64,000 bases of DNA, taken from positions 169,916 through 233,915 of the forward strand of contig CADBZW010000005.1 of assembly GCA_902799345.1 (NCBI GenBank), written 5' to 3'. A model generated the notes under the pieces. The model was not told the DNA's origin. It ran no database searches and saw nothing but the letters and a program-made list of their open reading frames with translations. Position numbers and translations under genes: made by a program. How positions within the stretch are numbered: the first letter of the stretch is position 1; every line of letters begins with the position of its first letter. Of this stretch, positions 1 through 64,000 are shown in pieces. This DNA comes from an uncultured Bacteroidia bacterium. Its GTDB lineage: Bacteria > Bacteroidota > Bacteroidia > Bacteroidales > F082.

Positions 1-1
1 G

Positions 2-937
2 AACACGCCTATCGCGGTCAAGCCTCTGGACTGCGTCGCCCGCCTGGACGTCACCGTGCGCCTCTTCGACGGCGAACACAGCGCCATGGTCCGTATCGCA
101 GGGCATCACACCAACATCGTTTGCGTCAAGAAAGACGACGAGACGCTTTTCGACTGCCCTTGCTCCGACACCAACGCCAACATGACCGACCGCAGCTGCC
201 TCAAGTTGGACAAGATCTACGACTTCGCCTCCACTGCCGACATCGACGATCTGCGTCCCATCATCGGGCGACAGATGACCTTCAACAAGGCCATCGCCAT
301 GGAAGGCCTGAAGAACGACTGGGGCGCCAACGTGGGCAGCACCATCCTGCGTTGTGGCGTCGACATCCGACAAAAGGCAAAGGCCTGGGCTGCAGCGGGC
401 AGCGACGCCCGCATGAGCGGCTGCGAGATGCCCGTCATCATCAACTCGGGTAGCGGTAACCAAGGCATGACCGTGTGTTTGCCTATCCTCGCCTTCGCCG
501 AAGAATTCAACGTCGACGAGGAACGCACCATCCGCGCCGTGGCCCTCTCCAACCTCGTGGCCATCCACCAAAAGACCGGCATCGGCAGGCTCTCGGCCTA
601 CTGTGGCGCCGTCAGCGCGGGCTGTGCCTCAGGTTGTGGCATCGCCTTCCTCTTCGGTCACGGCCTCGACGTCATCGAACACACTCTTGAGAACGCTCTC
701 GGCATGGCCGCCGGCATCGTGTGCGACGGCGCCAAGCCTTCGTGCGCTGGCAAGATCGCCCTATCGGTCGAAGCCGGATTGCTCGGTTTCGAGATGAGCA
801 AGCACGGCGACAACCTCCTCGGTGGCGACGGCATCATCGGCTGCGACGCCGAAGAGACCATCGACCACATCGGTCGACTCGGTCGACTCGGCATGAAAGA
901 GACCGATGTGGAGATTTTGAAGATAATGGTCGAATGA
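2..937 (+). CDS. UPF0597 / L-serine-L-cysteine dehydratase-like enzyme, 5'-truncated
   Basis: The open frame enters from the left edge, so the true start lies outside the window; an internal ATG-less GTG at 56 is not a believable start. About 311 residues are visible of a family that is usually near 430. The cysteine-rich stretches (CGAVSAGCASGCG and VCDGAKPSCAGK) and the nearby glycine-rich turns match the UPF0597/CyuA group, which is related to the serine dehydratase alpha chain and thought to bind an iron-sulfur cluster while removing sulfide or ammonia from cysteine or serine. The family call is from motif memory; the substrate is inferred. It ends well before the next gene and is not part of its operon. 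Confidence 0.75.
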   Translation, partial: NTPIAVKPLDCVARLDVTVRLFDGEHSAMVRIAGHHTNIVCVKKDDETLFDCPCSDTNANMTDRSCLKLDKIYDFASTADIDDLRPIIGRQMTFNKAIAMEGLKNDWGANVGSTILRCGVDIRQKAKAWAAAGSDARMSGCEMPVIINSGSGNQGMTVCLPILAFAEEFNVDEERTIRAVALSNLVAIHQKTGIGRLSAYCGAVSAGCASGCGIAFLFGHGLDVIEHTLENALGMAAGIVCDGAKPSCAGKIALSVEAGLLGFEMSKHGDNLLGGDGIIGCDAEETIDHIGRLGRLGMKETDVEILKIMVE

Positions 938-980
938 CAGATGCTTTGACCATCCCATTTCGTCCCTTTCTCACCTCTAT

Positions 981-1036
981 GCGGACAATAAGCCGCAAAA
1001 TCTGCGGTTAATTATCCGCAAAATTTGCGGCTTATT
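981..1036. repeat. 23-bp tandem repeat that also forms a long hairpin
   Basis: Two copies of a 23-bp unit (GCGG-N8-CCGCAAAATYT) run from 981 to 1026, and a third begins at 1027. The same bases form an inverted repeat: left arm 987-1007 and right arm 1016-1036 pair over 21 positions with two mismatches and an 8-nt loop. There is no T-run after it, so it is a weak terminator candidate. It could be an operator for the downstream transporter genes. Confidence 0.6.
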
Positions 1037-1072
1037 ACTTTGATTAGACTATCTATCGGTTAGATAAAACCT

Positions 1073-1080
1073 TATCTTTG
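1073..1080 (+). promoter_or_regulatory. -7 box TATCTTTG upstream of the ABC importer
   Basis: The octamer matches the Bacteroidetes housekeeping consensus TAnnTTTG and lies 21 bases before the ATG at 1102. It argues against the longer reading that would start at 1078, inside the box. Confidence 0.6.
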
Positions 1081-1101
1081 CAACGCAAAACAACCCTAAA
1101 A

Positions 1102-2160
1102 ATGGTTTCTGACACCGAAAACAACCTCCGCCGCAAAGCCCCATCCATCGCGCTGATTTCCATAGTGATAGTGGCTGTAGGAGTGGTTTTGTTTGTCCTC
1201 AACCTGATGCTTGGATCGGTGTCGATTCCTTTTGAAGAGTTCAAAAACGCAGTTTTCGGCGGCGAAGGCTCCACCTACCGCGCCATCATCCTCGACTACC
1301 GCCTACCGCAAGCCATCACGGCGCTCCTGGCGGGCATAGGTCTATCGGTATCGGGCCTCCTGATGCAGACCCTCTTCCGTAACCCCTTGGCCGACCCTTC
1401 CCTGCTGGGCATCAGCAGTGGAGCAAGCCTCGGCGTGGCCTTGGTGGTGCTAGTAGCAGGCGGCTTCGGTGGCATCGCCGTCAGCACGCTGTCGCTGTGG
1501 TCGACCTTCGGCGTCACCATTGCGGCTTTCCTGGGTGCCTTTGCGGTATTGTTGCTTATCCTTGCTTTAAGTTCCCGACTGAAAAGCATGGTCAGCCTGG
1601 TGCTGGTGGGTATCATGATCGCCTACATCGCAGGCTCGGTCACCGACATCCTGAAGTTCTTCAGCCAGAAGGAAGGGCTACATTCCTTCGTCATCTGGGG
1701 CATGGGTAGTTTCTCCAACGTGAGCAAGGCACAACTGCCGTTCTTCGCCATCGCGGTGGCGGTTGGTAGCATCGGCTCATTCCTATTATTCAAGACCTTG
1801 AACCTCTTGCTGTTGGGCGAGCGTTATGCCGAGAACCTCGGTGTGAACATCAAGCGGAGCAGCATGCTCATCATCCTGGCATCGGGCTTCCTCACCGCCC
1901 TCATCACGGCGTTCTGCGGCCCCATCGCCTTCCTGGGCTTGGCTGTGCCGCATATCGCGCGTTTCCTCTTCCGCAGCAGCGACCATAAGTTGCTCATCCC
2001 CGCCACGGCCTTCCTCGGCATGGACTTGGCCTTGTTCTGCAACCTCATCGCACGCCTGCCCTCTTTCGAAGGCAACCTGCCCATCAACTCGGTCACGGCA
2101 CTGATTGGTGCGCCTATCGTGCTGTGGGTGATTTTCCACCGTCAAAAAGTCATGAGATGA
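1102..2160 (+). CDS. FecCD-family ABC transporter permease
   Basis: The 352-residue protein is almost entirely hydrophobic helices, with family landmarks such as LDYRLPQAITALLAGIGLS near the N-terminus, GLLMQTLFRNPLADPSLLGISSG after it, and CGPIAFLGLAVPHIAR in the last third, which contacts the ATPase. This is the BtuC/FhuB/FecCD fold that imports iron-siderophore, haem or cobalamin across the inner membrane. I start it at 1102 because the upstream in-frame ATG lies inside the -7 box. Its stop overlaps the start of the ATPase gene (ATGA). No substrate-binding protein gene is visible next to it, so the ligand is unknown. Confidence 0.9.
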   Translation: MVSDTENNLRRKAPSIALISIVIVAVGVVLFVLNLMLGSVSIPFEEFKNAVFGGEGSTYRAIILDYRLPQAITALLAGIGLSVSGLLMQTLFRNPLADPSLLGISSGASLGVALVVLVAGGFGGIAVSTLSLWSTFGVTIAAFLGAFAVLLLILALSSRLKSMVSLVLVGIMIAYIAGSVTDILKFFSQKEGLHSFVIWGMGSFSNVSKAQLPFFAIAVAVGSIGSFLLFKTLNLLLLGERYAENLGVNIKRSSMLIILASGFLTALITAFCGPIAFLGLAVPHIARFLFRSSDHKLLIPATAFLGMDLALFCNLIARLPSFEGNLPINSVTALIGAPIVLWVIFHRQKVMR

Positions 2161-2912
2161 ACGAAGTGCTCCATACCACGAACCTACTTATCGGCTATAA
2201 AGGTCAAGCCCTGATGCCCGCAATCGACGTGAGCCTCGGCGAAGGCGACATCGTGGCCTTGGCGGGTCCCAACGGCTCGGGCAAGACGACGCTGTTCAAG
2301 ACGCTGTCGGCCAGCCTCAAACCCGTCGGCGGCGAGGTCAAGCTGTTCGGCAAGGACTTGCGCGACTACTCCCCCACCGAACGCAGCTCGCTCTTCAGCC
2401 TCGTCCTCACCGAGAAGCCCGACGACCTGTTTTTGAAGGTTTTCGACATTGTGGCCGCCGGTCGCTATCCCCATCTCGGTCTTTTAGCCAAACTTAAGGC
2501 TGAAGACGAGCAAATCATTTACGACAGCCTCGAAACCGTCGGCATCAGCCATTTGGTCAACCGGAACTTCGTCTCGTTGAGCGATGGCGAACAACAGAAA
2601 GTGATGATAGCCAAGGCCTTGGTACAGGACACGCCACTCATCTTCATGGACGAGCCTGCCGCCTTCCTCGACTATCCGAGCAAAATCGAGTTGGTCAACA
2701 TCATGCACAAACTCTCGCGCGAGAAGCACAAGACCATCCTTTTCAGCAGCCACGACCTCGATTTGTTGCTCCGTCACGCCGATGTTATGTGGGTCGTCGC
2801 GCCGCAGCAGCCTTTGCGCCAAGGTACGCCGAAAGAATTGGTTGAGCGAGGGGTTATCGACGCCTATTTTAAGCCAATCGTAGCGAAAGAAGAATTCTAT
2901 TGGATGAGGTAA
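2157..2912 (+). CDS. FecE/BtuD-type ABC transporter ATPase
   Basis: The 251-residue protein has a Walker A (GPNGSGKTT), an ABC signature (LSDGEQQKVMIAKAL) and a Walker B (LIFMDEPAAFLD) in order. It powers the permease encoded just upstream, with which it shares an ATGA stop/start overlap at 2157-2160. I chose this ATG over one 33 bases upstream because the coupling is typical and the family begins close to it. The C-terminus, VAKEEFYWMR, recurs as a gene remnant at 12368-12412. Confidence 0.9.
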   Translation: MNEVLHTTNLLIGYKGQALMPAIDVSLGEGDIVALAGPNGSGKTTLFKTLSASLKPVGGEVKLFGKDLRDYSPTERSSLFSLVLTEKPDDLFLKVFDIVAAGRYPHLGLLAKLKAEDEQIIYDSLETVGISHLVNRNFVSLSDGEQQKVMIAKALVQDTPLIFMDEPAAFLDYPSKIELVNIMHKLSREKHKTILFSSHDLDLLLRHADVMWVVAPQQPLRQGTPKELVERGVIDAYFKPIVAKEEFYWMR

Positions 2913-2928
2913 CTACCTCAATTTCAAG

Positions 2929-2936
2929 TAACTTTG
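2929..2936 (+). promoter_or_regulatory. -7 box TAACTTTG for the SGNH hydrolase gene
   Basis: A Bacteroidetes-type -7 box lies 18 bases before the ATG at 2954 and downstream of the ATPase stop. It indicates a separate transcript and supports the shorter start for the hydrolase. Confidence 0.55.
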
Positions 2937-2953
2937 CACCAAACTATCATCCT

Positions 2954-3631
2954 ATGCGTAAAACAACCCTTATCCTCATCTTAACAGCTATGTGGTTTTC
3001 AGGTTATGCACAAAAAGACTGGTTCGGCTTCAACCGTTACAAGGCCGACAACGACAGTATCATTGCCAGCGGCAAGTTCCCCGACGTCGTGTTTATGGGC
3101 AACTCCATCACCGACAACTGGGCCTATTTCCATCCCGAGTTCTTCACCGAGAACAACTTCTGCGGCAGGGGCATCGGGGGACAGACCTCGGCGCAGATGC
3201 TGGTGCGCTTCACCGCCGATGTCATCGACCTGCATCCCAAGGCCGTGGTTATCATGGCAGGCACCAACGACGTGGCGCACAACGACTATTGGGTGACTCC
3301 TGAGAAGGTGGTCGACAACATCATCGCCATGTGTGACCTGGCCCGCGACCATGGCATCGTGCCCATCATCAGCTCCATACCGCCTTGCTCGAAATTCCCA
3401 TGGAGGGAGGAGATTGAGAACCCGGGGCAGACCATCGTCGAAATCAACGACAACCTGAGAGCTTACGCCGAAGCCCATGACATCGTATACGTGGACTACC
3501 ATTCCGCCCTCGCCGACGAGCACCTTGGATTGCCCTCCTCGCTGAGCGAAGACGGCTGCCATCCCAATCCCGACACCTATCTTGTCATGGAGGAGATGGT
3601 ATTAGAGGCGATACGCGTTGCGTTACAATAA
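2954..3631 (+). CDS. SGNH/GDSL-family hydrolase, secreted
   Basis: The protein has 225 residues. A signal peptide (MRKTTLILILTAMWFSGYAQ) is followed by the SGNH blocks: GNSITD with the nucleophile serine, GRGIGGQTSAQ with the oxyanion glycine, AGTNDV with the asparagine, and DGCHPN with the catalytic Asp and His. Such periplasmic or surface enzymes usually deacetylate or de-esterify carbohydrates or lipids. The exact substrate cannot be told. The ATG follows its own -7 box; the longer reading overlapping the ATPase is rejected. Confidence 0.85.
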   Translation: MRKTTLILILTAMWFSGYAQKDWFGFNRYKADNDSIIASGKFPDVVFMGNSITDNWAYFHPEFFTENNFCGRGIGGQTSAQMLVRFTADVIDLHPKAVVIMAGTNDVAHNDYWVTPEKVVDNIIAMCDLARDHGIVPIISSIPPCSKFPWREEIENPGQTIVEINDNLRAYAEAHDIVYVDYHSALADEHLGLPSSLSEDGCHPNPDTYLVMEEMVLEAIRVALQ

Positions 3632-3668
3632 GAAATCACGGGGACATATAAGAATCAAGCAAAAGAAA

Positions 3669-3733
3669 ACTCCTACGGAGTACAACTCGTTGAATGATTG
3701 TTTTTTGTTATTAAAAGAGAGCTCCTACGGAGC
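3669..3733. repeat. Two short palindromic repeats (CTCCTACGGAG)
   Basis: ACTCCTACGGAGT (3669-3681) and GCTCCTACGGAGC (3721-3733) are near-identical palindromes of the small REP type scattered in Bacteroidetes intergenic DNA. A third related stem (ACTCCGACGG / CCGTCGGAGT) forms the terminator of the RNA at 3825. Nothing else is visible in 3632-3816. Confidence 0.55.
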
Positions 3734-3816
3734 AAATTTTAGAAATTCCTTAAAGCCGATTGTGTCTAAGGATGAGTTTTTCTGGATGAAATGAGACTGC
3801 ACCAGAAAAAAATGCT

Positions 3817-3980
3817 TATTTTTGCAGCGTCTGAAGCGCCCAGGCCCTCGCATCTTGCCTTTGTCGTGCGTTGGGCAGCTAACAGACAGGCCGAGCAAGC
3901 GGTCTCGTAGCAGGGGCGACTACGAAAAACTCCGACGGAGAGGTTCACGAACGACCCTTTACCGTCGGAGTCTTTTTTTA
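3817..3980 (+). ncRNA. Structured RNA A (island left edge), with promoter and terminator
   Basis: A -7 box TATTTTTG (3817-3824) is followed by CAGCGTC and about 150 bases with no reading frame. They end in a strong terminator: stem ACTCCGACGG (3929-3938) / CCGTCGGAGT (3962-3971), then a long T-run. The first 80 or so bases align with RNA B (minus strand, 11127 downward) at about 70% identity by eye. The changes preserve pairing: CGCA/TGCG becomes CACA/TGTG, and AGGCCG/CGGTCT becomes AGGTCG/CGGCCT around an invariant loop AGCAAG. That is the pattern of a conserved RNA. I do not recognise the family. It converges on the unknown operon, overlapping its last codon. Confidence 0.65.
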
Positions 3981-5054
3981 TTTTTTCTTTTTCGACAAAC
4001 AATTCTCGTTGAAGACGATCATCGGATAATGCGCTCCGAACTCCCCACGCACCACTTTCTTTCCCGGATACCAATCATAGTAAAACAGGTCTATCGTATC
4101 AGGCAACAACTTTCGCACCTGCTGGGCTAATGAAAAACCGCGCTCAAACCATTCTTTGTCTTGTTTTTTGGTCCAATTAAGAGAAGTAACATCATCATAC
4201 TCATCATACCATTCACGTAAGCCTTCGATAGAATCCAACTTGATTTCCCCTGCCGTGTCCGTCCAAAGGGAATCGGCACTGCCACAACAACTGCTGCCCC
4301 AAAACAAAGCATCGCCGAAGTCGCACCACATGCAGACCGTTTCCTTTATCTTGGGCATCCTCCTGAAACTGATGTCCGCTCCATAGCAAAATGGTGACCG
4401 GATATTCCATTCTATCAAAGGCGATTTGATGTCATTGTAGAAAGTCATATTATCCCACTTTGGTCCGCTCCTGTATCCATTTGGACCATAAAACCATTCT
4501 TTCGCAAAATCACTGCGTTGCGTGTTGTAGCAGTTGCCGCATAGTGCAAGAAGCGCAAGGTAAATCGAGTTGACGAAATCCTTGGTTTCACACAATGCAT
4601 AGAAAGGGATGCTGTCGGTATCAGAATCATACACAAAGAACAAGCCAATCTCAGGGTCGGTATTGGCATCATAATCATGAACTATTTCTTTTCCCGGATC
4701 AGGCCTTTCAACCGAAAAACCAAAGCTCGCAGCACGCAACATTTCGTAATGAAGATACACCTCCTTGCCCTCGCAATCGATTCGCATCGTGTGCTCCAAT
4801 TGGATACCCTTCACGATATCTTCGAGCCACATCGTCATTTCAACGAAAGGATCAAAGACCACACTGCAATCGCAAGTCAGCCGTTTTTTCCCGTTCAGGT
4901 ACATCTCCATATCAATCCATCCCGCTTCGGGCGGAGTGAAATAGAAGAAGGTGGAATCCAACTTCTTAAACAAGTCTTTACGCTCCGAAATTTCTTTGTA
5001 TACACGGCTCCTTTCGGCGAACCAACCGTTTTCATACTCCAGTTCCATAATCAT
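3978..5054 (-). CDS. Unknown protein, paralogue of the 5720-6835 product
   Basis: The protein has 358 residues, no signal peptide and no membrane segment. It is clearly paralogous to the product of 5720-6835. Shared blocks include FFYFTPPEAGWI near residue 35, EIGLF-VYDS, FVNSIYLALLAL-GNCYNTQ mid-protein, MPKIKETV-MWCDFG-ALFWG, and LLPDTIDLFYYDWYP near the end. I do not recognise a family. It is the last gene of a four-gene minus-strand operon, 12 bases after the DUF5618-like gene. Base composition is poorer in GC than the flanking housekeeping genes, which suggests horizontal acquisition. Confidence 0.7.
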   Translation of the reverse strand: MIMELEYENGWFAERSRVYKEISERKDLFKKLDSTFFYFTPPEAGWIDMEMYLNGKKRLTCDCSVVFDPFVEMTMWLEDIVKGIQLEHTMRIDCEGKEVYLHYEMLRAASFGFSVERPDPGKEIVHDYDANTDPEIGLFFVYDSDTDSIPFYALCETKDFVNSIYLALLALCGNCYNTQRSDFAKEWFYGPNGYRSGPKWDNMTFYNDIKSPLIEWNIRSPFCYGADISFRRMPKIKETVCMWCDFGDALFWGSSCCGSADSLWTDTAGEIKLDSIEGLREWYDEYDDVTSLNWTKKQDKEWFERGFSLAQQVRKLLPDTIDLFYYDWYPGKKVVRGEFGAHYPMIVFNENCLSKKKK

Positions 5055-5066
5055 TGTATTTTTTAA

Positions 5067-5711
5067 TTATGAAAACACCAAAAGATTAAAACGTTTTTTC
5101 TCTTCTGGAGTTATCAAGTCAAGGTTTTTTGCCATCCAATGCTTATATGCCGTCTCAACAATATCATTTCTTTTCAGGTTTGCTTTTGCCAACATCAAAT
5201 CCAACAATTCATTCTTTTGTCTATCAGCCTCTTTATGCCTTTGTTTTTCCTCTTCTTTTTGCTTTTTCCATTCCTCTTCATCTCTGCGACTTTCCTCTTC
5301 TTTTTGTTGCTCGACAATGGCTTCCCTGCTCTTGCACCAATCGAGCAGCTTTTCGCCATAAGACATGGCTCTATCGCATATCACCTTGTCCTTTTCGCCA
5401 TCGCAAGCCATGGTGAAATTCAGCAAGTTATAAGCCGATTCAAAAACGGTGACGATTTTACTGTCAACGCCAGTGAGCCACTCTTTATACTTGGCTTTGT
5501 CGTATTCGCTTACATACTCATGGCAATCCCTATGTTCTTGGTATAGCACATAGTCCAATGCTTCAACGCACCCTTCCCATGCTGTCCTTCCTGCCTTTTT
5601 TATGCTTTTTGCGTCAGCATAGTGTTCATCGTCTTCCAGCGAAGTCTTGTCCAATATGTCCTTCGCTTTTTGCAGGTATGCTTCTGCTTTTTTCATTGGA
5701 TGCTTTTTCAT
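5067..5711 (-). CDS. Unknown protein with DUF5618-like helical N-terminus, paralogue of 9362-9997
   Basis: The protein has 214 residues. The N-terminal half (KAEAYLQKAKDIL, then Y-DAKSIKKAGRTAWEG, FESAYNLLNF) resembles the small helical DUF5618 family of Bacteroidetes. The second half is a charged coiled coil of Glu/Lys/Gln (about residues 130-175), and a short tail ends LITPEEKKRFNLLVF. The product of 9362-9997 has the same architecture. It sits between two paralogous genes, 8 and 12 bases away, in one operon. The DUF5618 assignment is tentative; function is unknown. Confidence 0.65.
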   Translation of the reverse strand: MKKHPMKKAEAYLQKAKDILDKTSLEDDEHYADAKSIKKAGRTAWEGCVEALDYVLYQEHRDCHEYVSEYDKAKYKEWLTGVDSKIVTVFESAYNLLNFTMACDGEKDKVICDRAMSYGEKLLDWCKSREAIVEQQKEEESRRDEEEWKKQKEEEKQRHKEADRQKNELLDLMLAKANLKRNDIVETAYKHWMAKNLDLITPEEKKRFNLLVFS

Positions 5712-5719
5712 AGTTCATT

Positions 5720-6835
5720 TCATTTTTTCGTTTTCGGCAAACAATTCTCGTTAAAAACAATCATCGGGCACCTTGCTTCATGCTTGTAAACAATCTTAGG
5801 TTTCTTTGATATTACGCACTCATCACCATCACGCACGACTCTCTTTCGCGGATACCAATCATAGTAAAACAGGTCTATCGTATCAGGCAACAACTTTCGC
5901 ACCTCCAAGGCAAAAGAAAAGCCGCGCTCTTGAAAGTCGTTCCATCGCTTTTTGGACCAATCTTTTTCGGGAAGATGCGCGGAATCATACTCATTATACC
6001 ACTCTTTCAATCCCTTGATTGAATCCAACCGAATTTCTCCAGCAGTGTCAGTAGAGATGCTTTCAACATCACCGATACAAGCACCCTCATTAATTGTTCC
6101 TCTACCCCAAAACAAAGCACCACCGAAATCGCACCACATACTTACCGTTTCTTTTATCTTGGGCATTTTCCTGAAATGTTTGTCGCCACAAAAGCACTGT
6201 GGATTTTGGATTTTCCATTCTATCAAAGGCGATTTGATAGAATTGTATACAGTCAAATGGTCCAGCTTCTTCCCGTTCCGGAGGTCGTTTTCATCATAAA
6301 ACCATTCCTCTGCAAAATTGCTGTGTTGTGTGTTGTAGCAGTTGCCAAAAAGCGCAAGAAGTGCGAGATAAATCGAGTTGACAAAATCTCCCGTTTCGCA
6401 GAGGGCATAAAACGGTATGGTATCAGAACACGAATCATAGACATAAAACAGGCCAATTTCCGAAAAGACATCTGTCCGAGAATGGCGCCATTTATCTTTT
6501 GTGCTTATGACAAAGTCTGCGTCACGAAGTTTCTCATAGTGCAAATACATCTCTTCGCCCTCACAATCAATATGCATGGTCGTTTCCATATTTCTGCTAC
6601 GAACGATATCTTCAAGCCATCGTTTCATGTCGGGGAACGGGTCATGCACACAGCTACATGCGCAAGTCAGCCGTTTTTCCCCGTTCAGGTACATTTCCAT
6701 ATTAATCCAACCCGCTTCGGGCGGAGTGAAATAGAAGAACGTGGAATCCAAGTTCTTAAACAAGTTTTCGCGCTCAGAAAGCTCTTTGTACACGCGGCTC
6801 CTTTCGGCAAGCCAACCTTTTTGATAGTATAACAT
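5720..6835 (-). CDS. Unknown protein, paralogue of the 3978-5054 product
   Basis: The protein has 371 residues and the same conserved blocks as its paralogue (STFFYFTPPEAGWI, KRLTCACS, ETGDFVNSIYLALLALFGN, MPKIKETVSMWCDFGGALFWG, KLLPDTIDLFYYDWYP, MIVFNENCL). It carries two short insertions relative to it, near the ALFWG block and before the C-terminus. It is probably cytoplasmic because no export signal is seen. It begins 13 bases after the leucine-rich repeat gene, so all four genes from 8663 to 3978 look cotranscribed. The tandem pair separated by the DUF5618-like gene suggests duplication of a two-gene unit. Confidence 0.7.
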   Translation of the reverse strand: MLYYQKGWLAERSRVYKELSERENLFKNLDSTFFYFTPPEAGWINMEMYLNGEKRLTCACSCVHDPFPDMKRWLEDIVRSRNMETTMHIDCEGEEMYLHYEKLRDADFVISTKDKWRHSRTDVFSEIGLFYVYDSCSDTIPFYALCETGDFVNSIYLALLALFGNCYNTQHSNFAEEWFYDENDLRNGKKLDHLTVYNSIKSPLIEWKIQNPQCFCGDKHFRKMPKIKETVSMWCDFGGALFWGRGTINEGACIGDVESISTDTAGEIRLDSIKGLKEWYNEYDSAHLPEKDWSKKRWNDFQERGFSFALEVRKLLPDTIDLFYYDWYPRKRVVRDGDECVISKKPKIVYKHEARCPMIVFNENCLPKTKK

Positions 6836-6848
6836 AGGTTATCAACAT

Positions 6849-8663
6849 TTAGTCAACAAACTTCTCCACCATCTCCAAGGAAAGGAAGCTGAGGTGGTCG
6901 TGCTCGCTGAACAATTCTTCCGGTATTTTCTTGCCTTGCCTTACACATTCCCTGACGGTTTCCGAACATTCCTCGGGTAAAACCGTTACCGCCATATCGG
7001 ATGAATCCACATATTTGGAATCGATTTGCTCTTTTGACGGCTTGTAAAATTCCGCAACGACATATTGTTTCGAATAGTGTTTCAACTTCACAATGTCGCC
7101 TGGGCCGAAAGGATGGGGAATATCGACATAGCAGTCAATGAGGTTTTCTATTTCTTTTGGAACAGGATAGTCTCCAAGATAATAGTCGTTATTAACAGGA
7201 GAATAGTCCTTTTCAAGCTCGAATGAGCCAATCGCGTTTTCAAGGGCCTTGTCCTTGGCTTTGTATTGTCGGCAAATGATTTTGTCATACTTTTTCAGGG
7301 CTTCCTTTTTTCTCATGTCATCCTCGCAGGCAAAACTATGCGGATACTTGCCAAGCAGAATCTCTTTGTAGCCCACCCGTGCTCCGCTTTCAGGGTCTTT
7401 GTAATCATAGTAGACGCCGAATGCCGCTATTCTCCTTGTCTTAAAGTTCCCGTGTAACTCAGCCCAGTTTTTTTCCCATTTGTTTTTTAAGTAGGAAAGC
7501 AGCAACCGTTCTTGCTTGGTAAGTATAGTCGTTTGCTCCAGATCCCAGTAGAACCACTTCTTATTGCTGCCCGCAGGTTCCGGCGACATTTCCACCAAAT
7601 TGATTATCTCTTTCGGGGAGAGCAATAGATCTTTTTCAAGCAAATAGTTCCGCTCGGTGTCCGATTCCACATAACCTATCGCACGGCGGGAAAATTCCAG
7701 CTGGGTCTCGACATCCATAACACATTTATAGACAAGTTTGTTGATGCCTTCCACGGCGAAATAGGGATTGTCAGTGTCTATGACAATGGCAGGTTTTCTC
7801 GCGACATCATCACCAACGATGTAATCATACCAGAAATCATCGGCGATATACTTTGTGGTGGCAGGCAAACGAACTTGTTCAAATTCGGTGAATGCGTAAC
7901 TTCCCAGATGCTCGAATCCATACGGGAACTCAATGATTCCATCGCCTTCCTCCCCGAAATGGAAGCAGTTGTCATCTTCTACGGTTTTGAGCGAAGATGG
8001 AAGTCTGTCAATTGCGCAATAGCGGAAGCAATAAGGTGGAAAAGTTTCAATTCTGTCCGAAACCCTTATGATACCTATATCGGCATAACAAAACGCGCCG
8101 TCACCAAGTGTCTCGACCGTCTCGGGCATGATGAGTTCTTCCAAATTCTCGACATTTGAGAAAGAACTCTCGCCAAATTCCTTCAACCCTGTCGGCAGAT
8201 CGATTTTTTCCATTTTCTCGTAGGCGGCAAAGGCCAAGCGGCCAATGGTTTCAATCCCTTCGGGAACAACGACGTGTTCGGTGTCGGGGTGATGCACAAG
8301 CACCTTCCTGTCGGGAGTCGTCAAAATGCCATCGTTGTAAACAAACCTTGTTCCATACTTCCTGTTTACAAGCATCTTAAAGATCATGGAAGGTTGTTCT
8401 TCATCGGCATCTTCCGGAATGTCCTCATCGTTGACATTACCCTCATAATCCAGCAAGTGCATATCGGTAATGTCAAATTCAACTGGATGGAAATCCTTGG
8501 CGATTTCGTTGAATCCGAAAAGCAATTCGTAGGAATAACTTCCTTTGTCATTAAATGGGTTGCAATACACGTTGCCAACCAAAACCATTTTCTCACAATC
8601 ACGGTTTTGCTCAATCCATTCAGCAAGATACAGCTTTCCAAATTCAAAAGTTGCCGTCTTCAT
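6849..8663 (-). CDS. BspA-type leucine-rich repeat protein, cytoplasmic
   Basis: The protein has 604 residues. Roughly residues 130-270 contain BspA/LRR_5-type repeats (VPEGIETIGRLAFAAYE, LPTGLKEFGESSFSN, MPETVETLGDGAFCYA), a fold usually used for protein binding. The remaining C-terminal half is not recognised. Unlike most BspA proteins there is no signal peptide, so it probably works inside the cell. I start it at 8663 rather than 8699 because the -7 box (8689-8696) overlaps the longer reading. It is the first gene of the four-gene operon driven by operator-promoter site 1. Confidence 0.7.
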   Translation of the reverse strand: MKTATFEFGKLYLAEWIEQNRDCEKMVLVGNVYCNPFNDKGSYSYELLFGFNEIAKDFHPVEFDITDMHLLDYEGNVNDEDIPEDADEEQPSMIFKMLVNRKYGTRFVYNDGILTTPDRKVLVHHPDTEHVVVPEGIETIGRLAFAAYEKMEKIDLPTGLKEFGESSFSNVENLEELIMPETVETLGDGAFCYADIGIIRVSDRIETFPPYCFRYCAIDRLPSSLKTVEDDNCFHFGEEGDGIIEFPYGFEHLGSYAFTEFEQVRLPATTKYIADDFWYDYIVGDDVARKPAIVIDTDNPYFAVEGINKLVYKCVMDVETQLEFSRRAIGYVESDTERNYLLEKDLLLSPKEIINLVEMSPEPAGSNKKWFYWDLEQTTILTKQERLLLSYLKNKWEKNWAELHGNFKTRRIAAFGVYYDYKDPESGARVGYKEILLGKYPHSFACEDDMRKKEALKKYDKIICRQYKAKDKALENAIGSFELEKDYSPVNNDYYLGDYPVPKEIENLIDCYVDIPHPFGPGDIVKLKHYSKQYVVAEFYKPSKEQIDSKYVDSSDMAVTVLPEECSETVRECVRQGKKIPEELFSEHDHLSFLSLEMVEKFVD

Positions 8664-8688
8664 ATCCGTTGTTTTTTGTTTTACGCGG

Positions 8689-8725
8689 CAAAAATACAAG
8701 CTGCTTGTTTCAAAACGTGAAACAT
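8689..8725 (-). promoter_or_regulatory. Operator-promoter module, site 1
   Basis: On the minus strand the palindrome TGTTTCA-CGTTT-TGAAACA (8706-8725 including a leading A) is followed nine bases later by the -7 box TATTTTTG (8689-8696). A T-run precedes the palindrome. The same arrangement occurs at 9092-9128, 10727-10763 and 11134-11170. It lies over the -33 region, so a bound protein would block or recruit polymerase. It drives the leucine-rich repeat gene operon. Confidence 0.75.
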
Positions 8726-8761
8726 GGCGAAAAAAAATCTAGTCGTTCAGAAAAGTTTTCG

Positions 8762-9024
8762 TAATTTTGCAGCGTCTTTATCCATTGCGGGTGTGTGATG
8801 ATGACTAGACAAGAGTGTCTGGGTGTCCCTACAACACTGGTTGAAGAAGCCGAGTCGGTCGGCTATATTCCACATCCGTCCGCCGCCCTGGCAGGTCTGC
8901 ACGATCACCTGACCAGCGGGGTACGGGACGTTGGGGGTGCAGACAACCCATACTGGCATCGGGCGGTTGCCAGCTCTGAAGACTGACATACGGGGAGTCC
9001 TTTGTGGGCTTCCCGTTTCCTTTT
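8762..9024 (+). ncRNA. Structured RNA C (mid-island), with promoter and terminator
   Basis: A -7 box TAATTTTG (8762-8769) followed by CAGCGTC, the same start as RNAs A and B, leads into about 250 bases. They are rich in paired arms: AGCCGA/TCGGCT, GTCTGCAC/GTGCAGAC, and CTGGCA/TGCCAG. The 3' end is an 11-bp stem (8990-9000 with 9006-9016) followed by TTTCCTTTT, a good intrinsic terminator. The opposite strand has an open frame of 103 codons that I regard as a shadow. I cannot assign a family; it is separate in sequence from A and B apart from the 5' end. Confidence 0.6.
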
Positions 9025-9091
9025 GCTTCATACTGATGTCACTGCATCTTGCATCCATAATAATCTATAATTTCCTTTTTTTTTGACGCGG

Positions 9092-9128
9092 CAAAGACAA
9101 AAAACAACTGTTTCGAAACATGAAACAT
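9092..9128 (-). promoter_or_regulatory. Operator-promoter module, site 2
   Basis: On the minus strand TGTTTCA-TGTTT-CGAAACA (one mismatch in the second arm) lies nine bases before TGTCTTTG, a weaker -7 box. The bases after the box, CCGCG, are the same as at site 1. The transcript would run antisense to RNA C towards site 1; no convincing gene starts there. It may control an antisense transcript. Confidence 0.6.
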
Positions 9129-9139
9129 GTCGTTTTTTT

Positions 9140-9309
9140 GAATCATATCAAAAAGAGAACTGCCGTCCCGAAAAGTCCCAAAAGAAACCTTAAAGAGGCA
9201 GCAGTTTCTTGTTATCGCTGGAGGGAACATACGCGAAGGTCCGCCCCTTACGTCTTGATAATTCATTTGTTTTTCATTCCGTGTCCGCGACCAACTGGCT
9301 ACAAAAGTA
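9140..9309 (-). ncRNA. Possible RNA E, minus strand
   Basis: A minus-strand -7 box TACTTTTG (complement of 9302-9309) is followed by about 150 bases without a good reading frame. They end in a modest stem AACTGC/GCAGTT (9158-9163 with 9201-9206) and a T-rich tract. It would be a separate short transcript between the DUF5618-like gene and site 2. The evidence is thinner than for RNAs A to D. Confidence 0.35.
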
Positions 9310-9361
9310 CAAAAAAACTGAAATACCGCCATCTGATTGCGTTTTTTCAACGAATCAATCC

Positions 9362-9997
9362 TCAAAACACCAGATAATCAAACCGTTTTTTCTCTTCAGG
9401 AGTCAACAAGTAGATGTTATCGCATACAAATTCTTGAAAAGCGATTTCGATGAGGTCTTTACGCTTTGTGCCCGTTTTATCAAGCAGCAGTTCAAACAGC
9501 TCCTTGCTTTGCCTCTTGACGATACGTCTGTCTTCCCTCTTGGTGGAATTAAACTTCTTCATCCTCTCTTCCCTGTCTCTTTTCTCTTCCTCGATTTGCT
9601 CGATGACACTTTGTATGTTTTTGCACATATCAATCAGGTATTCAGCCCTTTCAATGCCATCATCGCAAATATTTTTGGATTGATTTCCGTCCACTGACAA
9701 ATAAATTGCCAGCGCATAATAGGCAATATCAAAACCGTTATATAATCTATCGCCAATTTTCCTTGTTTCTTCCTCATAAGCCTTGTAATCATAGGTTTCT
9801 ATGTTTTTTTCAAGGGCATAATTCAAGGCTATGGAACAACCCTTCCACGCTGACCTTCCGGCCTTTTTTACGTTTTTCACATCAGCGTAATGCAACAAAA
9901 TGCCATCGTCCGAAATATCATCAATGGGTGTGTTGGCCAGTATGTCTTTTGCCTTTTGCAGGTATTCTTCCGCTTTTTGTATAGGGGTCTTTTTCAT
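9362..9997 (-). CDS. Unknown protein with DUF5618-like N-terminus, paralogue of 5067-5711
   Basis: The protein has 211 residues and the same plan as the 5067-5711 product: KAEEYLQKAKDIL, an ADVKNVKKAGRSAWKG block, a helical middle, a charged coiled coil near residues 135-165 and the tail LLTPEEKKRFDYLVF. It lies 18 bases after the gene at 10016-10708 and is probably in its operon, driven by site 3. Two family members under two copies of the same operator argue for one shared function. That function is unknown. Confidence 0.65.
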   Translation of the reverse strand: MKKTPIQKAEEYLQKAKDILANTPIDDISDDGILLHYADVKNVKKAGRSAWKGCSIALNYALEKNIETYDYKAYEEETRKIGDRLYNGFDIAYYALAIYLSVDGNQSKNICDDGIERAEYLIDMCKNIQSVIEQIEEEKRDREERMKKFNSTKREDRRIVKRQSKELFELLLDKTGTKRKDLIEIAFQEFVCDNIYLLTPEEKKRFDYLVF

Positions 9998-10015
9998 AGG
10001 GCTATATTTGCAAAA

Positions 10016-10708
10016 TCAAACATTTCTGAAACTAGTGTTTTTGTCGAAGCCCGCCGATTCCAGTTTCTGGATGTCGCTACGAGTATCAACTATCGGTTTT
10101 TCCTTCTGCGAAGAGAGAAACTCATAGATTGCCTTCCACATCTCTTCCGAAGGAATGACTTTGGGAATATAGGTCTCACATAGAATAGGATTGTCCACCC
10201 GTTTGGCAACATCCACTTTTCTCTTACCCCATTCAACCTCTCCCGTCCAAAAGCTAAAAAGCAGACTGCAAGGAGCTAACGCGATGGGCGAATCCGAAAT
10301 ACGGTCCTTCACCTCATGCTCCGTTCTGATCAGCCTATAATCCACACATAGACTATTGTTTTTGGTATCAATCCATCTTTCTACCTCAAAGCAATACCGA
10401 TTCCATCCGACTTCCAAGACATAATGGAAAACCCTACCTTCAAGCCTAGTCTTGTGATAAAACCTTTTTTTCGTTTTTTCCACTTCACTCCTATTGCGAA
10501 CGCTGTTCAACTCCCATATTTGTTTGGCTTCCATAGGTTTGTCGTCAGGCAATAATGTGGTGGCGAAACATTCTTCCAAACCAGATTGCAAGACGCCTGG
10601 TGCATTGAGCGACTTTGAACCTCTGCGGTCAAAGACAATCTGTTCGTCAATGCCATACACGCCCGACAGATAATCGTAGTAGTCTTTCTTGTTATCGATG
10701 ATTTTCAT
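10016..10708 (-). CDS. Conserved Bacteroidetes protein of unknown function (KIIDNKKDYYDYL family)
   Basis: The protein has 230 residues. The opening KIIDNKKDYYDYLSGVYGID, followed by a DRRGS motif, is one I associate with a recurrent uncharacterised Bacteroidetes family, but no catalytic motif stands out. There is no signal peptide. I start it at 10708; the longer reading begins in the -7 box region. It is the first gene after operator-promoter site 3 and is followed by the DUF5618-like gene. Confidence 0.65.
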   Translation of the reverse strand: MKIIDNKKDYYDYLSGVYGIDEQIVFDRRGSKSLNAPGVLQSGLEECFATTLLPDDKPMEAKQIWELNSVRNRSEVEKTKKRFYHKTRLEGRVFHYVLEVGWNRYCFEVERWIDTKNNSLCVDYRLIRTEHEVKDRISDSPIALAPCSLLFSFWTGEVEWGKRKVDVAKRVDNPILCETYIPKVIPSEEMWKAIYEFLSSQKEKPIVDTRSDIQKLESAGFDKNTSFRNV

Positions 10709-10726
10709 GCTTCCTAATTTTGGCGG

Positions 10727-10763
10727 CAAAAATAAAAGCCAATTGTTTCATAACATGAAACAT
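10727..10763 (-). promoter_or_regulatory. Operator-promoter module, site 3
   Basis: On the minus strand the perfect-armed palindrome TGTTTCA-TGTTA-TGAAACA lies nine bases before TATTTTTG (10727-10734). It follows directly on the terminator of RNA B and drives the two-gene operon 10708-9362. Confidence 0.75.
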
Positions 10764-10777
10764 CCTCAAAAAAGCAT

Positions 10778-11127
10778 AAAAAACCGCCGACGGCTAAAGG
10801 CTTTTTGCTGCCCTTGCCGCCGGCGGCTGTATTTTGTTTCGGTGAACCAAGGTAGGTTTGTACTACGTTTGGCCTACGCACCTGAAGGTTACGTTTTGTC
10901 GCCAACAGGTGGGAGCGAAACAGAAGGTCTTGGCCTTCAAAAATGCAGTGTCGATACCTCCGCAAGGATACTCGTAGGATCGGTTTTATGGCCAGCCCTG
11001 TTTATTGGCCAACGACACCGCTTATTAAACAAGGGGATGCCAACAACACCCCTAAGGCCGCTTGCTCGACCTATCCGTTAACCACCCAACACACAATGAA
11101 GCAAGATGTGAGGGCTTTGGCAGATGG
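10778..11127 (-). ncRNA. Large structured RNA B
   Basis: This is an RNA of about 345 bases. It starts just after the -7 box TATTTTTG at 11134-11141 with CAGCGTCC and ends in a GC-rich hairpin (10784-10826) followed by six Ts on the minus strand. The 5' 80 bases are homologous to RNA A with compensatory changes. The remainder contains further long-range pairs such as GTGTCG/CGACAC and CACCTG/CAGGTG, absent from RNA A. The size suggested RNase P RNA or tmRNA, but the signature sequences of both are missing. Its promoter carries operator site 4. Confidence 0.65.
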
Positions 11128-11133
11128 ACGCTG

Positions 11134-11170
11134 CAAAAATACAAAACCATTGTTTCACAGCGTGAAACAT
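11134..11170 (-). promoter_or_regulatory. Operator-promoter module, site 4
   Basis: On the minus strand TGTTTCA-CGCTG-TGAAACA lies nine bases before TATTTTTG (11134-11141). It immediately follows the T-run of RNA D and drives RNA B. This shows that the same regulator would control an RNA gene as well as protein operons. Confidence 0.75.
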
Positions 11171-11174
11171 GACG

Positions 11175-11378
11175 AAAAAAAAACTTTCAGGACAGCCGGT
11201 AGCAGCAACTAATGATAGGCTGTGGTGCCAATCCTGAAAGTATTCTATTGTCGCATCCAAAAGGAAGCAGTACCCGCGTCACTTGTGACGGGTGGGGACA
11301 ACCACCCTGCTTCGGTCTGCCGACCCATGTCCCGTTTCCGGAGATCTACACAGCAACCAGATCGACACTGCAAAAGTA
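11175..11378 (-). ncRNA. Structured RNA D, divergent from the WYL gene
   Basis: The minus-strand box TACTTTTG (11371-11378) is followed by CAGTGTC and about 190 bases. They close on themselves: TGTCGATC near the 5' end pairs with GATGCGACA, GAAGCAG with CTGCTTC, GTCAC with GTGAC, and a GAAA tetraloop sits on a short CCG/CGG stem. The transcript ends in a perfect 10-bp terminator stem (11183-11192 with 11232-11241) and nine Ts. No family is recognised. It lacks the TGTTTCA operator; a different small palindrome, TTGGAATCCAA, sits upstream of its promoter. Confidence 0.6.
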
Positions 11379-11419
11379 CAAAACTTTTTGGAATCCAACA
11401 TTACTTTACGGAATTTCCC

Positions 11420-11427
11420 TATTTTTG
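11420..11427 (+). promoter_or_regulatory. -7 box TATTTTTG for the WYL regulator
   Basis: The box lies 39 bases before the WYL ATG and is divergent from the promoter of RNA D about 45 bases away, so one bound regulator could act on both. Confidence 0.55.
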
Positions 11428-11466
11428 CAAACGTAATCAAAACAGTATCAGAACTGTTGGAACACC

Positions 11467-12366
11467 ATGAGAAACACCGACACATTCAGACAATACACTT
11501 GGTTAGTGAACACCATCCAAAGGGCAGGTGGCATCACCTTCGAAAGAATCGGACAGATGTGGATCGATAGCGACCTAAACGAAGGCAAGCCCTTGTCGCG
11601 CACCACGTTCTATCGCCTGCGCCAAGCCATCGACGACATGTTCGGCATCCGCATCGAGAGCGACAACCAGCACCGCTATTACATCAGCAACCCGGAAACA
11701 CTCTACGACAACTCGACCCAGAACTGGATGCTGCGAACCCTCACCGTCAGCAGTCTCCTCATGGACGGCCTTTCCATCAAAGACCAAATTGTGCTGGAAG
11801 ACATCCCTGCCGGATTGGAGCATCTCGAGACCATCATCGACGCCCTCAAAAACCGCCACGCACTGCGCATGGGCTACAAAAAATTCACCGACTCCGAGCC
11901 TTACACCACCCTCATCGAGCCTTATTGCCTCAAACTCTTCCGTCAACGTTGGTACCTACTCGGAAAAAGCGAAAGAAAAGACCATAAGATGGCTATCTAC
12001 GCCCTCGACCGCATAACGGAAATCACAGAAACAGAGACAAAGTACGAACTAGATGCCGACTTTGATGCCGAGGCCTTTTTCAAGGACTATTTTGGCGTGT
12101 TTATCGGAGAGGAGATGCCTGCACAACGCATCGTATTGCGCGCCTATTACAACATGCCCAACCTACTGCGCACCCTTCCCTTGCATCGCTCGCAAAAAGA
12201 AATATGCAGGACAGATGCCTATGCTGATTTTGAGTATTTTCTTGTCCCCACCATGGACTTCAGACAAGCCATCCTCAAAGAAGGCAACGAATTGGAGGTC
12301 ATCGAACCTCTATCGTTGCGCGAGATGATACACGATGAGCTAAAGGAGACAATTAAATTGTACTGA
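11467..12366 (+). CDS. WYL-domain transcriptional regulator
   Basis: The protein has 299 residues. An N-terminal winged-helix-like segment (about 1-75) is followed by a WYL domain around residues 140-190 (GYKKFTDSE, IEPYCLKLFRQRWYLLG, YALDRITEI) and a C-terminal extension with a VVLRAYYN-like block. WYL proteins sense nucleotides or nucleic acids and commonly control phage-defence or DNA-damage genes. This one is transcribed away from the RNA/protein island and is the only obvious regulator there, making it a candidate reader of the TGTTTCA operator. That link is inferred. Confidence 0.85.
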   Translation: MRNTDTFRQYTWLVNTIQRAGGITFERIGQMWIDSDLNEGKPLSRTTFYRLRQAIDDMFGIRIESDNQHRYYISNPETLYDNSTQNWMLRTLTVSSLLMDGLSIKDQIVLEDIPAGLEHLETIIDALKNRHALRMGYKKFTDSEPYTTLIEPYCLKLFRQRWYLLGKSERKDHKMAIYALDRITEITETETKYELDADFDAEAFFKDYFGVFIGEEMPAQRIVLRAYYNMPNLLRTLPLHRSQKEICRTDAYADFEYFLVPTMDFRQAILKEGNELEVIEPLSLREMIHDELKETIKLY

Positions 12367-12367
12367 C

Positions 12368-12412
12368 AAGCATATTGTGGCAAAAGAGGAGTTCTATTGG
12401 ATGAGATTATGA
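12368..12412 (+). pseudogene. 3' remnant of an FecE-like ATPase gene
   Basis: Directly after the WYL stop the frame reads KHIVAKEEFYWMRL and stop, matching the IVAKEEFYWMR end of the ATPase at 2157-2912. A 14-base core (TTCTATTGGATGAG) is identical and the rest differs mostly at third codon positions. It is a diverged copy of the tail and may mark one edge of an inserted island. Confidence 0.6.
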
Positions 12413-12522
12413 GATAAGAGACACCGAAAAAGAAAGATTTTTATTGTTTTTTACTAAAACATACCAAAATTGAAAAAAACTAATTACTTTTGCATTTGTA
12501 ACCATAATAAAATGGTCTGATT

Positions 12523-12750
12523 ATGTTCGAAACCACAAGTATCACCGATTTATATATGCTGATTCTGGCCTCATTGAGTCCAGACGACAAACTTGACTTG
12601 ATTGCCAAGTTATCCGCCTCAATGAAAGAAAAGTCAGAGGTTTCCAAAAGACCCGACTTAAGCACTTGTTTTAGTGGAGATTGGAGTGATATCGATGCTA
12701 ACGCTTTAAGGAATAACGAATACTTTGGCAGAAGCGTTGAAAACTGGTAA
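12523..12750 (+). CDS. VapB-like antitoxin
   Basis: The protein has 75 residues: a helical N-terminal part (SITDLYMLILASLSPDDKLDLIAKLSAS) and an acidic tail with CFSGDWSDI, typical of small antitoxins paired with PIN toxins in Bacteroidetes. A -7 box TACTTTTG lies at 12485-12492. The next gene, 5 bases downstream, is a broken PIN toxin, so this antitoxin may be orphaned. Family call is by context and size. Confidence 0.6.
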   Translation: MFETTSITDLYMLILASLSPDDKLDLIAKLSASMKEKSEVSKRPDLSTCFSGDWSDIDANALRNNEYFGRSVENW

Positions 12751-12755
12751 GCATT

Positions 12756-13117
12756 ATGTCAAAATACATTCTTGATACTGATACTTGCATTGAACTTTTC
12801 AGAGTTGTTTTATCACCGAAATAACCATTGCAGAACTGTTTTATGGTGCTGCGAAGTCTAACAATCCTAAGCATTTCCAAGATATTGGTTTCATTCTCCA
12901 ATCATTTGAATTATTACCTATTTTCCCTTCACTTAGAATATACGGAACTATCAAGGCATTGCTTGAAAATCAAGGAAATAGGATTGATGAATTTGATTTG
13001 CTGATAGGCGCTTGCGCTGTTTACAACAATTGCGTTACAGTTACCTCCAACATCAAACATTTCAGCCATATCCCGAACCTTCTGATTGAAGATTGGGCAG
13101 AAAAATCCAAGCACTAG
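12756..13117 (+). pseudogene. VapC-like PIN-domain toxin, broken by an internal deletion
   Basis: The start (MSKYILDTDTCIELFR) carries the first PIN aspartates, but the frame ends at 12824. From about 12808 another frame continues as FITEITIAELFYGAAKSNNPKHF and runs through RIDEFDLLIGACAVYNNC to a stop at 13117. About 20 residues between the two parts are missing. Catalytic acidic residues survive on both sides of the break. Either the gene has decayed or the assembly lost a few dozen bases. Confidence 0.7.
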
Positions 13118-13150
13118 AGTTTTTCTATATTCAGTATTTTTGATTTTTTG

Positions 13151-13158
13151 TATTTTTG
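13151..13158 (+). promoter_or_regulatory. -7 box TATTTTTG for bipA
   Basis: The consensus box lies 33 bases upstream of the bipA ATG. Confidence 0.55.
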
Positions 13159-13190
13159 CACCTTAAATCATTGCAGCAATTTTTACTAAA

Positions 13191-14993
13191 ATGCAGAATA
13201 TCAGAAATATAGCAATTATCGCTCACGTTGACCACGGCAAAACCACCCTCGTGGACCGTATCCTTTACCAATCACAACTCTTCAAGGAATCGGACGAAGC
13301 ACCCGGCCAACTCATTCTCGACAACAACGACCTCGAACGCGAACGCGGCATCACCATCCTTTCGAAGAATGTGTCTGTTCGTTATAAAGACGTCAAAATC
13401 AATATCATAGATACTCCTGGCCACGCCGACTTCGGTGGCGAGGTGGAGCGCGTGCTCAACATGGCCGACGGCGTGCTGCTGCTGGTCGACGCCTTCGAAG
13501 GCCCCATGCCGCAGACCCGTTTCGTGCTGCAGAAGGCCATCGAACTGGGCCTGAAGCCCATCGTGGTCATCAACAAGGTGGATAAACCCAACTGCCGTCC
13601 CGACGAGGTGCAAGAGGCTGTCTTCGACCTGATGTTCAACCTCGGCGCCACCGAGGACCAGCTGGACTTCCCCACCGTCTATGGTTCCTCAAAACAAGGC
13701 TGGATGTCGGACCACTGGGAAAACGTCACCGACAACGTCTCCTACCTCTTGGACGTCATCATCGACACCATCCCGCCCGCGAAGTTCGAGGAAGGCACAC
13801 CGCAGATGCTCATCACCTCTTTGGACTACAGCTCGTATGTTGGCCGTATTGCTGTGGGCCGTCTGAAGCGTGGCACCCTGCAGGCCGGACAGAACGTCTC
13901 GCTGGTGAAACGCGACGGTTCCGTGACCAAGTCGACCATCAAGGAACTCTACACCTTTGAAGGCCTGGGCAAGGAGCGCACCAAGAAACCTGTCGAGGCC
14001 GGCGACATCATCGCGCTGATGGGTATCGACGACTTCGAAATCGGCGACACCGTGGCCGACTACGAGAACCCTGAGCCGCTGCCGCCCATCCATGTGGACG
14101 AGCCCACGATGAGCATGCTGTTCACTATCAACAACTCACCGTTCTTCGGCAAGGAAGGCAAATACGTCACCTCGCGTCACCTGCGCGAACGCCTCTACAA
14201 AGAGACCGAGAAGAACCTCGCCTTGAAGGTGGAAGACACCGAATCACCTGATTCTTTGATGGTTTACGGCCGCGGCATACTGCACCTCAGCATCCTTGTC
14301 GAGACCATGCGTCGTGAGGGCTATGAGTTCCAACTTGGTCAGCCCAAGGTCATCATCAAATACATCGACGACGTGAAGTGCGAGCCTATCGAGGCCTTGA
14401 CCGTCCTCGTCCCCGAGGACTTTGCAGGCCGTGTCATCGAGCAGGTCAGCGCCCGCAAGGGTGAGATGACCCAGATGGAGCCCAAGGGCGACCGCATGTG
14501 CCTCGACTTCGACATCCCGTCGCGCGGTCTCATCGGCTTGAGAAACACGCTGCTGACCGTCACCGAGGGTGAGGCCATCGTCTCGCACCGCTTCAAGGAC
14601 TACGAACCTTGGAAGGGCGAGATGCCGACCCGTAACACCGGTGCCTTGATTTCGATGGAGACGGGCCAAGCCATCCCCTACGCCATCTGGAAGCTGCAGG
14701 ACCGTGGCACCTTCTTCGTCAACCCGAACGAAGACGTCTATGCCGGCGAGGTCATCGGCGAGAACACGCGCAGCAACGACATCGTCATCAACGTGTGCAA
14801 GACCAAGTGCGTTTCTCGTTGGAGGAATACATGGAATACATCCGCGACGACGAATATCTTGAGGTCACGCCCAAGAGCCTGCGTCTGCGCAAGATCATCC
14901 TCGACGAGCTGGAACGCAAACGCGCCTCACGTCGTGGCGAGGAATGATGATAAAGCCATAGAGATACACTCCCTCCTTCGTCAGTCGGTATGA
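13191..14993 (+). CDS. bipA: Translational GTPase BipA/TypA with C-terminal deletion-frameshift
   Basis: The translation shows an N-terminal EF-G-like GTPase (G1 [10 protein letters not shown]3 [13 protein letters not shown]4 NKVDK), domain II and the BipA-specific C-terminal region. It acts on ribosomes, helping assembly and stress adaptation. Up to NVCKTK (near 14806) it follows the family, then changes into unrelated residues. The expected ending, [20 protein letters not shown] and onward, is present in another frame from 14813 to a stop at 14945-14947. About 20 residues in between are absent. The last 60 residues as read are therefore not native; the true gene ended at 14947. Confidence 0.85.
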
Positions 14994-15010
14994 CATGGCT
15001 TTATCATCAT
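14944..15010. repeat. 16-bp perfect inverted repeat after bipA
   Basis: ATGATGATAAAGCCAT (14944-14959) and its exact complement (14995-15010) flank 35 bases. The left arm includes the original bipA stop. It resembles a small palindromic insertion rather than a terminator because no T-run follows. Confidence 0.55.
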
Positions 15011-15020
15011 AGCCACCAAT

Positions 15021-15052
15021 GTCATTCCGAGCGAGGAACGAGCGAGAGAATC
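15021..15052 (+). repeat. Dispersed intergenic repeat (GTCATTCCGAGCGAGG type)
   Basis: The string GTCATTCCGAGCGAGGAACG followed by AGCGAGAGAATC is a widely dispersed small repeat of Bacteroidetes and other genomes. One copy only is seen here. Confidence 0.45.
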
Positions 15053-15209
15053 TTTTAGTGGTCGAATGCAACAAAAATTAATTTCTCAAAGTCGGGCAAA
15101 ATGTCCGACTTTTTTTGTATTATTGCAGTTTGTAGAAACGAGCACCAAAGAGGTTATTCCTCTATCCTCTTTAACCTTATATTTTATTGAAATTCAAAAA
15201 CTTAAGAAT

Positions 15210-15800
15210 ATGTCTAAAATTAAGAAAACTCTGATAATCCTACTCGTCATGATGGGATTGGCTTCATGCGATGTGCTGAACCAAGTGGCCCAGATGGCCA
15301 ACTTCGCCAACTGTTCCTTCAATTTCAACAGCGTGAACCAGATCCAGATGCTCGGCGTCAACCTGAGCAGAGGCATGTCGAAAACCGACCTCAACGCGGC
15401 CCAACTGCTTAACCTGGCCAACTCCATCATGCAAAAGAAACTGCCTGTGACTTTCAACGTGAATGTGGACGTCACCAACCCCAACAGCATCGCCGCCGCC
15501 ATGACCAAGATGGACTATATCCTGACTCTGAACGGCAAGCAGGTCGTCAGCACCTCGATGAACAACGCCATCAACGTGCCAGCCAACTCAAGCAATATGG
15601 TTTCGATTCCCATCTCCACCGACCTGTTCCAGCTCTTCAGCGGTGAGTCGGCCGATGCCATCGTCAACCTGGCGTTCAAGTTGGCCGGTGCCAGCAGCCA
15701 GCCCGTCAACGTGGGGCTAAAGGTGAAGCCTTATATCAACATCAACGGACAGCAACTGGCCTATCCTGACTACATCACGATGAACAAAACGTTGAACTAA
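15210..15800 (+). CDS. LEA14-like lipoprotein
   Basis: The protein has 196 residues. A lipoprotein signal ends at the lipobox LASC (Cys near residue 20). The rest resembles the LEA14/WHy beta-sandwich: repeated segments about the value and default of a beta domain, with VNVDVTNPNSIAAAMTKMDYIL as the tell-tale WHy block. I start it at 15210, where the signal peptide begins, not at 15066. Probably anchored in a periplasm-facing or outer membrane leaflet. Function unknown. Confidence 0.75.
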   Translation: MSKIKKTLIILLVMMGLASCDVLNQVAQMANFANCSFNFNSVNQIQMLGVNLSRGMSKTDLNAAQLLNLANSIMQKKLPVTFNVNVDVTNPNSIAAAMTKMDYILTLNGKQVVSTSMNNAINVPANSSNMVSIPISTDLFQLFSGESADAIVNLAFKLAGASSQPVNVGLKVKPYININGQQLAYPDYITMNKTLN

Positions 15801-15820
15801 TCCCAGAAAACGAGCAGAAA

Positions 15821-16591
15821 ATGGCGGATTTTAAAGAAAGACGCTTCAGCATCGACCCTGGCAGAGGCAAGAAAATGGACGGCTGTCCCTACTCTATCTA
15901 TGAGGACGGGCACGACGTGAAAGACTATATCATCCCGCCGAAAGGCTATATCTTCAAAGGCTTCAGGTTCGACCCCGACGCCAGCAACCAGATATACGAC
16001 GGCAAGCTCATCGCGATATACGAGAAAGAGACGTTCAACCAAAAAATGATGTCGCAGATGTGGAAGTTCATCTTGGCATTTGCCATCATCGCCGTCATCG
16101 CCATCATCGCTATTTTGGCCGCTGGAGTGTTCAAAGACCCCAGCCCGAAGCCGAACCGTCAGGTCGACCAACCTGCCGCCGTCGTGGAGGCCAACGAACC
16201 TGCCCCTGTCGTCGTCGGCACTACCGAAACGGAGACCGTAGAGACGACAAGCGCTTCGGAAGAGCAACCTGCCGAGACCGTCGTTGAGGAGGTCAAACCA
16301 CAAGAAGAGACCACACAACCCGTCGCCGACGACCCGAACGAGTTGTTCAAGCAAGCGTTCTGGACCTTGATCCATCAACGCACCATCTTGATGGACGCTT
16401 ACGATACCTTATTTAAGGACAACAAAGGTAAGGTGGAAGGCGAAGAATATGACTACCTGCGCTTCACCATTTTGCAAAATTCGAGTGCCTTCAAGGCATG
16501 GACAGGAAAACTACAGAAGGTTCCTGCCACTGAATTGGAATCCATCAACAACATCAACGACTTGAAGAGTAAAATCAAAGATATTGAATAA
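15821..16591 (+). CDS. Single-pass membrane protein of unknown function
   Basis: The protein has 256 residues: a soluble N-terminal part (about 1-80), one membrane helix (KFILAFAIIAVIAIIAILAA, about 83-102), a Pro/Glu/Thr/Val-rich linker to about residue 165, and a helical C-terminal domain. It follows the lipoprotein gene by 20 bases, so the two may be cotranscribed and act at the same envelope site. I do not recognise either domain. Confidence 0.65.
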   Translation: MADFKERRFSIDPGRGKKMDGCPYSIYEDGHDVKDYIIPPKGYIFKGFRFDPDASNQIYDGKLIAIYEKETFNQKMMSQMWKFILAFAIIAVIAIIAILAAGVFKDPSPKPNRQVDQPAAVVEANEPAPVVVGTTETETVETTSASEEQPAETVVEEVKPQEETTQPVADDPNELFKQAFWTLIHQRTILMDAYDTLFKDNKGKVEGEEYDYLRFTILQNSSAFKAWTGKLQKVPATELESINNINDLKSKIKDIE

Positions 16592-16627
16592 CAACAACTA
16601 AACAAATCAACAATAAACATTTCAACA

Positions 16628-19492
16628 ATGATCAGAAACAACTTCATCAAACGCCACAACGGCCCCACCGCATCGGATGCTGAAAAGATGCTCAAGGTCA
16701 TCGGCGTGAAATCGCAAGAACAACTTGTCGACGAAATCATCGCTCCCGAGATCCGTCTGCCGAAAGACCTCAACATCGGCGAGGGCATGAGCGAATACGA
16801 AGTCATCAGCCACCTCAAGGCCATCGGCGCGAAGAACAAGCAGTTCCGCACCTACATCGGCTTGGGCTACTACAACACCATCACCCCTGGCGTCATCATG
16901 CGCAACATCCTTGAGAACCCGGGCTGGTACACCTCTTACACTCCCTATCAGGCCGAGATTTCGCAAGGCCGTTTGGAGGCTTTGGTGAACTACCAAACCG
17001 TCATCAGCGACCTCACCGCCCTGCCGTTGGCCAACGCCAGCCTGCTCGACGAAGGCACTGCCGCTGCCGAAGCCATGCTGATGTTCTGGCACAGCCGCAG
17101 CCGTGCCCAAGTGAAGGCCGGCGTGAAGAAGTTCTTCGTGGCCTGCGACTTGTTCCCGCAGAGCATCGAGGTCATCAAGACCCGCGCCCATTTCCAAGGC
17201 ATCGAGGTTGTGGTGGACGACATCAACAAGTTTGAAGCCAACGAGGAATATTTCGGTGTTATCATCCAATGCCCGAACCAATTCGGTGAAATTGTCGACA
17301 ACCGCGGCAAGGTTGCCGAATGGAAGGCCAAGGGAATGCAAGTGGCCGTCGCCGCCGACCTGCTCAGTCTCACCCTCATCACGCCTCCCGGCGAATGGGG
17401 TGCCGACGTAGTGCTCGGTTCCAACCAACGCTTCGGTCTGCCGATGGGATTCGGTGGCCCGCACGCCGGTTACTTCGCCACCACCGAGGCCTACAAGCGC
17501 GAAATGCCCGGCCGTATCATCGGCATCAGCATCGACGCTCTGGGCAATCCTGCCTACCGTCTGGCCCTGCAAACCCGCGAGCAACACATCAAGCGCGAAC
17601 GCGCCACGTCAAACATCTGCACGGCCCAAGCCCTGCTCGCCATCATGTCGGGCTTCTACGCCCTCTATCATGGTCCGGAAGGCTTGACCGAGATTGCACA
17701 CCATATTAATTGCTTAGCCGGAAAACTCTGTGGCGAATTGGCCAAACTCGGCGTGAAGCAACTCAACAAGCATTTCTTCGACACGCTGTTGTTCGAACTG
17801 CCTGAAGGCGCATGCACCTGCAAGGTGAAGGAAGCCGCCGAGAAACACGGCATGAACTTCCGCATCATCGACAAGCAACACTTCGGCATCAGCATCGACG
17901 AGACCACGACCAAGGAAGACCTCAACGAGATTGGCCAAGTGGTGGCCGAAGCCATGGGCAAGCAACACGAGGAACTGGTTTGCGACCCGAATTGCCAAAA
18001 CTTCAGCGGCATCCAACCCGAGATGCGCCGCACCTCGAAGTTCATGCAGGCCCCGATGTTCTTCAAATATCGCAGCGAGACCGACATGATGCGCTACATG
18101 AAGAAACTCGAAAACCGCGACCTCAGCCTCAACCGCTGCATGATTCCGCTCGGAAGCTGCACGATGAAGCTGAACCCCGCCACCTCGATGTACGCCCTCA
18201 GCTGGCCTGAGTTTGGCAACATCCACCCCTTCGTCCCCGCCGACCAAGCCGAAGGCTACCTCGAACTCATCAACGAGCTTGAGAAAGACCTCTGCGAAAT
18301 CACGGGCTTCAAGGGTATCAGCTTCATGCCTAACTCGGGTGCCAGCGGCGAATATGCCGGCTTGCTCACCATCCGTCGTTACCAAGAGGCCAACGGTCAG
18401 GGTCACCGCAACATCTGCCTGATTCCCGCTTCGGCCCACGGCACCAACCCCGCTTCGGCTGCCATGGCTGGTATGCAAGTGGTGGTGGTGGCCTGCGACG
18501 AACACGGCAACATCAACCTCGACGATGCCAAGGCCAAGGCCGAACAATACAAGGACAACCTGGCCGCCTTCATGGTCACCTATCCTTCGACCCACGGCAT
18601 CTACGAGGACGGCATCCGCACCCTCGTGAAGATCGTCCACGACAACGGCGGACAGGTCTACATGGATGGCGCCAACATGAACGCCCAAGTCGGCTTGACC
18701 AGCCCCGGTTTCATCGGTGCCGACGTATGCCACCTCAACCTGCACAAGACCTTTGCCATCCCGCACGGCGGTGGCGGTCCGGGCGTGGGTCCCATCTGCG
18801 TGGCCGAACACCTGAAGCCCTACCTGCCTTCGCACATCCTGTTCCACTGCGGTGGCGAGAAGCAAGAAGGCGCTGTGTCGGCTGCTCCGTTTGGTAGTGC
18901 CCAAATCCTCACCATCACCTATTGCTACATCAAGATGTTAGGCGGTGAAGGCCTGAAGAAAGCCACCTTGGGTGCCATCATGAACGCCAACTACCTGAAG
19001 GAGAGACTGAAAGACTACTACCCGATCCTTTATACCGGCAACCACGGTCATGTGGCTCACGAGATGATCCTCGACATCAACGGCATCAACAAGACCGTGG
19101 GTGTGGCCGCCATCGATATCGCCAAGCGTTTGATGGACTTCGGCTTCCACGCTCCTACCGTGGCCTTCCCGGTGCACGAGACCCTGATGGTGGAACCCAC
19201 CGAGAGCGAGCCTATAGCCGAACTTGACCGCTTCGTCGACGCGATGATCCAAATCCGCAAGGAAATCAAGGACATCGAGGACGGCAAGGCCGAGAAGGGC
19301 AACAACATCATCAGCCACGCGCCTTACACCGCCGAGATGCTGATGGCCAACGAGTGGAACTTCCCCTTCACCCGTCAGGAGGCCGGCTTCCCGATGAAGA
19401 GCGACGTTCAGGACAAGTACTTCCCGCACGTCACCCGCATCGACGATGCCTACGGCGACAGGAATTTGGTTTGCAAGTTCTCGGCTGAATAA
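16628..19492 (+). CDS. gcvP: Glycine dehydrogenase (decarboxylating), P-protein
   Basis: The 954 residues form a full-length fused P-protein of the glycine cleavage system. It decarboxylates glycine and passes the aminomethyl group to the lipoyl arm of the H-protein. Landmarks are the N-terminal half (RTYIGLGYYNTITPGVI, LLDEGTAAAEAM) and the catalytic half with the pyridoxal-phosphate lysine in HLNLHKTFAIPHGGGGPG (Lys about 707). No other gcv genes are adjacent. It starts after a polyA-rich leader with no other in-frame start nearby. Confidence 0.97.
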   Translation: MIRNNFIKRHNGPTASDAEKMLKVIGVKSQEQLVDEIIAPEIRLPKDLNIGEGMSEYEVISHLKAIGAKNKQFRTYIGLGYYNTITPGVIMRNILENPGWYTSYTPYQAEISQGRLEALVNYQTVISDLTALPLANASLLDEGTAAAEAMLMFWHSRSRAQVKAGVKKFFVACDLFPQSIEVIKTRAHFQGIEVVVDDINKFEANEEYFGVIIQCPNQFGEIVDNRGKVAEWKAKGMQVAVAADLLSLTLITPPGEWGADVVLGSNQRFGLPMGFGGPHAGYFATTEAYKREMPGRIIGISIDALGNPAYRLALQTREQHIKRERATSNICTAQALLAIMSGFYALYHGPEGLTEIAHHINCLAGKLCGELAKLGVKQLNKHFFDTLLFELPEGACTCKVKEAAEKHGMNFRIIDKQHFGISIDETTTKEDLNEIGQVVAEAMGKQHEELVCDPNCQNFSGIQPEMRRTSKFMQAPMFFKYRSETDMMRYMKKLENRDLSLNRCMIPLGSCTMKLNPATSMYALSWPEFGNIHPFVPADQAEGYLELINELEKDLCEITGFKGISFMPNSGASGEYAGLLTIRRYQEANGQGHRNICLIPASAHGTNPASAAMAGMQVVVVACDEHGNINLDDAKAKAEQYKDNLAAFMVTYPSTHGIYEDGIRTLVKIVHDNGGQVYMDGANMNAQVGLTSPGFIGADVCHLNLHKTFAIPHGGGGPGVGPICVAEHLKPYLPSHILFHCGGEKQEGAVSAAPFGSAQILTITYCYIKMLGGEGLKKATLGAIMNANYLKERLKDYYPILYTGNHGHVAHEMILDINGINKTVGVAAIDIAKRLMDFGFHAPTVAFPVHETLMVEPTESEPIAELDRFVDAMIQIRKEIKDIEDGKAEKGNNIISHAPYTAEMLMANEWNFPFTRQEAGFPMKSDVQDKYFPHVTRIDDAYGDRNLVCKFSAE

Positions 19493-19551
19493 TTTTTCCT
19501 CACGCAGAAATCGCAGAAATCGCAGATTCGACGAAGTCAATTTAGGGAAAT

Positions 19552-19579
19552 GTAGAGACGTAGCGCGCTACGTCTCTAC
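19552..19579. repeat. 28-bp perfect palindrome, REP type, acting as bidirectional terminator
   Basis: GTAGAGACGTAGCG is followed directly by its exact complement. The arms GTAGAGACG/CGTCTCTAC are those of the REP hairpins around the transposase at 37937. The TAG in the arm supplies the stop codon of the MATE gene on the minus strand, and a T-rich tract follows on the plus side, so it probably terminates transcription between the two convergent genes. Confidence 0.7.
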
Positions 19580-21315
19580 TTCTTTTTTGTTTGATTTAGC
19601 GTTTTATCCCATACTATAGTTGTTACATTCATGGTGAACATGTAGCGGTAGGTGGCAGAGCGGGCGCCTACTGATGCGGCATCCATACCATTGTGTACCG
19701 GGTCGTAGGGACGGCCGCAGTCTTTGATGGTCATCTGGATTCCGTCGTCTAACTCGCAGAGCGAGATGTCGAGATATTTAAGCTGACTACTTCTGCGCTC
19801 CTGAGCATTGTTAAAGAGCGTCTGGATAGTAGAGTACATCTTAGAGCTCATCTCTTCACTCATCTCGCAAGTGTCGGCAAATAGCTTCATCTTCTTTTTC
19901 ATCTCGTCAAAATTACGTTGTTCGTAATCTATCGAGCATTCGAACTTAATACGCGACGGCAGCTTGTCAACCATCGAAAACATAGTATAGAACGGGTACT
20001 TGCGGTGTTCCCAATAGCCGTAGGCCAGACTGGCTACAAGGATAGGCACACCACCCACAATCATTCCCAGCCACATGGCATCGGCACTAACCTTCGAAAG
20101 GCCAAGCATACTCAGATAGGCTATGGTACCCATGGCGAATACCAGCACGATCTTGGCCGCTACGTGACCTGCCAGTTGTAGTACAACGGTGACATACACC
20201 GCTACCACACAGAAGCAGAAATAGTAGATGCCAAAGCAGGTGAATACCCTGCGGGCCAGTGCGAGGTCGATGCCGTCGAGACCAAAGCACCACAGGAAAA
20301 ACTGCGGCACAGTCACCAGTAACAGCAGTAGCACACCGTAGAATCCAATCACTATGCTGGCAGTATTGTTCATGATGCGCTGCAGTCCGTCGCTGTCGCC
20401 GCTAGCACGCATATAGGTGACGAGCGAGACGCCAGCCATAGTGAGTCCCATAGCAACCGAGAACGTGGCCGACTGTATCTGCAGACATACATCAAAGAGC
20501 GTCAACCCGTCGTGTCCTGCCACTTTCAGTACCAATGCGTTGCCCAGCAGCATAAAGGTATTTACCACGATAAAGTATACGTTGAAACCGAAGCCATGCT
20601 TGAGGTTCTCGCCGATGATGGCACCCAGGTCGCCCTGCGGTCGCACCAATCTGAACTGGCTCTTGCCCTTAAGGAAATAGGGAGATATGAGCGCGAGATT
20701 GATGAGACCCGAAAAGACCGTGCCCCATGCCGCACCGCTGATGCCCATGCCGAGAACACCGATGAAAAGGATGTCGAGCACTACATTAACCATGCTGCCC
20801 GTAATCACGGCTCGGGTGGTTAGCTGCGGAAAACCCTCTTGCGTTGCAAAGTCGTTGAACGTGTTGTTTAGCGGCAGGATGAGCAGGTAAATTACGATCA
20901 CCTGTAGGTACTCGCGGGCATACGCTGCGCTCTCGGGCCTGTCGGTCAGCCCCAAAGAGATGCTGTCGAGGTTAATCCAGATGCCCACAGCCGCTATTAC
21001 CGCCACCAGTACCGCCAAGGCGAATGCCGCTGTGTATATGCGGTTGGCCCGATCGCGGTTGCCCTTAGCTAACTGACCTGCTGCAAGCACTGAGCCACCA
21101 CGTTCACATATCATCGTTAGCACGCTCACTGCGTTGACTAAAGGTAACACTACACTCACTGCGATGAAAGCATCGTTGCCCAACAGGTTGCTCGAGAAGA
21201 GACCGTCGACCAGCGTAGCGATAAGCGGCGCCAATGCCGTAAGCGTCACGCTCACCAGTGTTAGCCGGTAAGACTTGTCAATAAGATAGCTGTTACGAAA
21301 TTTGGTAATATTCAT
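19576..21315 (-). CDS. MATE-family transporter with a C-terminal histidine-kinase-like ATPase domain
   Basis: The protein has 579 residues. The first about 455 form a 12-helix MATE transporter (LIATLVDGLFSSNLLGNDAF, NNTFNDFATQEGFPQ, GAAWGTVFSGLIN). The tail of about 120 residues after HRKYPFYTMF is soluble and ends in an ATPase-like block (LDISLCELDDGIQMTIKDCGRPYDP), like the HATPase_c fold of anti-sigma factors. Start chosen at 21315, one base after the upstream gene's stop, implying translational coupling to the serine hydrolase. The substrate is unknown. Confidence 0.8.
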   Translation of the reverse strand: MNITKFRNSYLIDKSYRLTLVSVTLTALAPLIATLVDGLFSSNLLGNDAFIAVSVVLPLVNAVSVLTMICERGGSVLAAGQLAKGNRDRANRIYTAAFALAVLVAVIAAVGIWINLDSISLGLTDRPESAAYAREYLQVIVIYLLILPLNNTFNDFATQEGFPQLTTRAVITGSMVNVVLDILFIGVLGMGISGAAWGTVFSGLINLALISPYFLKGKSQFRLVRPQGDLGAIIGENLKHGFGFNVYFIVVNTFMLLGNALVLKVAGHDGLTLFDVCLQIQSATFSVAMGLTMAGVSLVTYMRASGDSDGLQRIMNNTASIVIGFYGVLLLLLVTVPQFFLWCFGLDGIDLALARRVFTCFGIYYFCFCVVAVYVTVVLQLAGHVAAKIVLVFAMGTIAYLSMLGLSKVSADAMWLGMIVGGVPILVASLAYGYWEHRKYPFYTMFSMVDKLPSRIKFECSIDYEQRNFDEMKKKMKLFADTCEMSEEMSSKMYSTIQTLFNNAQERRSSQLKYLDISLCELDDGIQMTIKDCGRPYDPVHNGMDAASVGARSATYRYMFTMNVTTIVWDKTLNQTKKK

Positions 21316-21316
21316 A

Positions 21317-22630
21317 TCACAAATTATCAATGATATCCTTCAATAGCGCATTGAAGTCGATAGCATGGTCCTTTGACGAATAACCTAAGACTACGACCAC
21401 CAAGTCCTTCGACGGGATGACGAAAACCCTTTGCCCATCGTGGCCTTTGCAATAGAACATATCCTCAGGCACGTCGGGCAGTTCCTTGCCTTGGTTCAGC
21501 CAGAAGAAAGCGCCATAGCCCCCCTTGCTGTCGGAAGCAGGCTTGGCTGTGTATTCCGCCCAGCCTTGGGGAAGCACCCGCAAACTGTCGACACAACCGT
21601 CATCGAGGTACATCTGTCCGAAGCGGGCATAGTCGGCAGCCGTGATGTAAATGTAGGACGAGCCGACGGGCGTACCGCTCATGTCCTGCTCGAAAACCGC
21701 GTTGCGGATGCCCAAAGGAGCGAAAAGCCGCGTGCGGATATAATCAAGGAATACCTCATCGGAGGAGAAACGGCTGCGGAGATAGCGCATCACGATGTTG
21801 GTGGTGCCGCTGGAATAATACCATTGTGTGCCAGGTTCGTAAGCAAGCGGCTTTGAGAGCGCATAGAGGCCCATATCCTGTTCGCGATGCAGCATCAGGT
21901 TGACGTCGGAGCGGGCGCCATAGTCCTCATCCCATTCCAATCCGCTTTGCATTTGCAGCAAGTTGTTGAGGGTGATGTTTTTGCGTCCGTCGTTTTGCCA
22001 TTCGGCAATGTCAACAGGCGCATTGATGTCGACAAGGCCATCACCTGCCATGACACCCGTCAGGGCGCTGGTGAAGCTCTTGGCCATGCTCCAACTCAGG
22101 AGTTTCGTTTCGGGACCAATGCCCTTGTCGTATCGTTCAGCGACCACCTTGCCCTTGTGGAGCGCCATGAAAGCGAAAGGATGGCCGTTGTAGGTGCGGT
22201 CGTCGACCAATGCCTTCGCGATAGGTTCTAATCTTACCCTTGTGGCAGAATCGCCCAAAGCGATGGGCTTGGAAGGCGCAGTTTCGGCAGGAAGCGGGTA
22301 GGCATGTTGCCTCAATTCGTCGACGGTGGCGCCGCGCAGCAAGGTAACACCGTAGCCATCCCGATAAACCGCCGTTGACTTGCCCCAAAGGAAGCGGCTG
22401 GTGACGGTCTTGTTCTCATAGTCCACCTTGTTGCGGTTGAAACGGATAAAGGAAAATTTGAGGTCGAGGGCTTCGACTTCCTTGGCGTCGCGACCTGAGA
22501 CGAACACCGCCGATGCCAAGTTCTTGGCTGCATAGCCCGTGATAATGGGCATCAGGCTGTTCAAATAAATGCAACCGCCGATGATGGCGACAACGAGCAA
22601 TGTCCCTACAATGCGTAAGACTTTTTTCAT
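21317..22630 (-). CDS. Serine beta-lactamase-like hydrolase (class C/esterase fold), membrane-anchored
   Basis: The protein has 437 residues. An N-terminal anchor helix (VLRIVGTLLVVAIIGGCIYL) is followed by a beta-lactamase/transpeptidase-like fold with the SxxK motif in SWSMAKSFTSAL and the YSSGTTN block at the YxN position. Such proteins hydrolyse D-amino acid peptides or esters rather than acting as resistance enzymes. Start at 22630 (MKKVLRIVG) because the upstream residues are not signal-like. It is cotranscribed with the MATE gene. Confidence 0.8.
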   Translation of the reverse strand: MKKVLRIVGTLLVVAIIGGCIYLNSLMPIITGYAAKNLASAVFVSGRDAKEVEALDLKFSFIRFNRNKVDYENKTVTSRFLWGKSTAVYRDGYGVTLLRGATVDELRQHAYPLPAETAPSKPIALGDSATRVRLEPIAKALVDDRTYNGHPFAFMALHKGKVVAERYDKGIGPETKLLSWSMAKSFTSALTGVMAGDGLVDINAPVDIAEWQNDGRKNITLNNLLQMQSGLEWDEDYGARSDVNLMLHREQDMGLYALSKPLAYEPGTQWYYSSGTTNIVMRYLRSRFSSDEVFLDYIRTRLFAPLGIRNAVFEQDMSGTPVGSSYIYITAADYARFGQMYLDDGCVDSLRVLPQGWAEYTAKPASDSKGGYGAFFWLNQGKELPDVPEDMFYCKGHDGQRVFVIPSKDLVVVVLGYSSKDHAIDFNALLKDIIDNL

Positions 22631-22675
22631 TTGTTTACAGTTTTTATTATACAATAGATTGAATGACAAGAACTA

Positions 22676-22918
22676 TCATTCCCCAGCATAATCCACGAAG
22701 ATCTCGTAGTTTTCGAAAATGATGGTCTCCCCTGCCCTGGTTTTTGCCCGTTTGCGGTATTCCACCTCGCCATTGCGAAGCACCATTCCATTGGTGACAA
22801 CTTCTTGGGCCTCGCTGCCAGAGTACACTACGTCGCAAGCCTTCAACAACGAAATCAGCGGGATGAAGTCCTCGCCGTCGCGAAGGGTGAAGATGATTCG
22901 ATTGAGTTTATTCGCCAT
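22676..22918 (-). CDS. S4-domain RNA-binding protein (YbcJ/RlbA type)
   Basis: The protein has 80 residues, essentially a single S4 domain: FIPLISLLKACDVVYSGSEA, then VTNGMVLRNGEVEYRKRAKT and a short C-terminal strand. The fold binds RNA, and members are often linked to ribosome maturation. Its start overlaps the end of the PopT gene by 11 bases, so the two are coupled. Confidence 0.8.
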   Translation of the reverse strand: MANKLNRIIFTLRDGEDFIPLISLLKACDVVYSGSEAQEVVTNGMVLRNGEVEYRKRAKTRAGETIIFENYEIFVDYAGE

Positions 22919-23870
22919 TTTTGTTGGGTTTAGGGTTTTGTAGCCTTTCGGTTTGTTTTTTTTCGGTATGTCGCGCCATCACTTCCATCAGATAGACCGT
23001 CACTCCGCCAAATGCCATCATAACGATTGCGATCAACAATTCAGAATTCCACTGCGGAAATTGAAACACATAATCCATCATATCCACAGACTGGTGTTTC
23101 CAAGGGTACACCACCGGAAGACTACCCAACATGAAGCCAGCCAATACCGACAATGTGGCATCACGGTAATCGCGCATTAGCCAAGAAAGCAAATGGGAGA
23201 AAGAAACGATACTCACAATCGCGCCTAAAACAAAAGGTAAGAGTATTCTTACCCCATGCATAAACGTGGAAGCCCTTGTCAAGGCAGGAATCGCTTCAGT
23301 GACAATGAGTTCATAATTACCCATCAGGAGCATCAAGTGAGAGCCTGAAACTCCTGGCACAACCATTCCCGTTGCCCCAACGATGCCACAAATGAAAAGA
23401 TAAAAGAAATTGTCGTTGGAATATGGATTAGACTTGATGGACAGCAGAAACGAGATGGCGAAGCCTGCCAAAACAAGCAGTACATTCTTGACATTCAGCC
23501 GATTCACACGTTTCATCACATAGATTACCGAAGCCATGATAAGCCCAATAAAAAACGACCATGTGTAGACCTCGTATGATTGCAGCGTCTTCTTCAAGAA
23601 AATGGCAGTCAGAATCATTCCAGCCAAAATACCGATGGCTATCGTGACCAAAAACTTGATGTCGGTACGTTTTGCGAACTCGGTCACTTCGCCCTTGCGA
23701 AGCAATATGAAATTCTTATGGTTCAGCGACTTAATGGCATTTACAAACCGTTCAAACACGCCCAGTACGAGCGAAATCGTCCCGCTTGATATGGGAAACA
23801 CGTTCACGATTCCCATGATCATGCCTTTGATGAAAACCTTTATTGTCAGCCACAAATCCAGCATTGCCAA
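22908..23870 (-). CDS. popT: DUF368 membrane protein, undecaprenyl-phosphate translocase family
   Basis: The protein has 320 residues and about eight to ten hydrophobic helices. The N-terminal block GMIMGIVNVFPISSGTISLVLGVFE and the inner repeat GIVGATGMVVPGVSGSHLMLLMGNYE are the DUF368 signatures. Family members (PopT) return the undecaprenyl-phosphate carrier to the cytoplasmic leaflet for cell-wall and polysaccharide synthesis. A minus-strand -7 box TATTTTTG sits at 23896-23903, which places the transcript start just before this ATG. Confidence 0.8.
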   Translation of the reverse strand: MAMLDLWLTIKVFIKGMIMGIVNVFPISSGTISLVLGVFERFVNAIKSLNHKNFILLRKGEVTEFAKRTDIKFLVTIAIGILAGMILTAIFLKKTLQSYEVYTWSFFIGLIMASVIYVMKRVNRLNVKNVLLVLAGFAISFLLSIKSNPYSNDNFFYLFICGIVGATGMVVPGVSGSHLMLLMGNYELIVTEAIPALTRASTFMHGVRILLPFVLGAIVSIVSFSHLLSWLMRDYRDATLSVLAGFMLGSLPVVYPWKHQSVDMMDYVFQFPQWNSELLIAIVMMAFGGVTVYLMEVMARHTEKKQTERLQNPKPNKNGE

Positions 23871-23895
23871 TACAAATACATTTTATTTTAAAACA

Positions 23896-23903
23896 CAAAA
23901 ATA
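23896..23903 (-). promoter_or_regulatory. -7 box TATTTTTG for popT
   Basis: The complement of 23896-23903 reads TATTTTTG, 26 bases upstream of the start at 23870. Confidence 0.5.
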
Positions 23904-23975
23904 CGACAAAAATTATTCCAACAGAGAAGATTTAGCGATTCCATTCAAATTACGTCCAATTTATTTTAATTTTCC

Positions 23976-23983
23976 TATTTTTG
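23976..23983 (+). promoter_or_regulatory. -7 box TATTTTTG for the DUF493/acylphosphatase pair
   Basis: The box lies 11 bases before the first ATG (23994) and 20 before the second in-frame ATG (24003). The short distance makes 24003 the more comfortable start for a leadered mRNA. Confidence 0.5.
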
Positions 23984-23993
23984 CAACTCATAA

Positions 23994-24266
23994 ATGGACA
24001 ACATGACAGAGAAAAAAGTCGAATATCCCCAAAACTTTGACATCAAACTGATCATCGCCGCTGATATTGCCTTGGAAGAATCCAAGCGAAACATCAGCCA
24101 CGCCCTCAGCGAGAGCCAGACCGTGCATAGCTTTGTCAATGTAAGAAGCAGCGGCAAAGGCAATTACCTCAGCTATTGCTACAACATTGACATCGAGAGC
24201 AAGGAGCATCTTGAGCGTACATACGCTCTGCTTAGAACAATACCAGGATTAAAGTTTGCCCTATGA
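23994..24266 (+). CDS. DUF493 (YbeD-like) small protein
   Basis: The 90-residue protein fits the YbeD/DUF493 ACT-like fold: FDIKLIIAADIAL, a central SSGKGNYLSYCYNIDI strand pair and a terminal YALLRTIPGLKFAL helix-strand. Proposed to be a small regulatory or lipoyl-metabolism-linked protein elsewhere; function here is not shown. Its last four bases overlap the acylphosphatase start, indicating coupling. Confidence 0.7.
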   Translation: MDNMTEKKVEYPQNFDIKLIIAADIALEESKRNISHALSESQTVHSFVNVRSSGKGNYLSYCYNIDIESKEHLERTYALLRTIPGLKFAL

Positions 24267-24541
24267 TAAGAGCCTACGACATAAGGATTTACGGCCGTGT
24301 GTTCAATGTCGGATTCAGGCGTTATGTACACCGCTATGGGCTGCAATGCAATGTAAAGGGCTATGTGGAGAATGATTACGCCGACGATTGCGTGCACATC
24401 GTAGCCGAAGGCGAGGCAACCGACCTCGACCGTTTCACCTTGCTCTGCGGCGAAGGCACACCTTATTCATATATAACCGACATGAAGATTGAGGCGGTGG
24501 CGGGGACGGGGAAATATGATGAATTTATGGAAATACGATAA
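24263..24541 (+). CDS. Acylphosphatase
   Basis: The 92-residue protein carries the acylphosphatase landmarks GRVFNVGFRRYVHRYG, with the phosphate-binding arginine in GFR, and GYVEND with the catalytic asparagine. It hydrolyses acyl phosphates such as carbamoyl or acetyl phosphate. The first loop has FN where QG is usual, a mild deviation. It overlaps the preceding DUF493 gene by four bases. Confidence 0.85.
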   Translation: MIRAYDIRIYGRVFNVGFRRYVHRYGLQCNVKGYVENDYADDCVHIVAEGEATDLDRFTLLCGEGTPYSYITDMKIEAVAGTGKYDEFMEIR

Positions 24542-24550
24542 TATTTCAAA

Positions 24551-24577
24551 AGAGACGCGATAAATCGACGTCTCTAC
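24551..24577. repeat. REP-type hairpin (AGAGACG / CGTCTCT)
   Basis: The arms AGAGACG and CGTCTCT with an inner CGA/TCG match the REP family seen at 19552 and 37801. It lies just after the acylphosphatase stop and may terminate its transcript. The region 24640-24671 also holds a copy of the GCGGATCAAGCCCGCGATGA-type dispersed repeat. Confidence 0.5.
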
Positions 24578-24708
24578 AACAATTAAATGATTCAACAATG
24601 AAAGCAAATGGCCAATGGCTCATGGATGTCCCTCTATGAAGGAGATCGCGGATCAAGCCCGCGATGACACCTTGGATAAAACGAACCATAGGCCATAACA
24701 ACCGAATA

Positions 24709-24788
24709 ACTAAAAACTAAAAACTAAAAACTATAAACCCTAAACCCTAAACTCTAAACCCTAAACTCTAAACTCTAAACTCTAAACT
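24709..24788 (+). repeat. Degenerate seven-base tandem repeat, CYCTAAA
   Basis: About ten units of seven bases, first ACTAAAA then CCCTAAA/CTCTAAA variants, run up to the start of the exonuclease gene. The pattern looks like eukaryotic telomere DNA but is an ordinary low-complexity expansion between bacterial genes. It may tune the spacing or translation of the gene at 24796. Confidence 0.6.
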
Positions 24789-24795
24789 GAACAAC

Positions 24796-25500
24796 ATGAC
24801 AGACTTCTCCAAAATCCTCTTCCTCGACATCGAGACCGTCTCGCAAGAGAAAGCCTACGACCATCTCAGCGAACGGATGCAAAAACTATGGGACAAGAAG
24901 GCCGACCAGCTCAACCGCGACAACGACGACCTCACCCCTGCCGACATCTACGACCGTGCGGGCATCTATGCCGAGTTTGGCAAAATCGTCTGCATCTCCG
25001 TCGGCTTCTTCAACGGTGAGCGTTTCCGTTTGAAGTCGTTTTACAGCCACGACGAGAAGGCCTTGCTTGCCGACTTCGCCAACATGCTGAACAGGCACTA
25101 CGACTCGCCTTACGCGCAACTCTGCGCCCACAACGGCAAGGAGTTCGACTTCCCATACATCGCTCGCAGGATGCTCATCAACGGCATTCAGATCCCCAAA
25201 GTACTACAAGTGGCAGGCAAAAAGCCTTGGGAGACCAACTTCATCGACACCATGGAGCTGTGGAAGTTCGGCGACTACAAGAACTTCACCTCCTTGGACC
25301 TGCTCTGCGCCATCCTCGACATCCCCACGCCGAAGGACGACATCAACGGCAGCGAGGTGGGACGCGTCTACTGGCAAGAGAACGACCTTGAGCGCATCAA
25401 GACCTATTGTCAGAAAGACGTGCTCGCCATCGCCCAGCTCATGCGCCGCTTCAACTACCTGCCGCTCATCGACGAGAATCAAGTGGACTACACCAACTAA
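24796..25500 (+). CDS. 3'-5' exonuclease, PolB-exo2 type (DEDD)
   Basis: The protein has 234 residues with the DEDD exonuclease motifs: FLDIET near residue 10 (Exo I), CAHNGKEFDFPYIARR near 112 (Exo II), and YCQKDVLAIAQL near 205 (Exo III). This is the family of stand-alone exonucleases related to DNA polymerase B proofreading domains. It is followed two bases later by a DUF2779 protein with a Cas4-like nuclease domain, so the two probably work together on DNA ends or repair intermediates. The pairing is inferred from gene order. Confidence 0.85.
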   Translation: MTDFSKILFLDIETVSQEKAYDHLSERMQKLWDKKADQLNRDNDDLTPADIYDRAGIYAEFGKIVCISVGFFNGERFRLKSFYSHDEKALLADFANMLNRHYDSPYAQLCAHNGKEFDFPYIARRMLINGIQIPKVLQVAGKKPWETNFIDTMELWKFGDYKNFTSLDLLCAILDIPTPKDDINGSEVGRVYWQENDLERIKTYCQKDVLAIAQLMRRFNYLPLIDENQVDYTN

Positions 25501-25502
25501 GC

Positions 25503-26966
25503 ATGCACATCCTCTCCAAATCGACATATATCAAAGGTTTACAATGCGAGAAGGCATTGTACATGCAGAAAAAGCACCCTTACCTGCGCGACAAGCTCAG
25601 CATCGAGCAACGGGCCAAGTTCCAGCGCGGCACCGACGTGGGTGTGCTGGCGCATGAGGTCTTTCCCGGCGGCATCGACATGTCGCCCAACGCACCGTCA
25701 CAGTTCCCGAAGAAAGCGGCGGAAACCCTGGCCAACCTCAGCAACCCCGAGGTCAAGGTGATGTATGAGGCTGTGTTTCAATTCAATGACACACTCATTA
25801 TGTTGGACATACTGGTACGCGACGGCGACCGTTGGCTGGCCGTGGAGGTGAAGAGTTCCATGCGGCTCAGCGACACCTATTATAACGATGCCGCCCTGCA
25901 ATACTATGTGCTGCACGGCTGTGGTGTGCCGCTCAGCGACTTCCGCTTGATGTACCTCAACGGCGACTATGTGAAAGACGGTTCCATCGACGTGAAGCAG
26001 TTGTTCAAGATGGAGTCGGTGATGGACTATGTCGTTGAACGAAAAGCTTTTGTCGCAAAGAATGTGGAACGACTGAAAGCCGTGGTGGCCCTACCCCATT
26101 CCCCCGTCGTCAACATCGGGACACAATGCCACAACCCCTACCCTTGTGACTTCCAGGGCCATTGCTGGAAACTCATCCCAAAGAACAGTTTCCTATTCAC
26201 CACCGCGATGGATGACGAAATGTTGTTCCAATGCTATTTCAACGGGGTGAACACCAATGCCAAGATGCTCCAACAAGTGGAACCCGATTCAGAGGAGGCC
26301 CATCAGATTGATGCTTTGGAGACCAATTCGTATTATATTGATTACAAGACGCTTTACTCTTTAGCGCCACAGCCCAAGCCTAAGTCGGTGGCCTTTCTAA
26401 ACCTACTTCTCAACCGTCCCGCCGTGCCGGAATTGGACGGCACGAGACCTTATGAGGAGATGATATTGGCTTTTGCGTTACAAGGAGAACATGAGCATGA
26501 CGCAGCCATAGATCCCAGCCTTCGCACAAGCCAGCGCGGGGATGACATGGCTGCTGAGGGATGTTTCGTTTGGGACTGCTTCGAGGACCACAGCCGTTGG
26601 AAAGAGGCCATCCCTCTGCTCATCGAGAAACTCTCTCATTATGAGTTGATTGTGTGCTTCACTCCGCAAAACCTTAGCACCACGCTGCTCCGCCATGAAA
26701 TCATCCAAAACCAGACCATAGGCTATAAGGTCTTCAACCTCTATGACATACTCCAAGAGGCACGTTTTTACCATCCCGCCATCAAGCGGGGGCTGACGTT
26801 GCAACGCCTCGAAACGGCCCTTTTTGGAGAGGCTAAACTCTTCGAGCACAGTAGGATTCTCGTCGAAGCCACTAGCAACGACCTCTTAGGTTATCAACAG
26901 GCACGAGAAGACTTAATCATTGAGAATGAAATCGTTGCAAAAACTTATCAACACCTTTTCAAGTAG
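25503..26966 (+). CDS. DUF2779 protein with Cas4-like PD-(D/E)XK nuclease and iron-sulfur cysteines
   Basis: The protein has 487 residues. The N-terminal third is Cas4-like: Cys in GLQCEKALYM, then MLDILVRDGDRWLAVEVKSS (the D...ExK nuclease core) and three more cysteines in CHNPYPCDFQGHCW, giving the four-cysteine pattern of a 4Fe-4S nuclease. The second half is the DUF2779 region, here with RNase H-like hints (FVWDCFED). ATG 25503 is used because the longer reading runs into the exonuclease gene. Probably a DNA-processing enzyme acting with the upstream exonuclease. Confidence 0.8.
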   Translation: MHILSKSTYIKGLQCEKALYMQKKHPYLRDKLSIEQRAKFQRGTDVGVLAHEVFPGGIDMSPNAPSQFPKKAAETLANLSNPEVKVMYEAVFQFNDTLIMLDILVRDGDRWLAVEVKSSMRLSDTYYNDAALQYYVLHGCGVPLSDFRLMYLNGDYVKDGSIDVKQLFKMESVMDYVVERKAFVAKNVERLKAVVALPHSPVVNIGTQCHNPYPCDFQGHCWKLIPKNSFLFTTAMDDEMLFQCYFNGVNTNAKMLQQVEPDSEEAHQIDALETNSYYIDYKTLYSLAPQPKPKSVAFLNLLLNRPAVPELDGTRPYEEMILAFALQGEHEHDAAIDPSLRTSQRGDDMAAEGCFVWDCFEDHSRWKEAIPLLIEKLSHYELIVCFTPQNLSTTLLRHEIIQNQTIGYKVFNLYDILQEARFYHPAIKRGLTLQRLETALFGEAKLFEHSRILVEATSNDLLGYQQAREDLIIENEIVAKTYQHLFK

Positions 26967-27012
26967 TTGATAACTTCATTGAAAGAGTTTCATGGGGGCG
27001 GTTTTTAATTCG

Positions 27013-27020
27013 TACCTTTG
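27013..27020 (+). promoter_or_regulatory. -7 box TACCTTTG for dnaB
   Basis: The box is 33 bases before the dnaB ATG. Confidence 0.55.
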
Positions 27021-27052
27021 CCATCCCAAACGAAAGAACAATCTGAAATTTT

Positions 27053-28615
27053 ATGCCAAACGATACCACTACACGCCGACCTTTCGGCGATACCGCCAAA
27101 CGTAATTTGATGACTCCCGAGCAAGTCTTTGCCAACCAAGGGCGCATACCTCCCCAGGCCACCGACCTCGAAGAAGTCGTTTTGGGTGCCCTCATGCTGG
27201 AGAAAGAAGCCGTCAACGAGGTCATCGACATCTTGTCGCCTGAAGCCTTTTATCTCGACAAACACCAGAAAATCTTTGCCGCCATCAAGTCGCTTTTCGG
27301 CAAGTCGGAGCCTATCGACATCATGACCGTCACCAACGAGCTGAAGCTCAAAGGTGAGCTGGAGATGGTCGGCGGTGCCTATTATATCGCCAAACTCACC
27401 AACCGTGTCGTGTCGGCAGCCAACATCGAATACCATGCCCGTATCATCATGCAGAAGCACATCCAGCGTCAACTGATCCTGATATCTTCCGACATGATCC
27501 ACGAGGCCTTCGAAGACACTACCGACGTGTTCGACCTGCTTGACAAGGCAGAGAACAACCTCTTCCAAATCAGCGAGAACAACCTGCGCCGCAGCTACGA
27601 CTCGATGCAGGACTTGGTTAGCAAAGCCATCAAAGAGATACAAAACGCCAAGAACGCCGACGACAAGCTACGCGGCGTGCCGTCGGGCTACACCGAGCTC
27701 GACCGCATCACGCAAGGCTGGCAGAAGTCGGACCTCATCATCTTGGCTGCACGTCCCAGCATGGGTAAGACCGCCTTTGCCTTGAACCTGGCCCGCAATG
27801 CGGCAGTCAACTTCAACCGTCCGGTCGCCTTCTTCTCGTTGGAGATGTCATCCGTCCAGCTGGTCACCCGTTTGATTTCAACCGAGACCTCGCTTACTGC
27901 CGACAAGCTACGTTCGGGTGACCTGGCCGAATACGAATGGCAACAGCTGAACACCAAAGTCACCCCGCTGACGGAAGCGCCCATTTTCATCGACGACACG
28001 CCCCAGCTCTCCATCTTCGAGTTGCGCGCTAAATGCCGCCGACTGAAGCAACAGCACGACATCCAGATGATCTTCATCGACTACCTGCAGCTGATGACAG
28101 CCAAAGGTGGCGACAAAGGCCTCAACCGCGAGCAGGAAATAAGCACCATCTCGCGTTCGCTGAAGAGTCTGGCCAAGGAACTGGAAATCCCCGTGCTGGC
28201 GCTGTCGCAGCTCAGCCGTAGCGTGGAGCAACGTCCCGGCTCAAAGAAGCCCATCCTCTCCGACCTGCGTGAGTCGGGCGCCATCGAACAAGATGCCGAC
28301 ATGGTGATGTTCATCTATCGTCCTGAATACTACAAAGATGGAGCCGACGCCGAGGACAAGCCTAAGGGCTATTCCATCATCGACATCGCCAAGCACCGTA
28401 ACGGAAAACTGGGCGAAGTGGAGCTAAGGTTTGTCGGTCAATACGCCCGCTTCGAGGAGTTTGAGCAAGGCTTCGATAACAGCAGCTTCACCACCATCGG
28501 CCCCAACAACCAGTTTGACAACCAGCCTATGGTCATCGGCTCGAAAATGAATGATGACGACAGCATGTCACCTTATCAACCCTCCATTACCTCTGACGAC
28601 CCGATTCCGTTCTAA
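27053..28615 (+). CDS. dnaB: Replicative DNA helicase DnaB
   Basis: The 520 residues give a full-length DnaB: an N-terminal helical domain (PPQATDLEEVVLGALMLEKEA), a linker, and the RecA-like C-terminal ATPase with Walker A ARPSMGKTAFALN near residue 232, Walker B MIFIDYLQLM, and the motif LSQLSRSVEQRPGSKKP near the end. It unwinds the fork ahead of the polymerase. No intein or insertion is visible. It is followed 29 bases later by a pseudouridine synthase gene. Confidence 0.97.
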   Translation: MPNDTTTRRPFGDTAKRNLMTPEQVFANQGRIPPQATDLEEVVLGALMLEKEAVNEVIDILSPEAFYLDKHQKIFAAIKSLFGKSEPIDIMTVTNELKLKGELEMVGGAYYIAKLTNRVVSAANIEYHARIIMQKHIQRQLILISSDMIHEAFEDTTDVFDLLDKAENNLFQISENNLRRSYDSMQDLVSKAIKEIQNAKNADDKLRGVPSGYTELDRITQGWQKSDLIILAARPSMGKTAFALNLARNAAVNFNRPVAFFSLEMSSVQLVTRLISTETSLTADKLRSGDLAEYEWQQLNTKVTPLTEAPIFIDDTPQLSIFELRAKCRRLKQQHDIQMIFIDYLQLMTAKGGDKGLNREQEISTISRSLKSLAKELEIPVLALSQLSRSVEQRPGSKKPILSDLRESGAIEQDADMVMFIYRPEYYKDGADAEDKPKGYSIIDIAKHRNGKLGEVELRFVGQYARFEEFEQGFDNSSFTTIGPNNQFDNQPMVIGSKMNDDDSMSPYQPSITSDDPIPF

Positions 28616-28644
28616 TTCAAAGATTTTAATAATCAAAGACTTAA

Positions 28645-29574
28645 ATGAAAAATAATAAAACCCCTCATTCGAAGAGTAACCCATTGAAATTCAACGTCAC
28701 GGAACCGATGCAACTGATGGACTTCCTGATGAAGAAGATGGACGGCATCAGTCGTAACAAGGTCAAAAGGATGTTGGCCAACAAGGTTGTATCCGTGGAT
28801 GGCGAACGCACCACGCAGTTCGACTTCGCCTTGGAGCCCGGCATGGTGGTAGAGATCGGCAAGCCCACGGCAAAGGAACGCTTCCGTAATCCCTGGTTGA
28901 GCATCGTCTACGAGGACAAATACCTCCTCGTCATTGACAAAAAGGAAGGTCTGCTCACCAACAGCCCCACCAAGGAGAAAGACACGGCACAAGGCATCCT
29001 GAACGACTATTTCATCTACACGCAACAACGCTGTCGTGCCCACACCATACACCGTCTCGACCGCGACACCAGCGGCCTCATGCTCTTTGCCAAAAGCAAG
29101 GAGGTGGCCTTGATGTTCGAGGAAGACTGGAAGAACACCGTCTACGACCGCCGTTATGTGGCAGTGGTATGCGGCTGCATGGAGAAAAAAGAAGGCATGG
29201 TGGCCTCGTGGCTGAAGGACAACAAGGCCTTCATCACCTACTCGAGTCCCGTGGACAATGGAGGCAAATACGCTGAGACCTATTACAGGACATTGTATTC
29301 CAACCCACGATATTCGTTGGTGGAATTGCAGTTGGAGACCGGCCGCAAGAACCAGATCCGCGTCCACATGGCTGACATAGGGCATCCCGTAGTGGGCGAC
29401 CCCAAGTATGGCCGTTCGCCCGAATCAGATGCCTACGACAATTCGCTGGGACGACTCTGCCTGCATGCCTACAAACTCTGTTTCCACCATCCCATCAAAA
29501 AGAAAGACATGGAGTTTGAGACGCCCTTCCCGAAGGTCTTTGCGAGACCGTTCCCGGGAATGGAGAGGGAATAA
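28645..29574 (+). CDS. RluA-family pseudouridine synthase with S4 domain
   Basis: The protein has 309 residues: an S4-like N-terminal part (ISRNKVKRMLANKVVSVDGE) and the catalytic domain with the conserved HRLDRDTSG, whose aspartate is Asp139, followed by the LETGRKNQIRVHMADIGHPVVGDPKYG block. It modifies uridines in 23S rRNA or tRNA, most likely as an RluD-like enzyme. The specific target site is not determinable here. Confidence 0.92.
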   Translation: MKNNKTPHSKSNPLKFNVTEPMQLMDFLMKKMDGISRNKVKRMLANKVVSVDGERTTQFDFALEPGMVVEIGKPTAKERFRNPWLSIVYEDKYLLVIDKKEGLLTNSPTKEKDTAQGILNDYFIYTQQRCRAHTIHRLDRDTSGLMLFAKSKEVALMFEEDWKNTVYDRRYVAVVCGCMEKKEGMVASWLKDNKAFITYSSPVDNGGKYAETYYRTLYSNPRYSLVELQLETGRKNQIRVHMADIGHPVVGDPKYGRSPESDAYDNSLGRLCLHAYKLCFHHPIKKKDMEFETPFPKVFARPFPGMERE

Positions 29575-29580
29575 AAACGA

Positions 29581-29612
29581 AAAAGCCGACCAAAAGTCGG
29601 CTTTTGTTTTTT
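29581..29612. terminator. Bidirectional intrinsic terminator
   Basis: AAAAGCCGAC/GTCGGCTTTT around a five-base loop is followed by GTTTTTT and preceded by an A-run, so it can stop both the pseudouridine synthase and the tRNA transcripts. Confidence 0.8.
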
Positions 29613-29616
29613 GGGT

Positions 29617-29697
29617 GCCCCGAACAGGAGTCGAACCTGCACACCTCTCGATATACGCACCTGAAACGTACGCGTCTACCAATTCCGCCATCGGGGC
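29617..29697 (-). tRNA. tRNA-Leu(CAG)
   Basis: Reverse-complement folds as a class II tRNA: acceptor GCCCCGA/TCGGGGC, D-arm GGCGGAATTGGTAGACGC, anticodon stem TACGT/GCGTA with CAG in the loop, a long variable arm, and the T-arm GGTTCGACTCC. No encoded CCA is visible. Confidence 0.9.
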
Positions 29698-29720
29698 TTG
29701 GTGATTGTGCCCATGATTGT

Positions 29721-29803
29721 GCCCAGGACAAGAGTCGAACTTGCATGCCGTAATCGGCACTACCCCCTCAAAGTAGCGTGTCTACCAATTTCACCACCTG
29801 GGC
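29721..29803 (-). tRNA. tRNA-Leu(GAG)
   Basis: A second class II tRNA: acceptor GCCCAGG/CCTGGGC, D-arm GAAATTGGTAGACACG, anticodon loop with GAG, long variable arm and T-arm AGTTCGACTCT. It precedes the CAG tRNA on the same transcript. A minus-strand -7 box TATTTTTG lies at 29814-29821. Confidence 0.9.
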
Positions 29804-29813
29804 TTAGCGGCTG

Positions 29814-29821
29814 CAAAAATA
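29814..29821 (-). promoter_or_regulatory. -7 box TATTTTTG for the tRNA-Leu pair
   Basis: The complement of 29814-29821 is TATTTTTG, eleven bases before the first tRNA base, consistent with a tRNA operon running leftwards to the terminator at 29581. Confidence 0.6.
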
Positions 29822-29893
29822 CAACTTTTTTCATTGCTGTAACCATTTTGAGAAAAATTTTCATCTTTTTTTTCATTGCATTGCTTATTTTCC

Positions 29894-29901
29894 TATCTTT
29901 G
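29894..29901 (+). promoter_or_regulatory. -7 box TATCTTTG for the DUF4301 gene
   Basis: The box lies 22 bases before the ATG at 29923. It shows that the longer reading from 29698, which runs through the tRNAs, is not the gene start. Confidence 0.6.
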
Positions 29902-29922
29902 AGGCCATTAAAAACTATTATT

Positions 29923-31434
29923 ATGTTTACAGAAAAAGACCTTCAACAGCTTTCAGAGAGAAACATCACTGAAAATCAAGTAATAAACCAAGTCGCGCAA
30001 CTGAAAAGAGGCACCCAATATGTCCAACTAATGCGCCCCGCCACCCTCAACGACGGCATCCTGCGCCTAGACGAGGAGCAAGTGAACATGATGACCGCCG
30101 TGTTTGAAGCCGACAAGGAGTTCTATCAATTCACGAAGTTCGTGCCCGCCTCGGGTGCAGCCTCGCGTATGTTCAAGGACCTCTTCGCCTTTGCCGACAG
30201 CGGCGAAGAGACCAAGTTCACCGACATCTTCTTCGCCCATATCCATAGCTTCGCCTTCTTCGACGACCTGAACGCCGCCGCCAAGCGACTCTATGGCGCC
30301 GACATCGACGCCATGTTGCAACAAGGCCGCAAGGTGGATGTCGTGAAAGCCCTGCTCTTGGACAACGGCCTCAACTACGGCAAGCTGCCCAAGGCTTTAT
30401 TGAAGTTCCACCACTACCCCACCTTCAACCGCTTGGCTTTGGAAGAGCACCTTGTGGAAGCCGCCCGCTATGCCACCGACAACGAAGGCCTGGCTCGGTT
30501 GCACTTCACCGTATCACCCGAACACGAGGAGCCATTCAAGAAAACCGTCGACGCATTGAAAGCGGATTATGAGAAGAAATACGGCGTGCGCTACGACATC
30601 ACCTACTCCTGCCAGAAGCCTTCCACCGACACCGTGGCCATCGACGCCAACGGCGAGTTGTTCCGCGAGGCCAACGGCAAGATCCTGTTCCGTCCTGGCG
30701 GCCACGGCGCCCTTATCGAAAACCTCAACGACCTCGGCGAGGAAATCGTCTTCATCAAGAACATCGACAACATCGTGCCGGAGACCAAGGCCGAGACGAC
30801 TATATTATATAAAAAGGTGTTGGCGGGTCTCCTACTCCACCTGCAGCAACGTACCTTCGACTACCTCGAGATCTTAGACCAAGGTGCCGTGTCGGCAGAA
30901 GAGCTGGACGAAATCTATAGCTTCGCCAAGCAGGACCTGATGATCGACATCCCCGACTTCGTAAAGGAATACAACGACATCGAGAAGATCGACTACCTCT
31001 ACAACAAGCTCAACCGCCCGATGCGCATCTGCGGCATGGTGAAGAACGAAGGTGAACCCGGCGGTGGCCCATTCTGGGTGAAGAACATGGACGACGAGGT
31101 GTCGCTGCAAATCATCGAGTCGTCGCAAATCAACCACGACGACGCGAAGCAGGAAGCCATCTTCCAGGCCTCTACCCACTTCAACCCCGTCGACCTCGTG
31201 TGCGGCTGCTGGAACTACAAAGGCGAAGCCTTCAATTTAACGGATTATGTCGACACCAACACGGGCTTCGTCTCCAACAAGTCGAAGGACGGTCATGAGT
31301 TGCGAGCCCTCGAGCTGCCTGGCCTCTGGAACGGCGCCATGGCCGACTGGATCACCATCTTCGTCGAGGTGCCCATCGAGACTTTCAACCCCGTCAAGAC
31401 CGTGAACGACCTTTTGAAGCCGATGCACAATTGA
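29923..31434 (+). CDS. DUF4301 protein
   Basis: The protein has 503 residues without signal peptide. Features typical of DUF4301 are KFVPASGAASRMFKDLFAF near residue 70, RPGGHGALIENLNDL near 250 and the NEGEPGGGPFWV block near 370; several look like nucleotide-sugar or phosphate-binding loops (PASGAASRM resembles the start of nucleotidyltransferases). The family is common in Bacteroidetes and unassigned. Start set from its own -7 box. Confidence 0.8.
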   Translation: MFTEKDLQQLSERNITENQVINQVAQLKRGTQYVQLMRPATLNDGILRLDEEQVNMMTAVFEADKEFYQFTKFVPASGAASRMFKDLFAFADSGEETKFTDIFFAHIHSFAFFDDLNAAAKRLYGADIDAMLQQGRKVDVVKALLLDNGLNYGKLPKALLKFHHYPTFNRLALEEHLVEAARYATDNEGLARLHFTVSPEHEEPFKKTVDALKADYEKKYGVRYDITYSCQKPSTDTVAIDANGELFREANGKILFRPGGHGALIENLNDLGEEIVFIKNIDNIVPETKAETTILYKKVLAGLLLHLQQRTFDYLEILDQGAVSAEELDEIYSFAKQDLMIDIPDFVKEYNDIEKIDYLYNKLNRPMRICGMVKNEGEPGGGPFWVKNMDDEVSLQIIESSQINHDDAKQEAIFQASTHFNPVDLVCGCWNYKGEAFNLTDYVDTNTGFVSNKSKDGHELRALELPGLWNGAMADWITIFVEVPIETFNPVKTVNDLLKPMHN

Positions 31435-31452
31435 TGAAAAAGAGCATGAAAT

Positions 31453-33333
31453 TCACTTCCCCTCCCTAAACCGCACAATGGCATCGATAATCTCGTCGTT
31501 GTCGTCGGTGATGGTGAGCAGCATGTTCTTGTAGATGCCGCGGTCGCTAAGGTCTTTCAGCAAGGTGTAGGCGGGCATGTACTTCGTATAATAATCCTTC
31601 CCCAAGAAAATCATCGGGCTGGCATAGCCTTCGCTCTCGTAGTGGTTTTGACCCGCGTCTTGGAAGATTTCCTGCATGGTGCCTGCGCTGCCGGGCGTGT
31701 AGATGATACCGCCCTTGGCGATGGTGACGACACCGTCTTCGCGCACACTATTGTCGAAATACTTGGCGATGTGGGTAGCAAAAGGCGTGGTGGGTTCGTG
31801 ACCATAAAAATACGTCGGCAGGGCAAGGCTACGATAGTCTGTTTTCAACGGGAAACGCTCCATCACCTCGAAAGACCGGCGCAGCCAGCCTTCGTCCTTG
31901 AAGGTCGGCGATGGCATGAGCATGTCTATGGCCTCCTCCACCTCAGCATCGCTCCTACCCGCCATCCAGGCGCCGAGATGTGTGGCCTCCATGGCTCCAG
32001 GACCACCTCCTGTCACCATCAGTTTTCCCATCTCAGTGAGACGTTTGCTCAAAAACACGATTTGGCGGTATTGCGGGTCGTCGCGCCGTTTGGCATGGCC
32101 GCCCATGACACCGATGACGTCCTTTTCGTCATACAGATCAAGCATCTTGTAGAGCTGGTACGTGATGAAATGGTCATGAAGGGCGCGCGCCAAAGTCTCC
32201 AACACATCGTGACCACGTTTGCCTTGAGCGATATAATGCCGATAGACTTTCGTGTCATAGCAATTCTCGAAGGTGGATTCATCGTGGTAATCATAACCTT
32301 CATACAATCTCTTGCTGTCATACAGCTTCTTGATATAGGTATCGAAAGGTTTGCCTAACTTGCGGACATAAACGCTGAAATCCTTGTTAGAGGTAATCTC
32401 TAGCACACGATGGACGATGCCCGCAGCATCCAAACCGAACTTGTGCATCAACGCCATGGCCTGCCCCGACTCGCCGAAGCGGTCGTTCATACCGATGCGG
32501 CACACGCGGATGGGGTGGTTTTCGGCCAAAAACTCCGTCACGGCACTGCCCAGACCACCGGCGATTTGATGTTCCTCAATGGTAAAGATCATGCGGGTCT
32601 CCTCAGCAGCCTTGTTGAGAATATCGCCATCCAACGGCTTGATAGTATGCATGTTGATGACGCGGACGGAGAAATTCAGATGCTCCAACATGTGAGCGGC
32701 TTCCAAGGCTTCCCACACCTCGTGACCTGTAGCGACAAGGGTAATATCCGTACCCTCACGCATCAGCTGCGCCTTCCCAATCTCAAACTCCTGGTTCTCG
32801 TCGGTGAAATCGGGCATGGCTTCGCGTCCAAAGCGCACATAAACAGGCCCTTTGCACTCCAAGATGGCCTTCTCGGTGGCGATTTTGGCTTGGGTGGCAT
32901 CGCACGGCGAGATGACGGTCATGTTGGGCAGCACACGCATGGTGGCGATGTCCTCCAAAGCCTGATGTGTGGCGCCGTCGGGGCCGACCGAGACGCCGGC
33001 ATGGGCGCCGCCGATGACGACATGCACATTGTTGTAACACACCGATACACGTATCTGGTCGTTGGTACGATGCGCGGCAAACACGCCGTAGGTGCTAAAC
33101 ACAGGTATCTTACCGCTCAAGGCCAAGCCTGCAGCCGTGGCCACGGCATCCTGTTCGGCGATGCCCATGGAGAAAAACCTATCTGGGAAAGCCTCAGCGA
33201 AGAGGTTCATCCCCACCGATTTGGTGATGTCGGCACCCAGTCCCACCACCCTATTGTCTTTTTGTGCCGCAGCGAGGACACCCTCGCCGAAGCCGGTCTT
33301 TGTGGGTTTGTTTCCTTTATTGATGTAATTCAT
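31453..33333 (-). CDS. Fusion of transketolase C-terminal subunit with a LOG-family domain
   Basis: The protein has 626 residues. Residues 1 to about 310 are the pyrimidine-binding and C-terminal transketolase domains (GFGEGVLAAAQ, MGIAEQDAVATAAGLA, TIEEHQIAGGLGSAVTEFL). From about residue 320 it becomes a LOG/lysine-decarboxylase-like Rossmann domain with the diagnostic VTGGGPGAMEATHLGAW and GSAGTMQEIFQDAGQ. LOG enzymes cleave nucleoside monophosphates. The junction (HRVLEITSNKDFSVYV) is seamless with no stop. I start at 33333, 27 codons inside the longer frame. The transketolase half pairs with the next gene. Confidence 0.85.
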   Translation of the reverse strand: MNYINKGNKPTKTGFGEGVLAAAQKDNRVVGLGADITKSVGMNLFAEAFPDRFFSMGIAEQDAVATAAGLALSGKIPVFSTYGVFAAHRTNDQIRVSVCYNNVHVVIGGAHAGVSVGPDGATHQALEDIATMRVLPNMTVISPCDATQAKIATEKAILECKGPVYVRFGREAMPDFTDENQEFEIGKAQLMREGTDITLVATGHEVWEALEAAHMLEHLNFSVRVINMHTIKPLDGDILNKAAEETRMIFTIEEHQIAGGLGSAVTEFLAENHPIRVCRIGMNDRFGESGQAMALMHKFGLDAAGIVHRVLEITSNKDFSVYVRKLGKPFDTYIKKLYDSKRLYEGYDYHDESTFENCYDTKVYRHYIAQGKRGHDVLETLARALHDHFITYQLYKMLDLYDEKDVIGVMGGHAKRRDDPQYRQIVFLSKRLTEMGKLMVTGGGPGAMEATHLGAWMAGRSDAEVEEAIDMLMPSPTFKDEGWLRRSFEVMERFPLKTDYRSLALPTYFYGHEPTTPFATHIAKYFDNSVREDGVVTIAKGGIIYTPGSAGTMQEIFQDAGQNHYESEGYASPMIFLGKDYYTKYMPAYTLLKDLSDRGIYKNMLLTITDDNDEIIDAIVRFREGK

Positions 33334-33412
33334 ATTTTTGACTTCGGGACTTCGAGACTTCGGGACACGGGACAAAAGATCTCGTCCCGCTGTACCATAG
33401 TCTCTTGTCATT

Positions 33413-34216
33413 TTACAATTCGTTTAAAAACTCATGCAATTGTTCCTTGGTCGGCACCTTGCCGTGCCATTGGTTGTTGTCCTCGATGCTCTTCACGCCC
33501 TTGCCCATGACGGTGTCGGCGATGATGACCGTGGGCCTGCCCTGCTCTTTGTCGGCCAGGTCCAAGGCCATCTTGATTTGGCTCATGTCGTGGCCGTCAA
33601 TCTCAAGGGTATGCCAGCCGAAGGCCGTCCATTTGTCGCGCAACGGGTCGATAGCCATCACCTTTTCGGTGCGACCGTCGATTTGCAGGCGGTTGCGGTC
33701 GATGATGGCGCAGAGGTTGTCTAACCGATGATGCGCTGCAGCCATGGCCGATTCCCACACACTCCCCTCCTGCTGCTCGCCATCGCCCATGATGCAAAAG
33801 ACACGGTTAGGCTTGCCGTCCATTTTGGCCGCCATAGCCATGCCCATGGCCACCCCGAGTCCTTGCCCCAAGGAGCCGGAACTCGTCTCAAGTCCCGGCA
33901 AGCGCGTCTCGAAACTCGGATGCCCTTGCAGACGGCTGCCCAGCTTACGCAGGGTCAGCATCTCCTCTTCGGGGAAATAACCTGCCGCCGCCAGTGTCGC
34001 ATACAACACCGGCGCCGTATGCCCTATAGACAGCACCACCTTGTCGCGGCCTTCCCAGTCGGGACGTTTTGGGTCGTGACGCAGATGGTCGAAATACAAA
34101 ACGGTAAAGACATCCACCAGGTCGAGAGAGCCGCCCGTATGTCCCGAGCCTGCCTCCGCCAAGGCGGTCAATATCAACTCGCGAATATGCTTCGCCTTCG
34201 CTTCCAATTGATTCAT
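33413..34216 (-). CDS. Transketolase N-terminal subunit
   Basis: The protein has 267 residues: the thiamine-diphosphate-binding half of a split transketolase. Landmarks are AGSGHTGGSLDLVDVFTVLYF, TSSGSLGQGLGVAMGMA, and the cofactor motif GDGEQQEGSVWES, with DRNRLQIDG after it. It transfers two-carbon units in the non-oxidative pentose phosphate pathway together with the C-terminal subunit encoded downstream. Its start overlaps the DUF456 stop by four bases. Confidence 0.92.
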   Translation of the reverse strand: MNQLEAKAKHIRELILTALAEAGSGHTGGSLDLVDVFTVLYFDHLRHDPKRPDWEGRDKVVLSIGHTAPVLYATLAAAGYFPEEEMLTLRKLGSRLQGHPSFETRLPGLETSSGSLGQGLGVAMGMAMAAKMDGKPNRVFCIMGDGEQQEGSVWESAMAAAHHRLDNLCAIIDRNRLQIDGRTEKVMAIDPLRDKWTAFGWHTLEIDGHDMSQIKMALDLADKEQGRPTVIIADTVMGKGVKSIEDNNQWHGKVPTKEQLHEFLNEL

Positions 34217-34713
34217 ATCAACGCAATTAAATCTTTGACAATAAAGTAGATACACACACAAGCATAGACCAGCTTAATGCCCGTGCCAAACAAAAAGCCC
34301 ACAAAGGAGCCGAGGGCCGACTTCCATGCCAGATGGTCCTCGGTGCCGGCTGACTTTTCGCCGATGTAGGCGCCGATGAAGGGTCCCAACAGCACCGCGA
34401 TAAAGCCTATGGGAAACACGAACGTGACAAGCAATCCCAAAATCAGGCCTATCGTGCTGCCTCTCACGCCCGCCTTGGTGCCGCCGAGTTTCTTCGTGCC
34501 CCACACAGGGACGATGTAATCCACAGTGAACACCACGGCACCTATTATGCCCATGATGACCAGGAAACGCGTGGAATAGTCGATGCCGTCGACAAACGAC
34601 AAAGCCAGCAAAGCCAAGAAGCTGAATGGCGTTCCCGCTATGCCTGGCACAACGGCGCCCACCAGCCCGACAAGAGCGAGAAGGATAGCTAAAACAATCA
34701 GAACGTACATCAT
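34213..34713 (-). CDS. DUF456 membrane protein
   Basis: The 166-residue protein is made of glycine-rich hydrophobic helices with the DUF456 block GTKKLGGTKAGVRGSTIGLI. It is an inner-membrane protein of unknown role. It starts the operon that includes both transketolase halves, to which it is coupled by an overlap of four bases. Confidence 0.75.
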   Translation of the reverse strand: MMYVLIVLAILLALVGLVGAVVPGIAGTPFSFLALLALSFVDGIDYSTRFLVIMGIIGAVVFTVDYIVPVWGTKKLGGTKAGVRGSTIGLILGLLVTFVFPIGFIAVLLGPFIGAYIGEKSAGTEDHLAWKSALGSFVGFLFGTGIKLVYACVCIYFIVKDLIALI

Positions 34714-34782
34714 GTTCGTATGGAACTTTCGGTTTTGACTGCGAAAATAGAAAAAATGTTTTGTTTTTACGGAAATCAGCCC

Positions 34783-34790
34783 TAACTTTG
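34783..34790 (+). promoter_or_regulatory. -7 box TAACTTTG for the outer-membrane pair
   Basis: The box lies 20 bases before the ATG at 34810, divergent from the DUF456 operon. Confidence 0.55.
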
Positions 34791-34809
34791 CAACTTTAAA
34801 ATTCTTTCC

Positions 34810-35634
34810 ATGAAGAAATTTCTACTTCTCATTACACTAATCCTTTCGACATCAACGATTTTCGCCTACGACTTCCTCCATCCCATGGGAGGACGTGCCG
34901 CTGCCATGGGTGGCTCGTCGGTGGCCTCACAAGGGCTGTGGGCCCTGCAAAACAACCCAGCCGGCATGGCGGAGTTAGAGAAAATCAGCCTTGGACTGTA
35001 CTACGAAAACCGCTGGCTCTTGCCCGAGACGGCCTACAAATGCGGTGCCTTTGCCCTGCCCACCAAGCTCGGCACCTTAGGAGTGAGTTTCAACCAATTC
35101 GGCTCGTCGAAATACAACGAAAACAAGTTCGGCCTCGCCTACGCCAAGGGCTTCGGACGTTACCTGCAAATCGGCCTGCAGCTCGACTATCTCCTCTTGA
35201 AAGTCGGCAACGACTACGGCACCTTCCATGCCTTCACCTTTGAGTTGGGCTTGCAGTCGCACGTCACCGACAAGCTGACTCTGGGTGCCTACATCTTCAA
35301 CCCCATCAGCTTCAGCTTCAAGCAGACCCTCAACCACGAAAAGCTGCCCATCGTGTTTCGTTTCGGCTTGGCCTACAAGTTCACGAAGGACTTCAACGGG
35401 CAATGCGAGATAGAGAAAAACACCGAACGCAGTGGCGTCAGCCTGCGTGGCGGCTTGGAATACGAGGCTTTCAAGAACTTCTACATCCGCGCCGGCGTGC
35501 AGACCAACCCGGGCATCCTGTCGTTCGGTGTCGGCTATGGCATCCGCTTTGCCCAAATCAACGTGGCGGCACAGCTGCACAACGAATTGGGTGCTTCCCT
35601 TCAAGTCGGAATGATTTTCAGCATCGGAAAGTGA
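34810..35634 (+). CDS. PorV/PorQ-like outer-membrane beta-barrel protein
   Basis: The protein has 274 residues with a signal peptide (MKKFLLLITLILSTSTIFAY). The start of the mature part, LHPMGGRAAAMGGSSVASQGLWALQNNPAGMA, is the typical beginning of the PorV/UPF0164-like barrels of Bacteroidetes, followed by alternating aromatic beta-strands to the end. Some relatives serve type IX secretion. It is one base from the next gene, so the two are cotranscribed. Confidence 0.75.
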   Translation: MKKFLLLITLILSTSTIFAYDFLHPMGGRAAAMGGSSVASQGLWALQNNPAGMAELEKISLGLYYENRWLLPETAYKCGAFALPTKLGTLGVSFNQFGSSKYNENKFGLAYAKGFGRYLQIGLQLDYLLLKVGNDYGTFHAFTFELGLQSHVTDKLTLGAYIFNPISFSFKQTLNHEKLPIVFRFGLAYKFTKDFNGQCEIEKNTERSGVSLRGGLEYEAFKNFYIRAGVQTNPGILSFGVGYGIRFAQINVAAQLHNELGASLQVGMIFSIGK

Positions 35635-35635
35635 C

Positions 35636-37804
35636 ATGAAACGACTGGTCATCATCATATTATTCCTGTTGTTTGCTGTCGCTGCCAAGGCACAAATCGC
35701 CATCGACACCCTCAGCGCCGAGGCCTTGAACGAGCTGCTCATCGAGCAGGTGGAGCGTATGGCGGAGGACAGCGACGACGACATCGACTACGAAGAGCTG
35801 CTGGACTATTACATTTTCCTCAGCGACAACCCTATCAACCTCAACAGCGATGACATGGTGCGGCTGGTGGAACTGCATCTTATCTCCGCTTTTCAATTCG
35901 AGGAAGTGAAGAAATACCGTCGTTACTACGGCGATTTCATGTTCTTGGACGAGTTGGAGATGGTGGAAGGCTTTGATGCTCAAACCATTGACATCATTCG
36001 GCCCTTGGTTTACGCGGGGCAAGACAAGAGCAAAGACAAGATCACTTTCAGAAAGCTGGCACGATATGGCAAGCATCAACTTTTGGGCCGTTACGAGCAA
36101 ATCCTTGAAAAACAGCAAGGCTACCTACCCATCGACGACTCCGCCTTATTGGCCAAGCCCAACTCGCGTTATCTCGGCTGTCCGCAGAAGCTGCAGTTCC
36201 GGTACAATTATAACTACAGGAACCAAATCAGAGCGGGCTTCGTCGTGGAGAAAGACGCCGGCGAGATGTTCTTCACCGACAAGGTGAGCGACACCATCAA
36301 ATCCTTGCTGGGCAAGCAATATCGTCGCGGCTTCGACTTTATCGGTTTCCACCTCTATGCCAAGGACTTAGGCATCGTGAAGGCGGCCGTGTTGGGTGAC
36401 TACCAGCTATCGTTCGGTCAAGGTCTGACGTTGTGGTCGGGCATGACCTTCGGCAAGGCCGGAGCTGGCAGCAGCGTGATGAAACAAGCGCGCGGCATCG
36501 CTCCCAAGGCCTCGGCCAGCGAGTATGGCTTCATGCGTGGCGCAGCGGTGACGCTCGGCAAAGGCCCGTTCAGCGGCACGGTGTTCTACTCCCATCGTTG
36601 GGTCGACGCCAACGTCAGCGTAGCTGACAGCCTGGACAACGAGGCCGAATTCGTCAGCAGCCTGCAAGAGACGGGTTACCACCGCACCATCGGCGAGCTG
36701 CTTGACCGTCATGCCATTCGGCAACAAGTCGTGGGCGGACATCTGACCTATGCCATCGCGCATTTCGAGGTGGGCTACACGGCCTACCACACCTGGCTCA
36801 ACGTGCCGCTTGAACTCAGGCCCAGCCATTACAACCAGTTTTATTTCCAAGGCAAGAGCCTCACCAACCAAGGCATCGACGTCAAGTACGTGAAAGGCAA
36901 ATACGCCGTCTTTGGCGAGATGGCGATGAGCTTGAACTTCGACAGCACCAACCTCATACAGACACAACGTCCTTGGGCCTTGGCGGGGTTGGTCGGCCTG
37001 ACCGTCAAGCCGGCGGGCTACCTGAACTTCACCGTCATGTACCGCGACTACGGCAGGGCCTACCAGAACCTGCTGAGCAACGCCTTCGGCGAAGGCAGCC
37101 GCAACCAAGGGCAACGCGGCGTCTACCTCGGCGTGGAGGTGGCGCCCGCGCCTTATTGGACCATCCTCGCATACGCCGACCAGTTCCAGTTCACTTGGCT
37201 GACCTCACAAGTGAACGCCCCGAGCCGTGGCCACGACTACTACCTACGCGTCAGCCACAGCTTCAACCGTCGCACCAGCGCCTACCTGCAGTTCCGCTCG
37301 AAGACCAAGATGAAAAACTCCACCGACGGCGAGGTGTTCAGCCACTACCCCATCTTCTACACCAAGAACACCGTTCGTTTCAATATCACCTATGAGTTGG
37401 GCTGGGACATCCATTGTGCCAACAAGGCTGAATACGCCCACTACCGCAACGAAGACGGCAGCAACGAGCATGGATATTTCCTCTGCCAGGACATCGCCTA
37501 CAAGCCCGAGAACCTGCCCTTCAGCCTCACCTTCCGCTATGCCCTCTTCGATGCCAAGGACTACAACGCCCGCGTCTACGCCTACGAAAACGACGTGCTG
37601 TATTCCTTCAGCATACCCGCCATGTACGGCAAGGGCATGAGGTTCTATCTGTTAGGAAAGGTGAAGCTGTTCAATTCGTTGACGCTCTACGCCCGCATCG
37701 GTCGCACCATCTACAGCGACCGCAACACGGTAGGCACAGGCCTATCGCAGATTGAAGGGAATCATAAGACGGATTTGAAGGTGGAGGCGATTTTGAAATT
37801 GTAG
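35636..37804 (+). CDS. Helix-hairpin-helix outer-membrane protein
   Basis: The protein has 722 residues. A signal peptide is followed by acidic residues and a helix-hairpin-helix pair at about 55-125 (NPINLNSDDMVRLVELHLIS; FMFLDELEMVEGFDAQTI), as in ComEA-like proteins. The remainder (about 150-722) is a beta-barrel-like array of aromatic-rich strands. Bacteroidetes proteins of this layout are of unknown function; DNA binding at the surface is possible. Its TAG stop is formed by the first bases of a REP hairpin. Confidence 0.7.
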   Translation: MKRLVIIILFLLFAVAAKAQIAIDTLSAEALNELLIEQVERMAEDSDDDIDYEELLDYYIFLSDNPINLNSDDMVRLVELHLISAFQFEEVKKYRRYYGDFMFLDELEMVEGFDAQTIDIIRPLVYAGQDKSKDKITFRKLARYGKHQLLGRYEQILEKQQGYLPIDDSALLAKPNSRYLGCPQKLQFRYNYNYRNQIRAGFVVEKDAGEMFFTDKVSDTIKSLLGKQYRRGFDFIGFHLYAKDLGIVKAAVLGDYQLSFGQGLTLWSGMTFGKAGAGSSVMKQARGIAPKASASEYGFMRGAAVTLGKGPFSGTVFYSHRWVDANVSVADSLDNEAEFVSSLQETGYHRTIGELLDRHAIRQQVVGGHLTYAIAHFEVGYTAYHTWLNVPLELRPSHYNQFYFQGKSLTNQGIDVKYVKGKYAVFGEMAMSLNFDSTNLIQTQRPWALAGLVGLTVKPAGYLNFTVMYRDYGRAYQNLLSNAFGEGSRNQGQRGVYLGVEVAPAPYWTILAYADQFQFTWLTSQVNAPSRGHDYYLRVSHSFNRRTSAYLQFRSKTKMKNSTDGEVFSHYPIFYTKNTVRFNITYELGWDIHCANKAEYAHYRNEDGSNEHGYFLCQDIAYKPENLPFSLTFRYALFDAKDYNARVYAYENDVLYSFSIPAMYGKGMRFYLLGKVKLFNSLTLYARIGRTIYSDRNTVGTGLSQIEGNHKTDLKVEAILKL

Positions 37805-37918
37805 AGACGCAAAATTTTGCGTCTAAAAAATACACCATCGATTCATCAGAGACGCAAAATTTTGCGTCTCACAATCATCCAAATAATCAAATCAGAGACG
37901 CAAAATTTTGCGTCTCTA
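37801..37918. repeat. Cluster of three REP hairpins
   Basis: Three copies of AGAGACGCAAAATTTTGCGT followed by CTCT or a variant begin near 37803, 37848 and 37894. Each is a palindrome with arms AGACGCAAAA/TTTTGCGTCT. They sit immediately upstream of the REP-associated transposase gene, the arrangement expected for its own substrates. Confidence 0.8.
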
Positions 37919-37936
37919 CAAACCGAAACGACAATC

Positions 37937-38524
37937 ATGGCCGATTTATACAAAAACAAATACCGCATACCAACCGCCCGCGCCACTTGGCACGATTACA
38001 AAGGCGGTTCGTATTTTGTCACGATTTGCACTAAAAATCGGGAATTCTTTTTCGGTGACATAAAAAATGGTGAAATGAATTATTCCTCTCTCGGTCAATC
38101 TGCCATTGATTGTTTGCAACAAATCCCTACACATTTCCCACATGTGGAAATCCCAATTTTCGTCGTGATGCCCAACCATATTCACGCCATCGTCATCATC
38201 AACGCCCTTGCCCCCTCTGTAGAGACGCAAAATCTTGCGTCTCTACAACAGGCCAAACAAAAATTCGGACCACAATCGAAAAACCTGGCATCGGTGGTTC
38301 GTGGTTTCAAGATTGGTGTCACCAAATTTGCGAACGAAAACGACCTTCCTTTTGCATGGCAACCTCGTTTTCACGACCACATCATCCGCAACCATCACGA
38401 AATGAGCCTTATCGCCGATTACATCCAAAATAATGTAATCAGATGGAAGGACGATTGTTTCTATGGCAGCAAGAGCATCCCTACCATAAATGAATCTGAA
38501 GATTCATACCAACAATTTTTCTGA
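37937..38524 (+). CDS. REP-associated tyrosine transposase (TnpA-REP, Y1 family)
   Basis: The protein has 195 residues. The Y1/HUH signature MPNHIHAIVII is near residue 79 and the catalytic tyrosine is likely in LIADYIQNN near residue 165. Such enzymes cut and rejoin single-stranded REP DNA. Start is at 37937 (MADLYKNKYRIPT); the upstream extension is REP sequence. A REP copy at 38219-38246 lies inside the gene in frame and encodes SVETQNLASLQQ, an insertion next to the HUH motif that probably leaves the enzyme intact. Confidence 0.85.
   Translation: MADLYKNKYRIPTARATWHDYKGGSYFVTICTKNREFFFGDIKNGEMNYSSLGQSAIDCLQQIPTHFPHVEIPIFVVMPNHIHAIVIINALAPSVETQNLASLQQAKQKFGPQSKNLASVVRGFKIGVTKFANENDLPFAWQPRFHDHIIRNHHEMSLIADYIQNNVIRWKDDCFYGSKSIPTINESEDSYQQFF
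38219..38246. repeat. REP hairpin inside the transposase gene
   Basis: GTAGAGACGCAAAA-TCTTGCGTCTCTAC with one mismatch in the inner arm. It matches the hairpins just upstream and keeps the reading frame. Confidence 0.75.
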
Positions 38525-38570
38525 CACGCATTTTTTTTCATCTTTCCCCTTGCAAAAGCAAAAAATTGCC

Positions 38571-38578
38571 TATCTTTG
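38571..38578 (+). promoter_or_regulatory. -7 box TATCTTTG upstream of the RiPP leader region
   Basis: A consensus box about 310 bases before the precursor ATG. The 38579-38886 stretch carries no convincing gene: a 48-codon frame from 38604 has no good ribosome site. It could be a long untranslated leader, so this box may serve the RiPP operon. Confidence 0.45.
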
Positions 38579-38774
38579 CCCCGCCAAGCCGAGAGAAAAC
38601 GGCATGGCCAGAGAAAGCGCATTCTTCGCTTTGTTCCTCGCTGTGAATCTGGACAATTCACTTTGGTATATGAGGAATAATGAGATGAGGCGGCTTTCAC
38701 TGTTTAATGTTTGTGTATTCATATATACCTTGCATAAACAGTGGAGCTAACCATTTCCATTATTTTGATATACC

Positions 38775-38822
38775 GGGAGTCCAGACCCAACAGCCAGAAT
38801 AAGGATAAGTTTGGGAGGCTCC
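38775..38822 (+). promoter_or_regulatory. Possible leader stem-loop before the RiPP precursor
   Basis: GGGAGTCC-AGA-CCCAAC pairs with GTTTGGG-A-GGCTCC around 15 bases of loop, ending about 65 bases before the precursor ATG. It may regulate the precursor, for example by attenuation or mRNA stability. Pairing was judged by eye. Confidence 0.35.
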
Positions 38823-38886
38823 GCTCTGTTTGCCATCGAACAATGCTGCCCTTTGAGCCAAGGAAAGCAAACAAAAACTAACTAAA

Positions 38887-39285
38887 ATGGAAAACGGAGA
38901 AAACAAAAATCTTCAAGGAAGAAGAGAGTTCTTCAAGGAAGCCGCAAAAAAGGCACTGCCTATTATTGGTGCAGTAGCGCTGATGAGCAATCCTGTAATT
39001 GCTGAATCGATGGAACTAGCTTCATTGTCATGCAAAAAAGGCTGCGTAGGCTCATGTAAAGGTTCATCTGGGAACGGCACTTTTAGAGGGAAGCCACAGT
39101 CATGCAATGGCACCTGTTCAAGTACTTGTACAGCTTATTGTAAATCACAATGTACAGGAAGTTGTTTAGGTACTTGTACTGGCGGTTGCGGAAGTAATTG
39201 TTCTGATGATTGTGATGCAAGATGTCATGGTACATGCTACCAAACCTGTTCAGGAGGCTGTCAAAAGAACAATCGTCTCTACTAA
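38887..39285 (+). CDS. CXXX-repeat RiPP precursor with twin-arginine leader
   Basis: The protein has 132 residues. The leader has the twin-arginine motif GRREFFK (Arg12-Arg13) followed by a hydrophobic stretch (ALPIIGAVALMSNPVIAES). The core has 17 cysteines: 49, 53 and 57, then 14 consecutive ones at exactly four-residue spacing from Cys73 to Cys125, with small polar residues between. This is a RiPP core modified by the radical-SAM enzymes encoded next. The leader suggests export by the Tat system. The stop is two bases before the maturase start. Confidence 0.85.
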   Translation: MENGENKNLQGRREFFKEAAKKALPIIGAVALMSNPVIAESMELASLSCKKGCVGSCKGSSGNGTFRGKPQSCNGTCSSTCTAYCKSQCTGSCLGTCTGGCGSNCSDDCDARCHGTCYQTCSGGCQKNNRLY

Positions 39286-39287
39286 TT

Positions 39288-40541
39288 ATGACAAAAATCA
39301 AAGAAAACCAAGACTCTTGGCAGTCCGGCATGGCGAAGAACATTACCTTCATCGTCACGAAGGACTGCCAATTGGCCTGCAAATACTGCTACCTTGTAGG
39401 TAAGAACGTGAAAGAACGGATGCCCTGGGAGGTGGCCAAGACCTTCGTCGACTATGTGCTCGACCATGAGACCGACCCCGATTTCGCTTACGAGTCGGTG
39501 GTGTGGGACTTCATTGGCGGCGAGCCGTTTCTCGAAATCGAGCTTATCGACAAGATTTGTGACTACATAAAAACTGAGCTTTTCCGCCGCAACCACCACT
39601 GGTTCAACAGCTACCGTTTCTCCTTCTCCACCAATGGCATCAACTACCACGAGAAGGCCGTTCAGGATTTCATCAAGAAGAACCGCGACCACCTTTCCAT
39701 CGGCATCACCATCGACGGGACGGAGAAGAAGCATGATATGAACCGCGTGTGGAAACAGCCTGTGGCTGATGACAACGGCCTGACAAAACCATCGGAACGC
39801 GGTAGCTATAAGGATGTGGTGAAGAACATACCACTATGGTTGGAGCAGTTCCCGGGCGGGGGTACCAAGGTCACCATCTCATCTGCGGACATCCCTTATA
39901 TCACTGAGAGTGTGTTGCATCTCTACAGCCTCGGCATCCACGAGGTGAACATCAACGTGGTGTTCGAGGACGTGTGGCAAGAAGGCGACGACCTGAAGTT
40001 TGAGGAACAGCTGATGCAACTGGCTGATGCCATCATCGATGGTGGCTATTATCAGGACTATGCCTGCTCGTTCTTCTCGGAGCACATCGGCAAGCCTATG
40101 GACCCCGAGCGCGACAACCAGAACTGGTGCGGCGCGGGCAAGATGCTCAGCGTCGACGCTGCCGGCAACCTCTACCCTTGCACCCGCTTTGCGCAATACT
40201 CGCTCCGCGACAAGGAAGCATGGATTATCGGCAACATTAAGGACGGCATCGACAAGAACAGACTCCGCCCCTTCCTCACCCTCGACCGCACGACGCAAAG
40301 CCCGCAGAAGTGCATCGAATGTGAGGTGGCCAGCGGCTGCGCCTGGTGCCAAGGCGAGAACTTCGACGCGGCACAGACCCACACCGTGTTTGAACGCGCC
40401 ACGGCCATCTGCCTCATGCACAAGGCCCGCGTGCGCGCCAACAACTACTACTGGAACAAGCTCTACCGCAAGCTCGAACTCGAAGACCTGCGCGAGCAGT
40501 ACGAAGCCAACAAACGCAAAGTGAAACCCGAAATCTGCTGA
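39288..40541 (+). CDS. Radical SAM peptide maturase, CXXX-repeat target family
   Basis: The protein has 417 residues. The radical-SAM cluster motif CQLACKYC (Cys27, 31, 34) is followed by a TIM-barrel with GGEPFLEIELID and a SPASM-like C-terminal region (CGAGKMLSVDAAGNLYPCTRF; CIECEVASGCAWCQG), which binds extra iron-sulfur clusters. It likely forms thioether or other cross-links on the cysteines of the precursor just upstream. Start 39288, two bases after the precursor stop; the earlier ATGs lie inside the precursor gene. Confidence 0.88.
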   Translation: MTKIKENQDSWQSGMAKNITFIVTKDCQLACKYCYLVGKNVKERMPWEVAKTFVDYVLDHETDPDFAYESVVWDFIGGEPFLEIELIDKICDYIKTELFRRNHHWFNSYRFSFSTNGINYHEKAVQDFIKKNRDHLSIGITIDGTEKKHDMNRVWKQPVADDNGLTKPSERGSYKDVVKNIPLWLEQFPGGGTKVTISSADIPYITESVLHLYSLGIHEVNINVVFEDVWQEGDDLKFEEQLMQLADAIIDGGYYQDYACSFFSEHIGKPMDPERDNQNWCGAGKMLSVDAAGNLYPCTRFAQYSLRDKEAWIIGNIKDGIDKNRLRPFLTLDRTTQSPQKCIECEVASGCAWCQGENFDAAQTHTVFERATAICLMHKARVRANNYYWNKLYRKLELEDLREQYEANKRKVKPEIC

Positions 40542-40544
40542 ACC

Positions 40545-41552
40545 ATGCTGCAATACCTTGTCATATTATTGGACGACACCAGCGCGGCCTATTGCCACGC
40601 CGACAACCCACTGAAAGAGCGCAACTTAATGCCCATCGAGACCCTGAAGAAAGGCATCCTCTTCGGCATGAAGCAAAACCTGATGATTCAGTATGTCTTT
40701 CCAGACTACGGGACGCGGGACTATGAACTCCCGAAAGAATATGCTGAAGTTATAGAGAGCATCGACAATGTGAAGATTTATCCAGCTGGATGCAAGCCTG
40801 TTACGGGCATCGAGGATGGCAACGAAACGGATGTGGAAGTGACCAACGAAGTCCCTGAAAAAGTGGAAGCCAAGAACTTGCTGCTTCGTCTTCCGTTCAG
40901 CAAAATGCTGAAACAGAAGGACGAAATCGCGAAACTCTTTGCCTCGGGCGTGAGAATCAACCTCTGCATCACCGACGTGGAGCAATTCACTGACGGACAA
41001 ATTGAGGCCTACAAACAATTGCTTGAAGAATGGAATGGCGTTTTGCTTGGCCTCTATAAGCAAGGCCTTTCGCCACAATTCAATCTCCTGACGGACAGGA
41101 TGATGCTGAAGGAAATGCACAACTGCGAGGCGGGTGTGAGCAACATCACGCTTGCCCCGAACGGGAAGTTCTACCTCTGCCCAGCGTTCTACTACGACGA
41201 GCGGATGAAGGTGTTCAACCAACTGAACCACCACCAGCCATCGTCTGACAATTCGGTCGGCGACCTGGAACGCGGCTTGGACATCCCCAACCCGCAACTC
41301 CTGCGCCTCGACCACGCGCCTTTGTGCCGCAACTGCGACGCTTACCAATGCCGCCGTTGCCTCTGGCTCAACCGCAAGCTGACTTGGGACATCAACACAC
41401 CCTCGCACCAGCAGTGCGTGATGGCGCACATCGAGCGCAACGCAAGCCGCAGCCTGCTGAACGACAACCGCAAGGTCGGCGAGTTCATGCCCGAAATCGA
41501 CATCAAGGAAATCAACTATGTGGACCCGTTTGAGGTCAGGAAGGAGTTTTAA
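40545..41552 (+). CDS. CXXX-repeat peptide maturase (SPASM-like, no radical-SAM triad)
   Basis: The protein has 335 residues. It lacks the CxxxCxxC motif but keeps a SPASM-type C-terminal half: CEAGVSNITLAPNGKFYLCP, then CRNCDAYQCRRCLWLNRKLTWDINTPSHQQC. It therefore resembles the companion protein that goes with the radical-SAM enzyme in CXXX-repeat systems, possibly handling the substrate or holding an auxiliary cluster. It starts three bases after the maturase gene. Confidence 0.75.
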   Translation: MLQYLVILLDDTSAAYCHADNPLKERNLMPIETLKKGILFGMKQNLMIQYVFPDYGTRDYELPKEYAEVIESIDNVKIYPAGCKPVTGIEDGNETDVEVTNEVPEKVEAKNLLLRLPFSKMLKQKDEIAKLFASGVRINLCITDVEQFTDGQIEAYKQLLEEWNGVLLGLYKQGLSPQFNLLTDRMMLKEMHNCEAGVSNITLAPNGKFYLCPAFYYDERMKVFNQLNHHQPSSDNSVGDLERGLDIPNPQLLRLDHAPLCRNCDAYQCRRCLWLNRKLTWDINTPSHQQCVMAHIERNASRSLLNDNRKVGEFMPEIDIKEINYVDPFEVRKEF

Positions 41553-41555
41553 TTC

Positions 41556-41711
41556 ATGGAATTGCTTCGCAAGAAATCTTTCAAAATCAAAATGAAAATC
41601 ACTCAAAAATACAAGAATATGATTTTGAACGATTTTGACAAACGATTTTTGATTGATTTCTTGCCGCAAGGCAATCAGAGAAAAAAATACAAACCAAGCA
41701 AAGAAATATGA
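41556..41711 (+). CDS. Small basic ORF inside the RiPP operon
   Basis: The frame gives 51 residues (starting MELLRKKSFKIKMKIT, ending KYKPSKEI), strongly basic. Its TGA overlaps the ATG of the next gene (ATGA at 41708-41711), the usual sign of translational coupling. It starts four bases after the previous stop. It is too short for the gene-length cutoff most pipelines use. I do not recognise it; it may be a real small partner of the system. Confidence 0.4.
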   Translation: MELLRKKSFKIKMKITQKYKNMILNDFDKRFLIDFLPQGNQRKKYKPSKEI

Positions 41712-41980
41712 AGAAAAAAGTAGGTCAGGTAACCCCTGAAGAAAAGAACGAAATCCAGCAACTCTTCGAAAGAAGAAACGGTCTGAACGAATTAGCGAAA
41801 ATCCTCAGCGCCGACAACACCGAACTCTACGAGAAACTCGTCAAGGACATGGGCGATACCGGCACCAAGTTCCAAGGCTGGTGGGATCGCATGTCGCAGA
41901 AATACCGATGGGAATCGGCTGAAAACGGCAACTGGGAAATCAATTTTGAGACCAACGAAATCTATTTGGTTACTCCATAA
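41708..41980 (+). CDS. CXXX-repeat peptide modification system protein
   Basis: The protein has 90 residues. The N-terminal half is helical (TPEEKNEIQQLFERRNGLNELAK) and the C-terminal half holds FQGWWDRMSQKYRW and ENGNWEINFETNEIYL. Proteins of this small size accompany CXXX-repeat maturases and may bind the leader. It ends the RiPP gene set before tatA. Confidence 0.7.
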   Translation: MKKKVGQVTPEEKNEIQQLFERRNGLNELAKILSADNTELYEKLVKDMGDTGTKFQGWWDRMSQKYRWESAENGNWEINFETNEIYLVTP

Positions 41981-41984
41981 CGAC

Positions 41985-42058
41985 ACGAGACTGCGAGACA
42001 CGAGACGCGAGACGTTGGCAATGTCCCCCCGTCCCGAAGTCCCGTGTCCCGCGTCAAA
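41985..42058. repeat. Low-complexity inverted repeat (GAGACACGAGAC / GTCCCGTGTC)
   Basis: A purine-rich GAGACACGAGACGCGAGAC tract and a pyrimidine-rich CCCGAAGTCCCGTGTCCC tract can pair imperfectly. A similar tract lies at 33340-33400. It separates the RiPP genes from tatA, possibly as a partial terminator. Confidence 0.4.
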
Positions 42059-42088
42059 AAAAACAATAAATCTAAACCATAACTCACT

Positions 42089-42304
42089 ATGACACTATTA
42101 TTCATTGGCACAACGGAGCTGCTGCTCATCGGCGGCATTGCGCTGCTCATCTTTGGCGGCAAGAAAGTGCCGGAGATGATGCGCGGCTTGGGCAAAGGCG
42201 TAAAGAGTTTCAAGGAAGGGATGAACGAGCCTTTGGAGGGAAAAACCGAAGAAGCAAAGGATGAAACAGCCGAGCCAAAACCAGAAGACGGAGCCGGACA
42301 ATAA
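42089..42304 (+). CDS. tatA: Twin-arginine translocase subunit TatA
   Basis: The protein has 71 residues: one N-terminal membrane helix (LLFIGTTELLLIGGIALLIFGG), the hinge GGKKVPEMMRGLGKG and an amphipathic helix, then an acidic tail. It builds the pore of the Tat system. It lies 108 bases after the RiPP genes and overlaps tatC by 44 bases. No tatB is seen; TatA of this type often does both jobs. Context ties it to the twin-arginine leader at 38887. Confidence 0.9.
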   Translation: MTLLFIGTTELLLIGGIALLIFGGKKVPEMMRGLGKGVKSFKEGMNEPLEGKTEEAKDETAEPKPEDGAGQ

Positions 42305-43091
42305 CGCCGACCCGAACATGCTGACCTTCGGCGGACACCTCGAAGTGCTCCGCCGAATGTTGTTCCGCATCATCGCCGTGGTGATGGTGCTGGCGATAGC
42401 CATTTTCTGTTTCAAGGACAAGACCTTCGAGCTGCTTTTGGCGCCCAGCCAGTGGGACTTCGTAACTTATCAATACATTGAAAAGTTCTTGCACTACTTC
42501 GGATCCAATTTCGCCTTCAACCAGTTCCACATCAACTTAATTGCCACAGAGTTGTCAAGCCAATTCATGACGCATATCACGACAGCGCTGTATCTCGGTC
42601 TTTTAGGGGCTTCTCCGTATATTTTGGTTGAACTGTTCCGTTTCATCACACCTGCCCTTTACGAAAACGAGAAAAAGTATTCCGTGCGTGTGGCCGTCAC
42701 AATGTACCTTCTTTTCATTGTCGGCGTGCTGATGTCATACTTCATCATATTTCCCATTTCATTCAGGTTCTTAGGCACATATAGCGTCTCAGGAATGGTG
42801 GAAAGCAACATTACCTTGAAATCCTATATCAGCACCTTCACCACACTGACCTTGGTGATGGGCTTGGTGTTCCAATTGCCCGTCATCGCGTTTTTCTTGG
42901 GCAAGTTGGAAATGGCAAGTTCCGAATTATTAAAGCGTTACAGAAAATACGCGCTCATCGTCATCATGCTCGTGGCCGCCATCATCACACCACCTGATTT
43001 AATGACGCTGGTTTTGGTCACGATTCCATTATACCTCCTTTATGAGGTGAGCATTTTGGTGCTAAAACGCATGGAAAAACGAAACAATTGA
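42261..43091 (+). CDS. tatC: Twin-arginine translocase subunit TatC
   Basis: The protein has 276 residues with six helices. The signal-recognising N-terminus contains LTFGGHLEVLRRMLFR, and the conserved loops SPYILVELFRFITPALYENEK and KYALIVIMLVAAIITPPD are in place. It recognises the twin-arginine motif of substrates. The ATG at 42261 overlaps tatA; an alternative start at 42318 after the tatA stop is also plausible. Confidence 0.92.
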   Translation: MKQPSQNQKTEPDNNADPNMLTFGGHLEVLRRMLFRIIAVVMVLAIAIFCFKDKTFELLLAPSQWDFVTYQYIEKFLHYFGSNFAFNQFHINLIATELSSQFMTHITTALYLGLLGASPYILVELFRFITPALYENEKKYSVRVAVTMYLLFIVGVLMSYFIIFPISFRFLGTYSVSGMVESNITLKSYISTFTTLTLVMGLVFQLPVIAFFLGKLEMASSELLKRYRKYALIVIMLVAAIITPPDLMTLVLVTIPLYLLYEVSILVLKRMEKRNN

Positions 43092-43132
43092 TGATTTAGT
43101 CGTTTTTCTATCAACATTATTCAGAAAAGCCC

Positions 43133-43140
43133 TATTTTTG
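43133..43140 (+). promoter_or_regulatory. -7 box TATTTTTG for the DUF1295 gene
   Basis: The box lies 21 bases before the ATG at 43161, so this gene is a separate transcript from tatC. Confidence 0.55.
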
Positions 43141-43160
43141 CGGCACAAAATCCAAATCCA

Positions 43161-43964
43161 ATGACCTACCTATTGATTTTACTTGGCGTTTCGCTGCTCG
43201 TTTCCGCCGTCGGGTGGATTTATTTCATCTATTTCTTCAGCCTCGGCTACGGCTATGGGGTGGCGGCATTGGCCATTACCATGGTCGCACTCTTCAGCAG
43301 TGCCATCACATGGCCTACCGCCCTCCTTTGCGCACTCCTGTTCGTGTTCGGTTGCCGCCTTGGCACCTATTTGCTCATTCGCGAGAAGAAGACCGCCGCA
43401 TACCGCAAAATATTGTACGATCCTTCATTGCAAAAGAAAAAGCCACTCTTTGTCATCCTCACGGTGTGGCTGTTTTGCGCCGTTCTTTATGTGGCACAAG
43501 TGAGCCCTGTGGCGTTCCGCCTCGCCAACATCATCGAAGGCAAAGCCGTGAGCGACCTTTGGGCATGGATTGGCGCTGGTGTCGTGCTGCTTGGCATTGT
43601 CTTGGAAGCCGTAAGCGATGCACAAAAAAGCAAGGCAAAGAAAAAGGATCCAAAGCGTTTCGTCTCCACGGGTCTCTACCGTATCGTACGCTGTCCCAAC
43701 TATTTGGGAGAGGTAATCATTTGGACAGGAAGCCTTCTCAGCGGTATCGGAGCGGGTCTCACTGCATGGCAATGGGTCATCGCTGCCATCGGCTATATCG
43801 GCATCCTATATGTGATGTTCAGCGGTGCTCGCCGCCTCGAACTGCGCCAAAACGAAGTGTACGGCAACGACCCCGAATACCAGACCTACGTCAGGAAGAC
43901 TCCGATTTTAATTCCTTTATTGCCAATTCATTCTTTGGCAAAATACAAGTGGTTACAGGCGTGA
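43161..43964 (+). CDS. DUF1295 / steroid-reductase-like membrane protein
   Basis: The protein has 267 residues and about six helices. The C-terminal part (KRFVSTGLYRIVRCPNYLGEVIIWTG) is the ICMT/steroid 5-alpha-reductase-like signature of DUF1295. Activity may be methylation or reduction of a hydrophobic substrate; not established. It sits just beyond the RiPP-Tat locus but has its own promoter, so involvement is uncertain. Confidence 0.75.
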   Translation: MTYLLILLGVSLLVSAVGWIYFIYFFSLGYGYGVAALAITMVALFSSAITWPTALLCALLFVFGCRLGTYLLIREKKTAAYRKILYDPSLQKKKPLFVILTVWLFCAVLYVAQVSPVAFRLANIIEGKAVSDLWAWIGAGVVLLGIVLEAVSDAQKSKAKKKDPKRFVSTGLYRIVRCPNYLGEVIIWTGSLLSGIGAGLTAWQWVIAAIGYIGILYVMFSGARRLELRQNEVYGNDPEYQTYVRKTPILIPLLPIHSLAKYKWLQA

Positions 43965-43972
43965 TGTAGTCT

Positions 43973-45619
43973 TCAATCCACCACCACCCTATCCACCTGC
44001 TGCTTCCCACCAGAAATGGTCACCAAAGTATAAATGCCTTGGCTCAACCCTTGCGTGGAAATGACAAAGGTCTGGGAGTTTGAAGTGTTGGAATAAACCA
44101 ATCGTCCCGTCATGTCGTACAACCTAACAAAAGCCTCGCCTGCTTCCGCAAAGCGGATGTTGATGCGGTCTTTGGCAGGGTTGGGATAGATTTCAACAAT
44201 TTGAACCGGCCCTTCGACAGGCTCAGGGGCCTCAATACCCCATGTGCCGCAGGCTGCGTTGATTTCGCCATCCAGATAGGCGAAACGGTCGTCCAGCCAA
44301 TTGCTCATGTAGGTCAGCTGGCTTTCGTCGACGATGAACTCGGGCCAGGCCTCGTGCTCGCGTTCGTAGGCACCGCTCTCAACCAATTCATCGTATTGGT
44401 TCTGAACCAGTTCCATGATATGTTCCTTGGTCAGGATGTCACGGCGCAGGGAGTCGTAACGTACTTTGGTCGCGGCCACGAAGCCGTTGTCGCTGCAGTC
44501 CTGCGTTAGACGGTCGTATAAGCCATTGCCCAGCAGACCTGCCGTGTTGTAGGTTGGGTTGCCGTCGGTGTCCAGGCCCCAGATGGCATCCAAGTCCCAA
44601 GGTAGGTAGATGTAGGAGCTTGTCTTCTTGTAACGTGCCACAAACAGGTTACGGCCCATGTTGTCCATTCCCATCAACGCATTGATAAACAGATAGTAGT
44701 CAATGGCGTTGGCTTTGTCGAACTGGTTGGCAAATTGTGCATAAAACACATTGTCGGAGGCGTTCATCACGAAGTTGGTGAAGCTGTAGAGATGGCTCCA
44801 GTTGATGGCCGTGTCGCTCTCGTTGGGATACACCCACTCGTAGTTGCTCCAAGTATCCTGACTGTTGTCGTAGGCCGGCAACTCCTCGAAGGTCGGGGCG
44901 CCAGGGCCATTGCCCTTGTAGAGCAAGCCACGTAACTCCCCGTTGTATTTCCTGAGGTTCAGCTGCTTGCGGTCCATGCGCTCGGTGAGGGCGTAGATGC
45001 CTTGGTATTCGTCGTTGATGAACACGTCGGCATACGCCATGCGGATGCCCGGCAAGGCATCGGGTTCGCTGACGGCGTAGGGCAATCGGTACATCTCCAT
45101 CCACAGCTCGTTGGCCACCTTGTCGCGCAGGCGGAGCGGCTGGCTCCACATGGCTTCGAGGTTCCAGTCGTCGTCGCTGCGCAAGCCGAGGAAGGTGGTG
45201 TCGGCCATCGTGGTACCCGTGGCATCGGCCCACAGCTCCACACGGTATGATTTCTTGTCGTACTGCTGCGACGAGGTGCCTCTAATCTTCAATCCGGCGT
45301 GCATCGTGATGACATTACCATCGGCATCGGCCACATTGATGACGCCATGTACGGCAGGCGAGTTGACGATGGGGCCGTCGGTGGTGATGGTGATGAGCGG
45401 CATCTCACTCCTATAACAAGTGTAGGCCTCTCCCCTGACTTCCACGGTCTCCTTGTAGGGTTTCACGCCCTCAGGCAGTCGCCCCGTGGTGACAATGATT
45501 TTCTTGTCACGGTCGATGCCGTACAAAGGATTTAAGCTCGATGACAGCGTTTGTTGTGCCGAAACGAGACAATTAGCTCCTATTAGCACTAGCGTAGTTA
45601 ATAATAGTTTAAGTTTCAT
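43973..45619 (-). CDS. CotH-like kinase-fold protein with type IX secretion sorting domain
   Basis: The protein has 548 residues. A signal peptide (LLLTTLVLIGANCLVSAQ) precedes a CotH-like domain: LKIRGTSSQQYDKKSYRVEL, DVFINDEYQGIYALTERMD and LPWDLDAIWG. The last about 75 residues are a type A sorting domain (EIYPNPAKDRINI, VRLYDMTGRLVYS, GIYTLVTISGG), the tag for export through the T9SS and attachment at the surface. Possibly modifies surface proteins. Confidence 0.85.
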   Translation of the reverse strand: MKLKLLLTTLVLIGANCLVSAQQTLSSSLNPLYGIDRDKKIIVTTGRLPEGVKPYKETVEVRGEAYTCYRSEMPLITITTDGPIVNSPAVHGVINVADADGNVITMHAGLKIRGTSSQQYDKKSYRVELWADATGTTMADTTFLGLRSDDDWNLEAMWSQPLRLRDKVANELWMEMYRLPYAVSEPDALPGIRMAYADVFINDEYQGIYALTERMDRKQLNLRKYNGELRGLLYKGNGPGAPTFEELPAYDNSQDTWSNYEWVYPNESDTAINWSHLYSFTNFVMNASDNVFYAQFANQFDKANAIDYYLFINALMGMDNMGRNLFVARYKKTSSYIYLPWDLDAIWGLDTDGNPTYNTAGLLGNGLYDRLTQDCSDNGFVAATKVRYDSLRRDILTKEHIMELVQNQYDELVESGAYEREHEAWPEFIVDESQLTYMSNWLDDRFAYLDGEINAACGTWGIEAPEPVEGPVQIVEIYPNPAKDRINIRFAEAGEAFVRLYDMTGRLVYSNTSNSQTFVISTQGLSQGIYTLVTISGGKQQVDRVVVD

Positions 45620-45642
45620 TTAGTATTTGATTTTGGTTTCAG

Positions 45643-47859
45643 TCAGTCAATTCTCACCACTTCCATAATGCCATCGATGGCTTTTATCTTGGCTATCAAC
45701 TGTTCCAGTGCCTCCACATCGGAGATTTGGAGCACAATTTTGCCGTCGAAATAGCCCTCCTTGTCGGAGTTGAAGACGATGTTTTTCATGTTCACCTCCA
45801 AGTCCTCGGAGATGACTTTGGTGATTTTGCCCAGCAGTCCCATCACGTCGCGTCCATAGATGCGGATGGTGGCCTGCGAGGTGTTGCCTTCCATGCCGTT
45901 CCACTTCACCTTGATGATGCGGTAGCCATAGCGTTGCTGCATCCACTTGGCGTTAGGGCAGTTGACGCGATGTATGCTCAGCGTGCCGTCGTTGGTGACG
46001 AAGCCGAAGACGCGGTCGCCGGGGATGGGGTTGCAGCACTTGGCCAGCTTGTAAGTCACATTGTCGATGTCCTCGCCGATGGAGAGGCTCTCCTCCGCTT
46101 CGGCGGCGACTTCCTTTTTGGTGGATTCTATCTGTTCGGGGACAACCCTTTCCGTCTTCTCGGCGTTCTCGCCAAACTTCGACGTCAGGAAGCGCTTCAC
46201 GTCGGCGATATCGATTTTCTCGGTCGAAATCTGATGGTAGAGTTGCAGTGAGTTCTCCAATTTAAACTCCTTGACGAGCATGTCGACGACAGTTTCCGAG
46301 AAAGGCAACTTCCAGTTTTTAAGCCTACGTTGCAATATGCCCTTGCCCAGCTCCGATTCTTTGAGTTCCTGCTCCTTGAGGTAGCGTCGTATCTTGTTTT
46401 TTGCCTTCTCAGTGACGACGGCATTGAGCCAGTCGGCTCGCGGCGACTGTTTCTTGCTAGTGATGATCTCCACCTTGTCGCCATTCTTCAGTTCATGGCG
46501 GATGGGCACCATGCGTCCGTTGACGCGGGCACCGTTGCAGGTCTCGCCCACATGGGTGTGCACCTCGTAGGCAAAGTCGAGCACTGTGGAGCCAATAGGC
46601 AGCTGTTTCAGGTCGCCTTCTGGCGTGAAAATGAAGATTTTATCTGATTTGTATATCTTTCGGTACGAATTCTCAAACGAAACCAGGCCTGGATTTTCCA
46701 ACACTTCACGCACATTCAGCAACCATTCCTCCGAGGTCTGTTTCTCACCTTTATATAAATAGTGTGCCGCCTGCCCCGTCTCTGCGATGTCGTCCATGCG
46801 GGTGGTGCGGATCTGCACCTCGAACCATAGCTTGTCGTCATATTTCACCGTGGTGTGCAGCGACTCGTAGCCCGTAGCTTTGGGCTTGGTGATCCAGTCG
46901 CGAAGGCGTTCAGGCATAGGGTCGTAGATATTGGTGATGGCGGAATACACGCTCCAACAGCACTCTTGTTCGTCTTTCTCAGCGCAACGAATGATGACGC
47001 GTGCCGCCATCAGGTCGTAGACCTCCTCGAAGGTCACATTTTGAGCCTTCATCTTGGCGTAAATCGACGGGATGGACTTGAGCCTCCACTTGATGGTATA
47101 GGCGAACTTGTACTTGTTGCCTTTCTTGGTACGCTCCAGTTCGGCATTGATGCCTTCAGAAATGCGGGCGATGAACAAGTCGGCGGTCTGCTTGCGGGCT
47201 TCATGCGTGGCTGCAATCTTGGCTTCGATTTCATGGAAAACCTCAGGGTTCTCAAACAGCATCAGCTTCTCTTCCAGCTCGGCCTTCAGCTTATACAAAC
47301 CCAGACGATGCAGGATGGGGATGTAGATATACTTGATTTCGTGGAAATACTTGGCCAGGCGGTCGGGATCGACGTCGTTTGGGTTGCGGACGTCATAGAC
47401 GCGGTGTACGATCTTCAGCAACACCGAGCGCATGTCGTCGATAAGCGAGAGGAACATCACCTGGAAGGTGTCGGAGTTATAGGCCACCTTCTCGGTGTCG
47501 AGTTGGGAGATCTCGCTGAAGTCCTCAAGCACGATGGCGACGGTCTTACCGAACTCCTTTTCCAGCTCCTTGATGCTCACGTTCTCCTTATAGTCGATGC
47601 CATGTAGGAACGAGGCGGCCACAGAGATGTAGCCCAAGCCCACCTCAAGCACGGCGATGCGTCCCATCTCGATGAGGTGGAACATATAGGCCTTGCCTGA
47701 ATACAGGTAGCGTCCGTCGTACTTCTCCAAGCAATAACGGTAGGCCTTGTCAATCAACGCCAGATGTTCGGGCGCATTGACGAAGGGATGGATGTCGTCG
47801 AGCATGGCCTCGTAGGCCTGCTGGATTGCCAATATCTCCAATGAAGTGTAGCCAGCCAT
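45643..47859 (-). CDS. RelA/SpoT-type (p)ppGpp synthetase with degenerate hydrolase domain
   Basis: The protein has 738 residues. At the hydrolase position the usual HDxxED stretch reads SFLHGIDYKENVS, so the HD metal-binding pair is lost. The synthetase region (RLKSIPSIYAKMKAQ, TGYESLHTTVKY, EVQIRTTRMDDIAETGQAAHYLYKG) looks intact. TGS and ACT domains follow. It is therefore likely a RelA-like synthetase rather than a bifunctional SpoT. It is cotranscribed with clpS, whose stop lies one base upstream. Confidence 0.88.
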   Translation of the reverse strand: MAGYTSLEILAIQQAYEAMLDDIHPFVNAPEHLALIDKAYRYCLEKYDGRYLYSGKAYMFHLIEMGRIAVLEVGLGYISVAASFLHGIDYKENVSIKELEKEFGKTVAIVLEDFSEISQLDTEKVAYNSDTFQVMFLSLIDDMRSVLLKIVHRVYDVRNPNDVDPDRLAKYFHEIKYIYIPILHRLGLYKLKAELEEKLMLFENPEVFHEIEAKIAATHEARKQTADLFIARISEGINAELERTKKGNKYKFAYTIKWRLKSIPSIYAKMKAQNVTFEEVYDLMAARVIIRCAEKDEQECCWSVYSAITNIYDPMPERLRDWITKPKATGYESLHTTVKYDDKLWFEVQIRTTRMDDIAETGQAAHYLYKGEKQTSEEWLLNVREVLENPGLVSFENSYRKIYKSDKIFIFTPEGDLKQLPIGSTVLDFAYEVHTHVGETCNGARVNGRMVPIRHELKNGDKVEIITSKKQSPRADWLNAVVTEKAKNKIRRYLKEQELKESELGKGILQRRLKNWKLPFSETVVDMLVKEFKLENSLQLYHQISTEKIDIADVKRFLTSKFGENAEKTERVVPEQIESTKKEVAAEAEESLSIGEDIDNVTYKLAKCCNPIPGDRVFGFVTNDGTLSIHRVNCPNAKWMQQRYGYRIIKVKWNGMEGNTSQATIRIYGRDVMGLLGKITKVISEDLEVNMKNIVFNSDKEGYFDGKIVLQISDVEALEQLIAKIKAIDGIMEVVRID

Positions 47860-47860
47860 A

Positions 47861-48145
47861 TCAATCCGTAATCTTAACCGTCAGCTGATGTCCCAACAGG
47901 ATGTCGTAATACGGCTTCAGCTCCTCGAAGGTGCCGTGCATGACGGCGCACTTGCCCTTGTAGTGGGTGATCCAGGCGCAGGTCTCGGCCTGTTCGCGGG
48001 TATGGTGGCACACCTTCATCAAGGTGTCGATGACATATTCGAAAGTATTCACATCGTCGTTGATAAGGAGCAGATTCTTCTCATTTTCAATTAGTTCCTC
48101 CTCCAACACTTCAATATCTTCTTGTTCCTTGTTCATGGCTTCCAA
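47861..48145 (-). CDS. clpS: ClpS, ClpAP adaptor
   Basis: The protein has 94 residues; the ATG at 48136 is an equally good start. An acidic N-terminal tail leads into the ClpS core with LLINDDVNTFEYVIDTLMKV and AMHGTFEELKPY. It delivers N-degron substrates to ClpA/ClpP. It precedes the RelA-like gene by one base. Confidence 0.85.
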   Translation of the reverse strand: MEAMNKEQEDIEVLEEELIENEKNLLLINDDVNTFEYVIDTLMKVCHHTREQAETCAWITHYKGKCAVMHGTFEELKPYYDILLGHQLTVKITD

Positions 48146-48221
48146 TCAGGTTTTTCGGGGGTAAAAATACGCATAATTTGCGAAACGGTATATGTAAAAA
48201 CGTCCTAAATGTTTTTTTTCT

Positions 48222-48229
48222 TACTTTTG
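48222..48229 (+). promoter_or_regulatory. -7 box TACTTTTG for the flippase gene
   Basis: The box lies 22 bases before the ATG at 48252, divergent from clpS. Confidence 0.55.
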
Positions 48230-48251
48230 TCCGTCGAATTTCGGAAAAAGA

Positions 48252-49736
48252 ATGCAGAACCGCTTCATCAAAAATATCATTTTCCTGTTGTTTCTCAACC
48301 TGTTGGTGAAGCCTTTCTGGATTTTGGGCATCGACCGCGAGGTGCAAAACATCCTCGGCGACGCCGCCTACGGCACCTACCAGGCCCTCTTCAACTTCTC
48401 TTACCTCTTTTATATTCTGCTCGACCTCGGCATCACCAACTTCAATAGCCGCGCCGTCGCGCAAGATCCGAAGAACCTCTCCAAACACTTCGGCGGCCTC
48501 ACCGAAATCAAGCTGCTGCTCGGACTGCTCTATGCCGTCGTCATCTTCGTGGTGGGCTATTTCTGCGGCTACAACGAAGGCATGAAGCTCAAGCTGCTGT
48601 GCTGGTGCGGCCTCAACCAAATCCTGCTCTCGTTCATCCTCTTCCTTAGGTCGAACATGCAGGGGCTGCTGCTGTTCAAGCAGGACAGCATCCTCTCCGT
48701 CTTCGACCGTGTGCTGGCCATCGTCATCATGGGCTTGGTGCTGTGGAGCGGATGGTTCCCCATGGAGCGGTTCAACGCCATCTGGTACCTGCAGGCGCAG
48801 ACCGTGGCATACATCGTCACCCTCGCCCTCGCCCTCACCATCGTCTTGCGCCACGCCAAAGGCCTCAGCTTCAAGGTCAACTTCCAGTTTTTCAAGGAGA
48901 TAATACGACAGAGCCTTCCTTTTGCCTTGCTCGTCCTGCTGATGAGCGTCTACAGCCGCATCGAGCCGGTGCTGCTGGAGCGCCTCTTGGACGACAAGGG
49001 CGTGCAAGCCGGTTTCTATAGCCGTGCCTACCGTCTCTTCGACGCGGGCAACAACATCTCCAACCTCTTCGCCATCATGCTGCTGCCCATGTTTGCCGCC
49101 ACGCTGAAGAACAAGCTGGAGCTGAACAACCTGGTCAAGACCTCGTTCAACGTCATCGTGGCCATGGCGGGCATCGTCATGATTATGTGCGTCTTCTACC
49201 GCCAGGAAATCATGCAGCTGATGTATCTCCCTGCCGACGCCACCGCCGCCGACGTGGAGCGCGTCGGGCAATACGCCAACATCTTCCCCATCCTCATGGG
49301 CAGCTTCTTCTGCCTGTCGACGACCTACGTCTTCGGCACCCTACTCACCGCCAACGGCAGCCTGAAACAGCTCAACATCGTGGCAGGTGCTGGCGTGGTC
49401 ATCAACATCTTGTTGAATCTCATCGTCATACCGCGTTTCCTCGCCGTGGGCGCCGCCTGCACCAGCCTCTGCGTGCAAGCCGTCACCGCCTTCCTGCAAT
49501 ACCTCCTCGCCAAACGCATCCTGAAACTGGAGATCCAAGGACGTTATTGGCTCCACATCGTCATCTTCCTTGCCACGGTCGTCTTGGTCACTTTCCTCGT
49601 CAAGCAGTTGGATATCAACTGGATGGTCGGTTTCGTCATCGCCTTTGCCGTCAACTGCGGCGCCATCTTCTTCACCCGTCTGCTGCGTCTGAAGGAGATT
49701 GTCGCCCTCGTCCTCCCCAAGGAAAAAAAGGCCTAA
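48252..49736 (+). CDS. Polysaccharide flippase (Wzx/MATE-like, MOP superfamily)
   Basis: The protein has 494 residues and about 12-14 helices. The start (NIIFLLFLNLLVKPFWILGIDREVQNILG) and segments such as GDAAYGTYQALFNFSYLFYILLD fit MOP-superfamily flippases that carry lipid-linked sugar repeat units across the inner membrane. It opens the polysaccharide gene set that continues to 53311. Confidence 0.82.
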   Translation: MQNRFIKNIIFLLFLNLLVKPFWILGIDREVQNILGDAAYGTYQALFNFSYLFYILLDLGITNFNSRAVAQDPKNLSKHFGGLTEIKLLLGLLYAVVIFVVGYFCGYNEGMKLKLLCWCGLNQILLSFILFLRSNMQGLLLFKQDSILSVFDRVLAIVIMGLVLWSGWFPMERFNAIWYLQAQTVAYIVTLALALTIVLRHAKGLSFKVNFQFFKEIIRQSLPFALLVLLMSVYSRIEPVLLERLLDDKGVQAGFYSRAYRLFDAGNNISNLFAIMLLPMFAATLKNKLELNNLVKTSFNVIVAMAGIVMIMCVFYRQEIMQLMYLPADATAADVERVGQYANIFPILMGSFFCLSTTYVFGTLLTANGSLKQLNIVAGAGVVINILLNLIVIPRFLAVGAACTSLCVQAVTAFLQYLLAKRILKLEIQGRYWLHIVIFLATVVLVTFLVKQLDINWMVGFVIAFAVNCGAIFFTRLLRLKEIVALVLPKEKKA

Positions 49737-49772
49737 AGTGACATTTTTCATTGCCAATTCGGGGGAATTCCC

Positions 49773-49780
49773 TATTTTTG
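49773..49780 (+). promoter_or_regulatory. -7 box TATTTTTG before the first chain-length gene
   Basis: The box lies 23 bases before the ATG at 49803. Confidence 0.5.
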
Positions 49781-49802
49781 ACGACTTATTTCACATATAA
49801 CT

Positions 49803-50867
49803 ATGGACGAACAACAACATAACGCCTACAGTTCCAAATACTTGTGCCGACTTTTGGTGGAATATAGGAAGCCCATACTCATTATTTTGGCGGTGGCCGC
49901 GCTGTGCGCCATCATCTTCAGCGCACCCTATTTCATCACCCCGCTCTACAAATCCACGACCATCATCTACCCCACTTCCAGCAACTCCATCTCGAAGGTG
50001 TTGATCAGCACCACCTACCAGTCGGAAAAAGACATCATGAACATCGGTGAGGACGAACAGACCGAGCAGATGCTGCAGGTATTGAACTCGAACCGTGTGC
50101 GCGACAAGGTCATCAGCCGCTTCAACCTGATGGAACACTACGACATCAGAGACAGCAAATACCCCATCACCAAGCTCAACAAGCTCTACGACGCACGCAT
50201 CAAGTTCCGCCGCACAGAGTTCAACTCGGTGAAAATCACCGTCCTTGACTCTGACGCCGAGCTCTCGGCCCGCATCGCCAACGAGATCGCGGAGATCTTC
50301 GACAGCACCATGAACGAGATGCAGAAGGAAGTCGCCATCAAGGCCTTCCGCATCGTGGAACAGGAATACAACACCCTCGTCGCCGAGATGAACACACTTG
50401 AGGACTCGCTCAACACACTGCGTAAGTTGGGTGTGTTCGACTACGAGTCGCAAGTGGAGATGCTCAGCCAACAGCTGGCGGTCGAACTCGGCAAAGGCAA
50501 CACACAGGGCATCAAGAACATACAAGAGCAACTGGACATCTTGGCCGAGTACGGCGGCGCCTCCTACGCCATCAACGAGCGTCTGGACAACGACCGCCTG
50601 CAGCTGTCGCTGGTCAAGTCGAAATACGAAGAAGCCAAGGTCGACGCCACCGAGTTCATCCCGCACAAGTTCGTGGTCACCTCCGCCTTCCAGGCCGAGC
50701 GCAAGAGCTATCCCGTGCGTTGGCTCATCGTGGTCATCACCATGCTGAGCACCTTCCTGCTGCTCATCTTCTGCATCGTCTTCTACGACCGCTCGAAAGG
50801 CTTTTTTCGTTTGGAGGCCGAAAAGAAGTCGGCCCGTAAGACAGCACAAGGCGAACAAAACCCATAG
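49803..50867 (+). CDS. Wzz-like chain-length determinant, first copy
   Basis: The protein has 354 residues with membrane helices near residues 25-47 and 305-325 and a coiled-coil periplasmic region (QEYNTLVAEMNTLEDSLNTLR), the layout of polysaccharide co-polymerases. It would set the chain length of the exported sugar polymer. It is followed after 64 bases by a shorter paralogue. No tyrosine-kinase tail is attached. Confidence 0.78.
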   Translation: MDEQQHNAYSSKYLCRLLVEYRKPILIILAVAALCAIIFSAPYFITPLYKSTTIIYPTSSNSISKVLISTTYQSEKDIMNIGEDEQTEQMLQVLNSNRVRDKVISRFNLMEHYDIRDSKYPITKLNKLYDARIKFRRTEFNSVKITVLDSDAELSARIANEIAEIFDSTMNEMQKEVAIKAFRIVEQEYNTLVAEMNTLEDSLNTLRKLGVFDYESQVEMLSQQLAVELGKGNTQGIKNIQEQLDILAEYGGASYAINERLDNDRLQLSLVKSKYEEAKVDATEFIPHKFVVTSAFQAERKSYPVRWLIVVITMLSTFLLLIFCIVFYDRSKGFFRLEAEKKSARKTAQGEQNP

Positions 50868-50931
50868 ACTGACTTCGTTTTTCAGCTCCGACAAACCCAG
50901 CAACACCACTCCGAAAACAACACAAACAACA

Positions 50932-51867
50932 ATGGATAACAATTTCAACAACCTTTCACTCGTGCAGCTCATCCTGAAATGGAAGTGGCACATCATCATC
51001 ATCACAGTGGCTGCCGCCCTTTGCGGTGCCATCTTCTCCAGCTCCATGTTCATCACGCCGCTCTACAAGTCGGAGGCCGTGGCCTATCCCGCCAACGTCA
51101 CCCCCTACTCTGACGAAAGCGAGACCGAACAGATGCTGCAAATCATCGGCTCACGGTCCATCATGGATTCCATCATCAACAAATACGACTTGTGGACGGA
51201 CTATAAGATCGACAAGAACGACCCGCATGCCATGACCTACATGCTGTATGAATATGGCAGCAAAATCAAAATCAGCAAGACGCAATACGAAGCCGTGTCA
51301 GTCACCGTCATGGACAAGGACCCCTTTGTGGCCTGCGACATCGCCCGCGACATCCTGAACTTCTACGACCAGAAGGTGCATAACCTGCACAAACAAAAAG
51401 TCGGCGAAGTGGTGGCCATGTACGAAAGGCAGCTGCGGGAAAAGCAACATAACATCGACTCGCTGAAACAACGCTATACAGAAATCAGCACCACCTACGG
51501 CATCACTGACATCTCGAGCCAAACCCGTGAAGTGACTAAAGGCCTTCTGAGTGGGTCGGCAAAAGCCTCGGAAATGAAAGACAACCTTGAACAATACGGA
51601 GCCGAAATCCATGACCTGCACACCAAAATTGCCGCTGAAGGCAACACCTATGTCGCCACCAAACTGGATTACGAGAAAGAGCTTCGTTTTTACCACTCTG
51701 AACTCACCTACTCCAACATCATCACCGAGCCGTTCCCGTCCGACAAGAAGGCCTTCCCCGTCCGCTGGGTAGTGGTCGCCCTGTCGGCCCTGGGTGCCCT
51801 GCTGCTCTCCATCGTCGTGATTTTCATCATCGAAAACAGAAAGAGATTCGTAGGCGAAAACAAGTAA
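50932..51867 (+). CDS. Wzz-like chain-length determinant, second copy
   Basis: The protein has 311 residues, paralogous to the previous product (shared DETEQMLQIIGS-type block, two end helices and a coiled coil near residues 165-200). A pair of co-polymerase-like proteins is unusual enough to note; they may form a mixed complex. It lies 4 bases before the ligase gene. Confidence 0.75.
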   Translation: MDNNFNNLSLVQLILKWKWHIIIITVAAALCGAIFSSSMFITPLYKSEAVAYPANVTPYSDESETEQMLQIIGSRSIMDSIINKYDLWTDYKIDKNDPHAMTYMLYEYGSKIKISKTQYEAVSVTVMDKDPFVACDIARDILNFYDQKVHNLHKQKVGEVVAMYERQLREKQHNIDSLKQRYTEISTTYGITDISSQTREVTKGLLSGSAKASEMKDNLEQYGAEIHDLHTKIAAEGNTYVATKLDYEKELRFYHSELTYSNIITEPFPSDKKAFPVRWVVVALSALGALLLSIVVIFIIENRKRFVGENK

Positions 51868-51871
51868 TACC

Positions 51872-53311
51872 GTGGAGAAGAGAGCAAAGATAGCCTGGCT
51901 TTACCTGATTGCGGCGTTGTTCGTCGCCGTTGGGTTGTTTCTGGTGGTGAAGAAGAACACCTACCTGTTCTTTGCGCTACCCGTGGTGCTGGGCGTGCTG
52001 CTGCTCTACATCTTCTCTTTGGACAAAGTGTTGTTGTTCACGGCCTTCACGGTGCCACTGTCGGTCAACCTGAAAGCCCTCGACGCGGGCCTGGCCATCT
52101 CACTGCCCGCCGAGCCGTTGCTCATGGGCATATTGGTGCTTTTCCTCGCCAAGATGCTGTATGACGGCAAATACGACAGGCGCATCTCGCACCATCCCAT
52201 CGCCATCGTCATCTATGCCATGTTCGCCTGGATGCTCGTCACCACCATCACGAGCGAGATGCCCGTGGTGTCGATCAAGTTCATGGTGTCGAGGCTGTGG
52301 TTTGTGGTGCCCGCTTTCTTCCTCTGCGCCTTGCTCTTCAAGAAACCCAAAAACATCCATCTCTTCATCTGGCTTTACATCGCCAGCCTTTGCATTGTTT
52401 GTGTCTACACCATCATCCACCATGCGCAGTTCGGCTTCGACGGCGACTCGGCCCACTGGGTAATGACGCCTTTCTATAACGACCACACGGCCTACGGCGC
52501 CGCCTTGGCCATCCATCTCATCCTCGCCCTGACCTACGTCTTCCTGCCCGGCATCACGAGAGGCCGTCGGCTTCTCGTCATCGGCGCGGTGGCCTTGCTG
52601 AGCGTGGCGTTGCTGTTATCCAACTGCCGTGCCGCCTGGCTGAGTGTGGTGGCTTCGCTGGCCGTGCTGGCTTGCGTGCTGCTCAAAATCAAGTTCCGCT
52701 GGGTGGCGGCGGCCGTCGTGATTCTCGTGGGCTTGTTCCTCGCCTTCCAGAACCAGATCATCGACGCGTTGGAGAAGAACAACCAAGACGCCTCGGGCGA
52801 CCTGGTGGAGAACATCCAGAGCATCACCAACATCTCCACCGACGCGTCCAACCTCGAGCGTATCAACCGTTGGCAGTCGGCCTTCCGCTTGTTCAACGAG
52901 CGTCCCGTCTTCGGCTGGGGCCCCGGCACCTACCAGTTCGTGTATGCGCCTTTCCAGATGTCGAAGGAGAAGACCATCATCAGCACCAACGCCGGCGATG
53001 GTGGTAACGCCCACTCCGAGTACTTCGGTCCTTTGGCCGAGCAGGGCTTGGTAGGCTCGTTGCTCGTGCTGACCTTGGTCGTCGTCACGGTGACCTGTGG
53101 CCTGAAGACCTACAGCCGTTGCAAGAACAAGAAAGCCAAGATGCTGGTGCTTGGTGCCACCCTTGCCTTCTTCGGTTATTTCATCCATGGCTTCCTCAAC
53201 AACTTCCTCGACACCGACAAGCTAGCCGTCCCCGTGTGGAGCCTCGCCGCCCTGATTGCCGCCATCGACGTTTACTATGCGGACAAGGAGGAGTTTGAGG
53301 AAGTGGAATAA
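51872..53311 (+). CDS. O-antigen ligase/polymerase-like membrane protein
   Basis: The protein has 479 residues and about 12 helices, with the large loop typical of the Wzy_C/WaaL group and the block FGWGPGTYQFVYAPFQ and HSEYFGPLAEQGLVG near residue 360-395. It either joins sugar repeats or attaches the polymer to its lipid anchor. The start is a GTG at 51872, four bases after the preceding stop. Confidence 0.82.
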   Translation: MEKRAKIAWLYLIAALFVAVGLFLVVKKNTYLFFALPVVLGVLLLYIFSLDKVLLFTAFTVPLSVNLKALDAGLAISLPAEPLLMGILVLFLAKMLYDGKYDRRISHHPIAIVIYAMFAWMLVTTITSEMPVVSIKFMVSRLWFVVPAFFLCALLFKKPKNIHLFIWLYIASLCIVCVYTIIHHAQFGFDGDSAHWVMTPFYNDHTAYGAALAIHLILALTYVFLPGITRGRRLLVIGAVALLSVALLLSNCRAAWLSVVASLAVLACVLLKIKFRWVAAAVVILVGLFLAFQNQIIDALEKNNQDASGDLVENIQSITNISTDASNLERINRWQSAFRLFNERPVFGWGPGTYQFVYAPFQMSKEKTIISTNAGDGGNAHSEYFGPLAEQGLVGSLLVLTLVVVTVTCGLKTYSRCKNKKAKMLVLGATLAFFGYFIHGFLNNFLDTDKLAVPVWSLAALIAAIDVYYADKEEFEEVE

Positions 53312-53396
53312 TCATCAAAAGCCTTTGCATTTCCAGAAAAAACCATAACTTTGCCCCGAATAACAGCATGTTATGGTAAAGCGTGAAACATATTTC

Positions 53397-53446
53397 GGGG
53401 ATGGCAAATCCCCATACTCGGCACCAGCGGATTGCAAATCCGCTGG
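53397..53446. repeat. Pair of palindromic repeats (GGGGAT-ATCCCC and CCAGCGGAT-ATCCGCTGG)
   Basis: Two adjacent hairpins, GGGGATGGCAAATCCCC and CCAGCGGATTGCAAATCCGC plus TGG. The same pair recurs at 54125-54170 and partly at 56232-56247. They are REP-type units distinct from the GTAGAGACG family. Confidence 0.7.
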
Positions 53447-53499
53447 AACGGGGGAACACAAGCAATACTTAGAGAAAATGCTTTTTTAAACTTAGGACC

Positions 53500-53967
53500 A
53501 TGAAAAGAATATATTTCATTATCGTGTTATTGCACGCCATTGTCTTACAATCTATAGGTCAATCTGATAATACTCTTAATACTCTTATAGTAAGAAGCGT
53601 TATTGACTATACGAAAGATTATAATGAATTTGCTAAAAGAGTCCATTACGATACAATTCAATTCATTTGTATCGACGGATTACCGAAGGATATTGTTTTT
53701 GATAGTATTCCTTTGGGTGTTTTTTCATACCAATGGATAGAAGGGAATCCAACACATGTTAAGAAAAAACTTAGGCATTTTACAACAGCTATTAGAGTGA
53801 GTACTAAGCTCTCCGGCAATAAGATAGATATTTATATTTCGACGTACGAAGTAAGACGACCTCGAAAAAGAAGAAAACAAATGATGGTTTGGGCTGATGG
53901 TGGCAAGCTTTATCAATATGAATATTCCTGCGAGACCAACGAATGGCAGTTGATAAAAAAGGAATAG
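53500..53967 (+). CDS. Unknown secreted protein
   Basis: The protein has 155 residues with a signal peptide (MKRIYFIIVLLHAIVLQSIGQ) and a beta-rich, basic C-terminal part with RRPRKRRKQMM. It is AT-rich compared with the flanks and lies between repeat clusters. I do not recognise a family. Confidence 0.55.
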   Translation: MKRIYFIIVLLHAIVLQSIGQSDNTLNTLIVRSVIDYTKDYNEFAKRVHYDTIQFICIDGLPKDIVFDSIPLGVFSYQWIEGNPTHVKKKLRHFTTAIRVSTKLSGNKIDIYISTYEVRRPRKRRKQMMVWADGGKLYQYEYSCETNEWQLIKKE

Positions 53968-54077
53968 CCCCACCCCTCTCCGCCACCAGCCATACCCTTT
54001 CCTCTCCTGAGATATAGGTTACCCAAGAGGGAAAGGGCATTTTCGAGCGGAGGCTTGCATTTCAGCAAACTATCCAT

Positions 54078-54184
54078 TATCTTTGCCAGCAAAAGGAGGT
54101 GACATGAAAGCTAACGGAACACGATGGGGATGGCAAATCCCCAGGTTTGGCACCAGCGGATTGCAAATCCGCTGGAACGGGTAG
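54078..54184 (+). other. Promoter-RBS-microORF cassette, copy 1
   Basis: TATCTTTG (54078-54085), AGGAGG (54094-54099) and an ATG at 54104 give a 26-codon frame ending in a TAG at 54182-54184, starting MKANGTRWGWQIP. Much of the frame is palindromic REP sequence. The same cassette, with the same first 13 codons, recurs at 56183-56274. It could encode a microprotein or be a mobile repeat that happens to carry expression signals. Confidence 0.45.
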
Positions 54185-54204
54185 AAACGTAAATTGTATT
54201 ACAC

Positions 54205-54594
54205 ATGTTCAAGATTTCAGATTATCTATATTATAGACTTCTCATCCAATACAGCAAGCAGAAATGGAACAACAATCCTTGTTTTTCTGCATCCATTTTC
54301 CTTTGTGCAATTCAATCTTTAGTTGTATACTGCATTTTCATGTTTATCAGACCTTTAATTATCCCCAAAGAGATGGTCTTGAACGGCAAAATTGTCATTA
54401 TTTGTATAGCCGCAGTTATGATTTCGTTTTACCTGTTCAACTACCATCGCTACAAAAACCGAGACAAGGAGATAAAGGCGAAATACAAGAATTGCAAAGC
54501 CAACAAATGGTTCAAACTTTGGATGCTTTTTCCGCTTATTTTCTTGTTGTACCTTTTACCATTTATCGTAATGGGGCATACAGAGTATGTTTAA
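54205..54594 (+). CDS. Unknown small membrane protein
   Basis: The protein has 129 residues with three hydrophobic segments (LCAIQSLVVYCIFMFIRPL; IVIICIAAVMISFYLF; KLWMLFPLIFLLYLLPFIVM). No family is recognised. It lies 20 bases after the microORF cassette; low GC content suggests recent acquisition. Confidence 0.55.
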   Translation: MFKISDYLYYRLLIQYSKQKWNNNPCFSASIFLCAIQSLVVYCIFMFIRPLIIPKEMVLNGKIVIICIAAVMISFYLFNYHRYKNRDKEIKAKYKNCKANKWFKLWMLFPLIFLLYLLPFIVMGHTEYV

Positions 54595-54607
54595 CAACCG
54601 GTGTTTT

Positions 54608-54658
54608 TGTGCGAAGGCTTGCATATCAGAAAACTATGCATTATCTTTGCCAGCAAAA
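54608..54658 (+). repeat. Partial copy of the cassette promoter region
   Basis: GCGAAGGCTTGCATATCAGA and onward through TATCTTTG (54642-54649) matches the start of the cassettes at 54045 and 56152, but the ORF part is absent. It points into the stop of the opposite-strand gene. Confidence 0.55.
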
Positions 54659-54670
54659 CATCATACAGAA

Positions 54671-56044
54671 TTATTCCTTTATTAAAATAACCCAATGGCC
54701 CGCACTTGTATTGCCCTCACGAAGCAAAACTCCTTTCTTTTGCATGGCTGAGAGGTCACGTTTAACAGTCTTTACAACTACTGACAAAACTAGGGACATT
54801 TCACTTGCCGATACCTGAGGATTCTTTCTAATCAATTCGCATATTTTTTGCTGTCTTTCAGTTAGTTGAACTGGGGACAAACTGGGGACATCACTGGGGA
54901 CAATTTTCCTTCCACTTATGACATCATACCCCCGTTGGAATGTCACCAATGTACCGCCACAATGTGATTCCACCTTCGGCATCGGCAACCCGACTTTCTC
55001 AAAGCCGTCATGGATTTTTTTGTATCCACGTCCCCAGGTATCGATAAAGCCGGCCTTGAACATGGTGTCGGCAATATTTCGGTTGCGGGGCTTAGAAGAG
55101 TGTTTGCCATAAAGTATTGTCTCGTCATAACCCTCTGGTAATTCGCCCTCGTTCCAAATTTCGACATGGTCGTTATAGACATGCATCTGAATGTCGGGGC
55201 CCGTGTAATCTTTATGCGCAATAGAGTTGTATAGTATCTCTCTAAGTGCCTCTACTGGCACCTCCAGTTCCTCTTTACGCTGCATACCATCAAAGCGCAC
55301 AGGAGAAGTCAGATACTTGGCTTTCAGCACATCCATCACACGGTCGGCCATCTGTATGATATTGCCCTCAATCACATCCTGAATGAGCAGGTCAGCCTCG
55401 TCAACACCGAACCGACCAATCTTGAATCTTACGCTGGTGAAGAATTTCAATGGGTCTTTCCCGAAAAGCAGCAGCGCTGCATTCTTCAAACGCCCGTTCT
55501 CATCCATTAGGTGCAGACTAGTCAACACATCTTTAACGGAGGCATTGCGTTCATCTTCAGGTATACGATTGGCATCTATACCCTTTCGCAGGAAATAATT
55601 GATGGCCTCACGGTCAATATCGTCCAGTGTCGCATTTTCATTGGAAATGTCATCCCACGACTTGCCCATCTTCTTCATGATGAACTGCTGAAGAGAAGTT
55701 CCATTCAGTTCCTGCATGGTTGCACCAGAACGATAATAGTATTTGCCCTTGAAACTGATTGGCACATTACTTGGATTGATAATCAATTCAATATATTCCA
55801 CCCCGTCTTGTTCATTAAGATTCACATCTACTACCAGTCCCAAGTAATTGACAATCTTGTTGGGAATGTCCTCCAAAAGCTTTTTTGAATTTTCAAGTCC
55901 CACCACTTCGTGATTATCGTCCACGCCAAAGTACATTACGGCTCCCTGGGCATTCGCAAAGCCACATATCCACTTTAAAAATTCATCCTTCCAAACACAT
56001 TTGAACTCAACGTTTTGGCATTCCTTTGGCTTTATCTTGCTCAT
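54671..56044 (-). CDS. AlbA_2/Schlafen-domain ATP-binding protein with winged helix
   Basis: The protein has 457 residues. The N-terminal AlbA_2 domain (ECQNVEFKCVWKDEFLKWICGFANAQGAVMYFGVDDN) is followed by an ATPase-like module (LREILYNSIAHKDYTG; GELPEGYDETILYGKHSSKPRNR) and a C-terminal winged helix (LTERQQKICELIRKNPQVSASEMS). Such proteins are DNA- or RNA-associated regulators; many lie in accessory regions. It is flanked by repeat cassettes. Confidence 0.82.
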   Translation of the reverse strand: MSKIKPKECQNVEFKCVWKDEFLKWICGFANAQGAVMYFGVDDNHEVVGLENSKKLLEDIPNKIVNYLGLVVDVNLNEQDGVEYIELIINPSNVPISFKGKYYYRSGATMQELNGTSLQQFIMKKMGKSWDDISNENATLDDIDREAINYFLRKGIDANRIPEDERNASVKDVLTSLHLMDENGRLKNAALLLFGKDPLKFFTSVRFKIGRFGVDEADLLIQDVIEGNIIQMADRVMDVLKAKYLTSPVRFDGMQRKEELEVPVEALREILYNSIAHKDYTGPDIQMHVYNDHVEIWNEGELPEGYDETILYGKHSSKPRNRNIADTMFKAGFIDTWGRGYKKIHDGFEKVGLPMPKVESHCGGTLVTFQRGYDVISGRKIVPSDVPSLSPVQLTERQQKICELIRKNPQVSASEMSLVLSVVVKTVKRDLSAMQKKGVLLREGNTSAGHWVILIKE

Positions 56045-56182
56045 TTCAATTCAATTTGAAATCGTGCAAAGTTACAAAAATTTCCTCTTCTAAGGATTCA
56101 GCTCTTATAAAAGGCAGAGGAGCGTTTGAGAACCATTAAAGGTATTTTCCCGCGAAGGCTTGCATATCAGAAAACTATGCAT

Positions 56183-56274
56183 TATCTTTGCCAGCAAAAG
56201 GAGGTGACATGAAAGCTAACGGAACACGATGGGGATGGCAAATCCCCATTCGCGGCCAGCGGAAAAACTATTAA
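56183..56274 (+). other. Promoter-RBS-microORF cassette, copy 2
   Basis: TATCTTTG (56183-56190), GGAGG and an ATG at 56209 give a 21-codon frame identical to copy 1 for 13 codons (MKANGTRWGWQIP) and then diverging to IRGQRKNY before a TAA at 56272-56274. The identical upstream 60 bases and diverging 3' ends fit repeated insertion of one element into different sites. Confidence 0.45.
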
Positions 56275-56335
56275 AGGCCACCCAGCGCCGTTTAACGTAA
56301 GTTCGATATAAAATGTTACTCGAATGTTTTTATAT

Positions 56336-56384
56336 TGTTATTCGATTGTTCTTCGTTTTTAAATCGAATAACAATCGAATAACA
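56336..56384. repeat. 15-bp inverted repeat (TGTTATTCGATTGTT)
   Basis: TGTTATTCGATTGTT (56336-56350) and its exact complement (56370-56384) flank 19 bases; further CGAATAA motifs occur on either side. It could be an operator or a hairpin of a decayed element. Confidence 0.5.
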
Positions 56385-56462
56385 GACGAATAAGAATTGT
56401 GTAAAAAACTTGACGAACCCGAGGCGACTACGTGGCTGCCACGTGGCTAATACGGTGCAGCA

Positions 56463-56555
56463 ATGGGAAATGGTTTAAGACAAGCTGTGTTGCTTCCGCA
56501 AAGCGACGACAACGGCAAACTATTGGAAAACGCGGTTTTATTGGGAAGTGGATGA
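56463..56555 (+). pseudogene. Remnant of a DUF4143-type AAA ATPase gene
   Basis: A 30-codon frame reads LPQSDDNGKLLENAVLL, close to the DDNGRLLENAVFL block of Bacteroidetes AAA proteins with DUF4143. No flanking homology survives, so it appears to be a decay product of an accessory gene once present here. Confidence 0.4.
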
Positions 56556-56602
56556 TGGAATAAAATCCGGGTTTTGCAGATCCGCTGGAACGTGAGCAAA
56601 AA

Positions 56603-56632
56603 AAAATGTCGCCAAGTCGTTGGCGACATTTT
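56603..56632. terminator. Terminator of the FKBP operon
   Basis: AAAATGTCGCCAA/TTGGCGACATTTT around a GTCG loop is a perfect 13-bp stem flanked by an A-run on the left, which is a T-run for the minus strand. It ends the FKBP transcript and can also act on plus-strand reads. Confidence 0.85.
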
Positions 56633-56674
56633 ATCATTTGCGATAGATTTACGGACGATTGGTTTCCAAGTCCT

Positions 56675-57985
56675 TTACTTGATTTCCACCAGCTCCAGCT
56701 CAATCACAAGCGGCGAATAGGCCGGCATCTTCTCGTTGATGGCGATGTCGCCAAAGCCCTGCGATGAAGGCGAAACCACGGTGGCCTTGGCACCCGGTGC
56801 CATGGTCATCAAGGCCTCCTCGATGGCAGGGATCATCTCGCCCTTGCCAATGGTGAATTGCATCGGCTCGCCGTACTCGTAGCTCGAGTCCACCATGTCG
56901 CCGTCGAGGTTGCTCAGGATGTAGTGCACCGACACCTCGTCACCCCACTGCGCCACGTTGCCCTCACCCTCTTCCTGACGGATGATGTAGATACCCGACT
57001 CCGTGGGCGTTTCGGTGATGCCGTTGGCTTTGACGTAGTTGGCGATGCGCACGGCCTCAGCGGCCATCATGCGCTCGGCTTCCGCCTCCTTGGCGGCTTC
57101 CGCTTCGGCCTGACGCTTGTCGTAGGCCGCTTTGTCCATCACGCTGTTCATCTTCATCAAGACGATCAGCGGCGTATAAGGCGGGATATACTGTTCGTAG
57201 CCCGTGCTGTCGAAGGCCAGCTCGGAAGGAATGACGAGACGCATCGTGCCGCCTTCGGGCACCATGCCGAGGGCCTCGTTGAAGCCCTTGCTGATGAACT
57301 CCTCGCCGTACTGCATCACGACAGGCTCCACGCCAAACGAGTTCATGATGGTGTCGCCCTTGGGGCTGCACATGGTGAAGTCGAAGTCGACATAGTCGCC
57401 CATGCGTGCCACCTTGCCGCTGCCGGTCTTCTCCATGAGGATAAGGCCCGACTCGGTCACGGTATGCTTCGTATCCAGAACCAACGGCGCCAAGAAGTCG
57501 ATTTCCTCTTGTTTCAGGCTTTCCATCAGCACTTTACGTTCGGCTTCCAGCTCCTCGAAAGGCTTGATGCTGAGCAGCTTCAGGTCGTAATAGATAGGCT
57601 TGCCGACATATTCCGCAGGCACCTCTTCCATGCCGAGCATGCTGGTCAGCACCGAGTCGACCGACACCACGAGACGCGCCGAGTCGCCCACATGCATCAT
57701 CAGCAGGGCGTCGGGCACGTCGCCGACGAAATCGCCTTTCTTCAAGACGAGTTGCATAGGCTCATCGCCAGCCGTGGTAAACAGCAGCGAGTCGTTGAAG
57801 ACCTGCGCCATCTCGAAGGTCACCTCGTCGTTGAGGCGAGGCTGCTGACCATCGTTATGGGTGTAAAACTTCATATAGGCCCCGCTTTCCGTCTTCTTGA
57901 ACCCCGCATAGATGGAGTCGTCGCCGCACGAGGCAAGCGCCAAGAACACGGAAAGTACGGAAGCCCATCCGATAAGACGTTTCAT
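56675..57985 (-). CDS. FKBP-type peptidyl-prolyl isomerase-like lipoprotein (three units)
   Basis: The protein has 436 residues. A lipobox (LALASC) leads three FKBP-like units at about 25-145, 170-275 and 315-436, each ending PPYTPLIVLMKMN or AYSPLVIELELVE style. FKBP domains isomerise proline bonds and act as chaperones in the periplasm. Active-site residues are poorly kept in several units (DSSYEYGEP is nearest to canonical in the last), so at least the first may be structural only. It is last in a five-gene operon. Confidence 0.8.
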   Translation of the reverse strand: MKRLIGWASVLSVFLALASCGDDSIYAGFKKTESGAYMKFYTHNDGQQPRLNDEVTFEMAQVFNDSLLFTTAGDEPMQLVLKKGDFVGDVPDALLMMHVGDSARLVVSVDSVLTSMLGMEEVPAEYVGKPIYYDLKLLSIKPFEELEAERKVLMESLKQEEIDFLAPLVLDTKHTVTESGLILMEKTGSGKVARMGDYVDFDFTMCSPKGDTIMNSFGVEPVVMQYGEEFISKGFNEALGMVPEGGTMRLVIPSELAFDSTGYEQYIPPYTPLIVLMKMNSVMDKAAYDKRQAEAEAAKEAEAERMMAAEAVRIANYVKANGITETPTESGIYIIRQEEGEGNVAQWGDEVSVHYILSNLDGDMVDSSYEYGEPMQFTIGKGEMIPAIEEALMTMAPGAKATVVSPSSQGFGDIAINEKMPAYSPLVIELELVEIK

Positions 57986-57986
57986 C

Positions 57987-58904
57987 TTATTCAAAAGTTT
58001 CGAAATCAATCAGTTCGACTTCAAAAATCAGGTTGGAGAACGGAGGGATGTCACCCATGTCTCTCTCGCCATAGGCAAGATAATAAGGGATGTAAAGCAG
58101 GCCCTTCTCGCCCTTCGACATCAGTTGCACGCCTTCGTCCCAGCCAGGGATGACCTGCCCGACGCCAAGGACGAACTGGAAAGGCTGGTTTCTCTCCACT
58201 GAAGAGTCGAAGACGGTGCCGTTGAGCAGCTTGCCGGTGTAGTGCATCGTGACGGGTTTGCCCACCTCGGGTTTCTCGCCGTTGCCGGGTTCGGTCACCA
58301 CATAATAGAGGCCGGATTCGGTAGGCACGGCTTCAATCTTGTTATTAGCCAGATATTCGGCCAGTTCCTTAGCGGCCTTGGCGGTCTCTTCGGGATGGTC
58401 GTTTTGCAGCTGGGTGATACGCACGGCATTCCTGTTCTTCACGTCGTTGGCGAAGTTCTGGGCATACACCTTCTCAGGCATGAAGTCAACCACCTTAATC
58501 TCGAAACGCATGACGTCGGTGGAGTTGAATTCAGCAGGCAAGGTGGGCTGCATGAACATATACTTGAACGTGGAGTCGGTGTTCACGATGAACGAGGCGG
58601 AGTCACCCTTGTGCATCATGGCCAAGCCTTCGTTGAGGTCGCCAGGGAAAGCAGGTTCCTGCAACTTCATCATGTTCTGTGTGTTGGGAATCAGCGGCGT
58701 GGTGTCGTTGATCATGCAGCAAATCTTCAATTCGATCAGGTCGCCAACCTGCGGCAACTCGCCTTCATTTTGGCTGAAGAATTGATAATACAAACCGTTT
58801 TGGTTCTTCTCGTAACCCGGATAAGGGTTCTTCTCGGCACAAGCACTCATAGTGCCCACCATCATCATGGCCATAGCGGCCAACATAACGATACTCTTTT
58901 TCAT
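57987..58904 (-). CDS. FKBP-type peptidyl-prolyl isomerase lipoprotein (two units)
   Basis: The protein has 305 residues with a lipoprotein signal (MMVGTMSAC). An N-terminal degenerate unit is followed by a canonical FKBP domain at about 200-305 with the core TMHYTGKLLNGTVFDSSVER, GQVIPGWDEG and YLAYGERDMGDIPPFSNL, in which the aromatic and aspartate pocket residues are present. It is the most likely active isomerase of the set. One base separates it from the next gene. Confidence 0.88.
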   Translation of the reverse strand: MKKSIVMLAAMAMMMVGTMSACAEKNPYPGYEKNQNGLYYQFFSQNEGELPQVGDLIELKICCMINDTTPLIPNTQNMMKLQEPAFPGDLNEGLAMMHKGDSASFIVNTDSTFKYMFMQPTLPAEFNSTDVMRFEIKVVDFMPEKVYAQNFANDVKNRNAVRITQLQNDHPEETAKAAKELAEYLANNKIEAVPTESGLYYVVTEPGNGEKPEVGKPVTMHYTGKLLNGTVFDSSVERNQPFQFVLGVGQVIPGWDEGVQLMSKGEKGLLYIPYYLAYGERDMGDIPPFSNLIFEVELIDFETFE

Positions 58905-58931
58905 TTTAATTTAGTGATTTGATATTGTAAA

Positions 58932-60233
58932 TTATTCTATTCCAATCAATTCAACGTCAAAGACGAGGTTGGAGCAGCCCGGGATGTTATTGAAGGGTTG
59001 CTCGCCATACGCCAACGTATAAGGCAACACAAAACGGGCCTTTTCGCCCACATGCATCAAGCCTATCCCCTCTTCCAAGCCTTTCAGGAGGGTACCACTG
59101 CCAAACAACACCTTGAAATCTCCCTCCAGATCGTCGGAACTGCCCAAGAGCGTGCCGTCAAGGTAGGTGGCCAAAAACTTGATGTGGACATGCTTGCCTT
59201 CTTCGGGCGCGGCGCCATCGGTCACCAACGACTTGGTATAATACAATCCTGAAGGCGTGTGGTCGACGATGCCATTGGTTGCAACATAATCGTCAAAGGC
59301 CTTTTTCGACTCCTCCTTCAAGGCTGCCAAGGCTTTTTCTGCTTCGGCTTGAAGCTCTTCTTTTGGAGTGATTTTCAACAACTTGATTTCATAAATCAGG
59401 TTGGAATAAGCAGGAATCGAGCCTACAGCATGTTCTCCATAAGCCAACTCGAAGGGGATGATGGCTTTCACACGCTCGCCGAGATGCATCTTCGGCACAA
59501 TCTCTTCCCATGCTTGAATGGCATAACCCTCGCCCAATACGAAGGAAAACTTGTCGGGACGGTCGTAAGTAGAGCCTACGAACTGGCCGTTGAGCAATGA
59601 GGCGGAAAAGTCAAGCTCGACCTTATCCCCTTTCTTGGGGCAAGGGCCTTTGCCTGGTTCCATCGGGATGACATAAACCCCACAGGATTCAGGCGCTACG
59701 CCAACGAGGTTCGTTTCAACGTAGTCATTGAACTCTTGCTTAGCATGTTCACACATAGCTTTGTTCAACCTGTCGATTTCCGCTTGAAACTCTTCCATAG
59801 TCTTGATTTCAAGTAGCTTCACTTCATAACGGAAATAATCGTCAGGTTTCAGCCCGACCTCCTCGGGGTTTTTATCGTAATACTTGATGGCCACCGAGTC
59901 GGCCTTGATATAGAACGACGCCGAGTCACCGAGGTTCATCATGGTGTAGGCTTCGTTCAAGTCGGCAGGAAACACCGACTCCTTCAGCTGTGCATACACC
60001 TCACTTTCAGTCTTTTGGAAATCAAAATAGACTGAATCGTGAAGATAGCACGTCATGGCAACTTTCATGACATCGGTCTGATTGGGTTTTGGAGCCTTCG
60101 TGTTGTGGTTGTAAAACTTGTAATACAAACCGCTTTCCGTTTTCTTGTACCCTGGAAACTGTTGGGTGCAAGCCGTGAACAACATCACTGCCAACAGGCA
60201 GATTGATGAGATGGTAAAACAATTTCTCTTCAT
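58932..60233 (-). CDS. FKBP-type isomerase-like lipoprotein (three units)
   Basis: The protein has 433 residues with a lipobox (MLFTAC) and three FKBP-like units. The middle unit has FVGST where FDSS is usual and WEEI in the GWDE position, and the last is GTLLGSSDD; pocket residues are partly lost. They may have become peptide-binding modules without isomerase activity. It lies 27 bases after the previous gene. Confidence 0.8.
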   Translation of the reverse strand: MKRNCFTISSICLLAVMLFTACTQQFPGYKKTESGLYYKFYNHNTKAPKPNQTDVMKVAMTCYLHDSVYFDFQKTESEVYAQLKESVFPADLNEAYTMMNLGDSASFYIKADSVAIKYYDKNPEEVGLKPDDYFRYEVKLLEIKTMEEFQAEIDRLNKAMCEHAKQEFNDYVETNLVGVAPESCGVYVIPMEPGKGPCPKKGDKVELDFSASLLNGQFVGSTYDRPDKFSFVLGEGYAIQAWEEIVPKMHLGERVKAIIPFELAYGEHAVGSIPAYSNLIYEIKLLKITPKEELQAEAEKALAALKEESKKAFDDYVATNGIVDHTPSGLYYTKSLVTDGAAPEEGKHVHIKFLATYLDGTLLGSSDDLEGDFKVLFGSGTLLKGLEEGIGLMHVGEKARFVLPYTLAYGEQPFNNIPGCSNLVFDVELIGIE

Positions 60234-60236
60234 AAA

Positions 60237-60764
60237 TTATTGATTATCTAAGATTTTAATCGTATAAACCAAGGTTGCGTATTCCGGAATTCTATTGTCG
60301 TCGCCATGCAGGCCATAGCCCAAATGGAAGGGAATGATGAGTTTTGCCACATCGCCACGATGCAGGTAGGTCATGGCTTCGTCAAGGCCGGATTCAACCC
60401 TCCCCTCACCTACTATAAACGACTTAACCCCATCATTTTCAGAAGAGTAAATCAAGTCTCCAGCGATGGAATGGAGTTCATATTCCAAAGTCACCACCTC
60501 TCCTTTCTCGATTTTCTGTTCCGATCCTTGCTTCAGAATCTGATAGCGAAGTCCCGTACCCGTCGTTGTCATGTTCAAGCCATGGCGTTTCACATAATTC
60601 TCGATATCTTCCGCCTCCTCGTTCAGGAGATAGCGGTTGGCTTTCTCCATGCTGCTTTTCATCTCGCCTTTGGTAACAGGTTGCGATGGTTTTGGATTCT
60701 TCTCATCGCAGGAGAAAGAAACCAATAACAGCATCAATATCAAATATTTACACAAGGTCTTCAT
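60237..60764 (-). CDS. FKBP-type isomerase-like lipoprotein (single unit)
   Basis: The protein has 175 residues with a lipobox (LVSFSC), a helical N-terminal part and one FKBP-like domain (GEVVTLEYELHSIAGDLIYSS, LGYGLHGDDNRIPEYATLVYTIKI). Its start overlaps the stop of the NrnA-like gene by four bases. I set the start at 60764; the longer reading lacks a signal peptide. It resembles the GldI/FKBP lipoproteins of Bacteroidetes. Confidence 0.82.
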   Translation of the reverse strand: MKTLCKYLILMLLLVSFSCDEKNPKPSQPVTKGEMKSSMEKANRYLLNEEAEDIENYVKRHGLNMTTTGTGLRYQILKQGSEQKIEKGEVVTLEYELHSIAGDLIYSSENDGVKSFIVGEGRVESGLDEAMTYLHRGDVAKLIIPFHLGYGLHGDDNRIPEYATLVYTIKILDNQ

Positions 60765-61783
60765 TCCGCTTTGTTTAGCAATTCCTGATATTCGGGCAGC
60801 ACTTCCTTCAGTTTGGCGACCGCTTCCTCGAACGAACACGTCAGGGTACCGCCAGCAGCATTGGTATGGCCACCGCCTTTGAAATACTTCTGTGCCAGCT
60901 CATGCACCGAGAACGATCCCTTCGACCTGAATGAAAAGCGAATCTGGTCGTCGCGTTCGGTGACGAGCACAGACATCTTGATTTTCTTCATTGACAGGGG
61001 GTAATTCACCACGCCTTCGGTGTCGCCAGGCTGGTAGTCGAAACGCTTCAAGTCGCTCTTATCCAGCGCAATGATAGCCGTGGCATAGTCGTCGAACACC
61101 TCCATCCTATTGCTGATGGAGAAGCCCAAAAGACGCAGCCTGTTTTCCGACATCGTATCGTAAACCAGCTGATGGATAAGCATATACGACATGGAGTAAT
61201 TCACCAACATACTGCACAACTCAAACGTACGAGGGTGATAGATGGAATGGGAGAACGACCCAGTATCCGTCATGATGCCCACCAGCAAATTGGTGGCGAT
61301 GCTTTGGGTGAACTGTTCCCGACCATAGTGCATGATGATTTCGGTCACGATTTCCGAAGCGCTCGACACACAGGTCTCCGAATAGGCACAATAAAACTGG
61401 CTCAAGTCGGGGTCGCGATGATGGTCGACCAAAATACGTGGGCAACGCGTCTTCCCAATTTCGTTATGTAAGATGCCGCCTCTCGACAAATTATTGAAAT
61501 CCAGCATCATAATACATTCTGCATCGGCGATGGCGTCTTTACAGGCGTCGGCGTCTTTCTCAAATACCAAGAAATCGTCAGCACCTGGCATCCAATGCAA
61601 AAACTCAGGGAAATCATTGGCAACCACCATCTTAACAGAATGGCCTTTCCTTTTGAGGAACTCCGCCATGGCTAAGACGGAGCCTATGGCGTCGCCGTCA
61701 GGATTGACATGACAAGCCAAGACGAAGCGTTTAGGCGACAGAATTACAGCATCAAAGCGTTCAAAAAAGGAATCGTGTTGCAT
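60761..61783 (-). CDS. DHH-family phosphoesterase (NrnA-like)
   Basis: The protein has 340 residues. DHH-family motifs are seen in order: HVNPDGDAIGS, MMLDFN, VDHHRDPD and MTDTGSFSHS, with the DHHA1 block GGGHTNAAGG near the end. Relatives degrade nanoRNA and 3'-phosphoadenosine phosphate. Start at 61783 because the -7 box TACCTTTG lies at 61802-61809 and rules out the longer start. It heads the FKBP operon. Confidence 0.88.
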   Translation of the reverse strand: MQHDSFFERFDAVILSPKRFVLACHVNPDGDAIGSVLAMAEFLKRKGHSVKMVVANDFPEFLHWMPGADDFLVFEKDADACKDAIADAECIMMLDFNNLSRGGILHNEIGKTRCPRILVDHHRDPDLSQFYCAYSETCVSSASEIVTEIIMHYGREQFTQSIATNLLVGIMTDTGSFSHSIYHPRTFELCSMLVNYSMSYMLIHQLVYDTMSENRLRLLGFSISNRMEVFDDYATAIIALDKSDLKRFDYQPGDTEGVVNYPLSMKKIKMSVLVTERDDQIRFSFRSKGSFSVHELAQKYFKGGGHTNAAGGTLTCSFEEAVAKLKEVLPEYQELLNKAE

Positions 61784-61801
61784 AACTTTACAAAAAGCCT
61801 G

Positions 61802-61809
61802 CAAAGGTA
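61802..61809 (-). promoter_or_regulatory. -7 box TACCTTTG for the NrnA-FKBP operon
   Basis: The complement of 61802-61809 is TACCTTTG, 18 bases before the ATG at 61783. Confidence 0.6.
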
Positions 61810-61852
61810 CACATTTTTCCCATTCGACACCTATTTAATAATATAAAAAGCG

Positions 61853-62293
61853 TCAACGGGGCGAGAGAACCTCAAAAGTATTGTCAGGATAGACCAAAAT
61901 CAGCTGTTTCAAACCCGATTGCAGGGAAGAAATGGGACTTTCTTCTGACAAAACGGAGCGATTTTCTGAAAAAGAATGACTTTCGACAGATGGATTCGGC
62001 GTGTCTTCTGGTTCTTTGGATTCGACTGCATGGGTCTCGGCAGGAGGAGAGGTCACCACAAAAGGCTCCGACACAGTCATGGGGCCCATCCCGAAAACAA
62101 TCCAATCAAGATTATATTCTGGGAATGTCTCTTTCAGTTTCCGCACGAAATCCAGACTCGGGTTGTTGCGTCCCGAGAGGAGGTGGGAAACGTTGGAAGG
62201 TTGGATGCCGAGTCTGTCGGCAAACTCGGCAGCGGTCAAATTCTTCGCCCGGATGATGTGGGCGATCCGATCTTTCATTTCGTCGTTTTCCAT
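61853..62293 (-). CDS. XRE-family DNA-binding protein with low-complexity tail
   Basis: The protein has 146 residues. A helix-turn-helix is at about 10-65 (LTAAEFADRLGIQPSNVSHLLSGRNNPSLDFVRKL) with a following YNLDWIVFGMGPM block, common in Bacteroidetes XRE proteins; the rest is Ser/Pro/Glu-rich. It may repress from the AT-rich region just upstream. Met at 62278 is an alternative start. Confidence 0.75.
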   Translation of the reverse strand: MENDEMKDRIAHIIRAKNLTAAEFADRLGIQPSNVSHLLSGRNNPSLDFVRKLKETFPEYNLDWIVFGMGPMTVSEPFVVTSPPAETHAVESKEPEDTPNPSVESHSFSENRSVLSEESPISSLQSGLKQLILVYPDNTFEVLSPR

Positions 62294-62299
62294 ACCAGT

Positions 62300-62730
62300 A
62301 TACTGTCTAAAAATTCAATTTTAACCCTATTTTCAGTTGACAAAAGTAAACAATAAAACATTACAAAACACAAACACAAAGATTTTATTTTTGTAAACAT
62401 CACTAAAAAGCATAACTTTTTGATATTTTACATTAAATATACCATATTAAATACAAATATAACAAATATTTATATAAATACAAAATAGAACACTAAATAA
62501 CCAAAATTTTTGAGTAAAATCTACTATTTTACTTTAAATAATCGTATTTATATATTTGAATATCAGCAATAAATAACAAATTTTGGTACAATATTTCAAT
62601 ATTTTACAATAGCCAATAATTCAATTTTGTAAACTACAATGAAGTGTATTTGTAAATATTTTATTATATTATTGATATACAATTATTTGTAATTTACAAA
62701 TATACAATTGTAAATCTTATAAAGACACAA
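62300..62730. other. AT-rich noncoding block with repeated TTTGTAAA motifs
   Basis: About 430 bases made mainly of A and T, far from the rest of the window. Versions of TTTGTAAA, ATTTACAAA and TACAAAT recur, including the near-palindrome ATTTGTAATTTACAAAT near 62688. No gene is seen. It could hold multiple operator sites for the adjacent XRE protein, bend or silence DNA, or be a transferred spacer. The rest of 62731-62950 shows nothing further. Confidence 0.55.
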
Positions 62731-62950
62731 AAATTGTGTTGCCAAACATCGCGTATTTTGCGTTTTTTCCACAAAAACGACCCAACAATTGACTCAAAAA
62801 CAAATGCCCACAGAAGGCCTAAAAATGCCCTCTACCCTCTCCCTCGTCATGGCCGTCTTCACATGAAAATCCAAAAATTTGGAGGCTGAATTGAGGTGGT
62901 TTTTCCACACCTTATTAATATAGTCCCTTCCACCGCGTCGAAAAATGTCC

Positions 62951-62958
62951 TATCTTTG
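62951..62958 (+). promoter_or_regulatory. -7 box TATCTTTG for the AlbA_2 gene
   Basis: The box lies 8 bases before the ATG at 62967, so the mRNA is nearly leaderless. Confidence 0.55.
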
Positions 62959-62966
62959 CGCCCGCA

Positions 62967-63620
62967 ATGAAGGCAAAAGAGCACCATATCCAGAACCTGA
63001 TCCAGGAGGGCGAACATCAGATGCTCGACTTCAAGTTCGAGATTTCGGACAGCCGTCGCATTGCCCGTTCCCTCGCCGCTTTCGCCAACACCGATGGCGG
63101 GCGCCTCCTCGTGGGCGTGAAAGACAACGGCGCCATTGCGGGTGTGCGTTCCGACGAAGAGATCCACATGATACAAGCCGCCGCCGAGATGTACTGCCAG
63201 CCGAAGGTGGACTATTCCACTGAGGAATGGGAAATCAACGGCAAGACCGTGTTGGAGGTCATCATTCCAAAAGACAAGCATCACAAGCACAAAGCACCTG
63301 ATAGTCAAGGGAATTACAAGATTTACGTCCGCGTAAAGGACGAAAACCTCGTCGCCGACCCTATATTAATTAAGGTGTGGAAGGCTGAAAAGTTCTCCCG
63401 ACCCGCCAAAATCGCCTTCACCGGTACCGAGACCCTGCTTTTACGCCATTTGTCGGAAAACAAAGAGATCACCTTGCAGGAATTCCAGGAATTGGCCCAT
63501 ATCAACAAGCGAAAAGCGGAGGCTATTCTTGCCGATTTCATCCTTGTGGGCACAATTATCCTCGTCCAAACCAGCCAAAACACCGTTTTTCGGCTCGTCG
63601 AAGACCCGGAAAACGAGTGA
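62967..63620 (+). CDS. AlbA_2/Schlafen-type nucleic-acid-binding protein
   Basis: The protein has 217 residues. The AlbA_2 domain at about 5-125 (EHQMLDFKFEISDSRRIARSLAAFANTDGGRLLVGVKDNG) is followed by a short winged-helix-like C-terminus (ITLQEFQELAHINKRKAEAILADFIL). Shorter than the protein at 54671, without the ATPase-like module. It sits directly before the rRNA promoter. Confidence 0.8.
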   Translation: MKAKEHHIQNLIQEGEHQMLDFKFEISDSRRIARSLAAFANTDGGRLLVGVKDNGAIAGVRSDEEIHMIQAAAEMYCQPKVDYSTEEWEINGKTVLEVIIPKDKHHKHKAPDSQGNYKIYVRVKDENLVADPILIKVWKAEKFSRPAKIAFTGTETLLLRHLSENKEITLQEFQELAHINKRKAEAILADFILVGTIILVQTSQNTVFRLVEDPENE

Positions 63621-63743
63621 AAAATCGGTAAAAAGCGTTCTTTTTCATAACAAATTAAAATTTTATACAATTGATTACCAATAGTATATAATATTTTATT
63701 CAAAATAATTGAAAAAAGTGATTGCCAGTTTCCAAAAAGGTCG

Positions 63744-63751
63744 TACCTTTG
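63744..63751 (+). promoter_or_regulatory. rRNA operon promoter
   Basis: TACCTTTG with a TTGCC element 19 bases upstream (63722-63726) is the classic Bacteroidetes -33/-7 pair. It is followed by a leader of about 190 bases that includes the hairpin GACGCCG/CGGCGTC (63841-63862), probably a processing or antitermination structure. Confidence 0.75.
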
Positions 63752-63946
63752 CAATCCGCTTCCTCAAAAAAGAGGGGTTGGATGAAGGGATTGATTAAGG
63801 AAGCTAGTTCTTTGAAAGTCTGAGGCCAGCACAAGATACCGACGCCGTTGCGAAGCGGCGTCAGGGAAGGAACCTTTTAAAAGGAACACCAAGAGTACAT
63901 TGAGGCGGAACCCGAGATTCAGAATACAGACAAGAAAGACAATAGT

Positions 63947-64000
63947 ACAACGAAGAGTTTGATCCTGGCTCAGGATGAACGCTAGCGGCAGGCCTAATAC
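63947..64000 (+). rRNA. rrs: 16S ribosomal RNA gene, 5' end only
   Basis: GAAGAGTTTGATCCTGGCTC and AGGATGAACGCTAGCGGCAG are the universal start of bacterial 16S rRNA, here with a Bacteroidales-like GGCAGGCCTAATAC. The gene continues past the window edge. The 5' end is set by alignment to the E. coli numbering. Confidence 0.95.

Follow-up and report, generated by a model that had tools for sequence, protein, structure and literature searches.

A short inverted repeat recurs ahead of four minus-strand promoters in a stretch of 64,000 nucleotides from an uncultured Bacteroidia bacterium (the window). The question raised by this locus is what the repeat controls there and whether it serves that locus alone.

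An operator repeated at four promoters

The motif, TGTTTCA-N5-TGAAACA, is present in four copies in the window, all of which lie 9 nt ahead of a minus-strand -7 box that reads TATTTTTG at three copies and TGTCTTTG at 9099. Both the copies and the fixed spacing had been reported in the earlier note and were found again, with the end coordinates lowered by one because the motif is 19 bp long. Allowing up to two mismatches, the window contains four matches against 0.34 expected, a number reached in 0 of 100 shuffles. The copies and their promoters are as follows.

11151 to 11169, minus strand: operator copy 1, 9 nt from the -7 box at 11141-11134; promoter of RNA C
10744 to 10762, minus strand: operator copy 2, 9 nt from the -7 box at 10734-10727; promoter of the genes for a 230-aa protein and a DUF5618 protein
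9109 to 9127, minus strand: operator copy 3, with one mismatch, 9 nt from the weak box TGTCTTTG at 9099-9092; predicted transcript antisense to RNA B
8706 to 8724, minus strand: operator copy 4, 9 nt from the -7 box at 8696-8689; promoter of the LRR operon

A perfect operator and box are kept at three of these four promoters, and in two of the four cases the T-run upstream is a terminator U-tract, that of RNA D (before 11151) or of RNA C (before 10744). The good operator promoters serve only RNA C and protein genes; RNAs A, B and D and a fifth RNA at 3.8 kb use promoters of their own, and at these and the window WYL promoters the best operator match within some 30 nt ahead of the box has 6-9 mismatches. 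As to the targets first proposed, the two protein operons stand, whereas RNA B and RNA C exchange roles once their strands are read from relatives: the promoter at 11151 is the sense promoter of RNA C because RNA C lies on the minus strand, and that at 9109 is antisense to RNA B because RNA B most likely lies on the plus strand. The protein genes behind copies 2 and 4 are listed below.

10016 to 10708, minus strand: 230-aa protein, first gene behind operator copy 2
9362 to 9997, minus strand: DUF5618 protein, second gene behind operator copy 2
6849 to 8663, minus strand: 604-aa LRR_5 (BspA-type repeat) protein, first gene behind operator copy 4
5720 to 6835, minus strand: 371-aa protein, which resembles the 358-aa protein by eye
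5067 to 5711, minus strand: second DUF5618 protein
3978 to 5054, minus strand: 358-aa protein, last gene of the LRR operon

A known defence system among seven island proteins was ruled out by PADLOC, which matched the WYL protein alone, and no immunity family was matched by the island proteins in Pfam or PADLOC. DUF5618 is present in 46 of 99 genomes, both copies of the genome under study (G000) lying inside the island. The LRR gene has its closest relatives in G028 (43%, in a frame with a stop) and G063 (30%), with weaker matches in 91 of the 99 genomes.

The same operator at cas operons

A scan of the whole genome (3.13 Mb) returned eight operator sites with at most one mismatch, against one per strand for a reversed-pattern control, and not the hundreds of dispersed copies that the earlier note had named as the sign of a repeat element. 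Five of the eight carry a -7 box at the matching spacing, namely the four window copies and a site on another contig (C4:191407), and a dispersed repeat is ruled out by these counts. The C4 site, the sole operator-promoter outside the window in this genome, drives cas9 and is divergent from a second WYL gene.

A pattern search of 149 genomes, using a promoter form known in general for Bacteroidales, found 14 exact operator-promoters besides those of the window, spread over 13 genomes of a single genus out of 60 (one match for the reversed-pattern control). A WYL gene adjoins all 14, and cas9 or cas3 is visible at 13; in the sister genomes the figures are 13 operator-promoters in 12 genomes, 13 beside a WYL gene and 12 with cas9 or cas3 visible. 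Starting instead from the protein, a search for WYL orthologues gave ten loci, every one with the operator (nine perfect, one with a mismatch) 39-44 nt upstream of the WYL start, and nine with cas9 or cas3, the contig ending at the tenth; the related genomes are not independent, and seven of these loci have WYL proteins identical to those of the pattern or the genome scan. Pfam confirmed Cas9 and Cas3 domains in the three proteins tested; the names cas1, cas2, cas5, cas7 and cas8 and the subtypes II-C and I-C are our own presumed assignments. Among sites with two operator mismatches, inspection covered L180 and L181 and left out L172-L174 and L178; the two inspected have an intact box, matched no WYL, cas or RNA query, and may be weak non-cas sites.

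At the level of sequence, these contexts show that cas operons of this genus have the motif in their promoters, next to a gene for a putative WYL regulator. The window motif looks like the cas operator of such a regulator, put to further use in an island that combines RNA and protein genes. The tight local regulon proposed earlier holds in so far as both kinds of gene are included, but the operator also serves beyond the window, since CRISPR-Cas operons here and in sister genomes carry it as a promoter element. The slot between the WYL gene and TypA that holds the island in the window holds cas genes in three relatives (L015, L018 and L019); the replacement of cas genes in this slot rests on synteny because the window protein falls in no small supported clade of the WYL tree (in which the G000 C4 row starts one codon late).

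A candidate regulator

11467 to 12366, plus strand: WYL/WCX regulator of 299 aa (Pfam, PADLOC), candidate operator binder

The window protein matched the Pfam WYL family above cut-off (1.7e-14) and WCX at 20.8 bits against a cut-off of 23.9. No HTH family was matched in it by Pfam; its N-terminus is presumably of HTH type, as in related proteins. The segment PLSRTTFYRLRQ, which we take to be the recognition helix, is nearly invariant across the aligned WYL rows. The operator is probably bound by a WYL protein.

RNAs of the island

Five RNAs were delimited in the window, two of them composite.

10775 to 11133, minus strand: RNA C, three fused modules and a terminator hairpin
about 11025-11133, minus strand: RNA C module M1
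about 10947-11025, minus strand: RNA C module M2
about 10826-10925, minus strand: RNA C module M3
about 10778-10825, minus strand: RNA C terminator hairpin, ending TTTTTT
11170 to 11370, minus strand: RNA D, two fused modules (D1, 11246-11370; D2, 11176-11245, with terminator); own -7 box at 11378, without operator
9145 to 9301, minus strand: RNA A, kin of the RNA beside PBECR3 genes; own -7 box at 9309, without operator
8770 to 9030, plus strand: RNA B, own -7 box at 8762 on the plus strand and hairpin terminator; strand from G021
3825 to 3965, plus strand: fifth (3.8-kb) RNA, related to M1; own -7 box at 3817

Stand-alone relatives of each module of RNA C and RNA D, and of RNAs A and B, occur in sister genomes; compared with these, the modules of RNA C and RNA D have lost their inner promoters and inner U-tracts or terminators. 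A plus-strand RNA C was ruled out, its three modules showing box and terminator on the minus-type strand in relatives. RNA B on the minus strand was also rejected, from the box and terminator on the other strand in G021 and from folding (z -2.21 on plus against -0.64 on minus), the strand and kinship of this RNA resting on that single long relative. Rfam assigned the island RNAs to no known family: it matched two tRNAs in the whole window, a single PhrS hit at chance level in 8600-11480, and three tRNAs in 12 related loci.

The covariation scores of D2 and M1 exceeded all 500 shuffles and that of M2 was modestly above them, in a test whose shuffles ignore relatedness and whose folds were derived from the same alignments; RNA A was too conserved for the test (2 of 16 pairs). 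The window copies preserve the tested folds of M1, M2 and D2 except for one broken pair in M2, which also carries a compensatory double change from UA to CG. Folding was moderately better than shuffles for RNA A (z -1.93), RNA B (z -2.21) and RNA D (z -1.67), and no better for the 3.8-kb RNA (z -0.27).

Convergent partner genes

The relatives elsewhere commonly face a small convergent gene whose end lies within 40 nt of the RNA, as a gap or an overlap: this was found in 6 of 6 rows for M1, 12 of 12 for M2 (10 distinct places), 3 of 3 for M3, 1 of 1 for D1 and 18 of 24 for RNA A, while five of eight D2 relatives have a near-full partner. Orphan RNAs are not special to the window locus, because six of the 24 RNA A rows elsewhere are also without a partner (one being cut by a contig end). 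The 3.8-kb RNA is convergent to the 358-aa gene, and no PBECR gene lies there. Four of the seven partners matched Pfam above cut-off, as PBECR1 for M2 and M3 and as PBECR3 for RNA A and D1; the M1 and D2 partners gave no above-chance match and the RNA B partner one sub-threshold match only.

Viewed from the nucleases, a convergent promoter box was present at 55 of 60 PBECR loci, with distance ranges fixed after looking at the data. For the 30 PBECR1 loci, located by profile search, TAnnTTTG lies 80-140 nt past the stop in 25 (4% of random 60-nt windows); for PBECR3 the box lies within 30-220 nt in 30 of 30 (12% of random 190-nt windows), both ranges having been so chosen, and an RNA A relative is found at 28 of these 30. 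Outside the genus, all four distinct full-length solo PBECR1 genes have a box at 87-103 nt. Some RNA-nuclease pairs sit in elements resembling tailless prophages. IMG/VR, scanned with six of the seven partners (all but that of D1), gave no relative in single-protein scans that can recover only close kin; in INPHARED the RNA A partner had no match and the M2 partner 111 records below 60% identity, mostly from Helicobacter hosts.

The window itself has no relative of the partner nucleases (best E 0.066), and its genome has no PBECR3 match and one PBECR1 match, the latter beside a different RNA. On contig C4 of the same genome a truncated PBECR3 adjoins an RNA A, a hint that the RNA can persist as its nuclease decays. 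By homology, the island RNAs are shown to be relatives of small RNAs convergent to small genes, several of them for predicted solo PBECR-type ribonucleases, and those genes are missing from the window.

Proposed explanation and alternatives

The reading we favour, at a probability of roughly 0.6, is that the island holds orphan RNA antidotes, partly under a CRISPR operator switched by a WYL protein. A stand-alone RNA and its nuclease would be antitoxin and toxin of one pair, the folded RNA acting to neutralise the nuclease, and the window would be a host array of such antidotes without their toxins, RNA C covering three kinds of nuclease, RNA D two, and RNAs A, B and the 3.8-kb RNA others; the island proteins may be further immunity factors. 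A WYL dimer would sit at about -31 of each operator promoter and switch RNA C and the protein operons in step with CRISPR-Cas upon invasion by a mobile element.

We infer activation to be somewhat likelier than repression (about 60:40). It is favoured because the operator promoters are without the upstream TTG common in stand-alone sRNA promoters (at -24 to -20 before the box in 38 of 55 sRNA promoters and 0 of 17 operator promoters), an absence partly forced because operator letters occupy that place, and because the operator lies 9-10 nt from the cas box and 15-17 nt from the WYL box. The classical TTTG makes no difference (2 of 55 against 0 of 17).

Could the island instead be debris of a domesticated prophage, its RNAs left over after nuclease loss, its operators duplicated locally from a former cas promoter, and no antidote function remaining? 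The cas genes in the same slot of three relatives, the decaying nuclease beside RNA A on C4, the prophage-like elements that house some pairs, the shuffle-like fold of the 3.8-kb RNA and the broken pair in M2 all agree with this. Decay fits poorly, however, with conserved module sequences, with folds of M1, M2 and D2 that hold but for that one pair, with the compensatory change in M2, with three of four promoters perfect in operator and box, and with the removal of inner promoters and terminators from RNA C and RNA D as if for one transcript; we regard it as unlikely. Still less probable is that the operator is bound by another factor, such as the XRE protein at 61853, the WYL gene being a mere neighbour. 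The window WYL gene is itself without the operator, as this would allow, but the constant adjacency at all 14 outside sites, the narrow 39-44 nt placement at the ten protein-found loci and the near-invariance of the putative recognition helix make such a binder improbable.

The two other alternatives concern what the RNAs do. They might control the nuclease mRNAs as antisense RNAs (type I-like), acting through the convergent 3′ ends and not as protein-binding antidotes: these ends abut or overlap by up to about 35 nt, an mRNA running 60 nt past its stop would pair strongly with the opposite-strand RNA, and RatA-type antisense antitoxins share such a layout. Yet RNA C and D1 keep the bodies, whereas the 3′ terminator parts, those beside the nuclease genes, have been lost from them or replaced, and by a crude duplex score the cognate coding region was not the best paired of seven in six of seven cases, D2 being the exception because its body overlaps the gene end. 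Antisense action is on these grounds quite unlikely. A ribonucleoprotein effector, with the RNA as guide, substrate or activator of the nuclease and the window RNAs as decoys or reprogramming RNAs, would account for the match between kind of nuclease and kind of RNA, as in any ribonucleoprotein, but RNAs without a nuclease, also in tandem (window; L109), are more in keeping with an antidote or decoy than with a guide, and we give this reading little credence.

The favoured reading of orphan antidotes has wider forms. In the first, an immune regulon, one WYL operator would switch both CRISPR-Cas and a composite multi-antidote RNA against phage-type ribonucleases. The WYL domain has an Sm-like fold and is a proposed RNA binder; the boldest form has it sensing RNA, or RNA ends, that the incoming nuclease has produced. 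In the general form, solo PBECR nucleases across Bacteroidales would each have a dedicated convergent RNA antidote. Taken whole, with these extensions, the immune-regulon reading falls slightly short of even odds.

Significance and relation to known systems

For the cas9 and cas3 operons of a rumen Bacteroidales genus, the analysis names a concrete operator and a candidate regulator to go with it. It also leads us to propose that PBECR ribonucleases have structured RNAs as partners and that hosts gather nuclease-free RNAs, fusing some into one regulated transcript. If true, this hints at a new layer of RNA-based immunity tied to CRISPR, in which adaptive DNA immunity and pre-emptive RNA antidotes would be triggered jointly, and the convergent nuclease-RNA arrangement would be an undescribed toxin-antitoxin layout.

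The candidate regulator here is of WYL type, as are BrxR, Sll7009 and PafBC. In the available parts of two reports (PMC9122601, PMC6789036), the BrxR site is an inverted repeat with a 5-bp spacer and Sll7009 regulates a CRISPR I-D locus. Unlike in those cases, one operator is common here to cas operons and an RNA island, and whereas BrxR has been shown to repress and PafBC activates, control here may be of either sign, activation being somewhat likelier.

Type III toxin-antitoxin systems have a tandem-repeat RNA antitoxin upstream of the toxin in one operon, CptIN and TenpIN being further examples. As far as the available accounts of ToxIN and AvcID go, the PBECR-RNA pairs resemble them in combining a protein toxin, here a putative one, with a structured RNA partner. 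They differ in that the nuclease is of PBECR kind and the convergent RNA has a separate promoter and terminator; by eye, no type III tandem repeats were found in the RNA sequences. PBECR ribonucleases were predicted in 2017, and the available text of that work (PMC5512222) describes solo versions in phages, has no occurrence of 'noncoding RNA' and mentions no RNA partner. A literature search reaching few subscription journals found no PBECR-RNA pair in print.

Acquired interbacterial defence clusters carry immunity proteins against T6SS effectors and an associated recombinase. The island resembles them and anti-addiction antitoxins, as portrayed in the available part of PMC12548467, in having what may be orphan immunity genes without toxins, and differs from these clusters in that the candidate immunity is by RNA, not protein, and under a CRISPR operator. 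In the CRISPR-regulated RNA toxin-antitoxin CreTA, the toxin RNA is repressed by Cascade. Both there and, putatively, here, genes of RNA toxin-antitoxin type are tied to cas genes; unlike CreTA, the antidote-like RNAs of this island share a transcription operator with cas.

Operator copies in the window and its genome

A pattern search for the 19-bp operator, TGTTTCA-N5-TGAAACA, bore out the earlier note's claim of four copies at a constant distance from minus-strand promoters. All four lie 9 nt ahead of the -7 box (a TAnnTTTG-type promoter element), which reads TATTTTTG in three cases and TGTCTTTG in one, and one copy carries a single mismatch.

Operator copies found by pattern search in the window
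8706-8724, operator copy at a minus-strand promoter
9109-9127, operator copy with one mismatch at a minus-strand promoter
10744-10762, operator copy at a minus-strand promoter
11151-11169, operator copy at a minus-strand promoter

With up to two mismatches the window held four matches against 0.34 expected, a count attained in none of 100 shuffles. The remaining promoters examined in the island (the RNA and protein genes beside the window's WYL-domain regulator gene, WYL), the WYL promoter included, resembled the operator at best with 6 to 9 mismatches. Across the 3.13-Mb assembly of the window's own genome (G000) there were eight matches with at most one mismatch, rather than hundreds, the reversed-pattern control giving one per strand. 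Five of the eight have the -7 box at the correct spacing: the four in the window and one at C4:191407, flanked by a second WYL gene and by cas9, the latter followed by a cas1-like gene.

The operator beside WYL and cas genes

Used as a protein query, the window WYL retrieved ten loci in other genomes, all with the operator (nine perfect, one with a mismatch) 39-44 nt upstream of the WYL start. The operator stands 15-17 nt from WYL's own box and 9 or 10 nt from the -7 box of the gene opposite, the latter spacing holding in these ten loci and on G000 C4. On the far side of the operator lies cas9 in six loci and cas3 in three; at L013 the contig ends. The exact operator plus box, searched as a pattern in 149 genomes, was found in 13, all of one genus among 60 (reversed-pattern control, one match). 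Outside the window there were 14 such sites, 12 sister genomes accounting for 13; a WYL gene adjoins all 14, and cas9 or cas3 is visible at 13, L031 being cut. The protein-found and pattern-found sets overlap in genomes (identical WYL rows) and are therefore not independent. Permitting two mismatches in the 99 genomes of the genus added cas sites in G064 and G079. Two-mismatch operator-like sites with an intact -7 box at L180 (G082:C3) and L181 (G058:C8) had no WYL, cas or known RNA nearby and are weak candidates for non-cas operator sites; four further rows of that search were left out.

The neighbourhood of L015, L018 and L019 comprises a cas operon, WYL and TypA, with FecCD/ABC genes too in two of them, and the window order at the matching neighbourhood is island, WYL, TypA. 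Since these three loci hold a cas operon there beside WYL and TypA, the island sits in a known cas slot. The genes beside six other WYL loci, G000 C4 included, we take to be aldolase-like and phosphoglucomutase-like; at L020 and L021 the contigs end and the WYL surroundings are cut. A WYL tree did not resolve the history of the slot.

RNA families and folds

Matches to RNA C (minus strand) were found in 32 of 149 genomes, own included, and fall into three separate stretches at about query positions 1-117, 120-192 and 217-315 (M1, M2 and M3). In sister genomes each of the three exists separately, as an RNA gene equipped with a TAnnTTTG and a terminator of its own. Within RNA C the inner promoters are missing; the M1 hairpin is kept but its U-tract is broken, the M2 terminator is lost, and that of M3 is replaced by another. 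RNA D consists of two stand-alone-type modules (D1 and D2) and has matches in 9 of 99 genomes, own included; for RNA A, 44 of 99 genomes gave matches, including a few short ones. The single long relative of RNA B is in G021, and its box and terminator indicate that RNA B is transcribed from the plus strand; the matches in 14 other sister genomes are confined to 44 nt or less near the ends. M1 also has a relative in a fifth RNA, at 3.8 kb.

Consensus folds, computed on the inferred strand, had 99.1% of cells paired for D2 and 97.1% for M1, with double changes in four and eight pairs, respectively, and covariation scores above all 500 shuffles. That of M2 (97.4% paired, double changes in three pairs) had a score reached by 3 of 500 shuffles, and the window copy shows one double change and one broken pair. 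Conservation of RNA A was too high for a covariation test. Single-fold z-scores were -4.95 for RNA C, -2.21 for B plus, -1.93 for A, -1.67 for D, -0.64 for B minus and -0.27 for the 3.8-kb RNA. At L109 (G023:C6, 8150-9150) four RNAs, each with its own box, stand in tandem without a partner gene (two RNA A, one M1-like and one new kind), followed by M1 and its partner.

Convergent partner genes

At sister-genome loci the stand-alone RNA converges on a small opposite-strand gene, facing its 3′ end. Counting the expected partner when it lay within 40 nt of the RNA, by gap or overlap, we found it in 6/6 rows for M1 (one with only the last 27 residues, one identified via a related partner), 12/12 for M2 (10 distinct places), 3/3 for M3 and 1/1 for D1. 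RNA A had it in 18 of 24 rows, each of at least 103 residues; the six others are L042 (twice), L092, L098, L102 (contig end) and L106. For D2, five of eight rows had a near-full partner, two had fragments of 16 and 19 residues, and one, at a contig edge, had none. Pfam matches above cut-off assigned the partners of M2 and M3 to PBECR1 and those of A and D1 to PBECR3, both predicted phage-type ribonuclease families; the B partner matched below cut-off, the D2 partner at chance level, and the M1 partner had no Pfam match. No relatives of the partner proteins were found in the window (best E 0.066). In the G000 assembly (91% complete) PBECR3 gave no match and PBECR1 a single one, accompanied by a different RNA; tblastn located a truncated PBECR3 next to an RNA A copy on C4 (L248, G000:C4:151500-157000).

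The converse search gave a similar layout. PBECR1 was found in 51 of the genus's 99 genomes versus 0 of 14 controls. At 25 of the 30 loci fetched, a convergent box follows the stop by 80-140 nt (random 60-nt windows, 4%); box distances in the remaining five are 51 and 219, 51 and 142, 59, 44 and 44 nt. PBECR3 occurs in 41 of 99, with a box at 30-220 nt in 30/30 loci fetched (random 190-nt windows, 12%) and an RNA A relative in 28/30. Both ranges were chosen post hoc and the loci are related. Order-wide, PBECR1 was found in 15 of 393 genomes, five of them of this genus. Ten loci outside it were examined: five full-length solo genes (four distinct places) all show the convergent box, at a distance of 87-103 nt; the other five (three very long frames, one cut, one stop-broken), whose true gene end is unreached or unclear, have no box within 220 nt.

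Several loci differ in arrangement. At L122 and L123 the RNA next to PBECR1 is apparently doubled or fused to a second RNA. PBECR3 domains also lie within very long open frames, probably polyvalent proteins, in G039:C62 (1543 aa) and G149:C21 (3967 aa). The elements at L107/L108 (G021:C4), L111 (G050:C20) and L121 (G157:C2), with three, two and one RNA-partner pairs, respectively, are by eye rich in small one-helix proteins and look like tailless prophages; that at L121 also carries an integrase and a Pox_A32-type ATPase (Pfam). At L120 (G028:C5, 8300-11730) an orphan D2 RNA converges on a gene related to the window LRR gene; ADP-ribosylglycohydrolase and DUF6642 genes lie nearby, and a two-mismatch search found no operator in G028.

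Predicted control and comparison with known systems

The operator centre lies at about -31 from the inferred start site. Of 55 stand-alone sRNA promoters, 38 have a TTG in the -24 to -20 interval ahead of the box; none of the 17 operator promoters does, the operator's own letters filling its place. TTG immediately before the box occurs in 42/55 and 13/17, respectively, and a classical TTTG test showed no difference (2/55 versus 0/17). The missing upstream TTG and the 9-10 nt spacing slightly favour activation over repression of these promoters under the predicted WYL control. Most likely, invasion would be sensed via the WYL domain and the transcription of the cas genes, RNA C and the two protein operons (230-aa plus DUF5618, and LRR) would change jointly, with RNAs A, B and D and the 3.8-kb RNA transcribed from their own promoters. 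From the pairing, the folds, the RNAs kept without a nuclease and the tandem orphan RNAs of L109, we infer that the RNAs neutralise the nucleases.

The WYL-type BrxR is a repressor (PMC9122601), contrary to the activation slightly favoured here, and PafBC is an activator (PMC6789036). Solo PBECR nucleases in phages were predicted in 2017 (PMC5512222); our literature search found no report of a PBECR-RNA pair. Precedents exist for RNA antitoxins, for orphan immunity arrays and for WYL control of defence; as far as our searches reach, the novelty lies in combining them, in the convergent layout of PBECR gene and RNA, and in the fused antidote-like RNA.
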